This document shows positions 1 to 64,000 of a stretch of DNA of 64,000 bases, piece by piece. The translations under genes were made by a program, and so were the position numbers. The notes beneath the pieces were generated by a model. The model was given only the letters and a program-made list of their open reading frames with translations, did no database searches and was not told the DNA's origin. This DNA comes from Promethearchaeota archaeon (GTDB lineage: Archaea; Asgardarchaeota; Lokiarchaeia; Sigyniarchaeales; SOKP01), in NCBI GenBank assembly GCA_008080735.1, contig SHMW01000010.1:24976-88975 (forward strand), in the 5' to 3' direction. Each line of letters opens with the position of its first letter. Positions within the stretch are counted from its first letter, which is position 1.

Positions 1-492
1 CATAATGCGAGTAATCTTCATTATGATTTTAGAATAGAGTTAAATGGAGTTTTAAAGTCTTGGGCAGTACCAAAGGGACCATCACTCAACCCTAGTCAAA
101 GGAGATTAGCAGTGGAAACAGAAGACCATCCCATAGATTATGCCGAGTTTGAAGGAGTGATACCGGAAGATGAATATGGTGGAGGGTATGTAATAGTGTG
201 GGATTTAGGCACTTTTAAAAATATCACAAAAAAAGATGATAAGGAAATCTCACTAAACCAAGCATACGATGATGGCCACATTACTATTCTATTGAACGGA
301 ACGCGTCTTAAAGGCGAATTCGCACTAATCAAAACAAAACGTGAGGATCAGTGGCTTTTAATCAAAAAAGGTGATTCTGAAGCGAATCGAGACATAAATA
401 TTATAGAAGAATATCAAGATTCGGTTCTTTCTAATAAAACTATAGATGACCTTAAAAAGGCAAAAAAAGGAAATCTTGACAAATTTTTGTAA
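1..492 (+). CDS. LigD-type DNA 3'-phosphoesterase domain protein (5' truncated)
   Basis: The frame is open from base 1, so the N-terminus lies outside the window. The first visible residues (H-N-A-S-N-L-H-Y-D-F-R) match the conserved start of the LigD 3'-phosphoesterase fold, followed by W-A-V-P-K-G-P and the E-D-H-P-x-D-Y and G-x-I-P-x-x-E-Y-G-G-G blocks. In the family this domain trims 3'-phosphate or ribonucleotide ends before ligation; in archaea it is often a stand-alone protein. No ligase or polymerase domain follows before the TAA, which fits a stand-alone enzyme. It converges on the ribonucleotide reductase gene, with 18 bases between the stops. Confidence 0.85.
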   Translation, partial: HNASNLHYDFRIELNGVLKSWAVPKGPSLNPSQRRLAVETEDHPIDYAEFEGVIPEDEYGGGYVIVWDLGTFKNITKKDDKEISLNQAYDDGHITILLNGTRLKGEFALIKTKREDQWLLIKKGDSEANRDINIIEEYQDSVLSNKTIDDLKKAKKGNLDKFL

Positions 493-510
493 GACACAAT
501 TAGGATTAGA

Positions 511-2484
511 TTATGTATTTTTATTTATATGGATTTCACAATCTTCACTATCGCAAAAAATTTGTCCTCGAGCTTGTTCTTTGACATTTTCCAAATATAA
601 AGGCTTAAGATACTTTGATAGTCTCTGGTATTCTTCTTCCGAAATCTCCTCAAAAGGAGCTTGTTCATAGCCGTGTTCTTTTAAAGGGAGAAAAGAAATC
701 GCTTTAAGTTCATCTTCAAAACTCTGTAGTAAATATTTTATGTCATTTTTCTCTTCATCTTTAAAACTAACCGTTACAGATACTTGATTATCTGACCAAT
801 ATTTTTGATATAATGCGGCATTTTCTGCTTGTTCCCAAATAGATACATCTGCCTTCCCACGAGTGAAATATTCTTTTTTCACAGGGAATTCAATGATCAT
901 AGTGTTTTCAGAGTATTTGTCTTTTATTACCTTGTAGCCAGCTTCTTTTGCTATCTTAACTAATTCAGAACCCTCTTGTACCCTTATTCTGCGTATATAA
1001 TATTTCGAATGAGGGAAATGGATGCCATGAGACACACCGGGCAATAAACTTACTGTACCGCTTGGTTTTACCGTAGTAATTTTAATAGACTCTGGAACAC
1101 ATAACCAGTCTGAATAATTCTTATCAAGTTTTTTTAGATATTTATATCCTTTTTTACACCATTAATTCATTTTATTTTTTCCGTGTCTTGAAAAAGCTTC
1201 TGTTATGCCTGTCTGAGAGATACCCATCCTACGATTTTTCAGCATTACTGCGTTAGTAACTTTTACTTTAGTGTTTACAAGAGTCACGGTTTTAGCATAA
1301 ATATACGCATATTTTAGAGTCTCTTTAAATTCTTCCCAATTTTGATGCCGTGAAGGATAGGTTTCTGCCAAACAACAGAGTTCAAAAGATTCTAGTGTTT
1401 GTTCTCCACATGGATTCATACCCATTGCGTTTTTATCTTTATAATCTGGAGGATCTATCATTCGCGAATATTTTTGGGCATTTTCTAACCAAAATAGACC
1501 GGGTTCTCCATTTTTCGCGATTTGCTCAGAAATAAAAGAATAATCCATACCTTTCTCCGCTATAATACTGTTATTACTTACCCATCGGTGAGATTTGAGT
1601 TTTTTCTGATTCTGCTTAGCCTTTATAAAACTCTTATCATCTGGATTACCTAATCCAATTTCCGCACTCCTTCTTACCCCGCCCGCGACGACACACTTTC
1701 CAATTAAATTCATTATATCAAGAATATCCAAGGAATTTATAGGTTCTCCAATTCTTCCGTTTAGAATAATGTCAATAGTATTCAGCATATTCTCTAATGG
1801 TTCTGGACCCGATGCGGTTCCCCCAAAACTTTTGAGTGGTTCTCCTTTAGGACGGATCTTTGAATAATTAAAATCTGGTTGTTTTTCTCCTAAAAAATAT
1901 GCATCTAACAACTTTTTAAGTGCTTTAACCCATCCTTCTCTATTGTCGGGAATAGTGAATCTAAATTTCTCGTTTTTAGGTTGTTTGATAAATAATTTAC
2001 CCGCCCCTCTGGTGTCAAAACCCACCCCTACACCCACCATTAGCGAGTGCATGAGAAATTCAAAAGCTTGGGTATATTTAACGTCAATATCGTTAGTAGA
2101 GACAAATCCACAATTATTTAATGCCATAGAACCATGTTCTGCTATGAATTCCGTGCCCATAATCCAAAATCCTCTCCCTGGTGGTGTAAATTTGAAACAC
2201 CATATTTTTTCATACATTCTTTGGGCGGATTTCCTTGCTTTTTGCTCATTCCACGGTAATCTTAAATCTTGACAATGTTCTTTCTGAATTGAGAAGCAAC
2301 CTTCGACAACTCTCTTCACCGTTTCCCAATATTCTTCCTTTCGCGCCCTTCCATGGATATATCTCGCATAAGTTCGTTTATAGATAAAATATCCCAAAGG
2401 ACCCCAATCGGGTTGCTTTCCTTTATAATCCTTAAGGAAGTTTTTGTTTAGCTTAAAACAATTTATATCTAAATTATCAATCAT
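511..2484 (-). CDS. nrdJ: Adenosylcobalamin-dependent ribonucleoside-triphosphate reductase, interrupted by an in-frame TAA
   Basis: This is a B12-dependent class II ribonucleotide reductase of the monomeric RTPR type, making deoxyribonucleotides without oxygen. The first half carries N-N-C-G (C125), then N-P-C-G-E and L-C-C-L; C359, E361 and C370 have the 11-residue spacing of C408/C419 in the Lactobacillus enzyme. The second half carries P-G-V-S-x-G-I-H-F-P-H-S and a C-terminal cysteine pair (C-D-S-E-D-C). The halves are in the same frame, separated only by a TAA at 1162-1164 (codon 441). Conserved-looking sequence (W-C-K-K-G-Y, then V-K-P-S-G-T-V-S) follows directly, so no frameshift is involved. 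The ATG at 2484 has a GGAAGG six bases upstream and is preferred to a GTG at 2505. The gene may be a recent pseudogene, a sequencing error or a readthrough gene. Confidence 0.88.
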
Positions 2485-2716
2485 TTGGATCCTTCCTAAA
2501 TTCACCGATTACTTCTTAAAATGATAGATAAAAATTCTCTCTGATTAACTTAAAGCTTATGATTATATTGTATTGATTTTAATGACATTTTTTAATCTGC
2601 CTCCTTTATGCTTAAATCTGGCTATTGGCTGGTTCATATAATAATTAAGGGATTTCGTCTTTATTCTAATAAATTTAATGATAAATTTTTAAAATTCTTT
2701 AATCATTTTGGAAAGT

Positions 2717-4165
2717 ATGAACGTGAAGAAAATTGATGACAACATCTACGAAATACCAGCTCATAAAATTGGGAACTTCGAGATGAAAGTACCAGTTAAA
2801 ATTTACGCTAATAATTATATACTTGACAAAATCAAACAAGATAGGACGCTAGACCAAATTAGTAATGTTGCTACCTTGAAGGGAATCAGAAAGCACGCAA
2901 TTGCTCTTTCCGATGCACATCAAGGATACGGATTTTGTATCGGAGGCGTTGCGGGAACTGACGCAGAGTCCGGTATGGTAAGTCCTGGAGGAGTCGGATA
3001 TGATATCAATTGTGGGGTTAGGCTCTTAAGAACCAATTTGTATGAAAATGATGTAAGAGACGTCATTGAAGATTTATTAGAGAGAATATATAGAAATATC
3101 CCAAGCGGTCTCGGTTCGGAAGGAAAAATTAATATTTCTTATTCAGATCTAGACAATTTAGCTGATAATGGTCTTAAATGGGCATTAGAAAATGGTTATG
3201 CAACAAAAAAAGATTTAGAACATGTTGAGGAGAATGGATGTTTAGAGGGTGCAAATTCAGATTTAGTGTCAAAAAAGGCAAAACAAAGAGGTATTGACCA
3301 AGTAGGTTCACTCGGGAGTGGAAACCATTTCCTAGAAATCCAGAGGGTTGACAAAATTTTTAATAGGGAAATCGCAAAAAAGGTTGGCATATTAGAGGAA
3401 GGACAAGTCACGGTGATGGTACATACGGGAAGTAGAGCATTTGGACACCAAGTGTGTACGGATTCATTGAGAATGGTTGAAAAAGCTATGAAAAAGTATG
3501 GAATTGAAGTTCCAGACAGAGAATTGGCTTGCGTTCCCGCAAATACTAATGAGGCGCAAAATTACCTAAGCCAAATGGCTTGCGCGGCTAATTTTGGTTT
3601 CTGCAATCGACAACTGATTACTCATTGGCTAAGAGAATCATTCGAGCAATTTTTCAAAAAAGATATGAATGAATTAGATTTAAATCTTATCTATGGAGTG
3701 TGTCATAATATTTTAAAGATTGAAGAGCACAAAGTAAATGGCTCTAAAATGAAACTTAACATCCACCGAAAAGGTGCAACAAGGGCTTTTCCTGCGGGAC
3801 ACCCTGAAATTCCACAAGACTACAGAGATATCGGACAACCCGCATTAATACCAGGAACTATGGGTTCAGCCTCATATTTGTGTGTAGGTAAGGAAAAAGG
3901 AATGGATTTATCATTTGGTTCAACTGCTCACGGTGCTGGAAGGGTAATGTCGCGGAGGAGTGCAGATAAAAAATGGCCTGCTCGTAATGTGTTAAATGAC
4001 TTGTCTAGTCGTGGTATTCATATAAAGGCTGCCAATATGAGAGTTGTCGCGGAAGAAGCTCCTGGGGCTTATAAAGATGTAGATCAAGTTGTCCAAGTGA
4101 GTCATGATTTAGGGATAGTAGAAAAAATCGCTCGTTTCAAACCTATTGGGGTTGTTAAAGGATAA
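2717..4165 (+). CDS. rtcB: RtcB RNA-splicing ligase
   Basis: RtcB joins 2',3'-cyclic-phosphate and 5'-OH RNA ends using Mn2+ and GTP; in archaea it seals tRNA exons. The protein is about 482 residues, the usual intein-free length. Visible landmarks are the H-Q-G-Y-G-F region and G-x-D-I-N-C-G-V-R with the first metal cysteine, G-S-L-G-S-G-N-H-F, H-T-G-S-R-x-F-G-H and H-R-K-G-A-T-R. Near the end is H-G-A-G-R-x-M-S-R, whose histidine takes the GMP. ATG 2717 is preferred to a TTG nine bases upstream. It is divergent from nrdJ across about 230 AT-rich bases that must hold both promoters. Confidence 0.97.
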   Translation: MNVKKIDDNIYEIPAHKIGNFEMKVPVKIYANNYILDKIKQDRTLDQISNVATLKGIRKHAIALSDAHQGYGFCIGGVAGTDAESGMVSPGGVGYDINCGVRLLRTNLYENDVRDVIEDLLERIYRNIPSGLGSEGKINISYSDLDNLADNGLKWALENGYATKKDLEHVEENGCLEGANSDLVSKKAKQRGIDQVGSLGSGNHFLEIQRVDKIFNREIAKKVGILEEGQVTVMVHTGSRAFGHQVCTDSLRMVEKAMKKYGIEVPDRELACVPANTNEAQNYLSQMACAANFGFCNRQLITHWLRESFEQFFKKDMNELDLNLIYGVCHNILKIEEHKVNGSKMKLNIHRKGATRAFPAGHPEIPQDYRDIGQPALIPGTMGSASYLCVGKEKGMDLSFGSTAHGAGRVMSRRSADKKWPARNVLNDLSSRGIHIKAANMRVVAEEAPGAYKDVDQVVQVSHDLGIVEKIARFKPIGVVKG

Positions 4166-4170
4166 TTATT

Positions 4171-4605
4171 CTATAATTCTAACGAATTAAGCATTTCTTT
4201 TCTTTTTATATCTTTTTCTAATACATTTTTAATGGTTTTTCTAAAATTCGCATTTAAGTGAATAGGATTTTGCTTTACATAAATCTGTTTCATATATTTT
4301 TTTATAAATTGAAACTTGATTTCTAAAAGGATTTCGGTTGTCTCATTTGATTTTGTTTTACTAGTACATTTAGCGACGATAAAGTTTTCAGTAAAATCAT
4401 CCTTTATAAAATAGAAGCAATTTTTCCTGACTTTTAAGCTATTTATCCCATTCTCCCCCGTTTTGAGTTCAAAATTTTTTAGAGCAGAAAACAGATTAGC
4501 TAACATAGAATAATTTAGTTCCCTATTCTTTTCTTTGGAGAGATTATAGGAAAAAATCGAAGTCCCTCTTTTATTGATTATATATATACCCTCTATACCT
4601 TTCAT
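4171..4605 (-). CDS. Longin/roadblock-like small protein
   Basis: About 144 residues. It starts with I-E-G-I-Y-I-I-N-K-R-G, a short strand-turn-strand typical of longin/roadblock folds, then an amphipathic helix (A-N-L-F-S-A-L-K-N-F-E) and further strands. The same pattern recurs at 32889-33632 and in the cytosolic tail of 58469-61819, so I group them as one family. Members of such folds in Asgard genomes are thought to bind or regulate small GTPases; that role here is inference. The ATG at 4605 is chosen over a TTG two codons upstream. It converges on rtcB with five bases between. Confidence 0.6.
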   Translation of the reverse strand: MKGIEGIYIINKRGTSIFSYNLSKEKNRELNYSMLANLFSALKNFELKTGENGINSLKVRKNCFYFIKDDFTENFIVAKCTSKTKSNETTEILLEIKFQFIKKYMKQIYVKQNPIHLNANFRKTIKNVLEKDIKRKEMLNSLEL

Positions 4606-4702
4606 TACCAACTCTCTTAATTAGTAGTCCTATTTGTATTTATATATTTCCCCAAATTAATCTAATGCAAATCGATCATTTAAATCTTGCATTTATACTT
4701 TT

Positions 4703-5863
4703 TTACTCACTCTTAAAATATTTTTTGTAGATTAGGTAAAAAAGCAGACCGATAATAAATCCTATGGTGATATTGAGAAAAAAACATCCTAAAGCTGAGA
4801 TGATAATTAGGGGAATGGTTTTCCAATCCTCAATCTTTTTTAGGGCTACTTTTCCTAATGTAAATGAGGTAAAAATTAGCATCGCGCCTAAAATTCCTTC
4901 AGGAAAATAAATAAATATGGTAAATAATAAATCTGAGAAAAAGAGTCCCAACACTAATTCAATAGTGCCTTCGAAAATCATTGAGCCCCCCGTTCTCGCA
5001 CCGAAAGCATATTGTGCTGCCAATCCCCCAGATCCATGACATAATGGCATTCCTCCGAAGAATGGACTTACAAGATTAATCACTCCCATATTGGAGGCCA
5101 AGTTATTAGAATTAATATCACTTTTCACTTCTGGAAATAATTCTTTTATTAATGCAATCGTAGCGATCATAACATTGGTTAGCGTGAGTATTAATTGACC
5201 GATTCCGGCTACTAAAAACCCAATAATAATGTTTTCTATCGTTGGTAAATGAAATGGGATGTGAGGGATATTAAAGGCTAAGACATCTATGGTTAGTATC
5301 CCCGAGAAAATCATAATGCATACCCCTAGAATCACTAAAAATATTGCTGTAGGGACTTTCTCCCAGCGAATGAATAGAATAATGATGATAAGAGCGATTG
5401 TTCCTATGATATAATCATTTATAAATAAGAGTAGAGCAGACCAGCCTAAAATAAAAGATAATCCAAGTTGAATTCCCCGTACAGATAATTTTGGGACTTT
5501 TTTAGTAATTTTATCAAGAATCTTGGTAGCTCCAAGAATGAACCAGACAATTCCCGTGGAAAATCCTGTAGAAATAACTTTGTTTGGAGTCCATTTTTGA
5601 GAAAGTGCGATTGTACCAATCGTTTTTTGTGGTTGGACGGGTAATGGGAGATTATAACGTATCCCTAATACTATATTGGTTAACCCTAAACATAAGAAAA
5701 TGCCAGCGGGGTTTAACTTAACTAACGAAACATACCCGATTAAGAACGGGACTAAAGTTCCCCAATCTCCAAATGCCCCACTTAGCTCGTTTAATGAAAA
5801 TTTTCTCGCTGCTTTTTCTTTGAAATTTTCGATTTCAGAAATATATCTCACCTCGATTATCAA
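4703..5863 (-). CDS. MOT1-type molybdate/sulfate transporter
   Basis: A hydrophobic protein of up to 386 residues with about ten membrane segments. The N-terminal motif F-S-L-N-E-L-S-G-A-F-G-D-W-G-T-L-V-P-F is characteristic of the MFS_MOT1 family, and a second family motif (S-P-F-F-G-G-M-P-L-C-H-G-S-G-G-L-A-A-Q) lies around residue 265. The family takes up molybdate or sulfate across the cytoplasmic membrane. The start is uncertain: TTG 5863 gives the longest form and GTG 5851 is the alternative; no ATG precedes the conserved region. No molybdenum-cofactor gene is adjacent. Confidence 0.88.
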   Translation of the reverse strand: MIIEVRYISEIENFKEKAARKFSLNELSGAFGDWGTLVPFLIGYVSLVKLNPAGIFLCLGLTNIVLGIRYNLPLPVQPQKTIGTIALSQKWTPNKVISTGFSTGIVWFILGATKILDKITKKVPKLSVRGIQLGLSFILGWSALLLFINDYIIGTIALIIIILFIRWEKVPTAIFLVILGVCIMIFSGILTIDVLAFNIPHIPFHLPTIENIIIGFLVAGIGQLILTLTNVMIATIALIKELFPEVKSDINSNNLASNMGVINLVSPFFGGMPLCHGSGGLAAQYAFGARTGGSMIFEGTIELVLGLFFSDLLFTIFIYFPEGILGAMLIFTSFTLGKVALKKIEDWKTIPLIIISALGCFFLNITIGFIIGLLFYLIYKKYFKSE

Positions 5864-5909
5864 AGAATCGTACTTATAATATAAAGAGCTTTAGATTATT
5901 TTTTATTTA

Positions 5910-7034
5910 TTACTTATCTATATGTTTATCCCAAATGAGTTCAAATAGAGCGCCTTTATCGTTTTTGCTATAGATAATTTTACCTCCATATCTATCCATT
6001 ATTTTTTCAATGATGGTAAGACCTTTTAATTTTCTATTCTGTGTGGGGTTTTGGAAATGTGATTTAACAATCTCTTCTGGTAGGCCAGGACCGAAATCTT
6101 GTATTTTAATCGTTGCAGAATTATCATCTTCACATAGGGAAATATCTATCTTTTTGGTATTTGTGTGCTTAAACGCATTCCTAATTAATTCTTTGAGAAG
6201 CAAGTCCAAATAATCATCAGCTAAGACATTACAGGTGCCTTCAATTTCAATTGGTTGAGAGTATTCTTTTTTTATCTGTTCAATGATGTTTCTTGGATTA
6301 ATCTCTCTCAAAGAACTTTCCCTTGTGAAAAGTTCTTTTAATTCTTCAATATGTTCAATAGAATCTAAAATACTTTGAATATGTGGCATTAGAGTTTCTA
6401 TTATTTCATTAGATAATTCTGAATCTTCTTGTTTCATTTGTAAAAAACCGTAAATAAACGTGAGGTTGTTGGCAATTTCATGTCGAACGGTACTAGTTAA
6501 TAATTTAAGGTTGTCTCGTTGTTCTTTGATTTTTTCCTGAGCTCTTCTTAGTGTCTCATTGTTAAATATGAGTTCAAGGTGAGCATCCACAGCTACTTTC
6601 ATCTCTTTCATTAGATTTTTCTTTTTCTCTGAGAAATTGCGCTCTTTCTTGTCGAGCACACAGATTGTTCCGAAAACGTCGCCCGTCGGCCATTCCAGAG
6701 GAAATCCTAAGTAGGAGATTAATTTATTTTCTTCCAATCCCGGTTTGTTTTTATGAATGGGATCCTTATAGGCATTAGGTACTTCATGCATTTTTTTTCT
6801 CTTTATAGTAATTTCACAGTATTTATCAAAAATTGTCTCTTTATAATTCTTAGGTATTGGATTTCCCTCGTTCTCGCTTGTTATAATTGCCTCAAGATAT
6901 GGATCTTCATATTTCATGATGATTGCCGCGGGGACACCCATTAATTGGGCTAAAGCATTGACTAATCTTTGCCATTTATCCATTATTGATTGCGGCAAAT
7001 CTAGGTCACTAACTAACATTTGAGTTTTCCCCAT
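5910..7034 (-). CDS. GAF-domain sensor histidine kinase
   Basis: A soluble kinase of 374 residues with no membrane segment. Residues 15-160 look like a GAF sensor (L-G-F-P-L-E-W-P-T-G-x-x-F-G-T-I-C-V-L-D). A helical stretch follows, then the H-box with phosphoacceptor His185 in T-V-R-H-E-I-A-N-N. The C-terminal ATPase has an N-box (K-E-L-I-R-N-A-F-K-H, Asn286) and a G-box (D-F-G-P-G-L-P). No response regulator is adjacent, so its partner is unknown. The GAF ligand cannot be read from the sequence. Confidence 0.9.
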   Translation of the reverse strand: MGKTQMLVSDLDLPQSIMDKWQRLVNALAQLMGVPAAIIMKYEDPYLEAIITSENEGNPIPKNYKETIFDKYCEITIKRKKMHEVPNAYKDPIHKNKPGLEENKLISYLGFPLEWPTGDVFGTICVLDKKERNFSEKKKNLMKEMKVAVDAHLELIFNNETLRRAQEKIKEQRDNLKLLTSTVRHEIANNLTFIYGFLQMKQEDSELSNEIIETLMPHIQSILDSIEHIEELKELFTRESSLREINPRNIIEQIKKEYSQPIEIEGTCNVLADDYLDLLLKELIRNAFKHTNTKKIDISLCEDDNSATIKIQDFGPGLPEEIVKSHFQNPTQNRKLKGLTIIEKIMDRYGGKIIYSKNDKGALFELIWDKHIDK

Positions 7035-7256
7035 ACTAGATTAATTAAACTAATTATTTTTAAATTCTGTTCTTAATAGATTTAATAGTCTATATTAATA
7101 TATTGAGATATATTCTATATTCAGAAAAATAAAAGAAAATAATAGTACGAATCTATTTTTAGGTTCCAGAATTTAGGTTAAAATCCCTTAAGGGATGAGT
7201 TTTCTCGCATTTTCGATGATAAAATTAAGGTAAAATATTTCCAGTAATTTCTTACT

Positions 7257-7415
7257 TCATAAACTCTCATATAATTCTGATGGTTTCCCACCGCACCCAA
7301 AGGTAAAAGACAAAAATTTTCTCTTTTTTTCACACTGGGGGCAGTAATAATTTCCCGATTCCTCTTTATCATCAAATGTAAATCCACATTCTTCGCAGAT
7401 CACATAGCTTTTCAT
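7257..7415 (-). CDS. Mini zinc-ribbon protein
   Basis: A 52-residue protein. An N-terminal C-E-E-C-G and a C-P-Q-C nineteen residues later form a four-cysteine zinc-ribbon or rubredoxin-like site with Y-Y before the second pair. An additional G-C-G-G sits near the C-terminus. It resembles the neighbouring 7573-7704 protein and the UGA-containing 10077-10193 protein, so the three look like local paralogues. Such ribbons bind Zn or Fe; partner and role are unknown. The frame happens to stay open for 24 codons after its TGA stop, but no SECIS-like hairpin follows, so TGA is taken as a true stop. Confidence 0.7.
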   Translation of the reverse strand: MKSYVICEECGFTFDDKEESGNYYCPQCEKKRKFLSFTFGCGGKPSELYESL

Positions 7416-7572
7416 ATCCAATTTATGCTAAATAGATTATTAAAAACCAGAGGTTATAATCCCTTAATAATTGGAATGACCTTGAGATAATAGATAATAA
7501 AAAATTCATATTATACTATTTTCTAAAAATTGAGAAATAAAAAGTGTTAGGACAAAATCCGTGAGAATTGAG

Positions 7573-7704
7573 TTAGGATTCTGATTCTTTTTCAGACTCC
7601 ATCTTAAAGAATTCGGTGTATTTCCCACAATTAGCGCAGTAATACTTTCCTGGTTCATCTTCATCATCGATCGCGGTTCCGCATGATCTACAAATAACAG
7701 TCAT
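7573..7704 (-). CDS. Mini zinc-ribbon protein
   Basis: A 43-residue protein: M-T-V-I-C-R-S-C-G, an acidic turn, then Y-Y-C-A-N-C-G-K and an acidic/serine tail ending in TAA. The paired CxxC knuckles predict one Zn(Cys)4 site. It aligns along its length with the Sec-containing mini protein at 10077-10193 (C-x-x-C-G … Y-x-C-x-x-C/U-x-K), which makes it the cysteine counterpart in the same locus. No membrane segment. The function is unknown; a redox or iron-binding role as in rubredoxins is possible but unproven. Confidence 0.75.
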   Translation of the reverse strand: MTVICRSCGTAIDDEDEPGKYYCANCGKYTEFFKMESEKESES

Positions 7705-7768
7705 AAATTAATTTAGGATAATGGGATATATTAATGTTTACTCCATTTCAAACTGTTCCTTTTATCAT

Positions 7769-8401
7769 TTAAATGATACAAATTGGATCAGTCAAAAATC
7801 CGTCTCCCATTGGGATACTGTCAAAGATAGCTCTTGCGTAATTGGAAGAGTATCTATATGCGCAAAAGTCCCCTATGAAAGTTCCGCGTAAACCATAATG
7901 AAGATGAGAGCCATCATTTGCATATAGCAAATCTGCAATTGGGTCACCTATATTCACACGTTGAAGTATAGATACTTTAATGGCGTTTCGTTGTAAAGTG
8001 TTATTATAGGTATCATCGCCGTTAAAATTAGGTTCTATACATAATTCGACTGCCCATCCCCAATTTATAAGAATACTTACACTGAATAATATATTAGAAT
8101 TTTCTGAATGAGGATTTTTATGTTCTGTTATACCCATAACGGTGCCTTTCACGGGTGAGATTATAGTCACTGTATCATTAATAACGAGATCAATTCCATT
8201 ATGGTGTGTTCCAGGACCGCTCCAATCTGGTACTCCATAAGGACGAATATGGTCAATTTTCCCAGATTCTTCAATTGGAAATTCTAATGATGGATCGAAC
8301 GGTATTGGGGAAACGCCTATAAGTAGGATCGCAGTAACGAATAATGAAAGGAGAAGAATGGGAATAAAGACCAATAACTTTTTCTTTTTGGTCCAATTCA
8401 T
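7769..8401 (-). CDS. M23-like metallopeptidase, membrane-anchored
   Basis: 210 residues. A lysine-rich start and one hydrophobic helix (residues 9-29) predict an N-terminal anchor with the rest outside the cell. The domain carries the M23/LytM signature: H67-x3-D71 in H-H-N-G-I-D-L and H166-x-H168 in H-L-H-Y-G-L, plus the I-S-P-V-K-G-T-V strand that normally follows the first metal ligands. M23 enzymes cut peptidoglycan cross-bridges, but archaea of this kind lack peptidoglycan. The substrate may therefore be a surface protein, neighbouring bacteria, or the domain may only bind. It lies between the zinc-ribbon and selenoprotein genes on the same strand. Confidence 0.75.
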   Translation of the reverse strand: MNWTKKKKLLVFIPILLLSLFVTAILLIGVSPIPFDPSLEFPIEESGKIDHIRPYGVPDWSGPGTHHNGIDLVINDTVTIISPVKGTVMGITEHKNPHSENSNILFSVSILINWGWAVELCIEPNFNGDDTYNNTLQRNAIKVSILQRVNIGDPIADLLYANDGSHLHYGLRGTFIGDFCAYRYSSNYARAIFDSIPMGDGFLTDPICII

Positions 8402-8526
8402 TTTTTCATGATTATAAAACTATAAAATATTATTTAAGTAAAAAATGTATGATTTTGATAATAAATTTTTTCTCAACATTAATCATCGAACTATTAAGAG
8501 AGGATATGAAATAAAAAATGAAAGGG

Positions 8527-8533
8527 TTCCCAT
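8527..8533 (-). promoter_or_regulatory. 3' arm of the lower stem of SECIS-like element 1
   Basis: On the minus strand this reads AUGGGAA and pairs perfectly (7 bp) with UUCCCAU at 8590-8596, just after the stop codon of the UGA-containing gene. It closes a lower helix beneath the AUGA/UGAC core, with about 5 unpaired bases on the 5' side and about 15 on the 3' side. Confidence 0.5.
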
Positions 8534-8548
8534 AACCCGCGCGAGGCA

Positions 8549-8584
8549 GTCATCAAATGTCTCATTTTTTTACATTTGACTCAT
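8549..8584 (-). promoter_or_regulatory. SECIS-like hairpin 1 (3' UTR of peroxiredoxin-like selenoprotein)
   Basis: Read on the minus strand: AUGAG, an 8-base arm UCAAAUGU, an 11-base loop starting with seven A residues, the perfectly complementary arm ACAUUUGA, then UGAC. It starts 15 bases after the stop codon at 8600. AUGA opposite UGA is the tandem G·A kink-turn core of eukaryotic SECIS elements, and adenines on the 5' side of the apical loop are also typical. The same layout follows the two other UGA-containing genes nearby. Confidence 0.8.
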
Positions 8585-8599
8585 CCAAAATGGGAAATT

Positions 8600-9091
8600 T
8601 TAACAATATTGTTTAATTGCGTTGAGAATAGTCTCGATATCTGGTCTGTCCGTCTTAGTTTCAGCAATATATTTCCACATAATTTTTCCCGAGTTGTTAA
8701 TTAAAAATTTAGACGGTATAGCTTGCTTAGATTTAATATTTGTTTCTGCTATATTTTCATATATCTCAATATCGAATTTTTCTGCAATTTCTGCGTTCTT
8801 ATCTGAGATTTGTGAAAAATGTAGGTTGTTCTGCTCTTGATATTCCCGCATATGGTTTTCACTGTCCGATGATATTGAAATAAGTTTAACATTGTATTTT
8901 CGGATTTTTTCTAGGTTCTTATTTAAGAGAATAGAATGCTGTTTTCAATGACCTCACCAAGTCCCTCGGAAGAAATCGATAAGTAATCAACTATAATTAT
9001 CTATTATCTCTGATAAATCAATTATATTTCCGAGAATGTCTGTAATCTTAAAGTATGGTGCGTTTTTTCCAACCATAAGTCCTTCATTCAT
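8600..9091 (-). CDS. Peroxiredoxin-like selenoprotein with a UxxU motif (three in-frame UGA)
   Basis: A 163-residue AhpC/TSA-type thioredoxin fold. It starts V-G-K-N-A-P-Y-F-K-I-T-D, the usual peroxiredoxin N-terminus, and ends with I-P-S-K-F-L-I-N-N-S-G-K-I, the usual cis-Pro region. In-frame UGA codons occur at 8987-8989 (codon 35), 8954-8956 (46) and 8945-8947 (49). Codons 46 and 49 fall in D-F-F-R-G-T-W-U-G-H-U-K, exactly where family members have CxxC, so both are read as selenocysteine. Codon 35 (Y-S-U-L-L-I-D-F-F) is not at a redox position; it may be a third Sec or a Gly-to-UGA mutation. ATG 9091 follows an in-frame TAA. A conventional gene caller would keep only the part after codon 80. 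Likely role: thiol-dependent peroxide or disulfide reduction. Confidence 0.85.
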
Positions 9092-9307
9092 AATTTAGGC
9101 ACTGTGATTATATTATTGAAGTATAGGTGTTTAAACAATCATCTTAAATGTATTATAAATAATAAATTATGACCAATATCTAAAAACAAATTTATAATGT
9201 TTTTTTATTGTATTTTGAATTGTACATTTTTTTCAGCTTTTCTCCCCAAAAGTATGATCATGCCGAATTTTTAAAAGCTTAAAAAAATAAGAGAAAAGAG
9301 TCTAAAT

Positions 9308-9313
9308 ACCAGA
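9308..9313 (-). promoter_or_regulatory. 3' arm of the lower stem of SECIS-like element 2
   Basis: On the minus strand this reads UCUGGU and pairs with ACCAGA at 9371-9376, immediately after the stop codon. The internal loop below the AUGA/UGAC core has 4 bases on the 5' side and about 16 on the 3' side, nearly the same asymmetry as in element 1. Confidence 0.45.
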
Positions 9314-9329
9314 ACCTGGACAAAAGGTC

Positions 9330-9366
9330 GTCAACAAATGCCTCATTTTTTCTGCATCTGTATCAT
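9330..9366 (-). promoter_or_regulatory. SECIS-like hairpin 2 (3' UTR of UxxC peroxiredoxin-like selenoprotein)
   Basis: On the minus strand: AUGAU, arm ACAGAUGC, a 12-base loop beginning AGAAAAAA, arm GCAUUUGU (seven Watson-Crick pairs and one G·U), then UGAC. It begins 11 bases after the stop. The stem differs in sequence from hairpins 1 and 3 but has the same length and the same flanking AUGA and UGAC, which is the covariation expected of a conserved RNA structure. Confidence 0.8.
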
Positions 9367-9377
9367 TCTCTCTGGTT

Positions 9378-9893
9378 TTATAATTTTTTATCAATTTGCT
9401 CTGTTAGCAACTTGATTGAGGGCCTATCTTCCCTTGTACCAATATATCTCCATGCAATTTTCATTTCCTTTCCAATTAGAAAGGTGGAGGGAATCGCTAA
9501 TTTAGTCTTAAGATAGATTATATCTATGGCGCTTCCAAAGGTATACACATCAAATTTCTTCGCAATCCTCGCTCCTCTGTCAGAAACTAAAGGAAATGTA
9601 TATCCAAACTTACCGGATAATTCTTTTAAATGGTTTTTACTATCACTGGCAATTGCTATAAAGAACACCTTTCGTTTTTGAAATTCAGTTATATTTTTAT
9701 TAATTCTCTCTAAATGTTCTTTGCATGGAACTCAAAATGCGCCTCTAAAGAAATCTAATAGGATACCCCCAGAATCCTTCAAAACTTTTGTAAAATCTAA
9801 AATATTTTCGTTGATATCTACCAGCTGGTCAATAGGGATTTGAGATCCCACTTTTAATCCTTTATCAGAATCTTTATGCTCAATATCATTCAT
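9378..9893 (-). CDS. Peroxiredoxin-like selenoprotein with a UxxC motif
   Basis: A 171-residue AhpC/TSA-like protein homologous to the downstream gene at 8600-9091. A single in-frame UGA at 9732-9734 (codon 54) lies in L-L-D-F-F-R-G-A-F-U-V-P-C-K, so selenocysteine replaces the first cysteine of the CxxC redox motif and Cys57 is retained. The later part (I-A-S-D-S-K-N-H, F-P-L-V-S-D-R-G, I-P-S-T-F-L-I-G) is typical peroxiredoxin sequence. The start is ATG 9893. Conventional annotation would begin after the UGA and lose the active site. The organisation suggests a tandem duplication of a thiol peroxidase or disulfide reductase. Confidence 0.87.
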
Positions 9894-10010
9894 ACAAAAA
9901 GAGATCATGTGGAATGATTTATTTATTCCTTTTTTAAAAAATAACTTAATTATATTGACAGTGATCAGGAAGATAATTCTTATATATTGATGAGAAACCC
10001 TTGCAAGGTG

Positions 10011-10046
10011 GTCAACATAAATCTATAATTTGTATTTATGTCTCAT
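10011..10046 (-). promoter_or_regulatory. SECIS-like hairpin 3 (3' UTR of mini zinc-ribbon selenoprotein)
   Basis: On the minus strand: AUGAG, arm ACAUAAAU, an 11-base loop ACAAAUUAUAG, arm AUUUAUGU (perfect 8 bp), then UGAC. It starts 30 bases after the stop of the 38-residue gene. It shares only the framework with hairpins 1 and 2, not the stem sequence. I did not find an equally clear lower stem here. Confidence 0.75.
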
Positions 10047-10076
10047 TCCGTTAAAATGCACAGTATATAGTTTTTA

Positions 10077-10193
10077 TCATTTGAAGCTAAAGACCATAAA
10101 ATATTGGATTGATTTTCACAAAGGGCAATAATGATAACCGTTGGTCTTCTTATCCAAATGTAATATTTTTCCGCATTTTTGACAAATTATCAT
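10077..10193 (-). CDS. 38-residue zinc-ribbon selenoprotein (CxxC…CxxU)
   Basis: ATG 10193 opens M-I-I-C-Q-K-C-G-K, followed by Y-H-Y-C-P-L-U-K-S and a short hydrophobic tail ending in TGA TAA. The UGA at 10116-10118 (codon 26) takes the place of the fourth metal-binding cysteine of a rubredoxin/zinc-ribbon fold. The cysteine paralogues at 7257-7415 and 7573-7704 have Cys there. Read conventionally it would be a meaningless 25-residue peptide. The SECIS-like hairpin at 10011-10046 supports recoding. A Sec in a four-ligand site points to redox chemistry or an unusual metal centre. Function is otherwise unknown. Confidence 0.78.
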
Positions 10194-10338
10194 ATATTCT
10201 CTAAGAGTGTAAGCTTTTATTCTAAATTAAAAATAAGTTCTATATTTTAAAATATCGATAATTTTATTATCCAAAATAAATAAATGTTGATTAATCCAAA
10301 TTTTTTTCGAAAATATAACTAGAATCTTCTTGATCAAA

Positions 10339-11382
10339 ATGGAATTTGTCCGATATAATGAAGAGAAATATACAGTTGAAAAAGGATTCTTAGATTTAGG
10401 TCTGTTAGGTATAAAAAACTTACGAGAAGTCAAAGGACTAAACAAATTAAAAGATATTTACCACTTGGAATTGAGCTCTAATGAAATTTCTTGTATTGAT
10501 GGTTTAGAGGAACTCACCTCATTAGAAGTTTTAAACTTAGGGAGCAATTCGATCCTAGAAATATCAGGATTAGAGAGTTTAGAAAATTTGGAAGTATTGC
10601 ATCTAATTAGTAATCAGATCGCAGAAATTAAAGGATTAGAAAATCTAAGAAATCTAAAAGAACTCTATTTGCGAGGAAATCAAATTAAGAAAATAATGGG
10701 ATTAGAAAGTCTAAATAAATTGGAAAAATTAGACCTTTCTTGGAATCTTATCAAATCGATAGAAGGATTAGAAAATTTACAGAATTTACAAGTCCTCTGG
10801 ATAGCAGGAAATATAGTCACTCAAATTTCTGGATTAGAACATTTGAGTTCTTTGAAAATCTTAAATTTAGCGGGAAATCAAATACAAAAAATAACGAGTT
10901 TGGATAATCTGGAAGAAATAGAAGAGCTTTATCTAAATAACAATCGGATAAAAAAAATTGAAGGTATGGGGACTCTGAAAAACCTTGAATCACTATGGCT
11001 AAATGGAAATAAAATAAGCAAGATTGAAGGATTGGATAATCTTTCAAATCTAAAACTGTTAAATCTTAAAGAAAACAACTTACCAAGAATTACTGGGTTA
11101 TTAAAACAAAAAAATTTGAAAGAACTTTATTTATCTGGAAATGAGATAGGACATATTTCCGGACTTGAAACTTTAACTAATTTAGAAACGCTCGATCTAA
11201 ACGATAACAATATAAAGAAAATTAATGGCTTAGAAGCTCTAATGAATTTAAATTCCTTATGGATTAAAGGGAACCAACTACCTGAAGATGTATTAGAAAA
11301 ATTAGGGGGCATAGATTCGTCTGGATTTGCGAATGATCCTATTAAATTTGTAGAATATTGTCTAATCAATATTTCCCAATAA
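10339..11382 (+). CDS. Leucine-rich repeat protein, SDS22 type
   Basis: About 347 residues made almost wholly of roughly thirteen 22-residue repeats of the form G-L-E-x-L-x-N-L-x-x-L-x-L-x-x-N-x-I-x-x-I, the SDS22-like class common in Asgard genomes. There is no signal peptide or membrane segment, so it is probably a cytosolic protein-interaction scaffold. A short cap precedes the repeats and a 30-residue cap follows. ATG 10339 is preferred to a TTG three codons upstream. It is divergent from the selenoprotein island. Partner unknown. Confidence 0.9.
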   Translation: MEFVRYNEEKYTVEKGFLDLGLLGIKNLREVKGLNKLKDIYHLELSSNEISCIDGLEELTSLEVLNLGSNSILEISGLESLENLEVLHLISNQIAEIKGLENLRNLKELYLRGNQIKKIMGLESLNKLEKLDLSWNLIKSIEGLENLQNLQVLWIAGNIVTQISGLEHLSSLKILNLAGNQIQKITSLDNLEEIEELYLNNNRIKKIEGMGTLKNLESLWLNGNKISKIEGLDNLSNLKLLNLKENNLPRITGLLKQKNLKELYLSGNEIGHISGLETLTNLETLDLNDNNIKKINGLEALMNLNSLWIKGNQLPEDVLEKLGGIDSSGFANDPIKFVEYCLINISQ

Positions 11383-11413
11383 AAAGTAGTAAAAAAAAAT
11401 GAAAATGATATCT

Positions 11414-12691
11414 TTATTTATCTCTTTCTTCTTGGATCTCTTCTAAAGTTTGTCCTTTAGTTTCATAAGGTTTTAGGAGTAGAGTAAATAGAGGAACAAT
11501 CATTAATAAGCCCGGAACTATCCAAAATATATTCATTTGAGGATTCAGTATGAACAAAGCTGAAGCACTTAATGGAGCGATAACATAAGAAATTCGAGCC
11601 CCAGTTGCAGCTATTCCTGTCGCCGTGGATCTTATCTCTGTTCTATAAACTTCTGCGAAATAAACCATTATCCAAGTAAACACTACGGGCATAAATAAAT
11701 AACACATCCAGAAAGCCAGAAAATGTCCAATTGTTCCCATTAAGATAAAGCCTGTAATTGAACCAACACACCCAATAATTAAGGTAGCTTTCCTTGATAC
11801 TTTATCCATTAAAACTCCTGAAATTAATGCTCCTACTAAAATCAACAGCCCCCCCACCAATAAAATGGTTTTCCATTCTAACGGCATGGTAGTATTAACC
11901 TTTGTATAGTATGTCTCACCCCAGCTTGTACCGAATTTAAATGCAATTGCCCAGATTCCATAAACAATTGTAGAAATCACGATATAAAGCCCATCCCTTC
12001 TTGTAAGAGATTTAAGAGCTCTTTTAATCTTCATAAGTTCATGACCCCTATCTTCCTTACTCTGAGACCATCTTTTTGGTTCTTTCATGAAATACCACAT
12101 GACCAGTAATCCCAGCATAAAAAAGAAGAAGACACCGTATGTCCATCTCCAACCCAAAGCTGCTTCAATATCTTCTCCAATAAGTGCATAAAGCGGAATT
12201 AAACTGATCAGAGTTGCGATACCACCTAATAAACCACGCTTTTTAGGATTAGCTTCTTCGGATACAGGTATCTCCCACATATTAGAGAGAGTCCCAGTAA
12301 TAACGATTGCATATAAGATATAAAATATCAGCAAATTTATAGCAATAAGAGGCAACAACAGCGAGGGAATACCCATCACTATTAACAACAATAATATCCC
12401 CTTTTTTCTTCCAAATGCATCCGAAAACCATGCAATGAGAAAAACTGAGAATGTTATAATTCCAAAGATCCCTTGCCAAAAGGCAAATTCAGCCTCTGTT
12501 ATTCCGAACTCATCTATTATACCAGCAATCGCAACGGCTTCCATTAAGTTTAAATTATTATCCATAAGTCCAACTAATCCCATAAAAATAACGATGTACC
12601 ATTGATATTTGCTCGAACGTTGAAATTCTTTGTCTTTTTGTTCCATCTCTTTTTTCTTTGCTAAAGCATCAATTTTTCCAATTTCAGACAT
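11414..12691 (-). CDS. MFS transporter (paralogue A of tandem pair)
   Basis: 425 residues with twelve predicted membrane helices. The loop D-A-F-G-R-K-K-G after helix 2 and the matching A-E-V-Y-R-T-E-I-R-S-T-A loop in the second half are sugar-porter-like MFS signatures. It starts with the charged segment I-D-A-L-A-K-K-K-E and ends K-P-Y-E-T-K-G-Q-T-L-E-E-I, both shared with the next gene upstream. The substrate is not evident; a sugar or organic acid is likely. A TATA-like element lies 52 bases upstream of the ATG. Confidence 0.88.
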   Translation of the reverse strand: MSEIGKIDALAKKKEMEQKDKEFQRSSKYQWYIVIFMGLVGLMDNNLNLMEAVAIAGIIDEFGITEAEFAFWQGIFGIITFSVFLIAWFSDAFGRKKGILLLLIVMGIPSLLLPLIAINLLIFYILYAIVITGTLSNMWEIPVSEEANPKKRGLLGGIATLISLIPLYALIGEDIEAALGWRWTYGVFFFFMLGLLVMWYFMKEPKRWSQSKEDRGHELMKIKRALKSLTRRDGLYIVISTIVYGIWAIAFKFGTSWGETYYTKVNTTMPLEWKTILLVGGLLILVGALISGVLMDKVSRKATLIIGCVGSITGFILMGTIGHFLAFWMCYLFMPVVFTWIMVYFAEVYRTEIRSTATGIAATGARISYVIAPLSASALFILNPQMNIFWIVPGLLMIVPLFTLLLKPYETKGQTLEEIQEERDK

Positions 12692-12743
12692 AGATTTGAT
12701 CTATCTAACTTTTATTTTTCAATTATGAATTTTTCAACATTAG

Positions 12744-12752
12744 TATTTATAA
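12744..12752 (-). promoter_or_regulatory. TATA-like promoter element
   Basis: TTATAAATA on the minus strand, about 52 bases upstream of the ATG at 12691. An archaeal transcription start about 25 bases downstream would leave a short leader. Confidence 0.4.
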
Positions 12753-12897
12753 GTTTTTTCTTTCAGATGTGTTATCAAATTTCTCTTAATAAATATTTCC
12801 TATCGAAAAAAATCTGTAGATTAAAATAATTTAATTTCATCTTAGATTTATTAAATTTAAGAAAAAAAAAATTAGTATAAATTTTTAAATATTTTTA

Positions 12898-14178
12898 CTA
12901 TCTATCTCTCTCGATTTCTTCGAGTGATTGACCTTTAGTTTCATAAGGCTTTATCAATAAGGATAGCATCGGTATAAGAATTATTATTCCTGCAACAATC
13001 CATAATGAAAACATACCTGGGTCTAAAGAAAATAATCCAAATGCAATTAAAGGTGCTGTAACGTATGATGATCTTGCTGCTGTGTTTGTAATTCCTACAG
13101 CTGTGGATCTTATTCTAGTTGGGAAGATTTCTCCGAAATAGACCATTATCCATGCTAATACTATTGGCATAAACAAGTAAATCATCCAGAAAAATATAGG
13201 AATTTGGGTTATGCCCAAAAAGAAGAAACCTATCGCTGCACCAATGCAGCCTACTAATAAGGTTCCAATTCTTCCTAATTTATCAAGTAACAATCCACCA
13301 ATACCAGCACCGACCATAGTTAGTAAACCTCCTATTGTTAAATAAGTATCAAATGTATCATCTGAAATTCCCACGATATCCGTATAAAATTCTCCACCCC
13401 AGCTAGTCCCCATTTTGAACGATATTGACCAGAGAGTATATACAATAGCGGATATAAGTACATAAACCCCATCTTTGCGTGTCATTGATTTTATTGCATC
13501 TCTTATTTTTAAATATTTCCCTCCATGATCCTCTTTCCTACTTCGTTTCCATCTTTCAGTCTCATTCATAAAATAAAGAGGAATAAGAAGTATTAAGAAT
13601 AAGAAAAACATTATTCCATATGCCCAATACCATCCAATGGAATTAGCTATTGGTCCAGCAACAAATGCATATATAGGTATTAAGCCTATAAGGAATGTTA
13701 AGCCCCCGTATAATCCACGTTTTTTTGGGGGAGATTCTTCAGTTATAGGAATTTGCCATGCATTTGATTGAGTCGCCATTATTGAAATTCCATACATAGT
13801 CATTACAAAAAAGAAATTCCAAGGAAGCAATCCTATAAAAAGACAAGGAATTGCTAATGTAGCCATAAGTAATAAGATACCTTTTCTTCTACCAAAAGCA
13901 TCAAAGAACCATGCAATAAAGAAAACACTGAATGAGATTATTCCAAAAATTGATTGCCAAAATGCGAATAAATCTTTATTTAACCATGGATAAAAATCTA
14001 TGATCTCCGGTATTATCCTAGATTCAACGAGTGAAATAAAATTGTCCATGTTCCCAACTAAACCCATAAAAATCACTAGAAAAATCATATAGCTACGAGA
14101 TCTTGGTTCAAAAGTTTTTAGTTCTTCTTCTTTTTTTTTTGCTAAAGCATCTAATTTTACCATAGATTCATTTTTCAA
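12898..14178 (-). CDS. MFS transporter (paralogue B of tandem pair)
   Basis: 426 residues, twelve predicted helices, similar throughout to 11414-12691 (for example M-G-L-V-G-x-M-D-N, F-W-Q-x-I-F-G-I-I-x-F-S-V-F and the C-terminal K-P-Y-E-T-K-G-Q-S-L-E-E-I). It has the same D-A-F-G-R-R-K-G loop. The second half has a G-E-I-F-P-T-R-I-R-S-T loop, closer to the classic MFS sugar-porter consensus than paralogue A. ATG 14178 gives the longest form; ATG 14163 (M-V-K-L-D-A-L) is an alternative that matches the paralogue's N-terminus. About 200 AT-rich bases separate the two genes, so each may have its own promoter. Confidence 0.88.
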   Translation of the reverse strand: MKNESMVKLDALAKKKEEELKTFEPRSRSYMIFLVIFMGLVGNMDNFISLVESRIIPEIIDFYPWLNKDLFAFWQSIFGIISFSVFFIAWFFDAFGRRKGILLLMATLAIPCLFIGLLPWNFFFVMTMYGISIMATQSNAWQIPITEESPPKKRGLYGGLTFLIGLIPIYAFVAGPIANSIGWYWAYGIMFFLFLILLIPLYFMNETERWKRSRKEDHGGKYLKIRDAIKSMTRKDGVYVLISAIVYTLWSISFKMGTSWGGEFYTDIVGISDDTFDTYLTIGGLLTMVGAGIGGLLLDKLGRIGTLLVGCIGAAIGFFFLGITQIPIFFWMIYLFMPIVLAWIMVYFGEIFPTRIRSTAVGITNTAARSSYVTAPLIAFGLFSLDPGMFSLWIVAGIIILIPMLSLLIKPYETKGQSLEEIERDR

Positions 14179-14405
14179 CTTAAAACTATATAAATGTTTT
14201 TCTTTTTTGAATAAAAATTAGAAATAATGAGTATATTATATCTGAAATTTTCAAATAAAATACCAATTGACTTAAAAATGTCTGAGAAATTTTAAATTAA
14301 ACAGAATATATGAACGGACACTCGTATAAATTATTCCTAAGCTTAAGATTATATTAATAGACTGATTTTGTCGAAGATTCGCTTTTGGATTCTAAATTTA
14401 TGATT

Positions 14406-14415
14406 GTATAAATAC
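14406..14415 (+). promoter_or_regulatory. TATA-like promoter of the dehydrogenase operon
   Basis: GTATAAATAC, 60 bases upstream of the GTG start at 14475. A start site about 25 bases downstream would leave a leader containing the GCGAGGT Shine-Dalgarno-like sequence at 14461-14467. Confidence 0.45.
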
Positions 14416-14474
14416 TACTAATTTTATTAGGAACAAAGATATATCTTTCATAATACCCTAGCGAGGTATTTGAT

Positions 14475-15740
14475 GTGAAAAATAATAAAGTAAAAATCAA
14501 TCCATGGAAAAGCGCGAAAAAAAAACTTAAAATCGCCGCACGAGAATTACGTATGGATCCTAATACATTAAATTATCTAAATAAAGTGGAGCGTATCTTA
14601 TCTGTGTCAATTCCGATTCTCATGGATGACGGCACTTTAGAAATTTTTGAGGGATTTCGGTGTCATCACAGCACATTAAGGGGACCCGCGAAGGGTGGTG
14701 TGCGCTATTCCCCTAATGTCAACATAGATGAGATAAAAGCATTAGCTTTTTTAATGACGTGCAAGACAGCACTTCTAAATCTGCCCTTAGGAGGATCTAA
14801 AGGGGGAATTCGGGTAGATCCAAAACAATTGTCGAAAAAAGAATTAGAACGATTAACACGTCGCTATACTGCCGAAATTATTAATGTTATTGGCCCCGAT
14901 TTAGATATCCCCGCACCAGATATGGGTACAGATGAACAAATTATGGCGTGGATATTTGACACGTATTCTATGCAGAAAGGGCATCCAGTTCCTGGTGTCT
15001 GTACAGGAAAACCCCCCGAGATAGGGGGATCTGTGGGAAGAACAGGAGCAGTTGGCACGGGAATGTTCTATGTGCTTGAGGAATTTTGCAGGAGAAAAAA
15101 CTTAGATATCAGATCTATGTCTGTTGCAATTCAGGGATTTGGAAAGGTTGGAAAGGAAATTGCTAAAAAATTATATGATTCAGGATGTAAAATTGTAGCA
15201 GTAAGCGACACTAAAGGAGCGATTCTTGATCAAGAGGGACTTAATATAGATGATGTTATAGGGTGCAAGAATTCGGGAAATCCAGTGATTGAGTTTGAAT
15301 CTAGAAATGGAGAACAAATTACTAATAAAGATTTATTAGCTATGAAATGTGATATTCTATGCCCTTGTGCTACGGAAAACCAATTATATTCTGGAAACGC
15401 CGATGATGTCAAAGCACAAATAATTCTTGAGGGAGCTAATAGCCCTTCAACATCAAAGGCAGATAAGATATTTGAAGAAAAGGAAATTTGGGTTATTCCG
15501 GATATTTTAGCAAATAGTGGTGGGGTATGTATTAGTTATTTCGAATATGTACAAGATATCCAATCATATTCATGGGATTTGGAGAGAATTAATCGAGAAA
15601 TGAGAACTGTGCTTTTAAAAGCTTTCGAGGAGGTATATAACTTATCTTTAGAAAGACGAATCTCTTTAAGAACTGCGGCATACATGATAGCGGGCAATAG
15701 ATTAGCAAAAGCACATGAATGGAGGGATCTTTTTCCATAA
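14475..15740 (+). CDS. gdhA: Glutamate dehydrogenase (Glu/Leu/Phe/Val family), copy 1
   Basis: 421 residues, the normal length of hexameric archaeal enzymes. The substrate region has K-G-G-V-R-Y, L-P-L-G-G-S-K-G-G and P-A-P-D-M-G-T; the nucleotide domain has Q-G-F-G-K-V-G and E-G-A-N-S-P-S-T. It interconverts glutamate and 2-oxoglutarate plus ammonia, linking amino-acid breakdown to reduced cofactors. The start is GTG: the overlapping ATG at 14473 runs into TGA, and GCGAGGT lies eight bases upstream. A second copy follows 24 bases downstream, so the two are probably co-transcribed. Confidence 0.95.
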   Translation: MKNNKVKINPWKSAKKKLKIAARELRMDPNTLNYLNKVERILSVSIPILMDDGTLEIFEGFRCHHSTLRGPAKGGVRYSPNVNIDEIKALAFLMTCKTALLNLPLGGSKGGIRVDPKQLSKKELERLTRRYTAEIINVIGPDLDIPAPDMGTDEQIMAWIFDTYSMQKGHPVPGVCTGKPPEIGGSVGRTGAVGTGMFYVLEEFCRRKNLDIRSMSVAIQGFGKVGKEIAKKLYDSGCKIVAVSDTKGAILDQEGLNIDDVIGCKNSGNPVIEFESRNGEQITNKDLLAMKCDILCPCATENQLYSGNADDVKAQIILEGANSPSTSKADKIFEEKEIWVIPDILANSGGVCISYFEYVQDIQSYSWDLERINREMRTVLLKAFEEVYNLSLERRISLRTAAYMIAGNRLAKAHEWRDLFP

Positions 15741-15764
15741 AAATTATGAGAGGGGATTATAAAT

Positions 15765-17015
15765 ATGAGTATGAATCCATTTGAAATGGCTCAAAAACAA
15801 ATAGACCTTGTTGCGGAATATATAGATATCGATTCTAATATTCTTAGATTTATAAAACGAGTTGAGAGAGTACTAATGGTGTCTATTCCAATAATAATGG
15901 ACGATGGAAGGTTGCAAATTTTTAAAGGGTATAGAGCACAACATTCAACCGTACGAGGAGCGGGAAAAGGAGGAATAAGATACTCTCCCGAAGTGAGCTT
16001 AGATGAGGTGAAAGCATTAGCTACATGGATGACTTGGAAAACGAGTCTATTAAATTTACCATTAGGAGGAGCAAAAGGAGGGGTATTATGTGACCCCGCA
16101 AATTTATCTAAAAATGAAATTCAGCGCATTACAAGGAGGTACACCTCAGAAATAATAAACATAATTGGGCCACATTTAGATATTCCAGCGCCTGATGTCA
16201 ATACAAATAAGGAGATTATGGGGTGGATTATGGACACCTACTCAATGAATAAAGGACGTCCAGTCCCTGGAGTCGTGACTGGAAAGCCTATCGAAATCGG
16301 TGGTTCAGTTGGCAGACAATCTGCGACGGGAACAGGTCTTTTTTTTGTTTTAGAGGCTTTATGTCATAAATTAAATCGGGATTTGAAAGACCAAGAGATA
16401 GTCGTGCAGGGTTTCGGAAATGTGGGAGGAACTATTGCAGAATTGTTATATGAGAAAGGATGTAAGGTCTTAGCGATTTCAGATATCTCAGGAGGACTTT
16501 ATTCAAATGAGGGGTTAAACATAAATGAGTTAATTGAATGGAGAGACAAAGGGAAATCATTAAAGGAATATCCTAATGATCATTATAAGAAAATTTCGAA
16601 CAATGACCTCCTTACAACTGAATGTGATGTTTTAATACCTGCTGCGGTTGAGAATCAAATTACTATTGACAATGCGGGAGATCTTAAATGCGATATAGTC
16701 TTGGAAGGTGCGAACGGTCCAACCACTCCAGAAGCGGATGAGATTTTAAATAATAACAATATTTTGGTGATTCCCGACATACTTGCGAACTCAGGAGGCG
16801 TATGCGTCAGTTATTTTGAATATATCCAAGATACCAGTTCCTACTTTTGGAGCTTAGAACGTATTAATAAGGAGTTAAAAAAAATTATATTAAATGCTTT
16901 TGAGGAGGTATGGACAATTTCACAAGAAAAACAAATTACCCCCAGAATTGCCGCATATATAATCGCTGTAAACCGAGTAGCAAAAGCTGTTGAATTAAGA
17001 GGTTTTTATCCTTAA
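15765..17015 (+). CDS. Glutamate dehydrogenase family protein, copy 2
   Basis: 416 residues, collinear with copy 1 and sharing every main block (K-G-G-I-R-Y, L-P-L-G-G-A-K-G-G, P-A-P-D-V-N-T, Q-G-F-G-N-V-G, E-G-A-N-G-P-T-T-P-E-A-D). Residues around the substrate pocket differ (for example M-T-W-K-T against M-T-C-K-T), so the amino acid or cofactor preference may differ. GAGAGGGGA lies upstream of ATG 15765. The pair might form mixed hexamers; that is inference. Confidence 0.94.
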   Translation: MSMNPFEMAQKQIDLVAEYIDIDSNILRFIKRVERVLMVSIPIIMDDGRLQIFKGYRAQHSTVRGAGKGGIRYSPEVSLDEVKALATWMTWKTSLLNLPLGGAKGGVLCDPANLSKNEIQRITRRYTSEIINIIGPHLDIPAPDVNTNKEIMGWIMDTYSMNKGRPVPGVVTGKPIEIGGSVGRQSATGTGLFFVLEALCHKLNRDLKDQEIVVQGFGNVGGTIAELLYEKGCKVLAISDISGGLYSNEGLNINELIEWRDKGKSLKEYPNDHYKKISNNDLLTTECDVLIPAAVENQITIDNAGDLKCDIVLEGANGPTTPEADEILNNNNILVIPDILANSGGVCVSYFEYIQDTSSYFWSLERINKELKKIILNAFEEVWTISQEKQITPRIAAYIIAVNRVAKAVELRGFYP

Positions 17016-17128
17016 ATTCGCGAACTAATGTCAAGAATTTTAGCTTCTCAGAGGGATAGCAAAATATAAATAATTTAATTTTTATTATTTACTAAAAAAG
17101 TGCTGATAGCATAAAAGACCAGAGCGTT

Positions 17129-17467
17129 ATGAGCTTTTTTCCATTTATTGACTTTACCGGACCATTTATAATATTTGCCATAATTGGGATTGCCATATTT
17201 GTTATTTTTATCGTAATCATTATTGTCATTTTAAAATCCATATTCTCCAATAATAATTACAGTTCCAAAACATCGAGCACTCACCAGCCTTACGAACCTC
17301 AAGATCCTACACAAGTTTTAAATCCATATAGGGCAAAACCAGAAAAAATTGAAAAGGAAAAAGAGAAAAAAGAAGCTTCCAAAGAACAACATAAATTCTG
17401 TCCTTTCTGTGGCGATAAAATACCCACAAATGCAAAATTCTGTCCTTCTTGTGGGACTAAACAATAA
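17129..17467 (+). CDS. Membrane-anchored zinc-ribbon protein
   Basis: 112 residues. One long hydrophobic helix (about residues 11-37), a serine/proline-rich spacer, a highly charged K/E segment (72-85), then a zinc ribbon F-C-P-F-C-G-D-K-I … F-C-P-S-C-G ending the protein. This layout of helix, linker and ribbon is common in archaeal hypothetical proteins; the ribbon is probably cytosolic. No function is known. It lies alone on the plus strand before a convergent ATPase gene. Confidence 0.75.
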   Translation: MSFFPFIDFTGPFIIFAIIGIAIFVIFIVIIIVILKSIFSNNNYSSKTSSTHQPYEPQDPTQVLNPYRAKPEKIEKEKEKKEASKEQHKFCPFCGDKIPTNAKFCPSCGTKQ

Positions 17468-17573
17468 CTTTTTCTATAATTGCTTGTTCTTTTTTAAAAC
17501 TTTTATTATAAATTTCTTAATTTTAATATTCTTTAATCCTCTAAATTTAATGGCACAAGTAGCTTTAAGAAAA

Positions 17574-18347
17574 TCAATAATCTAGAGAAAATAATTTGGT
17601 TATAATAGAATCGACCGAAGCGAGGGATTGAGCGTTCTCTGGTAGATCTATAAGTGGCTTTCCTTGTAGATCAAATTGAGATATTATCTCATCATCTGGG
17701 ATTTTTCCAATCACTTGTAAGTCCAACCTTGCAATATGATCCGTTAGAGTTTGAAAACTTCCCTTGACCTTGTTCAGAATTAATCCGATATACCTGGAGC
17801 TTGTAAATCTTTGTGCCGATTCTTTTATTGAACTCGCGGTCTTTATCCCTCTGACGGACATATCTGATATGATTAATACAATATCTACATTTCTTATCAC
17901 TTTACGATTTATTTGCTCTAAACCTGCCTCACAATCAATTAATATGAAATCATAATCTTTAGAAATAGAATCTATAACATTTCTTAAAAGATTATTCAAC
18001 GGACAAAAACATCCTTCAATTTTGGGTTGACCAATAGATAAGACTCCAAAAGATTTCGTCTCTTTCACGATATTATAGATTTTATAATCAATATTACGAG
18101 CAATTTTATCCACTTCTAAGGTTCTATTTATTGATTCTTCAATTATTTCCGTTCTCACATCCTCAATGGTTTTTTCGGGAATCAGATTAACCATATAACT
18201 GAGATGTGGATGTGTGGGATCAGCATCTATTAGGAGGAGTTTTTTATTATATTTCTCAGATAACAATTTCGCCAATAGTGTAGTCGTCACACTTTTTCCA
18301 GACCCACCTTTACCCGTAATTGCAATAATTTTTGGACCAATTTCCAT
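17574..18347 (-). CDS. CooC-like MinD/ParA-family ATPase
   Basis: 257 residues. A deviant Walker A (G-K-G-G-S-G-K-S, residues 12-19) opens the protein, followed by L-L-I-D-A-D-P and the Walker B-like F-I-L-I-D-C-E-A-G. Cys113 and Cys115 in E-G-C-F-C-P match the CxC pair of CooC, which dimerises around a nickel ion and helps load nickel into carbon monoxide dehydrogenase. CooC function is inferred from this motif and length. No dehydrogenase gene is in the window. It follows the cysteine-rich 18364-19137 gene with a 16-base gap, an apparent operon. Confidence 0.8.
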   Translation of the reverse strand: MEIGPKIIAITGKGGSGKSVTTTLLAKLLSEKYNKKLLLIDADPTHPHLSYMVNLIPEKTIEDVRTEIIEESINRTLEVDKIARNIDYKIYNIVKETKSFGVLSIGQPKIEGCFCPLNNLLRNVIDSISKDYDFILIDCEAGLEQINRKVIRNVDIVLIISDMSVRGIKTASSIKESAQRFTSSRYIGLILNKVKGSFQTLTDHIARLDLQVIGKIPDDEIISQFDLQGKPLIDLPENAQSLASVDSIITKLFSLDY

Positions 18348-18363
18348 TTCATATCCTACTCTT

Positions 18364-19137
18364 TTATTTTTCTATCTTCTTTCTTCTCTCTAGAATTTCT
18401 TGGATATTCTGGCATGCGGATATATAGGGACATATTTCACATGCCCATTGATAGTCGCAGTCAATACGTTTCTTCCAATCTTCAATCTTTTTTTTCCATC
18501 GCTGATTCATCTCTGCTTTCATAGTTGAAACACACGTGAGGAATTCCGTGATAATTTGCTTATCCGAATTAATCATAAATACTTTCATAGAATTGATAAA
18601 CCCCTCAAATCGTTTCTTATAGCTATGTATTATAGCTTTACCAAAAAATTCAAACGAGAATCCTTTCTTAATTACTTCATCGCTTATTCTACTCCAAAAT
18701 CGTCGTGGTATTGAGCGAATAGAAAATCCTTCAATATCATTTGAGATGGAAGAGAAATGTCGTAGCTGAGTAAAAAGAGAATCATCCAATTGATCTGACT
18801 GAATCAAAATAAATATTCCGAAATTAATTGCTTTTGTATTGATTTGCTGAATTTCGTTCCCTAATACAAAAACCAAATCTCTATCATCATCTAACTTTTT
18901 GTTTGTAGGATAAATCAAAGAAAATGAAGTATTTGACATTCCTCCGAGTTCTATTCCAAGTTCTTCTTTAAGAACTATCCCTTTGTTTTTGTCTATCTCA
19001 ACACTTATTTCGCAATTTTTGAAATAATTTGTTAGTGAATCATTTATTTCATACACACTAAGCGGTTGGGAAGATGTTTTTTTATCCTCAAAAAATACGA
19101 TTATACGTGCGAGATGATCATTAATATTCACTATCAA
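18364..19137 (-). CDS. Cysteine-rich protein upstream of CooC-like ATPase
   Basis: 257 residues, not firmly recognised. The body is mixed alpha/beta without membrane segments. The C-terminus has four cysteines in a compact C-D-Y-Q-W-A-C-E-I-C-P-Y-I-S-A-C arrangement that could bind a metal or Fe-S cluster. Adjacency to a CooC-like ATPase suggests a link to CO dehydrogenase/acetyl-CoA synthase; proteins loosely called 'carbon monoxide dehydrogenase beta subunit family' have similar tails, but I cannot confirm the match. The start is TTG 19137 or GTG 19131; there is no ATG nearby. Confidence 0.6.
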   Translation of the reverse strand: MIVNINDHLARIIVFFEDKKTSSQPLSVYEINDSLTNYFKNCEISVEIDKNKGIVLKEELGIELGGMSNTSFSLIYPTNKKLDDDRDLVFVLGNEIQQINTKAINFGIFILIQSDQLDDSLFTQLRHFSSISNDIEGFSIRSIPRRFWSRISDEVIKKGFSFEFFGKAIIHSYKKRFEGFINSMKVFMINSDKQIITEFLTCVSTMKAEMNQRWKKKIEDWKKRIDCDYQWACEICPYISACQNIQEILERRKKIEK

Positions 19138-19239
19138 TCAATCAGATTCATTTATATAAACTAATTTATTTAGAAAATAATTAAATATTTATAAATTAAA
19201 GATCAATTTAGTTGTATTAAAGTTTGGAGTTAAAAAACA

Positions 19240-19659
19240 ATGATTGAAATTCAACAACCCAAGGATCTTCTTTCTGTTTCTATTAAAAACATTTTAAGTT
19301 ATAGAGATGAGAATGAACTGCAGAAACTGATTAAAGATTATAATAAAAAAATCATAGTCGAGATAGAGAATTTTTATCCCTCTATGGTCCTATTCCAAGA
19401 AAATACTATTTCGTTCGATTTTGGAGAAGATCTTGGAAAAGCAGATTTGAAGATTAGAATGAGTTTGGATACTTTATTAGACCTTGCATATGGGAGATTA
19501 AGTCTCCCCAAAGCAATTCTAACCAGAAAATTAAGGATTAAAGGCATCTATAAACTAACAACAGTTCTTAGATTCAAGAAAATCTTTCTTGACACCCTTA
19601 AAATGGTCGCAAAAGAACCTAATCAAAATTACTATGAATTAAATCAAAATATCCGATAA
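19240..19659 (+). CDS. SCP2 sterol-carrier-like domain protein
   Basis: 139 residues with the SCP2-like pattern: a strand ending S-F-D-F-G-E-D, K-A-D-L-K-I-R-M-S-L-D-T-L-L-D-L-A-Y-G-R-L-S, then a helix with K-L-R-I-K-G. SCP2 domains bind lipids or acyl-CoAs in a hydrophobic tunnel. A GGAG lies upstream of ATG 19240. It precedes the GlcD/GlcF-type genes by 14 bases and is probably part of that operon, hinting at a hydrophobic or acyl substrate. Confidence 0.72.
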   Translation: MIEIQQPKDLLSVSIKNILSYRDENELQKLIKDYNKKIIVEIENFYPSMVLFQENTISFDFGEDLGKADLKIRMSLDTLLDLAYGRLSLPKAILTRKLRIKGIYKLTTVLRFKKIFLDTLKMVAKEPNQNYYELNQNIR

Positions 19660-19673
19660 GTGGTGAGAAAAGA

Positions 19674-21155
19674 ATGACAATTACGAAAGAGAAAGAAGAT
19701 TATAATGGTGTGAGTAAAGAGAAAGTCTATGAAAAACTCGTCCAAATCTTTGGGAGCACTAATATAAGTCAGAGGGCAGTGGATTTATATCCCTATTCCT
19801 ATGATATGACTGAATGTGAACCTCATATGCCCGATTTTGTAGTGATTCCGGAAAATAAGGAGCAACTTATTGAGTTAGTAAAGTTTTGTAATACAAATAT
19901 CATTCCTATCGTTCCTTATATCACAGGAAACAATGTCGGAGGGCTAACTATACCCGAGAAAGGAGGTATCATCATTGATTTCAGCAAAAAAATGAATAAG
20001 ATCCTCCATATTAACGAAAATATGATGTATGCTCTATTAGAACCGGGCGTTACGTTTGGACAATTAAAAAAGCATTTGGACACGATCTATCCTCATTTGC
20101 GATATAGTTATCCGTATGCTCCGCCTTATGCGGGAGTAGTAGGGAATGCTATATTGAGTGGTATGAATAATCTATCGTGTAAGATTGGATCTATGGGTGA
20201 CTCGATCAATGGTTTAGAAGTCATTACCGCAGATGGACAAATAGCCAGGATAGGATCTTGTTTTTATGGAAAAGATGAGGCAGACAAGGATAGTTGGTTT
20301 TGTAGGTATCCCATGCCAGATCTGATGGGAATATTTGTAAATTGGCAGGGGATGACTGGGCTCGTGACGAAATGTGCTGTTCAGCTTTGGCCGAATCCAC
20401 CTTATAATAAAACATTTCTTGTTTTAGTTAAAGGATTAACGGATGTAGCACCAGTTATAAGAGAAGTAGGTAAAACTGATGTTGTTGATGACATTTCAGC
20501 CGTAAGTACCGAAGTAGTTAAAATGACAGTAGAGATTCCAGAACCTGAAAAATATCCCGGTGAGCCTGATTTTGCCGCGCTTTTTCCCATTTCTGGAAAG
20601 ACAAAAAAATTACTCGATGCGAAAAGTGAAATAGTTCTCGATAAATTGAATGAATTAAAAAAGAGTGGAAAAAATATTATCATCGCTGATGTGGATGAGT
20701 TTGCTAAAATTTTTAATTTACGTGTTCGATGTCATTTAGATCTTCCTGCGGTTCTATTATCCTTAGTGGAGTATTCTGGTCTCACTTGGTTTGGGTCCTA
20801 TGCTCCCACACATAAATTAGAGCATTTAATAAAAAATGTAGATGAAATATTTCATAAACATAACGTTCCATCGTTTGTATACATGAAAATTATGAAATCG
20901 GGTCATTATGGGATTTTCAGGCCTATTATCCGATATAATAAATATAAAGAAGGAGAAGAAGAGCGAATCCATACACTATTAAATGAGATTACTGAATTTT
21001 GCATATCAGAGGGATGCATTCCCTACAAAACACCAATTTGGATGACAGAAAAGATGCGAAAAAAAATTAATACTGGTTGGCTACATCTTTTTGAAAAGAT
21101 TAAAAAATGCATGGATCCAAACGGAATTTTCAATCCTGGGAGGTGGAATACTTAA
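19674..21155 (+). CDS. FAD-linked oxidase, GlcD-like
   Basis: 493 residues. Residues 50-240 form a PCMH-type FAD-binding domain (P-D-F-V-V-I-P-E-N-K-E-Q-L, V-P-Y-I-T-G-N-N-V-G-G-L, G-V-V-G-N-A-I-L-S-G, G-D-S-I-N-G-L-E-V-I). The C-terminal part fits the oxidase cap and ends F-N-P-G-R. The family oxidises 2-hydroxy acids such as lactate or glycolate and phenylic alcohols. The partner Fe-S protein gene starts at the very next base (TAA then ATG), indicating a heterodimer. AGTGGTGAG is a good Shine-Dalgarno sequence. Confidence 0.9.
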   Translation: MTITKEKEDYNGVSKEKVYEKLVQIFGSTNISQRAVDLYPYSYDMTECEPHMPDFVVIPENKEQLIELVKFCNTNIIPIVPYITGNNVGGLTIPEKGGIIIDFSKKMNKILHINENMMYALLEPGVTFGQLKKHLDTIYPHLRYSYPYAPPYAGVVGNAILSGMNNLSCKIGSMGDSINGLEVITADGQIARIGSCFYGKDEADKDSWFCRYPMPDLMGIFVNWQGMTGLVTKCAVQLWPNPPYNKTFLVLVKGLTDVAPVIREVGKTDVVDDISAVSTEVVKMTVEIPEPEKYPGEPDFAALFPISGKTKKLLDAKSEIVLDKLNELKKSGKNIIIADVDEFAKIFNLRVRCHLDLPAVLLSLVEYSGLTWFGSYAPTHKLEHLIKNVDEIFHKHNVPSFVYMKIMKSGHYGIFRPIIRYNKYKEGEEERIHTLLNEITEFCISEGCIPYKTPIWMTEKMRKKINTGWLHLFEKIKKCMDPNGIFNPGRWNT

Positions 21156-22346
21156 ATGACCGAGATTAGCGTTCCAGAAGGTATAATGGGAAAAGAATAT
21201 GTTCAGTTGGCCTTTGATCACTGCATTAAATGTAGTACATGTAAATTTTCATATAAAGGATTTACGAGCTCATGTCCTTCAGGAGAAAATTTCCTTTTTG
21301 AATCCTTTTGGGCTTCAGGGAGAATCAGAACCACGAGAGGGCTCTTATTAGGTGAGTTGGAGTGGACACAAGATTTAAAAGATGTGATTTTTGCATGTCC
21401 TACGTGTGGAGCGTGTATGGACGCGTGTCAAGCACCTCACGCAGATTATATTGTCGATATTATTGAATCTCTAAGAGAAGTGGCAGTAAAAGAGATCGGC
21501 CCCGCGGATAATCAAGAGAAATTAATTGAGCGAGCAACCAATCCAGAAATGTGGAATCCCTATGGAGAACCCAATTCTGACAACGAAAAATTAAAGCAGG
21601 AATATAATTTGCCCGATAAAGCGGAATGGGTATATTTCATCGGATGCACTTCTAATTATAGACAAAAATCTTTACGTGACGCAACATTAAGGTTATTAAA
21701 AAAGGCGGGAATAGATTTTACGCTAATTGATGAGCACTGCTGTACCAGCCCGATGATAAGAACAGGACAAGTAGAAAATAGCAAAGAGTTTATGCGATAT
21801 AATATAGAGAAAATAAACGAGGCGGGAGCGACGAAAGTCATAAGTTCTTGTGCGGGATGCTATCGAACATTGAAAAAAGATTTTGAAAAATTTGGAGAAG
21901 ATTATGATTTTAAAGTATATCATACGGTAGAATTACTGAAAAAACTTTTTGATGAGGGAAAACTAAAAATTAAATCAGACTATAACAAGGCAATTACCTA
22001 TCATGATCCATGCCATTTAGGGAGACATATGGGGATATATGAAATACCGCGAGAAGTCTATAAAAAAATCCCGGGAATAACATTTGTCGAAATGGAGAGA
22101 AATAGGAACCATTCATGGTGCTGTGGAGCGGGTGGTGGTGTGAAAATCGGATATCCGGATTGGGCGATAAACATCTCTAAAGAGAGACTTGACGAAGCAA
22201 ATAAAACTGGAGCAGAGGTCATCTCTTCTACATGTCCGTTTTGCAAAACAAATCTTAGCGATGCGAATAATCAATTTGAGTATGGGTTTGAAGTCTTAGA
22301 TTTAGTAGAAATCTTGGATTCATTAGAAATTGAAGTCTCAGATTAA
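21156..22346 (+). CDS. (Fe-S)-binding protein with CCG domains, GlcF/HdrD-like
   Basis: 396 residues. The N-terminal half has two ferredoxin-like cysteine clusters (C-I-K-C-S-T-C … C-P, and C-P-T-C-G-A-C-M-D-A-C). The second half carries two CCG-type motifs (C-C-T-S-P…S-C-A-G-C-Y, and C-C-G-A-G-G-G…C-P-F-C), which in heterodisulfide reductases and glycolate oxidases bind unusual 4Fe-4S clusters. It should move electrons from the FAD subunit encoded directly upstream to an unknown acceptor. Its last four bases overlap the end of the convergent gene. Confidence 0.9.
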   Translation: MTEISVPEGIMGKEYVQLAFDHCIKCSTCKFSYKGFTSSCPSGENFLFESFWASGRIRTTRGLLLGELEWTQDLKDVIFACPTCGACMDACQAPHADYIVDIIESLREVAVKEIGPADNQEKLIERATNPEMWNPYGEPNSDNEKLKQEYNLPDKAEWVYFIGCTSNYRQKSLRDATLRLLKKAGIDFTLIDEHCCTSPMIRTGQVENSKEFMRYNIEKINEAGATKVISSCAGCYRTLKKDFEKFGEDYDFKVYHTVELLKKLFDEGKLKIKSDYNKAITYHDPCHLGRHMGIYEIPREVYKKIPGITFVEMERNRNHSWCCGAGGGVKIGYPDWAINISKERLDEANKTGAEVISSTCPFCKTNLSDANNQFEYGFEVLDLVEILDSLEIEVSD

Positions 22347-23539
22347 TTTTCTTTTTTCTTTTTAAGTTGTTCTTTCGCAACTAATAATTCAATTTTATCC
22401 TCTAATTCTTCGAATGTTAATTGTTCAACCTTATCATTATATCCAAGTTGTTTTAATTTTTCAATCTTTTTGGCACGTTCCTTTTCTGATTTTTTTTGTT
22501 TGAATTCTAAGAATCCTAAATGGTCGGTCTTGGCTCTTGATTTCGATTTTTCTTCCTCTGGCACTTTAGAGAGTAACTCTTTCACATCTCCCACACTTTC
22601 AAACTTTTCTTTCATTTCCCTCATTATTTCAATTTGGACGTTCATCGATTTCGGATCCTTTTCCCCGCGAAATACCTTGGTTGTATTTGTCTCACTGAGT
22701 GAATATTTTTTATTTACAGAAGGAGGGGTTTTTGTCCCAGGGGGAGGATTCAGCTGAGTTGGAGATCCCGGAGCACCAGGCGGAGCTTGTAGATATACTG
22801 GATTTGATGGGGCTGAGGATTTATTTAACGCAATTTGTTTGATTGCAGAATTTAATTCTTTAATTTCAGTTTTTAATTCTGATAGTTCCCCAAACCCTTT
22901 CCTGACCATGTGTAAGGTTGTATCCCACGTTTTCTCCCCCTTCAATTCATGCCATTTACGATATTCAGACTCGGAAATGGTGATATGTTTCTTAGTCTGA
23001 TTTGCTGTTCCCGATCTGCTTTTGATGATATTTCGCGTTGAAGTCGCTTTTTGCATACTACTTTTTGATTTTGACTGTTGCTTAGATTTAGATTTATTAA
23101 CACTTGTTTTTTTCTTATAAGAATACCGGGTCTTTGTTTCATAGACTACTTCTTCTTCCATTATTTCAAGTGATTCTCCATCATCATATAAGATTTCTGA
23201 CAATTGAAAAGATCTGTTGATAAAGATTTCCTCTCTCTCTCCAGAGTAATAAAAAATCGTGAGACGAATAATTTTGATTTTAAGGTTTTCAATATCATTT
23301 AATTTGTCCAATTCAATTGAAAATGCAATAATATTCGCAGAAAAATGAAAGTCTTTAATTGATAATAAAAACGGTTCTTGAATGATATTAGGAGCCCTAT
23401 CATGTACTTTTAGCAACTCAAACTTTATATTCATACTTTTGATATTATCGGGAAGTAAACGCTCCATATCCTCTTGATCTTTCTGGAACTTAAAAAGAAG
23501 TCTATTCTGATCTTCCCAACATAGTTGTAAGAGTTGCAT
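22343..23539 (-). CDS. Uncharacterised protein with low-complexity linker and coiled coil
   Basis: 398 residues, not recognised. Residues 1-130 look like a globular beta-rich domain. A basic Ser/Lys-rich stretch (about 140-180) follows, then a helical segment with H-E-L-K-G-E-K-T-W-D, a Pro/Gly-rich spacer (about 245-280), and a strongly charged C-terminal coiled coil ending in a lysine tract. No membrane segment. The modular disordered-linker layout looks eukaryote-like. It overlaps the convergent Fe-S gene by four bases. Confidence 0.7.
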   Translation of the reverse strand: MQLLQLCWEDQNRLLFKFQKDQEDMERLLPDNIKSMNIKFELLKVHDRAPNIIQEPFLLSIKDFHFSANIIAFSIELDKLNDIENLKIKIIRLTIFYYSGEREEIFINRSFQLSEILYDDGESLEIMEEEVVYETKTRYSYKKKTSVNKSKSKQQSKSKSSMQKATSTRNIIKSRSGTANQTKKHITISESEYRKWHELKGEKTWDTTLHMVRKGFGELSELKTEIKELNSAIKQIALNKSSAPSNPVYLQAPPGAPGSPTQLNPPPGTKTPPSVNKKYSLSETNTTKVFRGEKDPKSMNVQIEIMREMKEKFESVGDVKELLSKVPEEEKSKSRAKTDHLGFLEFKQKKSEKERAKKIEKLKQLGYNDKVEQLTFEELEDKIELLVAKEQLKKKKEN

Positions 23540-23710
23540 AATTTAATCAATATCCTAATTTTGTCGGATGTATTGAATGGAATATTCCTTTAACAGATGT
23601 AAAGATCTCTGGAATTTAAATAATAATAGTCTTTCAATTTATTGTAAAATAAAGCTAAGAAAAAAGGATTAGATTATTAGAAATATATTTTTTTTGATTC
23701 AAGTTGGGTT

Positions 23711-24145
23711 CTATATACTTTCGATTTCTTCTTCAAACGCTTCTAACGCTAATTCAATAATTTCTTGGAACGCCATCGCGTCTTGTAGATTTCCCTCGAC
23801 AGTTATGTCACCAGCCATATATGCGCTGGTTGCATCTATCTCTCCAAATAGTAAACCCGCACCCGTCTCAAAATTAGCAGTAAAAGTAAAGGAGGGGTCT
23901 TCTAATTCTCCTTCTCCATATTCCATATCACCTTCGTTGACTTTCACCCAAAACTTTTTGTCTTTATCTGAGATTATCATTTGAACAGCGATATTCATAT
24001 CTTCAATTTCCTCCTTTAAATACTCACTCTTCTCTGCTAATTGGCTATATAATTCGAATGCTTTCAATGTATCATCAATATCTGCAGCTTCAGGACCTCC
24101 TTCAAACTTTTCTTTCATTTCCATTAACAAATTTTCATCAACCAT
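23711..24145 (-). CDS. SCP2 sterol-carrier-like protein
   Basis: About 144 residues. The second half carries the SCP2 signature: P-S-F-T-F-T-A-N-F-E-T-G-A-G-L-L-F-G-E, Y-M-A-G-D-I-T-V-E-G-N-L-Q-D-A-M-A-F. It is very acidic and has no targeting signal. ATG 24145 is chosen; a GTG three codons upstream is possible. It is divergent from a second SCP2-like gene with facing promoters between them, suggesting coordinated lipid or acyl-CoA handling. Confidence 0.85.
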   Translation of the reverse strand: MVDENLLMEMKEKFEGGPEAADIDDTLKAFELYSQLAEKSEYLKEEIEDMNIAVQMIISDKDKKFWVKVNEGDMEYGEGELEDPSFTFTANFETGAGLLFGEIDATSAYMAGDITVEGNLQDAMAFQEIIELALEAFEEEIESI

Positions 24146-24196
24146 AAAACTCACATTTTAATAACTTGTATTGTTTATCTATAGTTTATATCCGAT

Positions 24197-24207
24197 ATTA
24201 TTTAAAC
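24197..24207 (-). promoter_or_regulatory. TATA-like promoter element for the leftward SCP2 gene
   Basis: GTTTAAATAAT on the minus strand, 52 bases upstream of ATG 24145. It lies 20 bases from an equivalent rightward box, forming a compact divergent promoter. Confidence 0.45.
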
Positions 24208-24226
24208 TATACTGATCACCACTAAG

Positions 24227-24237
24227 TTTTAAATAAG
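24227..24237 (+). promoter_or_regulatory. TATA-like promoter element for the rightward SCP2 gene
   Basis: TTTTAAATAAG, 63 bases upstream of ATG 24300, back-to-back with the leftward box at 24197-24207. Confidence 0.45.
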
Positions 24238-24299
24238 TTCCCATCTAATATAGATTAAACAAATTAATATAAAATTCGAAAAAGAAAAGCTGAATAGTT

Positions 24300-24755
24300 A
24301 TGGTAAAATTTGAGGAATTACAAGACGAAGCAGATAAATTTGCTGAAGAATATAAAATAGCTTTGAATGAGAATACCAATTATGAGGAAGCTGCTAAAGA
24401 TTGGGGTGTAGAGCAAGAGGGTGGAATGATTTATTATATGGAACACACGGGAGAAATTGAAGAGGATATTAGACTTTGGTTAGATCTGAAAGGAGGGAAA
24501 TGTCTTGATGCGAAGATTTTACGTCCTGGTGAGGAGCCACCACGAGAACCCATCCTTTCTTTAAGCGCCCCAATGCCGATATGGAAGGCGTTAGCTTTTA
24601 AAGAATTGGATCCTATTACCGCATTGATGCAGAACAAACTTCGAGTGGGCGGTGATATGGGATTAGCTATGCGATATTCCAAAGCAGCCTTGGAACTAGC
24701 AAATTCCACCGAACAAACAGATAGAACCGTGTTGACGAAATATAATTTAGAATAG
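24300..24755 (+). CDS. SCP2 sterol-carrier-like protein
   Basis: 151 residues. The C-terminal half has the SCP2 pattern: L-S-A-P-M-P-I-W-K-A-L-A-F-K-E-L-D-P-I-T-A-L-M, K-L-R-V-G-G-D-M-G-L-A-M-R-Y. The N-terminal half is acidic and helical, as in the diverging paralogue-like gene. Predicted to be cytosolic and to bind lipids or acyl chains; the ligand is unknown. It faces an ArsR-like regulator gene that ends at 24804. Confidence 0.8.
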   Translation: MVKFEELQDEADKFAEEYKIALNENTNYEEAAKDWGVEQEGGMIYYMEHTGEIEEDIRLWLDLKGGKCLDAKILRPGEEPPREPILSLSAPMPIWKALAFKELDPITALMQNKLRVGGDMGLAMRYSKAALELANSTEQTDRTVLTKYNLE

Positions 24756-24803
24756 GATTATTTTTTGCTAGATTTATCCTACTTTTTTATTCATCATCCT
24801 TAT

Positions 24804-25559
24804 TTAGAAAAGAATCTCTTCCTTTAAATCATATAAGAATTCTAATGCTCTCATCCCATTTTTCGTAATTGAATAGGGCCCCTTGCTTTCTTTTTGGGTG
24901 ATATAGTCTGCCTCTAAGAGTTTCTCAAGGTGAAAATGAAAATGTCCCCCTTTTATCCCCATGTTATCCTCCAATTGGTTATAATATAAACTTCCATTGC
25001 TCAGGATTTTTAAAATTTTTATTCGCTTTTCATTTGATAAGGGGGAAATAAGCTGATATTCCTTTTCTATATCATCCAGAGATGATATATTATCTGTTAA
25101 ATCATATAATTTCTGAGCAGAATCCCTTCTTTCGGAACGAGCCGTATAAATCAGTTTTTTTAATGCTTCATATACATGCATTGCTTTCGCAAGACATTGC
25201 TCATCGGGACATACTTGTTTGGATTGCGCATTATCTATATTTTGAATATATGCATTTAATAAGTGAGTTGCCGCATTTGGGCCCTTTTCGGTGAAAACCC
25301 TCAAGATTTTCAGAGCTCCTTTCTCGATCATCGTGGTACATTGCTCTAAAATATGACAGTCTCTTGGTCTATGTTTTAAAAATGTTTGGACTTCCTCATC
25401 AGCTGTAATAGTTAACAGTGAAATATTATCCTCCTTATATTTAGTTTGGGTAAGCAAATCTAACTGAATTTTCATCTTTAAGACAAGATCTTGTAAAAAC
25501 GTGATACTTTTGTTGAGATCTTCGAGTTCTTGATGAAGGGGTGGTTTTTTTTCTTGCAT
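24804..25559 (-). CDS. ArsR-like winged-helix regulator with helical sensor domain
   Basis: 251 residues. The C-terminal 80 residues form a winged helix (N-E-K-R-I-K-I-L-K-I-L, L-E-D-N-M-G-I-K-G-G-H-F-H-F-H-L-E-K-L). The N-terminal 165 residues are helical and include C-P-D-E-Q-C and several other cysteines, which could sense metal or redox state; that is inference. ATG 25559 lies near a run of ACTATTTTACTATATTACTATAG, which could hold its own promoter or operator. It is divergent from the DUF3795 gene. Confidence 0.8.
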   Translation of the reverse strand: MQEKKPPLHQELEDLNKSITFLQDLVLKMKIQLDLLTQTKYKEDNISLLTITADEEVQTFLKHRPRDCHILEQCTTMIEKGALKILRVFTEKGPNAATHLLNAYIQNIDNAQSKQVCPDEQCLAKAMHVYEALKKLIYTARSERRDSAQKLYDLTDNISSLDDIEKEYQLISPLSNEKRIKILKILSNGSLYYNQLEDNMGIKGGHFHFHLEKLLEADYITQKESKGPYSITKNGMRALEFLYDLKEEILF

Positions 25560-25656
25560 TATAATACACTATTTTACTATATTACTATAGTAGAGTAGAG
25601 TATTTTAAGAACTTTTTTATAGTTAGAAGGAATTATAAAAATATCTAAGAATTGAG

Positions 25657-26133
25657 ATGACATTAAAGATGGAAAATATAAATAAAGACTTGCTTGCTCC
25701 GTGCGGACTCTATTGTGGGGCATGCGCAATATTTATCGCCCACCGAGATAATAATGAAAAATTCAAAAAGGCACTTCTCCCGGTCTATAAGATGTTTGCC
25801 AAAAGTATTGATGATATCGCATGTACTGGATGTCTTTCAGAAGGGATTGTTTTTCCCGTATGTCAGAGCTGTCCGATTAAAAAATGTACCAATAAAAGAG
25901 AGTTAGAAGGATGTTTTGAGTGTGATGATTGGCCGTGCAAGTATATCACCAACTTTCCTATACAAAAAGCGAAAAACGTGATGATGCGGACGATTCCCAC
26001 GTGGCGCGAAATGGGAACACAAAAGTTTGTTGAGCTAGAAGAAGAGAGATATCGATGTCCAGAATGTGGAAATCAGTTATTTCGCGGAGTTCGTAAATGC
26101 AATAAATGCGATACTACTGTTGAATTAGACTAA
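25657..26133 (+). CDS. DUF3795 cysteine-rich protein
   Basis: 158 residues. The N-terminus A-P-C-G-L-Y-C-G-A-C and the repeated cysteines after it (C-T-G-C-L, C-Q-S-C-P-I-K-K-C, G-C-F-E-C-D-D-W-P-C) are the DUF3795 signature. A C-terminal zinc ribbon (Y-R-C-P-E-C-G … R-K-C-N-K-C) is added. The family is common in anaerobes; it probably binds metal or Fe-S, but its function is unknown. Confidence 0.85.
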   Translation: MTLKMENINKDLLAPCGLYCGACAIFIAHRDNNEKFKKALLPVYKMFAKSIDDIACTGCLSEGIVFPVCQSCPIKKCTNKRELEGCFECDDWPCKYITNFPIQKAKNVMMRTIPTWREMGTQKFVELEEERYRCPECGNQLFRGVRKCNKCDTTVELD

Positions 26134-26229
26134 AAATTTAAATGTTAGAAATTAAACGGGGTATCATAGTTAAATAGGGAAGAGCCCCTATAACGATTTA
26201 GTTCATATATTCAATTTAAATCTCATTTT

Positions 26230-27396
26230 ATGAAGTTTCAAGCTAAAGATCAAGGTCTCCATTCAAAACAACACAATAGCATTAAATTTATACATGCGAG
26301 CGATATTCACCTTGGGTGTGCTCAATATCAAAATGAATATCGTGCTGATGACTTTATTACTGCGTTCAAACAAGTATTATATTTAGGCATTAAGAATTCA
26401 GTTGATTTTATCATCTTGGCGGGGGATGTCTTTACTTCCATAGATATATTACCCGAAAAACTCTTACAAATAATTAAGCTTTTAGAAAAGTTTCACAAAA
26501 GAACAAATAATATAATACCAATTATTGCGATTGAGGGAAACCATGATTTAAGAAGATATTCTCGCGGATTAAAAACAGAAAGAACACAATCATGGCTTAA
26601 ACTGATGAACCATCTTGGGTTAATGATTCTTTTGCAAGCTTGTGAGAATGGAGATAAAAGGCAAAAATTAGAATTTCAAGAATATAACTCTAAATCTAAA
26701 ATAGGGAATTTACTGAAAATTAGATTTGCCAACATATTTGGAACTTCTTATAGGGGAGAGAGGCCAAAATCACACATTCTAAATCTTTATAACTCTATTG
26801 AAAAAAAAGAAGATGAATTTAATATCCTGCTTCAGCATTTCGGTATTGCCGGACAGATGGATAACGTACCGGGTTTAAATCTATGTGTAGTTAATAAATT
26901 AAGTAATAAAGTGGATTATTTGGCCTTAGGACATTTCCATTTGCAATATACAATCGGCGGATGGATTTATAATCCAGGATCTACTGAGGCAGCTTGTTCC
27001 GTAGATAATTTATTTAATCGAGGTGTCTTTTTTGTAGAAGTTTTTAAAGATGCTAACGGATTCTCTAAAAGGGTGAAATCTATTAAATTGATAAACAGAG
27101 AGATACTTTGGAAGACAATTTGTTTACCTTTTCAATTCAAAGAGAAAAACAAGTTCTTCGAATACCTTTTATCCCAATTAAGTCTGTATCTAAAAGATTT
27201 TAGGAATGAACTAAAACCCACCAATTATCAATTACCATTATTATATCTTAAAATAATCGGTATTAAACCTGTAAAAACATGTAAAATAACCAAAAAAGAA
27301 ATTAGAAAACTGATATGCGGTAGTTTTTCAATATTGGATGCTCGTATTTATTTTGAATATAATAGACCATCAAAGTCAATAGTACAATACTTATAA
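26230..27396 (+). CDS. Mre11/SbcD-like metallophosphoesterase
   Basis: 388 residues. The phosphoesterase motifs are present in order: D-I-H-L-G (residue about 27), G-D-V-F (about 70), G-N-H-D (about 103), H-F-G-I-A-G (about 205) and G-H-F-H (about 237). This fits the Mre11/SbcD nuclease that trims DNA ends with Rad50/SbcC. No rad50 homologue is adjacent, which is unusual. The C-terminal 120 residues are less conserved. The extra N-terminal 16 residues before F-I-H-A-S-D-I-H-L-G are basic and polar. Confidence 0.82.
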   Translation: MKFQAKDQGLHSKQHNSIKFIHASDIHLGCAQYQNEYRADDFITAFKQVLYLGIKNSVDFIILAGDVFTSIDILPEKLLQIIKLLEKFHKRTNNIIPIIAIEGNHDLRRYSRGLKTERTQSWLKLMNHLGLMILLQACENGDKRQKLEFQEYNSKSKIGNLLKIRFANIFGTSYRGERPKSHILNLYNSIEKKEDEFNILLQHFGIAGQMDNVPGLNLCVVNKLSNKVDYLALGHFHLQYTIGGWIYNPGSTEAACSVDNLFNRGVFFVEVFKDANGFSKRVKSIKLINREILWKTICLPFQFKEKNKFFEYLLSQLSLYLKDFRNELKPTNYQLPLLYLKIIGIKPVKTCKITKKEIRKLICGSFSILDARIYFEYNRPSKSIVQYL

Positions 27397-27414
27397 AAAA
27401 ATAAAAAAAGGAAT

Positions 27415-28368
27415 TTATGGAATAGAACTTGGATCCCATGGTACAGGAATTTTGAGCGTTAAATTGATTGTAATCCCCCCAAAAAATGTATCAAAGATGA
27501 TATGATAACTTAAGGTAGCATTAGTAGTGGCTAAATCTTCGACATAGCTAGTATCAATAATAACCGTTATATTTTTATTTGCAACTCCCGAAAAAGCCCC
27601 GATTTCTGAATATTGGGTAATTGTAGATTCTCCAATTTTTGTATTAGGAGGTAATGTAGTTTCGTTTTCACTGGAATCTACCCAGATTTCAGATTTGAGA
27701 TTTACATTTCTCAGTGGATAAATGCCACCGTTAGAGAGATCATAATTAAGAGTAAAATTTAGACTATTAGGAGCGCTATAATCGAAACCAGATGCTCCCG
27801 TATTAATACTCGGTCTTATCATTACTCCGCTTCCGATTAAAGTTAATATATAAATTGCCAAGCCTAAACTAATCAATGTTCCAATTACTTTAAATAATAA
27901 ACTCGGTCGCGCTCTTCGTTTGTATTCTGCAGAATCTTTCGAAACTCCCCGTAACTCAAACGCTTCAAAAAGATATTGAAGGCTTCTCACCGCTGCTGCT
28001 CCCAGAGAAAGCCACGCAATAAGCTTAAGCCCCAATCCAATTTCTAGTTGTTCCGTTGATATGGAGAAATTTCCTAATTCCACAGTTGGGTCGAACCCTC
28101 CAAAGATATAAAATAGATACACTCCAGAATATATAGTCACGATGAACATAATGACTCTATTTTTCGCAGAATCTTTCGGATATGCGCTCTTTAGGACTGC
28201 GATAAAAACGCCTATTATACCAAATATGATGATGCCTATAATAAAATATTGGCTCAGCGCAAAAATCCCAAAAAAGTCCAGCAAGAACAAGGCAGTAAGC
28301 GGTGCAGCGATGTATAAAATTGCATAGAGGATTCCGTTTAGAATCATCTTACCAATTTGAATTTCCAT
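27415..28368 (-). CDS. Polytopic membrane protein with external beta-rich domain
   Basis: 317 residues. About five membrane helices in the first 185 residues (for example around 10-32, 36-58, 70-90, 112-130, 158-182). They are followed by about 130 residues rich in N-x-T/S sequons and beta-strand patterns, likely outside the cell. No known family recognised. The gene converges on the Mre11-like gene with 18 bases between. Confidence 0.7.
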   Translation of the reverse strand: MEIQIGKMILNGILYAILYIAAPLTALFLLDFFGIFALSQYFIIGIIIFGIIGVFIAVLKSAYPKDSAKNRVIMFIVTIYSGVYLFYIFGGFDPTVELGNFSISTEQLEIGLGLKLIAWLSLGAAAVRSLQYLFEAFELRGVSKDSAEYKRRARPSLLFKVIGTLISLGLAIYILTLIGSGVMIRPSINTGASGFDYSAPNSLNFTLNYDLSNGGIYPLRNVNLKSEIWVDSSENETTLPPNTKIGESTITQYSEIGAFSGVANKNITVIIDTSYVEDLATTNATLSYHIIFDTFFGGITINLTLKIPVPWDPSSIP

Positions 28369-28560
28369 AGTATTTTTTCAACTTACTATTATGTTTAATA
28401 TTTTTGTTGATAATAAGATTTGATTAAAGGGTAATAAATGTTCTCTTTTTATTCTAAATAAGTCAGATGAAATTCTGATTTAAATTAAGATATTTAGAAA
28501 TGATAAATGTTAGTTATTTAAATTTAGAACATTTATTTCTTTTAGCGATGCGAGTTGAAA

Positions 28561-28959
28561 ATGATGATAGTTCAAAAAACACATAAAAAGATTAATAAGA
28601 ATTTGAGTGGAACACCTATTGAATTAACTGAAGGTTATAGCAAGATTAGGCTTACCACCATCGAAGAAATGATTTTAGATGAATCGGGATTGATCCACGG
28701 AGGATTTACATTCAGTCTTGCTGATTATGCGGCGATGCTTGCCGTGAATCACCCAAACGTAGTATTAACCAAAGCAGAAGTGAAATTTATTAAACCTGTT
28801 CTGCTCGGAGATACTCTCATTGCAGAAGGAAGAGTAAAAAATCAGGAAGGTAAAAAATCAGAGGTTAATGTGGTGGTCAAGAAAGATAATAAGACAGTTC
28901 TTGAAGGAACTTTTTTTTGTTATAGCCCAGATCAACATATACTTGGAGGAGGATCTTAA
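28561..28959 (+). CDS. Hotdog-fold thioesterase (PaaI-like)
   Basis: About 132 residues. The motif G-L-I-H-G-G-F-T-F-S-L-A-D-Y-A is the PaaI/YdiI-type active-site helix, and the strands V-K-F-I-K-P-V-L-L-G-D-T-L-I-A-E-G complete the hotdog core. It should hydrolyse an acyl-CoA thioester. ATG 28561 is preferred to a TTG two codons upstream. Its stop overlaps the start of the TPP enzyme by one base, so the two are translationally coupled. Confidence 0.88.
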   Translation: MMIVQKTHKKINKNLSGTPIELTEGYSKIRLTTIEEMILDESGLIHGGFTFSLADYAAMLAVNHPNVVLTKAEVKFIKPVLLGDTLIAEGRVKNQEGKKSEVNVVVKKDNKTVLEGTFFCYSPDQHILGGGS

Positions 28960-30698
28960 TGAACGCAGGGGATATAATCGGACAAGTGCTAAAGAATAAA
29001 GGTGTGGAATTTATTTTTACACTCTGCGGGGGACATATCGCACCTATTTTGGTGGGTGCTAATAAAAGTGGTATTCGAGTAATTGATGTGCGTCACGAGC
29101 CTACCGCGGTTTTTGCTGCAGATGCAATTTCACGGCTTACTGGGATCCCAGGAGTGGCCGTAGTTACGGCAGGGCCTGGAGTGACTAACTCTGTTACCGC
29201 TATTAAAAATGCTCAAATGGCCCAATCTCCGCTTATTTTACTGGGAGGTGCTGCCGCGACCATGCTTCAAGGAAAGGGTGCCCTTCAAGATATAGAACAG
29301 ATTGAATTATATAAATCTATTACTAAATGGGAAACATCTATAGAGCAAAATTGTGATATCGAGCCTGTTTTGAATGAAGCTTTCGATGTTGCTACGTCGG
29401 GCATCCCGGGACCCGTATTTATTGAATGCCCTATTGATATATTATATGAGGAGGAATTGGTGCGAGAATGGTACGGACGGCAATCTAAATCGAAGAAATC
29501 ATCCTCATTCAAACAAAAAATGGTAAATTGGTACTTGAGACGTCATGTCGATAAATTGTTCGCTTGCTCCATAGATGAGGTGAAATCTAAATCCGACCAA
29601 GAGATAATTCCATTTGAAGTCGATCAAGAACACATAGAGAAAATAGCTTCCCAAATTAATAATGCCAAAAATCCAATCTTGGTATTAGGAGGACAGACCA
29701 CAAAACGAGTGGAATTAGTTGAGGAACTCTCTGTGGGCTTGAAAAAATTTGGTGCCCCAGTTTTTTTGGCAAGTATGTCGAGAGGATTGATGGGAAAGGA
29801 TCATTCTTCATATTTTCGCCACGGTCGTTCTAAAGCTCTAAGAAATGCCGATGTTATAGTAATTGTTGGAATGCCTTGCGATTTCCGATTAGGATATGGA
29901 AGATCGATTAATAGGAATGCATTTCATATCGCAATAAATCGAAGCGAGGAGGATTTAACGAAAAACAAAAAACCAGATTTAGCTATCCAAGCCGATCCCG
30001 CTACATTCCTCGTTGAATTGACCAAATCGTATTCATTTGATAAGGATAAATGGTCGGAATGGTATGAAATGCTAAACGAATGGGAAAAAGAGGGAAAAGA
30101 AAAAATTGAACATTTCGCAAGAGTGGATACGGATTATTTAAATCCATTAGCATTTTTAAAAGAAATTGAAAACCATATTGGAGAGGATGCAATTATCATA
30201 GGGGATGGCGGAGATTTTGTTGCTACTACTTCATATATCATTAAACCACCTAAACCGTTATCATGGCTCGACCCTGGTCCTTATGGAACCCTTGGAGTTG
30301 GTGCGGGATTTGCGTTGGCCGCTAAACTGGTTCATCCCGATTCTGAAGTATGGTTGTTCTGGGGAGATGGTGCTGCAGGATATAGCATCGCTGAGTTCGA
30401 TACATTTGTTCGCCATGATCTTCCTATAATTGCTGTTGTGGGAAATGATGCGGGATGGACTCAAATAGAGCGAGATCAGGTGGAATATTTAAATGATGAT
30501 GTTGGAACTGTTCTAAGATACACAGATTATCATATAGTAGCTGAAGGTTATGGGGGAGAAGGATTACTACTAAAAAATGAGATAAATATCTCTCGGCTGA
30601 TGGAACAAGCGAAGCTTTTGGTAAAGAACGGGTCTCCCATACTGATAAATGCTCTCATGGGGAAAACAGATTTCCGAAAAGGGTCCATTTCAATGTAA
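28959..30698 (+). CDS. ThDP-dependent enzyme, ILVBL/2-hydroxyacyl-CoA lyase-like
   Basis: 579 residues with three domains: PYR (1-180; the catalytic-type glutamate in [14 protein letters not shown]), central (about 225-360), and PP (about 390-560, with the ThDP motif G-D-G…N-D). The segments [19 protein letters not shown] and [17 protein letters not shown] closely follow human ILVBL (HACL2), a 2-hydroxyacyl-CoA lyase, more than bacterial acetolactate synthase. GGAGGAGG lies upstream of the ATG. Coupling to a thioesterase supports an acyl-CoA substrate. Confidence 0.87.
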
Positions 30699-30729
30699 AA
30701 TACCCAATTACATAATAATTTACTACTTG

Positions 30730-31638
30730 TTATTTTATACTCAAATCAAAAAATTCAATTGCGTTTTGTGTCGTTTTTTCGGCTACTTCTTCTTGAGAGA
30801 CCTCATGAGTATATGCAATAGCTGCAATTGAATAGCGAACATTTGCAGGTACATTATAAGGACCCCTTTTATAAGGATGTTGATAATAGCTATCAGTTTC
30901 AGTGACAAGCGCTTCTATAGGTGAGCCTTTAGTATTTTCTCTCCAATTTTTATATCCATATGCTGAACTCGGTACAGACAATATAAAACCTTTTTCGGGT
31001 AAAGATATACCATACTCCCTCGGGCCAGAGAAGCAATGAAACATAACTCTATTTGGATCTATTTTATAATCATCCAGAATTTTAAGTATCTCCGTGGTAG
31101 CTCCATCTGGCTGATTGAACTTATGGTTTGAATTTTCTTTATCATATTCATGGGGTGCAGGGTTTCTAACGTGGAGGGTATAGGGCTTACCTATATCTTT
31201 AGTTTTTTTGAATATCTTTTCTAACTCCTCCACTTGCTTCTTTCGCTTTTCTAATGTCTTTGCATGATGGAAATCCAATCCAACTTCACCGATAGCTAAG
31301 TATTTCTCTGGATTTTGTAGTACATATTCTATCCATTCTTCCCATTTTTCATTATATTTATTTCTTGAGGTATAAGTGACGGTTTGTGGAGCCCATCCTA
31401 TTGTAAAACCGTAATTTTTATCCACTTTTTCCATAAAGTCCAGAGTCATCTTCATCGTCTCTAAATCTATAGAACTCGTAACTAGATATAGACCTCCCAT
31501 CTCGAAATAATCGTTTAGCTGATCTTCATCTGAAGGTAATTTATCATTTTTTTTCGGTCTTGGAAATGGAAGATGACAATGCGAGTCAATAAAAGGCAAA
31601 TTCGGTTTTGGTTCGGGAATTTCTATATTTTTCGGCAT
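30730..31638 (-). CDS. TatD-family metal-dependent hydrolase
   Basis: 302 residues. An amidohydrolase-type TIM barrel with I-D-S-H-C-H-L (residue about 17), I-G-E-V-G-L-D-F, Y-T-L-H-V-R-N and F-H-C-F-S-G as metal and catalytic motifs, and T-E-T-D-S-Y-Y near the end. TatD proteins are 3'-5' DNases or repair nucleases in tested cases; others act on small substrates. It has a few insertions compared with the shortest family members. The gene converges on the TPP-enzyme gene. Confidence 0.88.
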   Translation of the reverse strand: MPKNIEIPEPKPNLPFIDSHCHLPFPRPKKNDKLPSDEDQLNDYFEMGGLYLVTSSIDLETMKMTLDFMEKVDKNYGFTIGWAPQTVTYTSRNKYNEKWEEWIEYVLQNPEKYLAIGEVGLDFHHAKTLEKRKKQVEELEKIFKKTKDIGKPYTLHVRNPAPHEYDKENSNHKFNQPDGATTEILKILDDYKIDPNRVMFHCFSGPREYGISLPEKGFILSVPSSAYGYKNWRENTKGSPIEALVTETDSYYQHPYKRGPYNVPANVRYSIAAIAYTHEVSQEEVAEKTTQNAIEFFDLSIK

Positions 31639-31818
31639 TATTTTAAGGAATTAAAGCTACATTATATTCTTTTTTACATCATTTTCCCAAGAGAAGCGAA
31701 ACCTAATTGTAAATCAATTTATAAATGTTTTTATTAGAGCAGATTTAAATAGTCAAAACCTTATCAATATCTTGTTGACTTTCTAAGTCAATATATTTGT
31801 ATTTATCATAATATCGAG

Positions 31819-32076
31819 ATGGTTATGAAAGGGTTAAAACAGTTTTATGTGGCTAAATTCAGAGGTAAAATAAAGAAATATATACGAGTGGAGAGTTTTT
31901 CAATAGAGGAAGCAATAGAAGATATTTTAACACGTGTTCCTCAAAAAGATGAGGGTTATGTAAAAATATACAAGGTTAATTTTATCACGAGCAAAAGCGT
32001 GTTAGTAAAGAAAATCTTGATTTTATGCGAATTATTTATGCAAAAACAAGAAGAAAAACCCGTTATTCATTATTAA
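31819..32076 (+). CDS. Small uncharacterised protein
   Basis: 85 residues, not recognised. Basic N-terminus (F-R-G-K-I-K-K-Y-I-R), then a helix with S-I-E-E-A-I-E-D-I-L. The predicted secondary-structure order is strand, helix, strand, helix. ATG 31819 or 31825. The regular codon pattern and a likely promoter region of 180 bases before it support a real gene. Confidence 0.6.
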   Translation: MVMKGLKQFYVAKFRGKIKKYIRVESFSIEEAIEDILTRVPQKDEGYVKIYKVNFITSKSVLVKKILILCELFMQKQEEKPVIHY

Positions 32077-32139
32077 ATCAAAATTTATAGCAAATATATA
32101 ACCACATCTCATTAAAAACCGAATAGGAGAGGAACTTAT

Positions 32140-32550
32140 ATGGCAGAACAGATTTTACATAAAATAGAAGAATTAAGAAAACTTAAACAAGAAATTGAGC
32201 CAAGGATAGAAGAATTGGAAGAAAAACGCGATTATGAGATTGTAGAGATAAATAAAAAATACGATAAAAAGATCTCAGATGTGTCAAACGAGGTGGAATC
32301 TTTTAAGAAAGACTTAATGGAGAATCTATATCAATCGTTTGAACAAGCTGTTATGAATGAATTTGACAGCAAACGAAGTACAAGCGAATATAGTATTACT
32401 TCACAAATCAGAGATTACAGAGATTCTATGAATGAAGTTGATCTTTTCCCAGACGAGCTCATAGAAAGATTGGATAAAATTATTGCTGAAGAAGAACCAA
32501 TCGAAAATCTTGCTTATGATTTGGAATCAATTAAAACTCAGTATTTCTAA
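32140..32550 (+). CDS. Coiled-coil protein
   Basis: 136 residues. The first 65 residues form an almost continuous charged helix (K-I-E-E-L-R-K-L-K-Q-E-I-E-P-R-I-E-E-L-E-E-K) with heptad spacing. The rest is acidic and helical. AGGAGAGG lies eight bases before ATG 32140. No family recognised; probably a cytosolic scaffold or oligomer. Confidence 0.7.
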   Translation: MAEQILHKIEELRKLKQEIEPRIEELEEKRDYEIVEINKKYDKKISDVSNEVESFKKDLMENLYQSFEQAVMNEFDSKRSTSEYSITSQIRDYRDSMNEVDLFPDELIERLDKIIAEEEPIENLAYDLESIKTQYF

Positions 32551-32683
32551 AAAATTTACCCTCCTTTTTAATCTAATTCTTCTGGAGATATAGATAATAT
32601 ATAATCTCCATATCACTCCATTTAATAAATAATTTCTATGTTACGTCTATTATAAATTGGTTGTAGATTCATAAGGCATAGAA

Positions 32684-32827
32684 ATGGAGATATTAGAATC
32701 GGAAATTGAAATTTATAATTCAAAAATGCGTTTATTAAATTGGTTATGGGATGAAATAAAGCTATTTGACTCAGAGCTGAAGAAAAAGATCAATCAAAAA
32801 GGACAAAATCTGCCAATTAATCTGTAA
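32684..32827 (+). CDS. Possible 47-residue protein
   Basis: A short reading frame from ATG 32684 to TAA: M-E-I-L-E-S-E-I-E-I-Y-N-S-K-M, then L-L-N-W-L-W-D-E-I-K-L-F. It is amphipathic and charged like neighbouring small helical proteins. There is no clear ribosome binding site. Support is composition and position only. Confidence 0.4.
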   Translation: MEILESEIEIYNSKMRLLNWLWDEIKLFDSELKKKINQKGQNLPINL

Positions 32828-32888
32828 AAATGTTTTTCTAAAGTTAAATAAGAAAAAAATGAATTAATTAAGCTAAGAAGTAATAAAA

Positions 32889-33632
32889 TCAAGAAATCTT
32901 AGTTGTAATAAAATCAGGAATTATATTTCCAAAAAATTCATGCGAAAATATAGTGAAAACTGCCATATCTCCTTTTCGGAACCCACCAATCCAATGTTTT
33001 TCCGCTCTCATTAAAACTTCATTGATTTTACCTGCCTTGAGTTCATTACCCATACGATCTATGAAATTAAACAACATAGAACTAAAGGATTCAAAACTTT
33101 TTTCAGTTATATCGGGCGGTACATCGCTCGCGATCACTCTATCATTCTTAAGATCGAAAACAATTATACCTTTGATATTTTCATCGCTCGCGGCTTGTTG
33201 GAAATAATTTAAAATAAAATCTCTATTATTTTGTTTTTTTAGTTTTCCGATTTCAGTAGAGATTTTCTCATATTCCTCCTTAAAATCATTGAACGCAGCC
33301 ATCTCATCCTTCTGAGCATCAATCGTCTCTTTTGGATACTTTTGTAAAAATGCCCTGCTTAACCGCTCTGCTATAATTTTATAAATTCGATTATCGATCT
33401 CATCAGAAGGATCTGCGGCGACTATCGAAAAAATGGGATCTCGTGCTGAATAATAGAAAGTATAGGAATCCATATTAATCGAATCAATACAGCTATTTCC
33501 TACCTCCTTCGCGAAATTCTGAATCGCACTTAGGAAGCACCCAATCAACGAATTATCTGTAAAGGAGTCATTCGGGCTAATCGTAAAGAGAGGCAAGCCG
33601 TCTTTGGATATGATTAAATATGATTTTATCAT
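32889..33632 (-). CDS. Longin/roadblock-like protein
   Basis: 247 residues. The N-terminal 110 residues follow the local longin-like pattern (S-Y-L-I-I-S-K-D-G-L-P-L-F, then G-C-F-L-S-A-I-Q-N-F-A-K-E-V-G). A helical linker (about 115-140) leads to a second alpha/beta domain (I-K-G-I-I-V-F-D-L … S-S-M-L-F-N-F-I-D-R-M) resembling a second roadblock/longin unit. ATG 33632 is used; a TTG three codons upstream is possible. It follows the membrane-anchored gene 33656-34228 closely on the same strand. GTPase regulation is a family-based inference. Confidence 0.68.
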   Translation of the reverse strand: MIKSYLIISKDGLPLFTISPNDSFTDNSLIGCFLSAIQNFAKEVGNSCIDSINMDSYTFYYSARDPIFSIVAADPSDEIDNRIYKIIAERLSRAFLQKYPKETIDAQKDEMAAFNDFKEEYEKISTEIGKLKKQNNRDFILNYFQQAASDENIKGIIVFDLKNDRVIASDVPPDITEKSFESFSSMLFNFIDRMGNELKAGKINEVLMRAEKHWIGGFRKGDMAVFTIFSHEFFGNIIPDFITTKIS

Positions 33633-33655
33633 TTCAAACAACTATGGATAATGTT

Positions 33656-34228
33656 TTATTCTTCTTTAATAAAATGAATATCCGTTTTTGTTCCAGTTGG
33701 GGTGAATGAGCTGTAATCTATTTCGATGGGTGTTGACTCGTCAGCAATCGCAGTGGAGGAGGCGAGAATTAACGCCATAGGACAAATGCCCTTTTGATCT
33801 CCAATTATTTCATGGATAGGATTTGAAAGAGAGCAATCGGGGATGACAATTTGATATTTATCCTCTCCTTTTTCGACAATATGTCCGGTCTTTGTTATTC
33901 CGGTCATTTTTAAAATTTCCATCCATGTTTCCATCGCTTTTTTGGGATTTTTAGACTCAAAAAGACTCGAGATCTTTGGATCCTCGTCTTTTATAGTTTT
34001 CATTGTCTTAACAATTTCGGGAAACACATGGCTTTTATAACCTCTTCCACCAATTAATTCGATCATCGCTTTTTCATATCCGAAGAGCGCAGAATGCAAA
34101 GTAGAAAGCACTTTCATCATAAGGGGATGAGGGAATTGGCTTTTCAACCACACCATAAACACGACAAAGAACACCACAAATGCGATTAAAATCCCCAAAA
34201 CTGTATAGAACCATATATCTGGTACCAT
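33656..34228 (-). CDS. Membrane-anchored uncharacterised protein
   Basis: 190 residues. One N-terminal helix (about residues 6-28) anchors a cytosolic or external alpha/beta domain with C-P-M-A-L-I-L near the end; the fold is not identified. The order helix, mixed domain and strands, and the co-oriented longin-like gene 23 bases downstream (to its ATG), suggest that the two products work together at the membrane. Confidence 0.65.
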   Translation of the reverse strand: MVPDIWFYTVLGILIAFVVFFVVFMVWLKSQFPHPLMMKVLSTLHSALFGYEKAMIELIGGRGYKSHVFPEIVKTMKTIKDEDPKISSLFESKNPKKAMETWMEILKMTGITKTGHIVEKGEDKYQIVIPDCSLSNPIHEIIGDQKGICPMALILASSTAIADESTPIEIDYSSFTPTGTKTDIHFIKEE

Positions 34229-34404
34229 TCTAATCTCCTAATTATTCTATATACCTAATCTAGTTTATATATTCTATTTGTTATAACCAATAAAAAAATT
34301 CGAGAATTTATAGTTTAGTTATTTTTAAGATATATGGAGGCAAAATTCCGATTGATTTAATAATAATTAGTGTGATTTATCCTATAAAAAACAGTTTTAA
34401 AAAA

Positions 34405-35343
34405 ATGTCAAAAATATCCTCTCTCCTCAAAAAGAAGTTTGTCCCGGTATATATATGTTTTATTCTAACAATTCTTCTATACGGAATAATTTTCCTCCTT
34501 GCGAGATTTCCAAACATTTTATTTGGGCTTGGTATACCTGAGGAATTCGTAACCCACTTTGTAAAGATTATACCTGGTCCGTTATGGTCTGATATTCTAT
34601 TATTATATCTGATTCCGTTGGGAGTTTATATCGGAATGCAATATTTAAGCCCTTATTCTACGCGATTTTATATGAGACTCCATAAATCCTTTTATGTGCT
34701 AAGAACAAAGCCCATTTATGGAATTAATCCAAATGAAGGTCACATTAGCACAGGAAAAATATTCTTACGATTATTGAAAGGAAGTTTCTTAAGTTTTGTG
34801 ATTGCCACTGGAATAATGCAATTTGGTCTCACGCCAATATTTCGTCATATTACGGGTGAGCCAGGAACGATAATAACCTTATTTCGTGCAGAAGCAATCT
34901 TTTTAGCGACTTTCTTTTTCAGCTTTTTAATTGTGATAATCTATTTTCCTATTTGGAATCTAGAAGATTCGGGACTAGTTGCTTATAGGAAATTTACAAA
35001 GAAACGGAAAAACCCAGATATTGAGGGAGTAAATCGGATTTTTCGAGATTTCATAGAATATTCTATCAGCTTTTCAACAATTTTAGTATATTTCAATCTT
35101 TTCTTTAACACTTTAACTTGGGTTATAAATTACGATCCGACTGGAGCATCTCTATTAATTCCTCTTATCTTAATATTTCTCCCGTTCCTGATTCCTGGGT
35201 TATATGCAATACCGATGATTCTCTATGAGCTGAATTTTGATAAGAATATGAAAAGAATCCATAAACATTTGGAAAAAAAGGAGATTCCCCATATAGCCGT
35301 TCCAGATTTTTATGATTTAGTGAAGAAAGGAGAAAAAAAGTGA
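34405..35343 (+). CDS. Polytopic membrane protein, uncharacterised
   Basis: 312 residues from ATG 34405 (a GTG eleven codons upstream is also possible). About six to seven membrane helices, basic loops, and a cytosolic C-terminal tail ending in a lysine run. A P-G-T/P-G-P pattern appears between helices. No transporter signature recognised. Confidence 0.68.
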   Translation: MSKISSLLKKKFVPVYICFILTILLYGIIFLLARFPNILFGLGIPEEFVTHFVKIIPGPLWSDILLLYLIPLGVYIGMQYLSPYSTRFYMRLHKSFYVLRTKPIYGINPNEGHISTGKIFLRLLKGSFLSFVIATGIMQFGLTPIFRHITGEPGTIITLFRAEAIFLATFFFSFLIVIIYFPIWNLEDSGLVAYRKFTKKRKNPDIEGVNRIFRDFIEYSISFSTILVYFNLFFNTLTWVINYDPTGASLLIPLILIFLPFLIPGLYAIPMILYELNFDKNMKRIHKHLEKKEIPHIAVPDFYDLVKKGEKK

Positions 35344-35410
35344 ATAATTTCATTTTTATTCTTTTTTCTTTTAATTTTTTATTTCTGAGCTATGAACCTT
35401 GTTGATGATC

Positions 35411-36721
35411 TCAATCCCTTATCAAGCTTGAATTCTCAAATGATTCCTCTAATCTCGGTTTTATAAAATGGATTGAACTGAGATAGAAGGGGACTAAACA
35501 TAGTTCCACGATAATTGATATAATAAAGGGAGCTGTCAAGTCTATGAAATCAACAGCTAACCCCCCCAACAAGGGTCCCAAAATAAATCCTCCATTTCTT
35601 AAAAATTGATATAATCCCATCAATTTCCCTCGATTTGAGATTGTTATTCTGCTATAGAGATTGAGTATCAGAAGATTACTCAAATTAACTATTGCGGTAT
35701 CAATAGTAAGTAACATAGAAAAAAGTATTATATTGTCAACATTTATTATACACCATGTTGTAATAGCCCCTATAATGCTGATCGTTACGATGCCCAGTTT
35801 TGGACTTATTTTATCGAGCCCACTGCCAAGCTTTGGGGCAACGAACATTGCGATAATTCCGCTCGGAATATACGCGAGCATCGCAAATATGGTATTATTA
35901 ATGATTTTTTCAAGAACATATACATTGAGAAAGGGTTTTGCCAAAGAACCATTGATATTACTCATCAATATTACTACACTTAGAAATCCAATCCCAACCA
36001 AGATTCCAATATCCGTTTTTTGGGGTGATTTAGATTTTGCTTCACTATGTGTAGCAGAGATTGCATTAGGATTATTTTCGGAAAATTTAAGAGATTCGTC
36101 TACTCGATTCATAAATAAGATTCCCGCAACAAAATTAGAGAAGCCATATATTAATATGGAAGAATATGTGAAAAAAAGATTCCCTGGCAAGAATTCAATT
36201 CCAATACTTAGAATTCCGAAACCGAGTAATCCCCCAATAAAAAGTCCTTTCCCGACCGCAGAATCTCGTTTTCCATATGCATGTGAACGATGGTCTTTAT
36301 TAGATTTTTCCGCGATTATTGTATCGAATGGGATCCAGAAAAAACCTGCAAAAAATCCTATCGAAAACGTACCTACTCCCATATAAATTAATGATTTGAA
36401 TACTATGGCAAAATATAGTACAAAATATGCGAGACCTCGTCCAAATGAGCCCAATAAAATTAAATTCGTCTTAGATTTGACTTTATCGGTTAAAAACCCT
36501 GTAAAAAGCGTGCTTATTATTAATCCTATCGTTTGAACGGAAAAAATCAATCCAATCTGGAATCCGGTAGCACTTAATTCTTGACTTGCATAGATGGGAA
36601 TAATAAATTCCAGAAAAAAAAAGCCGAGGCTATTGAATATTACATTGTTTATAACAGATTTAAAATCTTTCGTATATCTATTTTCTTGTGTCTTGGTCTT
36701 TGGATGAGTATCTTTCTTCAT
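35411..36721 (-). CDS. MFS transporter
   Basis: 436 residues with twelve predicted helices and a central hydrophilic loop (about residues 205-235). The helix 2-3 loop G-F-L-T-D-K-V-K-S-K-T is the MFS motif A position. It is unlike the tandem pair at 11-14 kb and closer to drug- or metabolite-exporter MFS families. Substrate unknown. It converges on a membrane-protein gene. Confidence 0.85.
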   Translation of the reverse strand: MKKDTHPKTKTQENRYTKDFKSVINNVIFNSLGFFFLEFIIPIYASQELSATGFQIGLIFSVQTIGLIISTLFTGFLTDKVKSKTNLILLGSFGRGLAYFVLYFAIVFKSLIYMGVGTFSIGFFAGFFWIPFDTIIAEKSNKDHRSHAYGKRDSAVGKGLFIGGLLGFGILSIGIEFLPGNLFFTYSSILIYGFSNFVAGILFMNRVDESLKFSENNPNAISATHSEAKSKSPQKTDIGILVGIGFLSVVILMSNINGSLAKPFLNVYVLEKIINNTIFAMLAYIPSGIIAMFVAPKLGSGLDKISPKLGIVTISIIGAITTWCIINVDNIILFSMLLTIDTAIVNLSNLLILNLYSRITISNRGKLMGLYQFLRNGGFILGPLLGGLAVDFIDLTAPFIISIIVELCLVPFYLSSIHFIKPRLEESFENSSLIRD

Positions 36722-36813
36722 TTTTACAGAGCTGCCAGATACCTTTGAAAATATTTCATAGTAAAAATATTTTACAATTGCGTTCTCTAAGGTCTTTTTA
36801 TTGGAAACTTGAA

Positions 36814-37884
36814 TTAAATTTTTATCAAAACTTTGATATCTTGATGAGTTTTTTCCGCTAATTCCTCAAAAAGCTCGGGTGTTCCATCCAGAGGAACAAT
36901 TCTAGTAATCATAGTTTTCAAATCAATATGACCATTTTTTACAAGATTTAAAGCCGTCGAAAACGTATCGTTTATATAACCAAAAACACCTTTCATCGTT
37001 ACGCTTTTTAGGACCATCGACATAAATCCTTTCATTTCGAATGGCTTAGTATGAAGTCCAATCAGTGTTATAATACCTCCCCGTTTGATTAATTTCATCG
37101 AATTCATAATTGTATCTGGAATTCCCACGCAATCAAAAATATAATCTGGACCTATATTTTCTGTCAATCGATTTATTTTTCCCCATTTATCAGGGGGAAA
37201 CACATTACTCGCCCCAAAATTTAGCGCTAGTTCTTGTTTTGATTTGACGGGTTCAAGTACACTAATTTGACTCGCTCCCCCAGCATTAAGGACTTGAATT
37301 ACAAATAGTCCTATACCTCCAGCACCTATCACTGTGCATGACTTCCCAATTTTAAATCCTGAATCTTGGACTGCATACAAAGCCACAGCAAGAGGCTCAA
37401 TTAAAGCGCCTTCTTCTAATGAAATACTATCTGGTAGTCTGAATAACCTTTCCGCTTTAACATTTATAAATTCTGCCATTGCTCCGTTATACGTCGTCCC
37501 GAGTGCGCTTGACCAACGACATAAGTTTTCTTGACTATGAGCACACCAATAACATTGGTCACAAGGAAGAGCTGGGTTAGCGGTCACCTTGTCCCCTCTC
37601 TTCCATCCTTTCACCTCCTCACCCATTTCCACAATTTCCCCCGAGAATTCATGCCCGATAACTATCCCGGGAGTTTCCAAGACGCCGGTTTTAAACGATT
37701 CCACATCAGAGCCACAGATTCCGCAATATTGTACTTTTATTAGGACCTCATCCTTCTGTATAGTAGGTTGTGGCAAATCATCCTTAACGACGAGATTATG
37801 TTTACCCTCAAAAAATACCCCTTTCATATGCACTTTTCCATCCAAATCTAATTTATAATTAATTAATTGTAAACTTTTATCCAT
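36814..37884 (-). CDS. Zinc-dependent medium-chain alcohol/polyol dehydrogenase
   Basis: 356 residues, MDR superfamily. The catalytic zinc region is C-G-I-C-G-S-D-V and G-H-E-F-S-G-E. The structural zinc has all four cysteines (C-D-Q-C-Y-W-C … C). The Rossmann motif is V-I-G-A-G-G-I-G. Closest to sorbitol/threonine dehydrogenases. It oxidises an alcohol or polyol with NAD(P). The first 18 residues before M-K-G-V-F-F are an extension, so an internal ATG start is possible. Confidence 0.9.
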   Translation of the reverse strand: MDKSLQLINYKLDLDGKVHMKGVFFEGKHNLVVKDDLPQPTIQKDEVLIKVQYCGICGSDVESFKTGVLETPGIVIGHEFSGEIVEMGEEVKGWKRGDKVTANPALPCDQCYWCAHSQENLCRWSSALGTTYNGAMAEFINVKAERLFRLPDSISLEEGALIEPLAVALYAVQDSGFKIGKSCTVIGAGGIGLFVIQVLNAGGASQISVLEPVKSKQELALNFGASNVFPPDKWGKINRLTENIGPDYIFDCVGIPDTIMNSMKLIKRGGIITLIGLHTKPFEMKGFMSMVLKSVTMKGVFGYINDTFSTALNLVKNGHIDLKTMITRIVPLDGTPELFEELAEKTHQDIKVLIKI

Positions 37885-38169
37885 ATATAATTAATCCGAT
37901 TAACCTAGAATTTTCTTACAGAAAGTTTATATTCGTGAAAGTCTGCTTTCATGATTAAAGGTATATATTGGAATATTGTTGAGGTGATATTTCTAATTAT
38001 TCAATATCAAGAAATTAAAAAAATTCTTATATTGTTTTTTTATGTTTTTTCTACCACCAATTTTTTTTTAATTTGTATCACTTAATCTATTAATCAGAGC
38101 TAAAAATATCGAGAGGATTTTAGTATTCCACTGACGAGAATTGGTAAAAAAGATCTTGTTCCAATCATT

Positions 38170-40386
38170 TTGGTCAATTTGCTACTCTTCGTAAGCATCG
38201 CCTGTGCAAATATGCTCATACCATCATATGCTGCGATAAAAGAAGAGTTCGGCATCCCAGAATCATTAATCGCCATCCCCGATGCGTTTTTTGTATTAAT
38301 TAGCGCGATTTTTGCGCTTATCTGGGGATATTATACCGATCGTATCAATAGGACGAAACTCATATTTGCCGGAGCATTTTCTTGGACGGTTGGGATGTTG
38401 CTTACGGCTTTCTCTTTTAATTTGCCCATGGTAATTTTTTCCCGTATGTTAAGCGGTGCTGGACTTGGATGTGTACTGCCTGTTGGATATTCTATTATTT
38501 CCGATGCCATCCCGCCCGATGAACGATCTGGATGGTTTGGGATGCTCGCAATCCTCAGTTCCGTTTCCAATGGGATCGGGCAAGGATTATCTTCGTTTAT
38601 AGGACCTATTCTCGGGTGGCGTTTTCCGTTTTTCTTACTCTCTGGAATTAGTCTTGTAATCGTATTTTTATTGTTTTTTGTCAAGCTTCCATATCGAGGT
38701 GCTAGTGAAAACGAACTAACAGAATTAGGGGATATGAACCTGGAATATAGCTATAGAATTTCCCAAGCGGACTTAAGAGAAATACTTGGCAAAAGTACAA
38801 ATAAATATCTTATCATTCAAGGCTTCTTTTCCATCATTCCGGGAACAATTTTTATATATTTTCTTACCTCGATGTTCGCCTTATATTATTTCCATCCTCT
38901 TCCTCAAGAAATACGACTTCAGACCGCAACTATTTTTGCAGCATTAGTAGGAATCGGGTATCTCTTAGGTAATATTATCTTGTCAGCCCTTGGAGATTTC
39001 TTATTTAAAAAAAACAAGAAAAATCGAGCACGGTTGGCGACTGCGTGTATGATTCTTACTGTACCAATTTGCTTAATGATGCTGCTTTTTATTCAGCCTA
39101 TCAATTTAGGGGCTTTAGGTGTGAGCTATCCTTCTCCCATCCCAACGAGTGAGATTGGTTCTTATCTATTTGCAACCATCGGGGCGATTTTTACCGCCTA
39201 CCCTAATTATATCTTCTTTTTTATATTTGCATTAATAGGTTCAATCCTCAGCTCGGGACCAGTAGCAAATAGAAATGCTATAATGATTGATGTAAATTTA
39301 CCAGAGCATAAAGGTACGGCTGCTTCATTTTTCAATCTCTCAGAACAAATCGGTAAAGGGCTAACACTATTAATATCATTTCTCTTAATCTCTCTTTTGG
39401 GAAGTATTTACAATATGATGGTATTTTCTGTGTTTTTCTGGCTTCCCGCAGGGATATTATGGTTTTTTGCAAGTCGAAAGGTTGATGATGATATGGATAG
39501 AAAATCTCGTATTTTGAAAGAACGCAAACAAGTAACATTAATTGATTATATTTTTGAAGTAGAAATTCAAATGGATAGGGCAAAACAAAAAATTCAAGAT
39601 GCAAAATACTATATTAAAGAGGATAAGCAAAAATTTTTAAATCTCTTAAATGATGCACTCGAAATATTAGAAACATGTGAAAGGTTATGTAAAACAAGAA
39701 GCATTACCAATATCGAAACAAAAGTGAGAAAATTAAGGGAAAAGATTGAAACTGTGAGAAAAGATGTGACCCAAATTTATAAGTTACTCGAACAAGAAGA
39801 TATCTCAGAACAAAGGGCTAGGAGTTTAAATGAGGATTTAATCCAAATAAAATTATGGATGGGAGAGTGGGAAAAATCCACATTTGGTACGATACAAACC
39901 TATTATGATGATGCATACCTTAAAATCGTTGAAGCTCGTTTGCTGCGAAAAATGAATCTGATGGAAGCATTGAGAAAAATTCAAAATGCCATCAGCATTT
40001 ATCATCGAGTCAAACATTTACTTAGCGAAAGAATTGATAATGTAGACAAGAAAAAAGATTTATCTGATGAAGATTTAATGGAATATGAGAAAGAGATGGA
40101 ATTATATAGAAAATCTCGTGATGCATTATGGGCTACAATTCATTTAAAAAATCAGGTTCAGAATATTATCGAGAAATTAAATGAAAATGGAATTGAACGA
40201 GAAAACTTAGAAAAAATTTCTGATCTTACATCAGAATACCATATAAATTTTCAAAAAGTCATATTAGATACATTTGCTGAAAATCAAAAAACCCGGGAAA
40301 AATTAAAATCCATATTGAATGATATAAACAGAAGTTTCAATGAGTTTGATGAGTTATATGAACTTCAAGATCTCCACATTTTCTAA
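38170..40386 (+). CDS. MFS transporter fused to a long cytosolic coiled-coil domain
   Basis: 738 residues. Residues 1-435 are a twelve-helix MFS transporter (motif A-like G-Y-Y-T-D-R-I-N-R-T-K; S-R-M-L-S-G-A-G-L-G). The remaining 300 residues are hydrophilic and helical (for example M-D-R-A-K-Q-K-I-Q-D-A-K, L-R-E-K-I-E-T-V-R-K), an unusual C-terminal addition. The start is unclear: TTG 38170 is the first standard codon, but the frame is open upstream and encodes L-T-R-I-G-K-K-D-L-V-P, typical of an MFS N-terminus, without ATG, GTG or TTG. Confidence 0.83.
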   Translation: MVNLLLFVSIACANMLIPSYAAIKEEFGIPESLIAIPDAFFVLISAIFALIWGYYTDRINRTKLIFAGAFSWTVGMLLTAFSFNLPMVIFSRMLSGAGLGCVLPVGYSIISDAIPPDERSGWFGMLAILSSVSNGIGQGLSSFIGPILGWRFPFFLLSGISLVIVFLLFFVKLPYRGASENELTELGDMNLEYSYRISQADLREILGKSTNKYLIIQGFFSIIPGTIFIYFLTSMFALYYFHPLPQEIRLQTATIFAALVGIGYLLGNIILSALGDFLFKKNKKNRARLATACMILTVPICLMMLLFIQPINLGALGVSYPSPIPTSEIGSYLFATIGAIFTAYPNYIFFFIFALIGSILSSGPVANRNAIMIDVNLPEHKGTAASFFNLSEQIGKGLTLLISFLLISLLGSIYNMMVFSVFFWLPAGILWFFASRKVDDDMDRKSRILKERKQVTLIDYIFEVEIQMDRAKQKIQDAKYYIKEDKQKFLNLLNDALEILETCERLCKTRSITNIETKVRKLREKIETVRKDVTQIYKLLEQEDISEQRARSLNEDLIQIKLWMGEWEKSTFGTIQTYYDDAYLKIVEARLLRKMNLMEALRKIQNAISIYHRVKHLLSERIDNVDKKKDLSDEDLMEYEKEMELYRKSRDALWATIHLKNQVQNIIEKLNENGIERENLEKISDLTSEYHINFQKVILDTFAENQKTREKLKSILNDINRSFNEFDELYELQDLHIF

Positions 40387-40438
40387 ACACCTTAACCCCT
40401 TTACCCTGTTAAATAGATCCTAACTAATCCTTATTCAT

Positions 40439-40771
40439 TCAATTTAAAAGTGTTGAATATTCTGCTTTCAATAGAACCTTGTAACTTTCTTTTTCACCTT
40501 CATTGAGCTCTTTCGGTGATTTTCCTTTTGAATGATAATGATCTGGTTGGTCGAAATCAAAGCAGAGATTTATTAAAAAGAGCAAACAATTTTTCACTCG
40601 CTCATAGTTTTCTGCCTCTCTATCAAGATGGTCCATCAGCTTGACCAGATACTTTGAATTATATAACCATTTTTCCTTGTTATATTCTTTCATGCCATTT
40701 TCTCCTAATTCGTTATAAAATTTCAATATCTCATCAAAACAATCTTCCATTTTCATTATCTTTTTTTTCAT
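40439..40771 (-). CDS. Small helical protein, uncharacterised
   Basis: 110 residues, not recognised. Mostly helical and charged, with C-F-D-E-I-L-K-F-Y-N-E-L near the start and N-C-L-L-F-L-I-N-L-C-F-D-F in the middle. ATG 40771 chosen over a TTG two codons upstream. It converges on the MFS/coiled-coil gene. Confidence 0.6.
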   Translation of the reverse strand: MKKKIMKMEDCFDEILKFYNELGENGMKEYNKEKWLYNSKYLVKLMDHLDREAENYERVKNCLLFLINLCFDFDQPDHYHSKGKSPKELNEGEKESYKVLLKAEYSTLLN

Positions 40772-41055
40772 TCTCAACCATTTTTATTGAATGCATGGAT
40801 TCACATAAAAAAATACCTTTAAAAAGATATCTATATTCCATTTTTCCCTTGAAAATTAGGAAATCTTTTTATGAAACCCCTTAAAGCACCCTATTACAAA
40901 TTAGTAAAACTTCTATTAAAAAACAGATCCTAATAGATTAAAAATTATTAGGAGGAAGATAGAGGTTTTTCTAGGGCGGCATTTGGAAAATGTGATATTT
41001 TCCAATAAGATAAATTTTGGAAATAATCTAACTTAAGATTTAAAAAAAGATGATA

Positions 41056-41604
41056 TTATGCTTCAATTTTTTCAATGAAGTTTTCGATATCTTGCTCAAG
41101 TTCGTCTACATCTTCGATTTCTTTAATTTCACTACTCGCAAGTTTGTTTAAGAATTCTTTTAGCATTTTTTCTTTTTCTTTATCAGTGGGGAATAAGAGA
41201 GAACTTTTATAATGCTCCCAATCCAAGATATTGGTGAATATTAAGAAGAGTGTTTCCATATGACTGTATTCGATCAAGGATAATACCTTATCTTTTGTAA
41301 TCAGGTTCTTTGTAGAATCCTTATAAAAGTTGCTCAAATCGTTATAGTAGTTTGTAAGCCTCGCGATATTATCCAGTTGTGCTTGGAGTGCTGCTTGATT
41401 TATGGGACTGTCCTTATCTTGGTACATGATTTCGAAGTAATTTGAAATGAAGTCTTTAAGCTTCTGAAGTTTCATTTGGAAGAGTCGTGTCTTCACTATT
41501 CGTTCAAACAGAGGACTTTCCTTATATTTATAAAACTTTAGCTCGAACTTCACGAGATCAAGAATATCAAAAAACAATTCTCTGACATTTATATCTTCAG
41601 CCAT
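41056..41604 (-). CDS. Helical protein, uncharacterised
   Basis: 182 residues, predicted all-helical, with an acidic C-terminus (E-I-E-D-V-D-E-L-E-Q-D-I-E-N). No membrane segment or motif recognised. The gene starts with ATG 41604 and is flanked by rather long intergenic regions on both sides. Confidence 0.65.
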   Translation of the reverse strand: MAEDINVRELFFDILDLVKFELKFYKYKESPLFERIVKTRLFQMKLQKLKDFISNYFEIMYQDKDSPINQAALQAQLDNIARLTNYYNDLSNFYKDSTKNLITKDKVLSLIEYSHMETLFLIFTNILDWEHYKSSLLFPTDKEKEKMLKEFLNKLASSEIKEIEDVDELEQDIENFIEKIEA

Positions 41605-41999
41605 CTATTTTACCCCTATAATTATGATTTATTACAATAATATTTAACCCAAACTCCTATAAAAATGATTTGTTTATGTTTTTTATAGATATTGAATAAT
41701 AGCTAAGTTCTTCTAATATTCCATTTTATAAAAAACATTCTTCACATGAAATATCCTTTCTGCGAGAATTAGTCAAAACATATATTGATTGAAATAAGTG
41801 ACATCCTTGGCACAAGTTTAATTTGATTAAAAAACCCAATCCGACAATAAGATATTTTGTGATATCGCAACAGACAAACCGAGAATGAGTATATATTTTA
41901 ACAATTAATTGATAATATTTAATAGTAAGGAGTTAGGTAGTTGGAAAAGACGTACCACTTTTTCAAGGTATAAATACAAGTTTTGGGGTATTTTTTAAG
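41605..41999. other. Intergenic region without recognisable gene
   Basis: 395 AT-rich bases between divergent genes. No credible reading frame, hairpin array or repeat was seen. It must hold both promoters; AAGGAGTTAGG at 41927-41937 and TATAAATAC near 41971 are the only promoter-like features. Confidence 0.5.
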
Positions 42000-42602
42000 A
42001 TGATGAATAGTAGAGATAAAAAGGATAGAGTGAAATGTGAAATTGCAAATATTTTTATGAAAATCTCATGTGAGAACTCTAATAATGATGAATTAAATGA
42101 GATTGCGAAGCAAACCATTCAAGAAGAAACGAAAGGAGAATTTAATAATTATCTTGAGCTAACAACGATTTGGTTTCAATCAATAATTGGTCTTAAAACC
42201 TCACCTTCTACGGGCAGATCCGATAATCGTAAAATGGCGCATGTTTCTTTGAATAAACTATTAAATAAGGTGAATGAATTTCACGATTTTATCTCTGCAA
42301 ATGAATTATACTTGGAGTTTCTCCCTCAAATTAAGCAGCGTTATGTAAATATAATAACTAATTGTCCTGAAGCAGAGAGAATCTTAGACCAATTTAAAAA
42401 TGTCGCAAATAGGAATTTGGAAAAAGTTAACCTTCTTGAAAGCGATTTCCGATTGTTATTAAACCATCTGGGAATATTTCCAGAGGATCGAACCATGAGC
42501 GATAGGGAACGCCATAAAAACCTGAAAATAATGGATTCTCTGATTAAAATGATTATTTTGCTCCATAAACCTATCGGAAGTGTATATTCAAGATTTCAGT
42601 AA
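42000..42602 (+). CDS. Helical protein, uncharacterised
   Basis: 200 residues, not recognised; helical and mostly hydrophilic. It contains S-P-S-T-G-R-S-D-N-R and L-N-K-L-L-N-K-V-N-E-F-H. ATG 42000 lies about 24 bases after a TATAAATAC sequence, so the message may be leaderless or nearly so. No membrane segment. Confidence 0.6.
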   Translation: MMNSRDKKDRVKCEIANIFMKISCENSNNDELNEIAKQTIQEETKGEFNNYLELTTIWFQSIIGLKTSPSTGRSDNRKMAHVSLNKLLNKVNEFHDFISANELYLEFLPQIKQRYVNIITNCPEAERILDQFKNVANRNLEKVNLLESDFRLLLNHLGIFPEDRTMSDRERHKNLKIMDSLIKMIILLHKPIGSVYSRFQ

Positions 42603-42726
42603 GTGGTCTTTAATTTTTTTGTTCTTTTCCTTTTATCTTTTGTTTATAAAAATTGTGAAAAATAGAAGTAGACATATCAAACAGACTTAATATTTCAATT
42701 CAATAGGATTAATTTAGTGATATAGT

Positions 42727-42996
42727 ATGGAGAAATCGGATAAAAAATCGTTTCTCTCAATGATGGGTAATGTGATAGGATATATTGCCTTACTTGGCTC
42801 AACCATCTGGGTGCTCAGAGCTTTTATAATAATCGCCACACAAGGCTATATTATGGCTTATGAAACAAATTCTTTGGTGTTGGGATTCGAGATTTTTATG
42901 ATGTGCTGCATTTTGGGATTTGGTATCTTTAGATTGATAGGATACTTGAAAAACAAGGTTAAAGAATTTAAGTCTTTGAAATGGAAAAAATGTTAG
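42727..42996 (+). CDS. Small two-helix membrane protein
   Basis: 89 residues with two predicted membrane helices (about 15-35 and 48-68) and a basic tail ending K-W-K-K-C. No family recognised. Its 3' end overlaps a short downstream frame by 16 bases. Confidence 0.6.
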   Translation: MEKSDKKSFLSMMGNVIGYIALLGSTIWVLRAFIIIATQGYIMAYETNSLVLGFEIFMMCCILGFGIFRLIGYLKNKVKEFKSLKWKKC

Positions 42997-43130
42997 CTAA
43001 TGAAGATGTTTTATCGGCTCATAGAAAAATAAAGAAGGGAGAAAATAGAAAAGTCGGGAAGGTCAAAAATACAGGGGAGATTGACGAATATTTTAAGAAA
43101 AAGAAAGTTTTTGAGACTTTTTTTAAGTAA
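42981..43130 (+). CDS. Possible 49-residue basic protein
   Basis: ATG 42981 (M-E-K-M-L-A-N-E-D-V) overlaps the end of the two-helix protein gene in another frame; a second ATG at 42990 overlaps its stop region. The product is lysine-rich and ends F-E-T-F-F-K. The overlap suggests translational coupling, but no homologue is recognised. Confidence 0.4.
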   Translation: MEKMLANEDVLSAHRKIKKGENRKVGKVKNTGEIDEYFKKKKVFETFFK

Positions 43131-43184
43131 TAAGTGATGATTCTTCTTTAAGATTAAAGATGTAAGAATAGTGGGCGAGAGCGT

Positions 43185-44051
43185 TTATCCTTCTCCCTTA
43201 AAGATAAAATCACGAATCGAGGAGATCACTAGTTCGGGATCATCATGCATTACCCAATGTGAGGAATCTTCGCTCTTCACGATTTTTAAATCACCTACGT
43301 AGTCCGAAAGACCTTCCAATACCACTGGTTTGACATAATTATCCTTCATTCCAAAAATAACTAAAGTAGGCACACGAATCTTTCCCGTCCAATCCTCATA
43401 ACGTCTATTTGCCCTATAATAATTTACAGATGTTTCCAACACATCTGGTTGAGACCACGCATCAAGGTACATGGCTTTGTCCTCCTCTGAGAAAGCATCT
43501 TTATTTCTCGCATTCTGGAAAGTGGCAAATCTGAGCATCTGAAAGTCCTCACGCATGAGCAATTCATCGCTTCCTTCCTTAATCAATTGGGATATATATC
43601 CGCTCGCTTTTTTCTGGCTCTTATTCTTTTGAATTTTATCTCGAAATACTTTATAATGAGGTGCATTAAGGATAATTAACTTATTGAGCTTGTCAGGATA
43701 TTTTTCCGCAACGGCCCAAGCAATCACACCCCCCCAATCATGCCCCGCTAGATTGAATGTGTTTAATTCTAATTTCTCACTTAGATGTTTTATGTCTTCT
43801 ACAAGAATTCTTAGATCATACTCTTCCACTTGTGTTGGCTTATCGGATAAATTAAACCCTTTTAAGTCTGGAACAACCAATCTGAATTCATCTTTCAGCC
43901 CAGAAATAATGTTTTTCCAACCGTACCAAAAATCAGGAAATCCATGTAATAGCATCAAGGGTGGTGCCTCTTCTGGACCAGCCAGCACTACATGAAGGCT
44001 CACTCCATTAATTTTCACATATGTTTCTTCAACATCGGAATTCAAATTCAT
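43185..44051 (-). CDS. Alpha/beta hydrolase, epoxide-hydrolase-like
   Basis: 288 residues. H-G-F-P-D-F-W-Y-G-W carries the oxyanion H-G-x-P typical of epoxide hydrolases/dehalogenases, and G-H-D-W-G-G holds the aspartate nucleophile. The catalytic His is in S-S-H-W-V-M-H-D-D-P-E. A short cap (about 140-210) covers the site. It should hydrolyse an epoxide or ester; the natural substrate is unknown. No signal peptide. Confidence 0.9.
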   Translation of the reverse strand: MNLNSDVEETYVKINGVSLHVVLAGPEEAPPLMLLHGFPDFWYGWKNIISGLKDEFRLVVPDLKGFNLSDKPTQVEEYDLRILVEDIKHLSEKLELNTFNLAGHDWGGVIAWAVAEKYPDKLNKLIILNAPHYKVFRDKIQKNKSQKKASGYISQLIKEGSDELLMREDFQMLRFATFQNARNKDAFSEEDKAMYLDAWSQPDVLETSVNYYRANRRYEDWTGKIRVPTLVIFGMKDNYVKPVVLEGLSDYVGDLKIVKSEDSSHWVMHDDPELVISSIRDFIFKGEG

Positions 44052-44089
44052 TTTACCATCATCTTAGAAATAATGAATACACCATTAAA

Positions 44090-44845
44090 TTATCTTGCTA
44101 AATAGTTTTTAAACATTATTGCTATGCGATGAGTTTTTAAGATGTGTATAGGAGAACGTAGCATAAACCAAAGATCTTCCGAAGGATGATCTCTTAGAGC
44201 TAAAAATTTTTTATAAAACTTTTTACTCTTGTTCGAAGGGTTTTTTTGAGAGTTTAGAAAGAGACGGGAAATAATTTTATCCAAAGTCGATGCTTCCTCG
44301 AAGGCATAATAATTTGAAGCTCGCAATGACCATTTAACTGCTTCTAATTGGTATTTAATTGCTTTTAATGAACGGAATGGTGATATTAAAAGAGAGAAGA
44401 AAGATATCATTAGATTCATAACTAAACTCTTGAGAATATCAGCGACAGGGACATCGAGTTTATTTGTGATTTGATCTATCGAAGTACCGCATAAGGTTTT
44501 ATTGCTCTCAATAACATTATTAAGTACAATGTTTCTTGGGGCAAATAAGAGACTAAAAACACGATTGACGCCAAATATTTTGCAAAAATCTTTTTTTCGT
44601 ACATATCTTTCCTTGGTAAGGAAATGACTGATAAACATACCCGTTGATTGCTGTATTGCTATTAATGCTTTTTTCGGGAGAGACCCATCTTGATCACGGA
44701 ATTTATGTTTTATTTCTAACGTTATAATGCTTTTCTCACACTGCTTCATCAATTTCGAAGGTGTATCGTTTGAAAGAATGATCAGCAAATCGCAATCAGA
44801 CACGCTATTATTATCAAATTTTTTCGGAATTTGGCTCCCAAACAA
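44090..44845 (-). CDS. Nucleotidyltransferase-domain protein with unclear N-terminus
   Basis: The frame from TTG 44845 opens F-G-S-Q-I-P … N-S-V-S-D-C-D-L-L-I-I-L, the pol-beta-type nucleotidyltransferase motif G-S-x(n)-S-D-x-D. About 200 residues of mostly helical sequence follow. The same frame is open upstream to about 45019 and encodes coding-like sequence (Y-I-K-D-V-L-R-I-I-Q-L-H-I-G-L-E-S), which looks like the usual helix before the motif but has no ATG, GTG or TTG. The real start may be non-standard, or the 5' end damaged. Confidence 0.65.
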   Translation of the reverse strand: MFGSQIPKKFDNNSVSDCDLLIILSNDTPSKLMKQCEKSIITLEIKHKFRDQDGSLPKKALIAIQQSTGMFISHFLTKERYVRKKDFCKIFGVNRVFSLLFAPRNIVLNNVIESNKTLCGTSIDQITNKLDVPVADILKSLVMNLMISFFSLLISPFRSLKAIKYQLEAVKWSLRASNYYAFEEASTLDKIISRLFLNSQKNPSNKSKKFYKKFLALRDHPSEDLWFMLRSPIHILKTHRIAIMFKNYLAR

Positions 44846-45101
44846 GGTTAATGAGATGAGAGATTCTAACCCAATATGTAGCTGAATAATTCTCAGTACA
44901 TCTTTAATATAATTCTGTGATTTTTCGTTAAGTTCACTTAATTTCGAATTAAGCTCTTGGGTGATACTATATTTTATGTTTCCTTCATCTCGTATTTTGA
45001 ATACATGACAAGAAATACATTAAAGAGTATTAAATTTTAGAAATTGTAAAAAATGAAAAAATGAAGGTGTGTTAAAATAAGAATAAATAGATAGAGTTTA
45101 A

Positions 45102-47111
45102 TTAGATACGGTTTCCCGATTTATAACCCTTTTCAATTGCTTCCAAGGCCGTTTCAGGTTTTCTCGCTGAACCGATTTTTTGTACATCGATGCCTAATTT
45201 CTTAATCGGTTTATAGAGCTGGTCATTGGACCTTACCCCAGTAGCATAATAGACTTTATCCACGTTATCGATAATTTGGTCCACACCTTCCTTATCTTCG
45301 TATTTCACATAGTCATCGCCAATCTCTGTGACATTGACATTTGCCAATTTCTCGACTCCAAGCTTATCAACTTTATCTAACAACACCCATTTTGTTGTTT
45401 TACCCAAAATTGAACCAAATTTAGGGAGTCGCTCGAGAAGGGTAACTTTATTTTTCCCTCGGTATAACATATCCATCGCCACATCACTTTCCAAAGCATC
45501 GTAAAAGGTTAAGAATTTAAACTCTTCACAAGATAATGATCCAAATTCAGCAAGATAGATGGCTAATTCGATTCCTGTAGCACCACCGCCAATTATAACA
45601 TTATTTCTGCCCACGGGAGCATCTTTTGTGAACACATCATTGGCCCAATACACATGGTCTTTATCTATTCCTGGTATCTTTGGTTTAATAGGAATAGATC
45701 CAGTTGCGAGGAACACCGCATCGGGGTTGAATTCTTGAACTGTTTCCAAGGTGACCTCATTATTGAGGTTTACATCTATATTCAATTTATTGATCCAATA
45801 CGTATAATCGTCGATCATTCGCTTGAACTCATTCCTACCGGGTGGAATCCAAATTACATTAATTAACCCACCAATTTTATCTTCTTTCTCAAATATCGTT
45901 ACATCATGCCCTCGCTTTGCTGCGATGCGTGCTGCTTCTAGTCCAGCAGGTCCAGCTCCAATTACCATAATTCTTTTCTTTTCCTCTATGGGATTTAATT
46001 CTCGTCTCTGCTCATCAGCCGCTCTAGCATTTCTTAAACATGTGATTGGTTTCAGGGCAAATACATGATCGAAACATCCTTGATTGCACGCTACACAATG
46101 GATAATAGAATGGAGGTCCCTATCTTTCGCTTTTTGAGGTAGAAACGGGTCCGCAATTAGGGCTCTTCCCATACAAATCGCATCGGCTTTCCCAGCTAGC
46201 AAAGTTTCTTCTGCAACAATCGGGTCATTTATCCGATTGGATGAGAATATGGGAATTTTTACACGCCGTTTGATATTTTCAGCAAGATAGGTATAGGCTC
46301 CTTCTGGAACATCCATAGTTAGTTGCGGTACTTTAGTTTCATGCCATCCACCAGTCACATTAAAATAGTCCAATAAATCGGCTAATTCCTCTGCTACCAC
46401 GCCCTTTTCTTTATAAGTATTACTTCCAGGGACAAAATCATCTCCAGAAATACGATATCCGATAATATAATCATCAACAGCCATTCTCATAAGTTCTATT
46501 GTCTCTTTTGGGAATCGTAAGCGATCTTCTAGATCTCCGCCATATTCATCAGTACGTTTGTTAGTTTTTGGAGAGATAAATTGATCCATTAAATAACCTG
46601 CATTTGCACATATTTCAACCGCATCGAATCCCGCTTTTTTCGCTCGGACAGCCGCATCGGCAAAGGCTTGTTGCTCACGTTTTATATCTTCATGCGTCAT
46701 TTTTCGAGGTGTGGTATTACTGAAATTACTATACACCTCTGACGGTGCGATTGGTTGTTTGCCGATTATTTGTGGAAATGCATATGCCCCACCATGATAT
46801 AATTGACAGCAAACTTTGACGTCGTCTCGTGCACTGTGAACCGCTTCAGTAAACTCTTGTAATCCGGGAATAAATTTATCATCATCTACAGCAATCATCG
46901 ATGGCAATCCCTTTCCATAGATGTCTACATAGCACCCACCGATAATGAGCATTCCAGCTCCACCTCTAGCACGTTCTACATAAAAATCTATGAGTCTGTC
47001 GGTGATAGCTCCCTGGTCCGCCAATCCTAAATGCATTGCCGGCATAATGATTCGATTCGAAATTTCAGTGGTTCTAATTTTAAACGGAGTAAATAGTTTA
47101 AAGAACTTCAT
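45102..47111 (-). CDS. 2,4-dienoyl-CoA/enoate reductase family oxidoreductase
   Basis: 669 residues, full length for the family. The N-terminal 360 residues form an old-yellow-enzyme FMN barrel (I-M-P-A-M-H-L-G, C-Q-L-Y-H-G-G, I-C-A-N-A-G-Y-L-M-D-Q-F-I-S-P). Then comes a 4Fe-4S cluster (C-V-A-C-N-Q-G-C … C-L-R-N) and a FAD/NAD(P)H part (V-I-G-A-G-P-A-G-L-E-A, N-V-I-I-G-G-G-A-T-G-I-E). It reduces an enoate or dienoyl-CoA with NAD(P)H, plausible in amino-acid or fatty-acid fermentation. Confidence 0.92.
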   Translation of the reverse strand: MKFFKLFTPFKIRTTEISNRIIMPAMHLGLADQGAITDRLIDFYVERARGGAGMLIIGGCYVDIYGKGLPSMIAVDDDKFIPGLQEFTEAVHSARDDVKVCCQLYHGGAYAFPQIIGKQPIAPSEVYSNFSNTTPRKMTHEDIKREQQAFADAAVRAKKAGFDAVEICANAGYLMDQFISPKTNKRTDEYGGDLEDRLRFPKETIELMRMAVDDYIIGYRISGDDFVPGSNTYKEKGVVAEELADLLDYFNVTGGWHETKVPQLTMDVPEGAYTYLAENIKRRVKIPIFSSNRINDPIVAEETLLAGKADAICMGRALIADPFLPQKAKDRDLHSIIHCVACNQGCFDHVFALKPITCLRNARAADEQRRELNPIEEKKRIMVIGAGPAGLEAARIAAKRGHDVTIFEKEDKIGGLINVIWIPPGRNEFKRMIDDYTYWINKLNIDVNLNNEVTLETVQEFNPDAVFLATGSIPIKPKIPGIDKDHVYWANDVFTKDAPVGRNNVIIGGGATGIELAIYLAEFGSLSCEEFKFLTFYDALESDVAMDMLYRGKNKVTLLERLPKFGSILGKTTKWVLLDKVDKLGVEKLANVNVTEIGDDYVKYEDKEGVDQIIDNVDKVYYATGVRSNDQLYKPIKKLGIDVQKIGSARKPETALEAIEKGYKSGNRI

Positions 47112-47335
47112 TTATTTTTCCTCTAAATTTTGTTTTATACTAATAATTAAACTATAATCTTTGAAATATATAATTTTATAATTTTGAAAAAATGAATTTT
47201 CATTCTTGAAGATTTCAGAAATTTTTATTTTAACTTTTTTATTTATATAATCTGAGATTGGAGTTATCATACTTTTTACTTAATTATGATAGGATAGTCA
47301 CTTAAAATTCTAATATAAGAAAAAATCGTTAAGAA

Positions 47336-48124
47336 CTAGCGAAAATAAGAATCTACACCCTTATCCTTCTGATATTCTTTCATAAAATGATTGGCTTGCT
47401 CCTTAAACTTATCGAGCATATCTTCCATCTCCTCGATTTTTTTGTCAAGCTCAGAGTAATCCATATCTATATGAAAGTAGTCCTTTATAATGGTGACTAG
47501 AGATTTTGAGGCTTTAGGATCGAGATTTATCATTCTGAGTGGTAAGGTTTCAGCTAAGAGGCAAATTCCTGATGCAAAATTATTTTTCCCCGCCCATGCG
47601 GGTAAAATCCCGTTTGCTCCCGCTATAACACCGCTTTCCATTAGTTCTGTATGCTCAAATTCTAAAAAACTCTCGGCAAGAGACTTATCTGTACCAGACA
47701 CGAATACTGTCGGCACTTCTTTGTCAGTAGATTTATCGGACACCATTGCCCCCGCACTTAAATACATTCGAATATTCCCCTCAGTTAATTTATCCATTTG
47801 TTCACAAAACTGCTTTGAAAATTCAAATACTCCTTCTGGTGATTGTGGTTGGTAATCTCCTGTTAGGACAAAGATATCTCCCTCTTCCCGTGCTTTATAG
47901 TATAATTTGGCGGTGGGGATATCTAATGCACCTTTTTCAACAGAACTTTTGGGAGGGAAATCAAAATATTGAATTTCATAGACTAACTCCGCGTCTATTG
48001 AATCTTTAATGGAACTTATTGCCAATTTACCAACTAAGGCGATACCTGGCCAGCCTATTAATACTGTAGGATTATTTAGCTGCTCTGGGTCAATTTCACG
48101 TTTCTTGTCGAAAAATATATACAT
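47336..48124 (-). CDS. PAC2-family protein (proteasome assembly chaperone-like)
   Basis: 262 residues. The start V-L-I-G-W-P-G-I-A-L-V-G-K-L-A and the block L-T-G-D-Y-Q-P-Q-S-P-E-G-V-F-E-F are typical of the archaeal PAC2 family, related to the eukaryotic proteasome assembly chaperone PAC2. A G-A-N-G-I-L-P-A-W-A-G segment and a C-terminal coiled-coil helix follow. No proteasome gene is adjacent, so the role is family-based. Confidence 0.88.
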   Translation of the reverse strand: MYIFFDKKREIDPEQLNNPTVLIGWPGIALVGKLAISSIKDSIDAELVYEIQYFDFPPKSSVEKGALDIPTAKLYYKAREEGDIFVLTGDYQPQSPEGVFEFSKQFCEQMDKLTEGNIRMYLSAGAMVSDKSTDKEVPTVFVSGTDKSLAESFLEFEHTELMESGVIAGANGILPAWAGKNNFASGICLLAETLPLRMINLDPKASKSLVTIIKDYFHIDMDYSELDKKIEEMEDMLDKFKEQANHFMKEYQKDKGVDSYFR

Positions 48125-48263
48125 ATTAATTCTAATTTAACCTTCTAATTTAATTTTTTTTCTATTGCGTATATTATCTTCGAAATATTTTTCAGAATTT
48201 CTCTAATTTACTAAATTCGGAAAAAAATGAAAGTATAATAAAAATAATAATAGATTTAAAACA

Positions 48264-49274
48264 TTATTCAAATCGAAGAGATCTACCGCAATTTGGACAT
48301 TCATCGATAATTTCTTTAATTCTTTCTCCGCAGTAAGGACAGAACATACCTTCTTTAAGTTGGAATGGCTTAGATGATCGTGCTTTCGCTTTCCACCCGG
48401 AAGGCTCAGGAATTCCAGTAATTATTCCTTTTTCTTTAAGATTAAGTGCAAATAATGGAGTTAATAGGCACAACATAAGGGGTGTTAATAATATATTGAC
48501 CAACTGATAACTGAGGCTATAGAATAAGAGCATAAAATAATTTCTCGTTGCCGGATTTAACCAACTAATATAGGTCGCATTATTCACAGGCCAAATTATA
48601 TCTAAGAGTAATGTATAGGGGAAATTAATCATCGCTGTGATAATTAAACTTAATACCGCAATTCCAATAATTTGTAAAAAAGAGCCTTTCGCAATCGATC
48701 TCGCGTTTGAAATTGAGTTATCAAATTCATCTGCACTATAAGTGAATATAGAGAATATAAAATAGCCAAAAATAAGGATTCCGGGGATTAGTAAAAATAT
48801 AAGCCCAAAAGGAAATCCAATTCCTAAAATAAGGATGACGAGGAGAAGGTTAAAATTTACTCTATCTTTCATAGTTTCCCATAGATCAACATCCCGATTC
48901 AGATACATTTGGTAAAGGTAGTAACCAACTAAACAAAAGCCAAAGATCGTAAAGATATTATCAATTAGAAGCTGAAATATCATATTGCCAATAAATAAGG
49001 CGAAATATTGAATTAAAATATCATAATTTTCTTGTGAAGGCATTTCGCCCGTTTCTATAATCTGGTCCAAAATTGTATTTGCTTGTCCACTTAGCAAACT
49101 TTCTTGATAAAGGAGATCGGGTAAAAGAAAGGTGGTGAGAATAATCGGGATAATCGAAAGGAGAAATAAGGGTATAATTACCTTAGCATATGAATTTTTG
49201 AAAAAGGTTAAACCATCCAAAAAAATATCAAGAAATCGTCTATTTGATCCTCCCTGAGTATTATAAAAAGCCAT
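48264..49274 (-). CDS. Polytopic membrane protein with C-terminal zinc ribbon
   Basis: 336 residues. About six membrane helices (first around residues 32-52; L-L-V-I-L-I-L-G-I-G-F-P-F-G-L near 145; a YciC/DUF4013-like arrangement), then a cytosolic tail ending in a zinc ribbon, F-C-P-Y-C-G-E-R-I … E-C-P-N-C-G-R-S. Function unknown. It is divergent from the DUF2070 gene. Confidence 0.75.
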   Translation of the reverse strand: MAFYNTQGGSNRRFLDIFLDGLTFFKNSYAKVIIPLFLLSIIPIILTTFLLPDLLYQESLLSGQANTILDQIIETGEMPSQENYDILIQYFALFIGNMIFQLLIDNIFTIFGFCLVGYYLYQMYLNRDVDLWETMKDRVNFNLLLVILILGIGFPFGLIFLLIPGILIFGYFIFSIFTYSADEFDNSISNARSIAKGSFLQIIGIAVLSLIITAMINFPYTLLLDIIWPVNNATYISWLNPATRNYFMLLFYSLSYQLVNILLTPLMLCLLTPLFALNLKEKGIITGIPEPSGWKAKARSSKPFQLKEGMFCPYCGERIKEIIDECPNCGRSLRFE

Positions 49275-49392
49275 ATACTTAATTGTTATTTTTCAGTAAA
49301 TTTTAACTTTTTTTATTTTTTCCCAAATATAAAAGCAGTGATTTTATATTCTGGAATAATTTTAAAAGAGTAATAATTTTTAATTCTAATAG

Positions 49393-51315
49393 ATGCAAGG
49401 AGAGATAGGAGTATCAAATCGGAAAGCACCATCGTTTTTTTCTTATTTCGACCTATTAACTAATAGGGTTGTCATATACCTTGGATTAATAATCGTTCCT
49501 CTTTTGATAAGTATTGTATCAACTGTATTCAACCAATTGTACTTTGGAAGCTTTAATTTTATGGTTGCTTTAGATTATTTTTTTCAGATTTTTATAATTT
49601 TTTTTCTTAGCGAAACAATAACAATAGTTATATCCCTCGTTTATTCAAAAAAGGCTCCAATCCTTAAACTGCCTCCCCAAGGTTGGTCATTCCAATTGAA
49701 CGAGATTTTTAACTTAATTATCGGGATAATATACATTTCAGGTCATTTTTTAAGTTGGATATTAGGAAACATTACTTTTCAAGAAATATTTTTTATCTTA
49801 GGAATAATAGTTGCCTATATTGTGGCATTTGTGATTTATTTTTCTTTCACCACTGTCGGACAACCTGGTTTTTTTATACTTTCATTGTCCCAACCCGTTA
49901 TCGGGATAGTTTTGTATAGTATTTTTACCGCACAGTTTTCTGTAGATTTCTTTATAAAAGCGATTGTTTTTTGTTGTTCTTGTGCGCTTATTTTTACGAT
50001 ACCATATGCAAAAGGGTTATTCCAAGTAAGTAACATCTATAAAGAGGCCACTGGGCTTGGAGGATATAAATTTATACGTTCTTTCGTGTTATCGATGCTG
50101 ACAGAAGGAAATGATTACCAAATCGAAGAACTTTTTGATGAGGTGGGGCATAAAGCAAATATTAAGGTCCAATATCTTTTCATTAAATCCCAAAAATCGG
50201 ATAAAATTAAGGGATTGTTTGTTATTCCAGATGTGCATTTTGGGCCTTTCAAAACCTGTGGGTCTTCAGATTTGCCTGAACTGATATATAAAACGCTGGA
50301 ACGTATTCCCGGTGCAACAGTATACCATACTACCAACGACCATTCGAAAAACTTAACCAAACAATTAGAGGTAGAAAAAATAACAAAACAGATAACCCAA
50401 GACGTGAAAAAAGTTGAAAACATTTCTCAAAGTGTATGGGTTAGATATATCGGAGGATTTTCCAGGGATCTCGATAATACAGCAAAGATTCTAGGATTAA
50501 GGATCAATCAAGTTCCCATAGTAATTCTAACCAGACATCCCTTACCTTCTGATGATATTCAGTCCGAAATAGGAGCCAAAATACAAAAAGAAACGAGAGA
50601 CATGGGGTATGATGATATAATTGTTATCGATGCTCATAATTCCATAATTGGAGATGAAGTTCTGATAAAAGATGGGAGTAATGAAGCCAAAGACTTAATT
50701 AATGCTACAAAGAATTTATTACTTAAATTCAAGGAATATCCAAATGACAATGATGATACTGAAATGTTGTATGGGGTTGCAAGAGATCGGATGTTAGAAT
50801 ATAGAGAAGAAGACGGAATTGGATATGGGGGAATAATTCTGCATTTATTTCAGAATCAAAAAACTAAGCAAAAAACAGCACTTATCCATTTTGACGCAAA
50901 TAATGCGTATTCTGATATACGCTCGTATATTTTAAATATGCTTCAGAATATAGGCATTGAAAAAGGAGAAATAACCACATCAGATTCCCATACTGTCGCA
51001 CGGAAATTTACCAGTAGAGGCTATTCTCCTCTTGGGGATAAAATTAAAGTGAATGAAATCTTGAAAAAAGTCCAGAATCTTATTAGGAAAGCAGAGGAGA
51101 ATCTAGAACCCGTAGAATTCCTCTATAAACGTTCTATAATTGAAGATATAAAGATATGGGGCGAACCGAAGTATTTCGATGTTGTAATGAATACTTTGAA
51201 GGAAGCAATAAAGGTGACTCAGAGATTATTGGGATTAAGCTTGATTGCTCCCACTTTCTTTTCCTTAATTTTGTTGCTTTTTTACTATAACATCAATATT
51301 ACAGATATTATCTGA
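49393..51315 (+). CDS. DUF2070 archaeal membrane protein
   Basis: 640 residues. About seven hydrophobic helices in the first 210 residues and one near the C-terminus (about 615-635) enclose a large soluble domain. The conserved P-D-V-H-F-G-P-F-K-T-C-G-S-S-D-L-P, D-A-H-N-S and D-S-H-T-V-A-R-K motifs identify DUF2070, an archaeal family suggested to be related to ceramidase-like lipid hydrolases through its metal-binding histidines. Its actual substrate is unknown. Confidence 0.87.
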   Translation: MQGEIGVSNRKAPSFFSYFDLLTNRVVIYLGLIIVPLLISIVSTVFNQLYFGSFNFMVALDYFFQIFIIFFLSETITIVISLVYSKKAPILKLPPQGWSFQLNEIFNLIIGIIYISGHFLSWILGNITFQEIFFILGIIVAYIVAFVIYFSFTTVGQPGFFILSLSQPVIGIVLYSIFTAQFSVDFFIKAIVFCCSCALIFTIPYAKGLFQVSNIYKEATGLGGYKFIRSFVLSMLTEGNDYQIEELFDEVGHKANIKVQYLFIKSQKSDKIKGLFVIPDVHFGPFKTCGSSDLPELIYKTLERIPGATVYHTTNDHSKNLTKQLEVEKITKQITQDVKKVENISQSVWVRYIGGFSRDLDNTAKILGLRINQVPIVILTRHPLPSDDIQSEIGAKIQKETRDMGYDDIIVIDAHNSIIGDEVLIKDGSNEAKDLINATKNLLLKFKEYPNDNDDTEMLYGVARDRMLEYREEDGIGYGGIILHLFQNQKTKQKTALIHFDANNAYSDIRSYILNMLQNIGIEKGEITTSDSHTVARKFTSRGYSPLGDKIKVNEILKKVQNLIRKAEENLEPVEFLYKRSIIEDIKIWGEPKYFDVVMNTLKEAIKVTQRLLGLSLIAPTFFSLILLLFYYNINITDII

Positions 51316-51491
51316 TATAACGGCAAAAACCACAGAATTTTAGGATTTTAATACTAATACCCACCCAAATTTTTAAATAGAAGATTTCCATAATATTTTA
51401 TATTCCAAGTTCTTAGTAATATATGTGAATTACTAAGGGAGAGCGGTGAAATAATATTAGTTTAGATGCCTTATCTTTTCTAAACGGCTTT

Positions 51492-52178
51492 TTGAGTTTG
51501 ATATTTGTCATTATCAGTATCCTTGTGGGGGTTATGCTGATCTATTCATATTTTAAAAGAGAAGAGATATTTTTAGTACTAGTTGGAATAAGCATAATCG
51601 GAATTGTGAGTCCTTGGATGCCAAGTAGCATCTCTTTTCTCGTGGCCCTATTTAATGATGGGATGGGAATTCCAGAGACATTATATTATATTATAGGAAA
51701 TGTAAGTGGTCCAATCTTTATTTTTATTTGGTTAGTTGCCTTTACTGAATTTTACTATCAAAAATATAGAAAATTTGTTTTAATCGCTTCTGTTGTTTAT
51801 GGAATTTTCTTTGAAATTGTGTTTTTTGTGTTATTGATATTAGATCCAACAAATATAGGGAATTTTTATCCCCCTGTGGATGTTGAGTTTACTGGAATTT
51901 ATTTGGTATTGGCTATTTCGATAATAATGATTTTTTTTATTACAGGCATTATTTTTTCCTATGGTTCAATTAATACTGATGACCCAGAATTACGACTGAA
52001 AGGATTTTTTCTTATGGCAGCATTCATCTCATATCTTTTAGGTGCCTTTTTAGATGCTGCGGTTCAACAAAATTATATATATTTAATCGTGACCAGAGGT
52101 ATTTTAATATCTGGAGCGATTGAATGGCTCTTTGGCTTTATAACACCTAAATGGCTCAAAGATATGATATTAGATTGA
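51492..52178 (+). CDS. Seven-helix membrane protein, paralogue 1
   Basis: 228 residues as annotated, with seven predicted membrane helices and an inter-helix motif G-I-V-S-P-W-M-P-S-S-I-S-F. It is clearly homologous to 54192-54908. The in-frame bases upstream of TTG 51492 encode L-D-A-L-S-F-L-N-G-F, matching the start of the paralogue (M-D-A-F-T-I-L-N-G-T), but the first codon there is TTA. The true start is therefore probably upstream at a non-standard codon, bounded by an in-frame TGA near 51446. Confidence 0.7.
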   Translation: MSLIFVIISILVGVMLIYSYFKREEIFLVLVGISIIGIVSPWMPSSISFLVALFNDGMGIPETLYYIIGNVSGPIFIFIWLVAFTEFYYQKYRKFVLIASVVYGIFFEIVFFVLLILDPTNIGNFYPPVDVEFTGIYLVLAISIIMIFFITGIIFSYGSINTDDPELRLKGFFLMAAFISYLLGAFLDAAVQQNYIYLIVTRGILISGAIEWLFGFITPKWLKDMILD

Positions 52179-52424
52179 TATATATACAAATAAAAATCTA
52201 AGCTATTTTCCAGATTTTTTAATAACTCCGCTTAGATCCTTCAGTCTTTACTTTCTTTTTTTAACTATCGCGAATTACAAGTGGGTTTTTAGACATATGT
52301 GTCCTACGAAAAATATCTAAAAATTTAAAATTTCCTTCGAGCAAAAAGAATAAACCTTTAGATTTACTTACTCTTTCTATATTCAATATCTTTTACTTAA
52401 AATTAGAATAAAATTGATAATATA

Positions 52425-53924
52425 ATGGCTCATAGCTCAAAAGAAATTTCTGAATCAGATTTTGTACCTTTAAAAGAAAAACTTGCCTATTCTTTTGCAA
52501 ACATGCCGGGTACTTTTTACGGCTCTGTGATGGGACTGATACAATCGTTCTATTATGCATGGATGGGACTCCAAAATAGTTGGATTATCGTTGGTCAAAT
52601 CATATATGCTATTTGGAATGTGGTAAATGATCCCTTTTTCGGAAATATAATAAATAACACAAGATATTTTAATAAACGCCGAGGAGAGTATCAAAGATAT
52701 ATACCATATATAAAATATGGCGCGCCTTTGTTTAGTATCGCATTTGCGTTAGTTTTTTTCCCTCCTGATATTTTACGCGGAGATCCTTCACTGGGTGTCC
52801 AAATTTGGTTATTTATATGGTATTTAGTAAGCCAACTTGCGTATGATACTTTATTTACAATAGTACTATGCGCTCATGTCGCTCTCCTCCCTCAAATGAC
52901 TCTAAATCAACGAGAAAGGGAAAAAATACAAATTCTCTCCACTGTTTTTACATTACCTGGTGTGTTAATCGGTTTCATTCTTCCCTTAGTCTTTTTAGCC
53001 AATCCAACGGTAGAATCGATAGGAATGTTCCAAATTTTGGTCATTGGGATTGCTCTCTTTGGTTTAATTCCCTATATACTCTTGTCCTATGTAGTACCAG
53101 AACATTCCGAGCATATTCCTCAAGAATCTACGCCATTAATTGAGAATCTTAAATTAGCTTTTAAAAATAAATCATATGTAATCTATCTTGTGTATGATGG
53201 GGTTAGTGTGTACTTGGTAAATGTAAGCATGGCGACTCTTCCCTTTTTCCTTACTTGGGTGCTTGCTCCAATGACCACATCCGAATTAGATATGATTCTC
53301 TTTTGGATCCCTCCATTAATATGTTTAATCGCGGGTTCTTATATTCACTTAAAACTGGCCGATAAATATTCCATTAAATTAGCTCTAAGCTTTTATCAAG
53401 GGGTGATTGCAATTGGTTATTTTCTCTCATTTGCGTTAGCATTTACAGGAGAGTGGTATTTATTGTGTATAGGGTTTTCAATAGTATTTTTGGCATTTCC
53501 AGGGGATTTTATCCTTCATAATCCTATGCGCGCTGATACGATTGATTACGATTTCTGGAAAATTTCGGGAGAACGCAGAGAGGGGTTATATGCGGGTATA
53601 GGTCCCTTAATAAGTAAACCGATGATAAGTGTCGCCCTTGCGACTCCTACAACATTAATGACAGCATTCGGACTTATTTATATTGGTGGTAGCTTGCAAC
53701 CTACTCTGGGTCAATTCAATGCTTTTCTAGGGGTGAATATAGCCATGGGATTAATACCTGGGATAGTTGCGTTGATAGGCTTCGTGATATGGGTAATCGC
53801 ATATCCATTAACTGGTGAGGTGATTGATGAAATGAAAAGCGCACTGGTGAAAATCCATGAGGAGAGACGATCGGAATATTTGAAAGAATTAGGAAAACAA
53901 GAGACCAAAAAAACAGATAAATAA
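52425..53924 (+). CDS. GPH-type sugar:cation symporter (MFS_2)
   Basis: 499 residues, twelve helices. K-E-K-L-A-Y-S-F-A-N-M-P at the start, then W-N-V-V-N-D-P-F-F-G helix 2 and the R-G-E-Y-Q-R-Y-I-P loop match the MelB/GPH family of glycoside or hexuronide symporters. The C-terminus is cytosolic and charged. It lies between the two paralogous seven-helix membrane proteins, so the three may act together. Confidence 0.88.
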   Translation: MAHSSKEISESDFVPLKEKLAYSFANMPGTFYGSVMGLIQSFYYAWMGLQNSWIIVGQIIYAIWNVVNDPFFGNIINNTRYFNKRRGEYQRYIPYIKYGAPLFSIAFALVFFPPDILRGDPSLGVQIWLFIWYLVSQLAYDTLFTIVLCAHVALLPQMTLNQREREKIQILSTVFTLPGVLIGFILPLVFLANPTVESIGMFQILVIGIALFGLIPYILLSYVVPEHSEHIPQESTPLIENLKLAFKNKSYVIYLVYDGVSVYLVNVSMATLPFFLTWVLAPMTTSELDMILFWIPPLICLIAGSYIHLKLADKYSIKLALSFYQGVIAIGYFLSFALAFTGEWYLLCIGFSIVFLAFPGDFILHNPMRADTIDYDFWKISGERREGLYAGIGPLISKPMISVALATPTTLMTAFGLIYIGGSLQPTLGQFNAFLGVNIAMGLIPGIVALIGFVIWVIAYPLTGEVIDEMKSALVKIHEERRSEYLKELGKQETKKTDK

Positions 53925-54191
53925 TACACGAGAATATATTCTTTCTCCTTAATCTTTTCGTTTTTTTATTTTTTATATTTTGAAATTATCTTAATTATAA
54001 GATACAAAAATAGTTCTTAGACCCTTCTTATAATAAAAAAATGAGTGTATAAATCGTATAAACATTCAGATTAATGTAGCAGAGAGTAAAGGTTTAAATA
54101 CAAGAGTTCTATCATAATAACTAAAAACTTTATCAAAAGAATATCAAAAATAATATCATATTGAATATTTTTTTTTCGGAGAATAGACAAA

Positions 54192-54908
54192 ATGGATGCG
54201 TTCACAATATTAAACGGAACTTTAAGCATAATTTATGTATCTATTTCGATTTTAGTGGGACTCACTATGATTTTGAGCTATAGAAAACATAAAGAAAAAT
54301 TACTGATTTTAGTGGGACTCACGTGGATTGGGATTGTGAGCCCTTGGTATCCAAGCAGTATCTCTTTCATCGTTGCTTTTTTCAATAATGGGGAAGGAAT
54401 TCCAGAGGTAGCCTATTATTTGATTGGAAACATCGCAGGACCCGTCTTTATTTTTATCTGGTTAGTAGCTTTTACCGAATTCTTTTTTCAGAGTTATCGA
54501 AAATTAATTCTAGGCGGGAGTATAGTATACGGAATCGTGTGGGAGATCTTGTTTATTTGGTTATTACTTCAAGGACCCGGAACCATCGCAGATTTTTTCC
54601 CGCCGATTGATGTGGATTATAAGGGATTTTATTTAGTATTGGCGCTTTCTGTTATCGCAATTGTATCCTCTACAGGAATTTATTTTTCCTATCGATCCAT
54701 CAAAACAGATAAACGGAAAACGAGAATAAAAGGATATTTTCTACTGGCAGCATTCATCTCTTACACGGTTGGCGCGATTCTGGATGCCGCAATACCCCAA
54801 GATTATATATATCTCATTCCAACTAGACTCATTTTGATATCGAGCGCCATTTTTTGGTATTTTGGTTTTATTATGCCAGAATTCGTAGAGAGACGACTGG
54901 AAGAATAA
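54192..54908 (+). CDS. Seven-helix membrane protein, paralogue 2
   Basis: 238 residues with a clear ATG at 54192 preceded by TCGGAGAA. Seven predicted helices; shares G-I-V-S-P-W-Y-P-S-S-I-S-F, G-P-V-F-I-F-I-W-L-V-A-F-T-E-F and the cluster F-I-S-Y-x-x-G-A-x-L-D-A-A with paralogue 1. No known receptor or rhodopsin motif (no retinal-type lysine context was recognised). Function unknown. Confidence 0.75.
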   Translation: MDAFTILNGTLSIIYVSISILVGLTMILSYRKHKEKLLILVGLTWIGIVSPWYPSSISFIVAFFNNGEGIPEVAYYLIGNIAGPVFIFIWLVAFTEFFFQSYRKLILGGSIVYGIVWEILFIWLLLQGPGTIADFFPPIDVDYKGFYLVLALSVIAIVSSTGIYFSYRSIKTDKRKTRIKGYFLLAAFISYTVGAILDAAIPQDYIYLIPTRLILISSAIFWYFGFIMPEFVERRLEE

Positions 54909-55031
54909 CAATCGTTGCTACCACTTTAAAAATCGTGAAATAGTATACAAATATCACCAAGGTATTACTCTTTTTTTTTATCTGGGAATATAATTTCTTT
55001 TTTAACCAACTATTTGAATTTTGAAACTATT

Positions 55032-55565
55032 ATGTTATTAAGATCAACTATTCAAGACGAAACCATTAAGGTTTCAATTATCGGGTTCCCTGCGGTCGGG
55101 AAAACAACTATGACTAAAATGTTAGCTCAAAAGGAGACCACCAAGAAGTATGTGCCTACCGCAGGATTTGATTTAAAGACCGTTAAATTTGGTCCATATA
55201 AATTAAAGATCTGGGATTTTGGAGGTCAAAAAAATTATTTGAAAAAGTATTTAGAGGATTTTGTCGTAGGTTCTGATTTGATCTTTATCGTGACCGATTC
55301 AACTCCGAAAAATGTATTAAATTCCCGCCAACTCATCGATTATGCAAAAGAGATCATGGAAGAAGAGTGTCCCATTATTGCCATTGCAAATAAGCAAGAT
55401 CTCTGTAAAAAAGATGGAAGGATGAATCATAATCGAGTGGCAGACCTACTTCATACAAAAACTATTGGACTCACCGCGATCGATTCTGATGAGCGTATAC
55501 GACTCATGAAAACAATAGAAAATGAATTGGAACAAGTATTAGAACGGAGGAACAGAAAAGAATGA
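55032..55565 (+). CDS. Arf-like small GTPase
   Basis: 177 residues. G1 is G-F-P-A-V-G-K-T (18-25), a switch I threonine at T43, G3 W-D-F-G-G-Q (61-66, with catalytic-type Gln66), G4 N-K-Q-D (120-123) and a G5-like T-A-I (148-150). W-D-x-G-G-Q is the Arf/Arl/Sar-type G3. There is no N-terminal myristoylation glycine or C-terminal CaaX box, so membrane attachment is not evident. ATG 55032 is preferred to a TTG six codons upstream. Its stop overlaps the next gene's start (ATGA), so the two are co-translated. Confidence 0.93.
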   Translation: MLLRSTIQDETIKVSIIGFPAVGKTTMTKMLAQKETTKKYVPTAGFDLKTVKFGPYKLKIWDFGGQKNYLKKYLEDFVVGSDLIFIVTDSTPKNVLNSRQLIDYAKEIMEEECPIIAIANKQDLCKKDGRMNHNRVADLLHTKTIGLTAIDSDERIRLMKTIENELEQVLERRNRKE

Positions 55566-56134
55566 ATTTCGATAAAAACGAACTTTTTGGAGCGGCTCTA
55601 ATTGGGTTTGATATGATCGATGGACCTTTTCTTAAGTGGAAAAAGGAATTTAAGGAGAAAGATGAAGTGGTAAAATTGGATGATTTTGCGATGAATTTCT
55701 ATTTATCCTTTCGCGGGGGGAATTCGGGAAAAAAGCCAAGAGCAATCCTTTATGATAAATTCTATATTGTTGCATTCCCAAAAGACCTTGAATTATGCTG
55801 CTTATTTATGAAACCAAAAGGGATTGAAGCAAATATCACTAAGCTCAACAAAATAGCCTCCAGAATTATGATAGAAATGGACGAGGACGAAGAGTGTGAG
55901 AGTGATGAAAAGAATCAAAAAACTGATACTGATTCTGACGAGGATACCATAGAGGAAATTAAGAGATTAATTCTCAATATGTTGAATGATACGAAAATGA
56001 GCACTCCCGAAATGAGAAAATATTTTAAGCTTACTAATGCGGAGATTTGGAAGATTATGTCGGATCTGGAAAGTTCTAAGAAAGTTGTACGTGCAGGTAA
56101 AAAAGGAAGAGCTCAGTTATGGACCGTTCCCTAA
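55562..56134 (+). CDS. Longin-like domain fused to a winged helix
   Basis: 190 residues. Residues 1-105 resemble a longin fold (F-G-A-A-L-I-G-F-D-M-I-D-G-P-F-L-K-W, then L-Y-D-K-F-Y-I-V-A-F). An acidic linker (about 108-132) leads to a C-terminal winged helix (M-S-T-P-E-M-R-K-Y-F-K-L … V-V-R-A-G-K-K-G-R). It overlaps the Arf-like GTPase gene by four bases and has CGGAGGAAC upstream, so it is a strong candidate effector or regulator of that GTPase, perhaps linking it to DNA or to another wHTH-mediated complex. The mechanism is inference. Confidence 0.75.
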   Translation: MNFDKNELFGAALIGFDMIDGPFLKWKKEFKEKDEVVKLDDFAMNFYLSFRGGNSGKKPRAILYDKFYIVAFPKDLELCCLFMKPKGIEANITKLNKIASRIMIEMDEDEECESDEKNQKTDTDSDEDTIEEIKRLILNMLNDTKMSTPEMRKYFKLTNAEIWKIMSDLESSKKVVRAGKKGRAQLWTVP

Positions 56135-56142
56135 TCTCTACC

Positions 56143-56150
56143 TTTTTTTT
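56143..56150 (+). terminator. Oligo-T terminator of the GTPase operon
   Basis: A run of eight T residues 9 bases after the stop codon, between convergent genes. Oligo-T tracts are the usual archaeal termination signal. Confidence 0.4.
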
Positions 56151-56198
56151 AATCCAAATTTCATTTTTAAAATGGCTAAAAACAGATAATATGATACC

Positions 56199-57011
56199 TC
56201 AAATTTTTCTGTGAATCCATTCTTTTTCTTTTGTAAGCATTCTGGAAAACATCATATAACAGATATCTGGAAGTTCCTTATCTTGATTATGAATGGTAAT
56301 ATATCTGAGGATGTGATTGAGGAAAAAGATTCCGACAAGTTCAATATGATAACTACCAATCTTTTCGAGATTTTCGCCCGAATAGGAGATGTCTAACTCA
56401 TTTTGACTGTCGTTGTAAATAATTTCGACATAAATCTTTGGAAAGACTTCTTTCTTGAACCTCCATCCTGTCGTCGTTTTCCATACTTTTGCCCCTAAGA
56501 ATTCCTCAAGTGGTTTCTGGTCTTCTTGAGTCAAAAATTTAAAGGGCTCTTTTCTCTGCTTTAGTACCTTCTGCATCAGCTCCGTCATTTGGTCATATTT
56601 CTTTTCAAAAGGTTCTTTTCCTTTAATCCGGCGTTCGATAAAATCCATTATGATGTCAATATAGGTGGCACTATCTTCTCCAGGCACCCAATGGACTCTT
56701 TCTCCCGAAAAGAGAAATTGAAATTCAGCTTCAATTCCCATGCCAAACTCATCCCCCAAATAACTATATGCCATGTGAATATTTACTTCGGGAAACATCT
56801 CTTTGGTAATTGTCCAATCCTCACTGAATCCAATATTTTCGATTACCCCACCGATATCTTCACGGATAATTTCTTCAATTTTGTCTTTATCTGTGTCGAC
56901 GAATAATTTATGTTTCGCTTTGCTGATATCCTCAAGTTCTTTCTCGTGAGGTCCACGGACCCCCGTGGCATCGATTTGTCCCACTGTAATATACCTTGAT
57001 TTTTTAGTCAT
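56199..57011 (-). CDS. Uncharacterised protein with internal duplication
   Basis: 270 residues, not recognised. The two halves look alike: T-K-E-M-F-P-E-V-N-I-H … F-L-F-S-G-E-R-V … I-D-I-I-M-D-F-I-E-R-R-I in the first, and K-K-E-V-F-P-K-I-Y-V-E … I-S-Y-S-G-E-N-L … F-L-N-H-I-L-R-Y-I in the second. Each has strand, strand, helix order. No membrane segment. Function unknown. Confidence 0.65.
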   Translation of the reverse strand: MTKKSRYITVGQIDATGVRGPHEKELEDISKAKHKLFVDTDKDKIEEIIREDIGGVIENIGFSEDWTITKEMFPEVNIHMAYSYLGDEFGMGIEAEFQFLFSGERVHWVPGEDSATYIDIIMDFIERRIKGKEPFEKKYDQMTELMQKVLKQRKEPFKFLTQEDQKPLEEFLGAKVWKTTTGWRFKKEVFPKIYVEIIYNDSQNELDISYSGENLEKIGSYHIELVGIFFLNHILRYITIHNQDKELPDICYMMFSRMLTKEKEWIHRKI

Positions 57012-57045
57012 ATTTGTTTCACACTAATCTTATCTATATTGTAAA

Positions 57046-58386
57046 TTATGCTCCTTTTTTTTTGAATTTTGCGACAAAAAATCCTTTCGTACCGTGGAGT
57101 GCGGGAAACAATCTTCCCATTCCTTCTGGTAATGTATCATTTATTCGATATGGATCAGAAAAATATTCTGGTAGATCCATTGGTATAAGCTTGTCAAGTA
57201 AATGTTTTGTTTGTAATTCTCCTTCTTCCGCATAGAGACTACAAGTCGAGTATACTAAAGTTCCTCCAGGTCTTAGGTGAGAGAATGCCGATTTTATCAA
57301 TTTCTCTTGGAGAGTTACGTTTTGATACAGAAAAGAACGATTTTGCCTCCATTTTAGTTCTGGATGTGAGGAAAAGGTTCCGCTTCCCGTGCAAGGGGCA
57401 TCCAACAAGATTTTGTCGAACTTAGTATCATTCCGCAGAGGGGGATCAATGCTGTCCCCGTTCATAATAGAAACACTAGAAGTTTTATAACTTTTAAGCA
57501 TGTCTTTCATTTCATAAACCCTTGCCAAATCAAAATCCACCGCAACAATCGTGTTTTGATTAAAGCAGAGATTTGAAAGCAAGATTGTTTTAATCCCAGG
57601 AGCAGCGCACATATCCAAGATAGAATCTTTCTTCTCGGGAGATAATAATCTAGCAATATAGGCGGAGCCTTTATCCAGAATTAGCAGATTACTTCTTTTA
57701 TAAAATCGAGTTTGGAGTATCTGGGAAACATGTGTTGAGGGAATTATAAACATTGAATTTATAATGGGATCTTCCGAAAAAGGAATTTTCTTTTCTATTA
57801 GAAATGCTTTAAAATTCTCTTTAAGATCATTCTTTATATTTCGCTGGATTTCAATTATAGCGATAGCTGTTTTTAGGTTTTCGGGTGTATCTAACTTTTC
57901 CATATTTTCAACGATAAAGTTAGGTTGTAGGTATGGCTTCAATCTTCGCAAGACAAAAGTAGGAATTGCCTTATCGATGCTGATTTTTTCTAAAATAGAT
58001 TTATTTGAAAACGCCTTTGTCCAGGAAAACGTTTGAAGTTTGCTGTAAAAATTCAACAATGATTTTTTACTCCGATTTGGAACGTGAAGCTTTATGAAAG
58101 GCTGTAAATCGTTAAGAATTTTCTCAAATGTCGCATTTTCCCAGAATTTGCGATAAATAATGAGAAAATATAGCGCTTTAATAGTGGTTGTTATATCTAC
58201 AGTGTGTTTGACGGCCCTAATCGTGTAGCTGTAAATAAAATTTATTTTATTCCAATATCTAACGATTTCGCTATAATAATGAATAGAAGTTCGGTCTTTA
58301 CGAACCTTTTCGGATAATGGGAACGTTTCTGAGTTCAAGAATCGGATTAAAAGACCTATCACTCGTTGTAACGAATCTTGGTTCAT
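57046..58386 (-). CDS. NOL1/NOP2/Sun-family RNA m5C methyltransferase
   Basis: 446 residues. The SAM-binding domain has D-M-C-A-A-P-G-I-K-T (residue about 265), V-D-F-D-L-A-R, D-A-P-C-T-G-S-G and Y-S-T-C-S, the last two holding the catalytic cysteines. The N-terminal 230 residues include a NusB-like helical domain and a PUA-like or RRM-like part. The family methylates C5 of cytosine in tRNA or rRNA. The exact target cannot be read from the sequence. Confidence 0.92.
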   Translation of the reverse strand: MNQDSLQRVIGLLIRFLNSETFPLSEKVRKDRTSIHYYSEIVRYWNKINFIYSYTIRAVKHTVDITTTIKALYFLIIYRKFWENATFEKILNDLQPFIKLHVPNRSKKSLLNFYSKLQTFSWTKAFSNKSILEKISIDKAIPTFVLRRLKPYLQPNFIVENMEKLDTPENLKTAIAIIEIQRNIKNDLKENFKAFLIEKKIPFSEDPIINSMFIIPSTHVSQILQTRFYKRSNLLILDKGSAYIARLLSPEKKDSILDMCAAPGIKTILLSNLCFNQNTIVAVDFDLARVYEMKDMLKSYKTSSVSIMNGDSIDPPLRNDTKFDKILLDAPCTGSGTFSSHPELKWRQNRSFLYQNVTLQEKLIKSAFSHLRPGGTLVYSTCSLYAEEGELQTKHLLDKLIPMDLPEYFSDPYRINDTLPEGMGRLFPALHGTKGFFVAKFKKKGA

Positions 58387-58468
58387 TGATTTTGAAAAAA
58401 ATTATAAAGAATTGGGGAATAAATCGGTAAATGTTAAATAAAAAAAGAGTTAAGAAATTATAAATCTA

Positions 58469-61400
58469 TTACTGATACGAAAATTGAAAGCTTCTGAGAT
58501 AGTTCTCCTTCTTCAAGTTAATTATGGTACTTATGACCTTATTTCTCGGCTCATCTCTACCCACCATCCCAAAGCTCAAGAGATCGGAAAAAAAGAAATA
58601 CTCCTTTTCTTTTTGTATCTCATTAGCCAACTCTATTAGATCTTTTTCTAAATTATCAAGGTCGTCAGAGTCTTTATTTTGGTTAGTCTTTAGCGGATAC
58701 ATCAAAGAGATATTAAAATATTTTTCAACCAGTTTATCAGCTCCCTTAAACACGGATGTATCTCCTTTGAATGAGGTGATGAGGTTCTGGTATCGATCTT
58801 CGAACTCTTTTGTGAATTGAATTTGTTGCTCTTTCAAGTATTCGGAAGGCTGTTGCTCGGCAATTAATGCGATTCGTACATAATCCCCATCAGTTAAATT
58901 GATATGAAAATCATAGTAATTCATTTCAAACCCTTTTGCTTGTTTGGATAAGCCGTTCTTCTTAAATTCTCGCTTAAATGACGAAATTGCGTGTAAAAAT
59001 CCGCTTATTAGGTCTGGGTCTAACTTCTCAGAGGATATTTGCTGACTGTATATGGCGACACCAACCTCCTTATGAATGATCATAATATAGGAAAGTTTGA
59101 GGAGATCTTCAAGAATCATCGCATCCGTTTTCCATTTTTCTCTCAATCGCTCCATTTTTCTATGTCTAAGTACCATATACCCTGAGATACCTAAAATGAT
59201 CGCGATAAAGAGCGGGCTTAACATTATCATTGTGTCTAGAAATAATGTAACGCCATTTATCACTCTAAATTTCGTTGATGATGATTCCGATACTGCATAG
59301 ACATTTTCTTCGGCACATTGTACCCGTATGTAATATCCTCTTCCAGTTTCCTTCAAATCCAAATTGACTGAGGCTATCCCGTTCTCATCGGTTATGACGG
59401 GAAATTGATCTACAACTTGATCACTTGGATTCATCACTTGAAAATAAATCTTCAAATTAGTTATGGCCGTCCCGTTATCACCAGTCACATTCACGGAAAA
59501 GTATTGATTGCCCGCCATATATTCAGACGCAAATCCCGAAAGAAATTCTATTGTTGGTTTAATTTTATAGATTTCATAGGTTCCATTGACATCAAACCGA
59601 ACAAAGGGCCATATGGAAGTAATAACAAATTCATAATAGCCCCCCTCTGCAAAACCATTTTCTATTTCTGATTCCCAAGAACCTTGCTGAAGTCCATAGT
59701 TATTCACTTTCAAGCCATTTACTTCCATACCCAGATATTCGGGAGTGGTATCACCTTCGTCTACTCCAAACCCGATTTTCGAAGTGATGTCCGATGAAAT
59801 TAAATTCCGGATGTATATATATAAACTGACTTCATCTATACTCACATTAAATCCTTCAATTGTATCACTATTATACCTCAATCTCATTCTAAATAGATTA
59901 TCCGCTGATTCATTTAGTAATCTTAAAAATATCCAAGTTAAACTTGTATCAATTTCGGTGATGATTGTTTTTTCATTGTTATGTGCATAAGTTTTATTTT
60001 CGCTAATAGGAATCCAAGTATAATTTTCAAAAATTACCTCAAATGGACCTGTATCCATCTCTCCTTTGTAAACTTCTAAAATGGCATGTGTTAAATCTAC
60101 TTGATTTTGAAAACTAGTATTAGAGCTTATCCTAACCTCCATCTTGGGTAAATAAGGGTAAGGATACTTTACTAACCAATCGTAGAAATTAACATCCCAG
60201 AGGGAATTATTAAATTCATTTAAAATATTAAAATTAAATTCTGCTGTTAAATTATTCGAATCTGCTTGTAAATTCAAATATTCATTATCATTTTCGAAAA
60301 TTGTTGATAATTCATAATTCCCTTGGCCCTTATTTGTATCATTTTCAACTATTAGCTTATTTGGGTGCTCCAAATTCTCAATGAGAGGATCATATTTTTG
60401 AATTTCTGTTAGAGAGTCTATTTCACCAATTTCAATAGTAAGTTTATCAATGCTAACATTAAAGCTTCCATTCCCATTACCAGTATATTCAAACATGAAT
60501 CTTAAATTATTGTTATCGTTACTATTAATCCATTTAAGGAATTCAATTTTTTCATTTGGATCTCTTATTTCATAAGTCATGAGCTCTGAATTGTTGTTTT
60601 TTAAGTTAAAAAAATGAGAAATGTTTTGCCATCCAACTATAAAAGGTTGTTCAAAATTCCAAGCATATAGAGTTCCATCCTCAATATTTTCAGGGTGAGA
60701 TACATTTAGAGCTAGAGAAATTTCAATCTTAAAGAGTTTCGTATAGTGATTCAAATACCAATCTATCAATCCAAAAAAACCAAGAAATCCAAGAGCTTCA
60801 TCATATAAATCATGATAAGTACCTTCATAATTACGCAGATCCTCTAAATTGAAATCAGTAATAAATTTGACGTTATTAGACTCATTAGCAACAATATATT
60901 CATTTCCATCCATGTGTTCGACAAAAGAAGTCGGGTCTCCATCTTGTAGGGTTCCCTCTTCTTCCGTGGTGTTGACAACATTATTAAGAGTATAATTATC
61001 AAATATGAAATCGGGAGATTGGGCAAATATTTCTCCCTCTCCGATATCATCAGCTGCACCCTCATCAAGATTGAAATAGAGAAATTTTGGACCTCCTCCG
61101 TTATCAGTATCATCAGGTGGTATTTTTACGCGAAATGCAAACCAATATTTATCTATTCCATCCTCAAAAGTATGTTTGGTGTTTGAAATATTTAGAAATA
61201 CGGGACCATAATCAGAGGATTTAAAATCAAAAGTCACCCATTCGGGATAAATCTTGATAGGATGTGGTTTTTGAACCTTTCCCAGGGTTTCATTCGGGTT
61301 GGGCGTTCCAACCTCATCATCCGAACAATTTACAATCGCAACCTCCCACGAATTTTCATCCGTAAAATAAGTCTTATTGTTAATATCCTGAATTAAAATA

Positions 61401-61819
61401 GTCACATTATTGACATACTGACTCATTCTCACATAAAATTTTTGATACACATATATCGAGCCGTTCGGAGAGCTCCTGACCGAATCTGAGAATTCAGTTT
61501 CAATATTTTTTGTATAATTCAGCGCAGAGAGATTCTCAAAATTCATTTTCGCATAGGAAAGATGATGATTTGGTAGAAAAAGTCGGGGTGGTTCATTTAA
61601 TGCGGGATTTATAGTATCAATTAAGCAATCGGTATCAGTTTGAGTTATATTGGTGAAGACTTTATTTTCTCTGTTTATCTCGTTCAGAGAGAGATTTTCA
61701 GCATAATTGATTCTCATCGGATTTTGATAAACACAAAGAGCAAGAGGAACGATAAGCGACAAAAATAATATACTTACCACTAAATAACTTTTATTCACAC
61801 TTTTCATAAACAATCCCAT
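58469..61819 (-). CDS. Large surface protein with cytosolic longin-like domain
   Basis: 1116 residues. A signal peptide or anchor (about 10-32) is followed by about 820 residues of extracellular beta-rich sequence with many N-x-S/T sites and an Ig-like segment (about 770-850: N-V-T-G-D-N-G-T-A-I-T-N-L-K-I, D-E-N-G-I-A-S-V). One membrane helix follows at about 860-883, then a 228-residue cytosolic tail. The tail begins with L-L-K-L-S-Y-I-M-I-I-H-K-E-V-G-V-A-I and S-G-F-L-H-A-I-S-S-F-K-R-E-F, the same pattern as the soluble longin-like proteins at 4.2 and 32.9 kb. It may end in a winged-helix-like segment. This resembles a single-pass receptor. ATG 61819 or 61807 could start it. Confidence 0.82.
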   Translation of the reverse strand: MGLFMKSVNKSYLVVSILFLSLIVPLALCVYQNPMRINYAENLSLNEINRENKVFTNITQTDTDCLIDTINPALNEPPRLFLPNHHLSYAKMNFENLSALNYTKNIETEFSDSVRSSPNGSIYVYQKFYVRMSQYVNNVTILIQDINNKTYFTDENSWEVAIVNCSDDEVGTPNPNETLGKVQKPHPIKIYPEWVTFDFKSSDYGPVFLNISNTKHTFEDGIDKYWFAFRVKIPPDDTDNGGGPKFLYFNLDEGAADDIGEGEIFAQSPDFIFDNYTLNNVVNTTEEEGTLQDGDPTSFVEHMDGNEYIVANESNNVKFITDFNLEDLRNYEGTYHDLYDEALGFLGFFGLIDWYLNHYTKLFKIEISLALNVSHPENIEDGTLYAWNFEQPFIVGWQNISHFFNLKNNNSELMTYEIRDPNEKIEFLKWINSNDNNNLRFMFEYTGNGNGSFNVSIDKLTIEIGEIDSLTEIQKYDPLIENLEHPNKLIVENDTNKGQGNYELSTIFENDNEYLNLQADSNNLTAEFNFNILNEFNNSLWDVNFYDWLVKYPYPYLPKMEVRISSNTSFQNQVDLTHAILEVYKGEMDTGPFEVIFENYTWIPISENKTYAHNNEKTIITEIDTSLTWIFLRLLNESADNLFRMRLRYNSDTIEGFNVSIDEVSLYIYIRNLISSDITSKIGFGVDEGDTTPEYLGMEVNGLKVNNYGLQQGSWESEIENGFAEGGYYEFVITSIWPFVRFDVNGTYEIYKIKPTIEFLSGFASEYMAGNQYFSVNVTGDNGTAITNLKIYFQVMNPSDQVVDQFPVITDENGIASVNLDLKETGRGYYIRVQCAEENVYAVSESSSTKFRVINGVTLFLDTMIMLSPLFIAIILGISGYMVLRHRKMERLREKWKTDAMILEDLLKLSYIMIIHKEVGVAIYSQQISSEKLDPDLISGFLHAISSFKREFKKNGLSKQAKGFEMNYYDFHINLTDGDYVRIALIAEQQPSEYLKEQQIQFTKEFEDRYQNLITSFKGDTSVFKGADKLVEKYFNISLMYPLKTNQNKDSDDLDNLEKDLIELANEIQKEKEYFFFSDLLSFGMVGRDEPRNKVISTIINLKKENYLRSFQFSYQ

Positions 61820-62033
61820 GACTCAACAAATTTGTATATTACTACATAGTAATTATGGATTGATTTTTAAATCTTAGGTTTCTATTCGAATAGAAATTCG
61901 CGTGGATTAGAAGAAAAAAAGCAGGCTCCTCAGAAATGGAGAATCAAGTTAGATATTGAGAAGTCTGGTAGTTTTTCATGGATCTAATCGGTAGGGCATA
62001 AAACAAAATGCAGTTAATTACATATTATATAGT

Positions 62034-62735
62034 TTATAATAAAATTTTCAAGCCCTTGCTTTCCAATCGACTAACAGTTTGAGGGATTTGGGTTATATTA
62101 TTTCGTATGAGTTTAAATAATCGCAAGGATTTCATGGTTCCAATCTCATTTGGAATTGATTGAATGTTATTAAAACTAAGATCGAGCACCTCAAGTCGTT
62201 TCAATTCCGAAATGATGTCTGGAATTTTGAGTATATGATTGCCTATCAAATCTAATTCGCGGAGATTCTTCAATGAAGATAATGATTCAGGTAAATATTC
62301 AAGATAATTCCACGCGAGATTGAGCGTTCGTAAGTTCTTCAAATGGGTTAGCACTTCGGGAAATTCATATAATCCCATTTTAAATAGGCTAAGTCCAGAA
62401 ATTGTCCCATCCTCAATCGAGAACCCAACAGAATTATAGCTAATCGAGGGTAAAAGCGGCAATTCCCTCTCAAAGCTAATCTCCAAAATTTTGAGAATAT
62501 CACTTTCTTTCTTGGATAGTTGATTCCGAAGATATTCAGCTTCGTTTTTCCGCTTTAGATTATCATAACATAAACAACAATAAAATTCAAGAGAATTACA
62601 TTGCCATAACTCAATCACCCTTTCTTTCGAGAGGTCTTTATTTTTGAAATAAAATTCACCGAACTCAATTGGTCTTTTGCACTGATAACACATCCGTTTT
62701 TTAAAGTCTCGTGGTTTGGGAAATTGAAAGCTCAT
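62034..62735 (-). CDS. Zinc-finger leucine-rich repeat protein
   Basis: 233 residues. The N-terminal 60 residues hold C-Y-Q-C … W-Q-C … C-C-L-C, enough for a zinc finger. The C-terminal 130 residues are about five bacterial/plant-type LRRs (L-x-x-L-x-x-L-D-L-x-x-N-x-L-x-x-L-P-x). This differs from the SDS22-type repeats at 10.3 kb. Probably a cytosolic interaction protein. Confidence 0.82.
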   Translation of the reverse strand: MSFQFPKPRDFKKRMCYQCKRPIEFGEFYFKNKDLSKERVIELWQCNSLEFYCCLCYDNLKRKNEAEYLRNQLSKKESDILKILEISFERELPLLPSISYNSVGFSIEDGTISGLSLFKMGLYEFPEVLTHLKNLRTLNLAWNYLEYLPESLSSLKNLRELDLIGNHILKIPDIISELKRLEVLDLSFNNIQSIPNEIGTMKSLRLFKLIRNNITQIPQTVSRLESKGLKILL

Positions 62736-63035
62736 ATATGAGAAATTCGAATTTAAGATATTTTATTAGGAAACAGAAAAAAGGGAATATAAACCTTTTT
62801 TTTATAATTGAAAGGAAACTCCGATTTAAACCCAATATGAAAACTTCATGATTTAGAAAAAACGCCAGAAGAGTCTGGTATATCCGATAAGATGGTTATT
62901 ATCAATTCTCATCCAAATCACAGGATTTCAGGCAAGAAAACCCAATGGTTTTTCTATGAGTTCTCATTAAATTGTATAATTAGAAAATTGCTTCCAATTT
63001 ATTTAAAGGAATGAATTTGACAAGGTGAAATTATT
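62736..63035. other. Intergenic region without recognisable gene
   Basis: 300 bases between divergent genes. A 40-codon frame at 62892-63014 was judged non-coding. Nothing else was seen except the CAAGGTGA ribosome-binding sequence before ATG 63036. Confidence 0.5.
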
Positions 63036-63791
63036 ATGTGGTTAATATTACTTGTATGGTTTGTCGTTATTATCGTGTCTACAGTATTTATCAGTCAATA
63101 CATTAAAATGAGCCAACGTTCGGATGTGGCGATAGCGTTTTATGTACTGTTTATCACGATGTCGCAGATTCTGGCCGCGAAAATTGGAGACTTTAGTATT
63201 GGAACCTTCACAATAGCTGCCCCCGTTGCCGTGCTGATCTTCCCGTTTACCTTTCAGATTACAGATATGGTTAATGAAGCATTTGGAAGAAAAGAGGTTC
63301 ATAAAATGATTTTCATCGCTTTCATCACACAAATTCTCATGACGATTTTTATTTGGTTTAGCATCGAGATTACCCCATTTATTTTCTGGGGAGATAATCC
63401 CGCAGAGACAAACACATTACAAACCTTTTGGACTAGCTTCTTCGGGTCGACAATTAGAATCACCGCCGCTTCCTGGATCTCGTTTATCATTACCGAAAAT
63501 CTTGACGCGCTGGTCTATTCTAAGATTAAAAAGCTCACCAAGGGTAAAAACTTGTGGATTCGAAACGTATTCAGCGATATTCCAATGTTGGCGCTTGACA
63601 GCTTTATCTTTGTAACGATTGCATTCTTAGGAATAACCGACATCTGGCCCTTAATTTTAGGGCAATTACTTACCAAATGGTTTTTTGGTGTATTGGACAC
63701 TCCTTTTATCTATCTGGCACGCGGCATTATCGAAGATAGGATAGATCCTCTGGGAAAAGTTATAAATAAATTCAAATTCGTTGGGAAATAG
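63036..63791 (+). CDS. yhhQ: Queuosine-precursor transporter (YhhQ/VUT family)
   Basis: 251 residues with six predicted membrane helices. A-A-P-V-A-V-L-I-F-P-F-T-F-Q-I-T-D-M-V-N-E-A-F-G is the VUT/YhhQ signature, and L-D-S-F-I-F-V-T-I-A-F-L-G is the later conserved helix. The family imports 7-deazaguanine precursors for queuosine (in archaea possibly for archaeosine). AAGGTGA lies nine bases upstream of ATG 63036. Confidence 0.9.
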   Translation: MWLILLVWFVVIIVSTVFISQYIKMSQRSDVAIAFYVLFITMSQILAAKIGDFSIGTFTIAAPVAVLIFPFTFQITDMVNEAFGRKEVHKMIFIAFITQILMTIFIWFSIEITPFIFWGDNPAETNTLQTFWTSFFGSTIRITAASWISFIITENLDALVYSKIKKLTKGKNLWIRNVFSDIPMLALDSFIFVTIAFLGITDIWPLILGQLLTKWFFGVLDTPFIYLARGIIEDRIDPLGKVINKFKFVGK

Positions 63792-63894
63792 TCTCATATG
63801 GTTAATTCTTTTCTATTCTTTTTTTATAAAAATAAGATTAAATTTTAAAATATTTATTTAATTTCAATCCCACATTATATTCAGATAGAGAATT

Positions 63895-64000
63895 ATGACA
63901 CAAGATAAACCAAAAACAGGATTTTTTCGAGTAAGTGGTTTGGTTCTCTTCTTTTTTACGGTCTTGGTTACAGTCTTGGCATGGATTACCTATGGATCTC
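63895..64000 (+). CDS. Membrane protein, 3' truncated by window end
   Basis: ATG 63895 opens M-T-Q-D-K-P-K-T-G-F-F-R-V-S-G-L-V-L-F followed by a hydrophobic helix (V-L-V-T-V-L-A-W-I). Only 35 codons are visible, so the family cannot be assigned. Confidence 0.5.
   Translation, partial: MTQDKPKTGFFRVSGLVLFFFTVLVTVLAWITYGS

What the first reader, a model, noticed from the sequence alone, without database searches (positions are those of the whole stretch)
8527..10193. Tandem selenoprotein island in an Asgard-like genome
Three consecutive minus-strand genes have UGA codons inside otherwise intact frames. In each, at least one UGA is at a position that is cysteine in homologues (UxxU, UxxC, CxxC…CxxU), and each gene is followed within 11-30 bases by the same type of hairpin. 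Conventional annotation would truncate or miss all three. Together with cysteine paralogues beside them, this looks like a Sec-based redox module.
Basis: partly seen in the sequence, partly recalled or inferred. Interest (0 to 1): 0.93.

Follow-up and report, generated by a model that had tools for sequence, protein, structure and literature searches.

The report
Zinc-ribbon proteins ending in selenocysteine
In a Lokiarchaeal genome three neighbouring genes carry in-frame UGA codons that are predicted to insert selenocysteine; two encode peroxiredoxin-like proteins of a known kind, and the third encodes a tiny zinc-ribbon-like protein of an apparently undescribed family whose last residue is likely selenocysteine, so standard annotation would miss it.

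Summary
Two AhpC/TSA-domain genes (Prx-A, UxxU; Prx-B, UxxC) and a 39-residue zinc-ribbon-like gene (ZnR) carry in-frame UGAs; each stop is followed within 11-27 nt by the same element, a eukaryote-like Asgard SECIS (AUGA, stem, A-rich loop, GA). The genome has SepSecS, EFSec, SelD with an in-frame UGA, a PSTK-like gene and a tRNA-Sec split by two apparent introns. Sec-containing Prx-like proteins are already published for Asgard archaea. ZnR is not in the lists I read. A profile finds it in 27 of 227 Asgard genomes, all of one family; in 25 the frame ends Lys-UGA, followed at once by UAA or UAG, with a SECIS downstream; in the other 2 it ends Lys-Cys-UAA, without one. In 8 of 21 neighbourhoods opposite-strand genes flank ZnR closely on both sides, leaving the terminal UGA as the one credible client of that SECIS. 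I read the family as selenoproteins whose last residue is Sec; the window copy has a second UGA in place of a metal-ligand cysteine. All evidence is sequence-based; Sec insertion, metal binding and redox role are untested.

The parts
10074..10193 (-). ZnR: 39-residue zinc-ribbon-like frame MIIC..C...YHYCPLU...FKU, then UAA
   Evidence: translation; profile family A1. AlphaFold model with three strands and a tail, pLDDT 81, pTM 0.49.
10077..10079 (-). Terminal UGA (codon 39), predicted C-terminal Sec, directly followed by UAA
   Evidence: UGA in 25 of 27 family members, Cys codon UGU in 2; next codon UAA or UAG in 25 of 25.
10116..10118 (-). UGA codon 26, in place of the fourth metal-ligand Cys (CxxU); predicted Sec, seen in this assembly only
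   Evidence: Cys in the other 26 members; only G000 has an inner UGA.
10012..10046 (-). SECIS core of ZnR (AUGA to GA); model match 9974-10060
   Evidence: (58.9 bits), covariation in 24 ZnR elements.
9378..9908 (-). Prx-B: AhpC/TSA-domain protein, 176 residues, UxxC (UGA at codon 59, 9732-9734)
   Evidence: (68.8 bits).
9331..9366 (-). SECIS core of Prx-B; model match 9291-9379
   Evidence: (55.7 bits).
8600..9091 (-). Prx-A: AhpC/TSA-domain protein, 163 residues, UxxU (UGA codons 46, 8954-8956, and 49, 8945-8947) and a further UGA at codon 35 (8987-8989, Gly in relatives)
   Evidence: (81.1 bits).
8550..8584 (-). SECIS core of Prx-A; model match 8512-8598
   Evidence: (72.9 bits).
7573..7704 (-). 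Cys-type zinc-ribbon paralogue, 43 residues, no inner UGA
   Evidence: matched by the ZnR profile at E 7e-7.
7257..7421 (-). Cys-type zinc-ribbon paralogue, 54 residues, no inner UGA
   Evidence: matched by the ZnR profile at E 1.3e-6.
10330..11382 (+). Leucine-rich-repeat gene, divergent from ZnR; synteny marker
   Evidence: Divergent LRR gene upstream of ZnR in 16 of 21 neighbourhoods; 17 by clustering.

Best explanation
The three genes are predicted selenoprotein genes of a Lokiarchaeon, each likely decoded with its own SECIS element in the 3' untranslated region, and the smallest belongs to an apparently undescribed family of zinc-ribbon-like proteins whose UGA directly before the stop codon would add a selenocysteine as the last residue. 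Mechanism: the ribosome reaches UGA; EFSec with Sec-tRNA-Sec, recruited by the downstream AUGA/GA element, would insert Sec; in ZnR the next codon is UAA or UAG, so decoding adds one residue and then ends. Prx-A (UxxU) and Prx-B (UxxC) are inferred thiol/selenol peroxidases or oxidoreductases. The C-terminal Sec of ZnR is inferred to be a nucleophile on a short tail after the zinc-ribbon sheet; my preferred but weakly supported role is a small electron donor or partner of the neighbouring Sec-Prx. In the window copy a second UGA replaces the fourth metal-ligand Cys, so Sec may also be a metal ligand there. Shown by sequence: the frames, the motif positions, SECIS and covariation, the machinery genes, the UGA/Cys exchange at the terminus, synteny. 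Inferred: actual Sec insertion, metal binding, redox role, partner.
For: Machinery in the same assembly: SepSecS 491.5 bits, EFSec/SelB 243.9 bits against a cut-off of 242.25, SelD over cut-off with one in-frame TGA, PSTK-like 178.6 bits (under its cut-off), tRNA-Sec beside SepSecS. Family: 27 of 227 Asgard genomes at E <= 1e-9; 25 of 27 end in UGA, and 25 of 25 of these are followed at once by UAA (20) or UAG (5); 2 of 27 end in UGU-Cys + UAA. Background: 42 of 240 mechanical ORFs of >=120 codons end in UGA, and 2 of those 42 are followed by UAA/UAG. SECIS core, one rule for both sets, 150 nt after the stop: 22 of 25 UGA-ended, 0 of 2 Cys-ended, 1 of 232 control ORFs, that one being a Sec-Prx; the three misses are two with a one-base bulge (G044, G032) and one whose element starts at 137 nt (G029). 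Held-out model test: 10 of 10 UGA-ended ZnR loci hit at the expected place (E <= 1.2e-8), 0 of 2 Cys-ended. Covariation: 18 of 19 pairs change on both sides in 48 elements, 0 of 500 shuffles as high; 8 of 9 stem pairs in 24 ZnR elements alone. Context: in 8 of 21 neighbourhoods an opposite-strand gene reaches to 93-142 nt from the ZnR stop. Model R1 also lands beside four FrhD-like genes (one with an HdrA-like gene) and two VhuU-like genes with in-frame UGAs elsewhere in this genome.
Against: No protein, RNA or selenium data. The window's ZnR element has a poor lower stem, and its minimum-energy fold pairs the AUGA core with a downstream CUCAU; the lower stem is paired in only 57% of cells in the 48-element set. 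UGA 26 of ZnR is seen in this one assembly only, and UGA 35 of Prx-A in no other row of A5, so each could be a sequencing error or a recent mutation. The genome is a MAG (93% complete, 7% contamination). PSTK is under its curated cut-off (as in all 21 genomes searched). The 25 UGA-ended members share ancestry, so the counts are not independent, and some held-out loci are close kin of training rows. Two of the 11 SECIS hits in this genome have no clear selenoprotein beside them. Foldseek gave no significant match for the ZnR model (best E 1.2). ZnR adjoins a Sec-Prx in only 5 of 21 neighbourhoods, which weakens the partner idea.
Confidence: 0.88

Rival explanations
1. The terminal UGA of ZnR is an ordinary stop with a back-up stop behind it; in the window the SECIS serves only UGA 26, and in relatives it is a leftover or an unrelated hairpin.
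For: UGA is a normal stop in this clade (42 of 240 ORFs), and an unrelated C4 ORF in G018 also ends UGA-UAA without a SECIS (L110).
Against: The only inner UGA in 27 members is the window's, yet all 25 UGA-ended members have the covarying element; the two Cys-ended members lack it. UGA never becomes UAA/UAG in 25 members while the codon behind it varies. 25 of 25 followed by a stop against 2 of 42.
Confidence: 0.06
2. The in-frame UGAs are sequencing errors or mark decaying pseudogenes.
For: The genome is a MAG; UGA 26 of ZnR is seen only here, and UGA 35 of Prx-A is absent from the other 8 rows of A5.
Against: The redox-motif UGA of Prx is kept in the 60 best rows from many genomes; the terminal UGA in 25 of 27. 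Codon-position variation is that of coding sequence, also in the last ten codons.
Confidence: 0.02
3. Only some of the UGAs are Sec: the redox-motif and terminal ones are, but ZnR codon 26 and Prx-A codon 35 are errors or newly arisen mutations.
For: Both are unmatched in the relatives that I aligned; codon 35 is a Gly position.
Against: Codon 26 falls exactly on a Cys codon, as expected for Cys-to-Sec exchange, and its SECIS is intact.
Confidence: 0.3
4. UGA is reassigned genome-wide (for example to Trp), as some gene callers assumed.
For: Five of the eight database homologues that I fetched have Trp at the UGA.
Against: UGA ends 42 of 240 long ORFs in this clade, and the site is Sec-type with a SECIS behind it; Trp there is best read as a gene-caller artefact on short contigs.
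Confidence: 0.01
5. Function rival: ZnR is not a Prx partner but a metal or metalloid trap, or a regulator, using the C-terminal selenolate as a ligand, as has been suggested for bacterial SaoC and UXX-star proteins.
For: ZnR stands apart from a Sec-Prx in 16 of 21 neighbourhoods; the ligand idea for the bacterial proteins is in PMC13188914 (passage).
Against: No metal-resistance gene was looked for or seen in the conserved neighbourhood clusters, which I did not annotate in full.
Confidence: 0.4

Closest known systems
Prx-like selenoprotein of Asgard archaea (prxL; Huang et al. 2024, PMC11227280)
   Same: AhpC/TSA-type domain, Sec, Lokiarchaeia, type I eSECIS-like element in the 3' UTR
   Different: Nothing essential for Prx-B; Prx-A is UxxU with a further UGA at a Gly position. 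UxxU forms are listed in the 2026 review (PMC13188914, passage) for bacterial Prx-like thiol:disulfide oxidoreductases.
Bacterial selenoproteins with Sec at or near the C-terminus: KCU-star/DUF466 (NF033934), SaoC Cys-Cys-COOH (NF040734), UXX-star (listed in PMC13188914)
   Same: Sec at or near the end of a small protein
   Different: Other families (no NCBIfam hit of ZnR to them at E <= 0.01). ZnR is archaeal with a 3'-UTR eSECIS-like element and a C4 zinc-ribbon motif.
FmdB-family putative regulatory selenoprotein, UxxU (TIGR02605; listed in PMC13188914)
   Same: Sec replaces Cys in what I recall to be a small zinc-ribbon protein
   Different: ZnR does not hit TIGR02605 at E <= 0.01; its conserved Sec is at the C-terminus, and the zinc-site Sec is seen in the window copy only.
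HVO_2753-like small zinc finger proteins and TFIIB/RpoP zinc ribbons
   Same: CxxC...CxxC ribbon pattern; best PDB profile row is such a protein (9fhl_C, E 0.029)
   Different: Matches are weak and none has the Lys-Sec/Cys terminus.

Membership tests
Selenoprotein gene with Asgard eSECIS-like element | In-frame UGA at a site that is Cys in homologues | tested here: met
   Terminal site: UGU-Cys in 2 of 27; codon 26: Cys in the other 26. Prx-A second site: UxxC in relatives (34 of 50 sequences). The first Prx site is U in all 50 sequences of that census.
Selenoprotein gene with Asgard eSECIS-like element | AUGA / stem / A-rich loop / GA element in the 3' UTR, with covariation | tested here: met
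Selenoprotein gene with Asgard eSECIS-like element | Sec machinery in the same genome | tested here: met
   PSTK under its curated cut-off.
Selenoprotein gene with Asgard eSECIS-like element | Sec present in the protein | not testable with these tools
   Needs mass spectrometry or 75Se labelling.
AhpC/TSA (PF00578) | Pfam gathering score (26 bits) | tested here: met
   81.1 and 68.8 bits.
SelL-related redox protein (NF040769) | Curated cut-off (120 bits) | tested here: not met
   52.2 and 33.6 bits.
Zinc ribbon (C4) | Two Cys pairs (CxxC) in a three-stranded ribbon | tested here: inconclusive
   C4, C7, C23 and C26 invariant in A1 if U counts as C; model with three strands; no Pfam zinc-ribbon family over its cut-off and no significant fold match.
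Zinc ribbon (C4) | Bound metal | not testable with these tools
   Needs the purified protein.
KCU-star, SaoC, UXX-star, FmdB selenoprotein families | NCBIfam model match | tested here: not met
   NCBIfam scan of ZnR at E <= 0.01 gives only RpoP and archaeal RpoB, both far under cut-off.

The most novel reading that the evidence does not exclude
Lokiarchaeia have a class of micro-selenoproteins in which UGA-stop plus a SECIS serves to cap a zinc ribbon with a single C-terminal selenol; in this genome the cap is joined by a Sec metal ligand (a C3U site), and the protein works as the dedicated selenol electron donor of the UxxU/UxxC peroxiredoxins encoded next to it. Because the Sec codon touches the real stop, such proteins are invisible to searches that need coding sequence after UGA, and more of them may wait behind orphan SECIS elements.
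Probability: 0.25. Interest if true: 0.87.

Novelty: new variant of a known kind. Interest (0 to 1): 0.74.

Why it matters
It adds what appears to be a new archaeal selenoprotein family in the group closest to eukaryotes, one whose Sec codon is followed directly by a stop. It offers a natural test of how UGA is told apart from a stop: the same kind of element would act on UGAs about 30-50 nt upstream (ZnR; about 140 nt in G029) and about 360-400 nt upstream (Prx-A and Prx-B), and natural Cys copies have no element. It also suggests searching Asgard and eukaryotic genomes for UGA-stop pairs before a SECIS.

Tried and rejected
Rejected readings. (1) Genome-wide UGA reassignment: UGA ends 42 of 240 long ORFs. 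(2) Terminal UGA as ordinary stop: see the 25 of 25 UGA-stop pairs, the SECIS and the Cys forms. (3) SECIS serving another gene: in 8 of 21 neighbourhoods opposite-strand genes flank ZnR on both sides (ORFs of >=100 aa). A check down to 30 aa with UGA read through found on the ZnR strand only frames antisense to the leucine-rich-repeat gene, overlapping ZnR or its element in another frame (48 aa, G002 and G054), or starting at or inside the element antisense to the convergent gene (93 and 103 aa, G061 and G036); I hold these to be chance frames. (4) Contaminating contig: 16 of 21 neighbourhoods share the divergent leucine-rich-repeat gene (17 by clustering). (5) The first tRNA-Sec search seemed negative (the four hits are Gly, Cys and two Arg tRNAs); a same-genus tRNA-Sec as DNA query found the gene in two pieces. 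(6) Folding energy as evidence: not significant. (7) Fold search of the ZnR model: 0 matches with E <= 0.001, 28 with E <= 10, mostly ribosomal entries. (8) NCBIfam scan of ZnR: only weak RNA-polymerase hits; PDB profile search: weak hits only, many to CD8 alpha chains and surely chance, best a small zinc finger protein. (9) A control against over-reading: an unrelated C4 ORF in G018 also ends UGA-UAA but has no SECIS (L110).

Rows dropped and limits. In the ZnR census I kept matches at E <= 1e-9; 54 weaker rows (E 5e-9 to 7e-4; paralogues of other length and matches inside long proteins) were left out. In one search most genomes had only 33 of their first-look candidates scored; (83 genomes) all were. 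For the SECIS model I used 48 of the 64 non-redundant elements. In one search, 43 of 48 Prx rows gave a core; the other five: L045 (cut) and the first L078 row (no element-like sequence), L029 with AGGA in place of AUGA, L026 whose frame runs into the element, and L040 which fails my stem rule. One search's core for the G029 ZnR (L044) is a false one; the real element starts 137 nt after the stop. Searches used slightly different rules; one search repeats the test with one rule.

Papers. PMC11227280: abstract, introduction, methods, results and discussion read, supplementary tables not read. PMC13188914, PMC9723677, PMC5330540: passages only. PMC9622424: search listing and start of abstract only. 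Mariotti 2016: not held, known to me from recall and from papers that cite it. 'Apparently undescribed' rests on the searches and on these readings.
Full report
What is there. On the minus strand of the window three genes follow one another: ZnR (10193 to 10074), Prx-B (9908 to 9378) and Prx-A (9091 to 8600). Read by table 11 they fall into fragments; with UGA as an amino acid they are whole. Prx-A and Prx-B hit Pfam AhpC-TSA with 81.1 and 68.8 bits, over the cut-off of 26. Prx-A reads ...NYSULLIDFFRGTWUGHUKQH..., Prx-B ...LLDFFRGAFUVPCKEH.... ZnR reads MIICQKCGKILHLDKKTNGYHYCPLUKSIQYFMVFSFKU, then UAA.

The window's place. The assembly G000 has 4.15 Mb in 140 contigs, 93% complete and 7% contaminated.

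Sec machinery. SepSecS (491.5 bits), EFSec (243.9 bits, cut-off 242.25) and tRNA-Sec lie on one contig, C15. The tRNA-Sec was missed by Rfam and ARAGORN; a same-genus tRNA-Sec found it in two pieces. By eye it has an insert after the UCA anticodon and a second in the T loop, with a 9-bp acceptor stem. A T-arm intron in Lokiarchaeal tRNA-Sec is known (PMC5330540, passage). SelD carries one in-frame TGA. The PSTK-like gene scores 178.6 bits, under the curated 290.5; none of the 21 genomes searched exceeds that cut-off.

The Prx genes. A search of 147 genomes finds 92 with a match at E <= 0.001; the 60 best rows, down to E 1.2e-14, all have at least one in-frame TGA. Among 50 distinct motif-bearing sequences in my loci 34 are UxxC, 16 UxxU and none CxxC/CxxU; they were collected around the Sec family, so this is no population estimate. 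Of 23 database homologues I fetched eight: three are pieces that start after the UGA (P0002 is 92% identical) and five are whole proteins with Trp at the UGA, which I take for a gene-caller artefact. Sec-containing Prx-like proteins in Asgard archaea are published (PMC11227280), so these two are known in kind. UGA 35 of Prx-A is at a position that is Gly in the other 8 rows of A5; its meaning is open.

The SECIS elements. All three have AUGA, an 8- or 9-bp stem, an 11-12-nt loop with an A run, and GA, followed in most of the set by an ACC...GGU hairpin. This fits the type I eSECIS-like form described for Asgard archaea (PMC11227280). In 48 elements 18 of 19 pairs change on both sides and no shuffle of 500 reaches the observed scores; slid controls score 0.10-0.17 against 0.51. 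The upper stem is paired in 90.5% of cells, the lower stem in 57.3%. The tool warns that shuffles ignore relatedness. In G000 model R1 reports 11 elements: the three here, four beside FrhD-like genes with UGA (one of them also beside an HdrA-like gene with UGA), two beside VhuU-like genes (contigs C102 and C80), and two without a clear selenoprotein. These gene names are my reading of the translations. Only 150 of 3452 candidates were scored in that search.

The ZnR family. The window protein found relatives; 18 rows form alignment A1 with M1, C4, C7, G19, Y20, C23, C26, F32, K38 and C39 invariant when U is written as C. The profile finds 27 genomes at E <= 2.7e-13 with a gap to 5e-9 (83 genomes), and in 227 Asgard genomes still only those 27, all of one family, 5 genera (where most genomes had 33 candidates scored). 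The match stops at profile position 36 in UGA-ended members, so the terminal UGA did not select them. Terminal codons: 25 UGA and 2 UGU; next codon UAA 20 and UAG 5 among the UGA ones. In the 25 members of equal length the Lys codon before it varies (AAA/AAG) and the stop varies, yet the UGA never becomes UAA or UAG. Codon positions differ 0.32, 0.26 and 0.49 between pairs, as in a coding gene, also in the last ten codons (0.34, 0.23, 0.53). Only the window copy has an inner UGA.

SECIS of ZnR. With one rule over 150 nt after the stop, 22 of 25 UGA-ended members and 0 of 2 Cys-ended members have the core, against 1 of 232 long-ORF flanks, which is the G011 Prx itself. The three misses are G044 and G032, whose stems have a one-base bulge, and G029, whose element starts at 137 nt. 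Near the Cys-ended genes the model finds only the SECIS of the Prx gene further down. Ten loci not used in the model all hit, though some are close kin of training rows. The element starts 27-47 nt after the stop in 24 members and at 137 nt in G029, against 1-19 nt in 42 and 58 nt in 1 of 43 Prx rows: I read this as a minimum spacing between Sec codon and SECIS, an inference.

Gene order. A divergent leucine-rich-repeat gene precedes ZnR in 16 of 21 neighbourhoods, including the Cys-ended G018, so those copies are positional orthologues. In G061, G002, G013, G054, G060, G052, G034 and G036 an opposite-strand gene reaches to 93-142 nt from the ZnR stop; the SECIS core lies in that gap, and ZnR's only UGA there is the terminal one. 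Shorter frames on that strand look like chance. A Sec-Prx follows ZnR in 5 of 21 (G000, G011, G018, G015, G029).

Structure. AlphaFold2 on five rows gives mean pLDDT 81, pTM 0.49 (the other four models 62-72), strands 2-4, 19-23 and 28-34 and a tail to residue 39: zinc-ribbon-like, with the last residue on a short tail. Foldseek finds nothing significant.

Known relatives. The 2026 review lists bacterial selenoproteins named for Sec at or near the C-terminus (KCU-star, SaoC Cys-Cys-COOH, UXX-star) and an FmdB-family putative regulatory protein with UxxU (PMC13188914, passages); that FmdB is a small zinc ribbon is recalled. So neither a C-terminal Sec nor Sec in a zinc ribbon is new by itself. 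The Asgard survey lists seven families, none a zinc ribbon, and searched with known families (PMC11227280), so it could hardly have found this one. New here, as far as my searches show, is the family, its terminal Sec directed by an archaeal eSECIS-like element, and the Sec/Cys exchange together with presence or absence of the element.

Verdict. Selenoprotein reading of the three genes: strong. Terminal Sec of the ZnR family: strong by comparison, untested at the bench. UGA 26 of ZnR as Sec: likely, one assembly. Function: open, with the Prx-partner idea as my first guess and a metal-ligand role close behind.

Noticed in passing
G000:C15 about 60230-60370, minus (L109 about 5225-5375): tRNA-Sec gene with two apparent introns, one after the anticodon and one in the T loop; same-genus G001, G002 and G003 have tRNA-Sec genes that ARAGORN reads whole. 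A T-arm intron is known for Lokiarchaeota; the second one I have not seen described.
   Followed up: partly
L204 (G000:C102:10368-10450) and L206 (G000:C12:31748-31836): Two SECIS-like hits without a recognised selenoprotein: before the first a short frame reads ...GEPSGUACITF...; the second follows a 288-residue frame without UGA. Possible further families or false hits.
   Followed up: partly
window 8987-8989: UGA codon 35 of Prx-A at a position that is Gly in the other 8 rows of A5; a Sec at a non-Cys site, a mutation or an error.
   Followed up: partly
ZnR and Prx 3' ends in relatives: The SECIS starts 27-47 nt (once 137) after the stop in ZnR genes but 1-19 nt (once 58) in Prx genes: a hint of a minimum UGA-SECIS spacing.
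   Followed up: partly
P0001, P0004, P0005, P0009, P0012: Database homologues of Prx-B carry Trp at the UGA, probably from gene callers using a UGA=Trp code on short contigs.
   Followed up: no
L029 (G063 Prx): The Prx element has AGGA in place of AUGA in the core, with the rest of the element kept.
   Followed up: no
window 11414-12691 and 12898-14178, minus: Two adjacent, similar membrane-transporter-like frames of 425 and 426 residues, a tandem duplication by eye.
   Followed up: no
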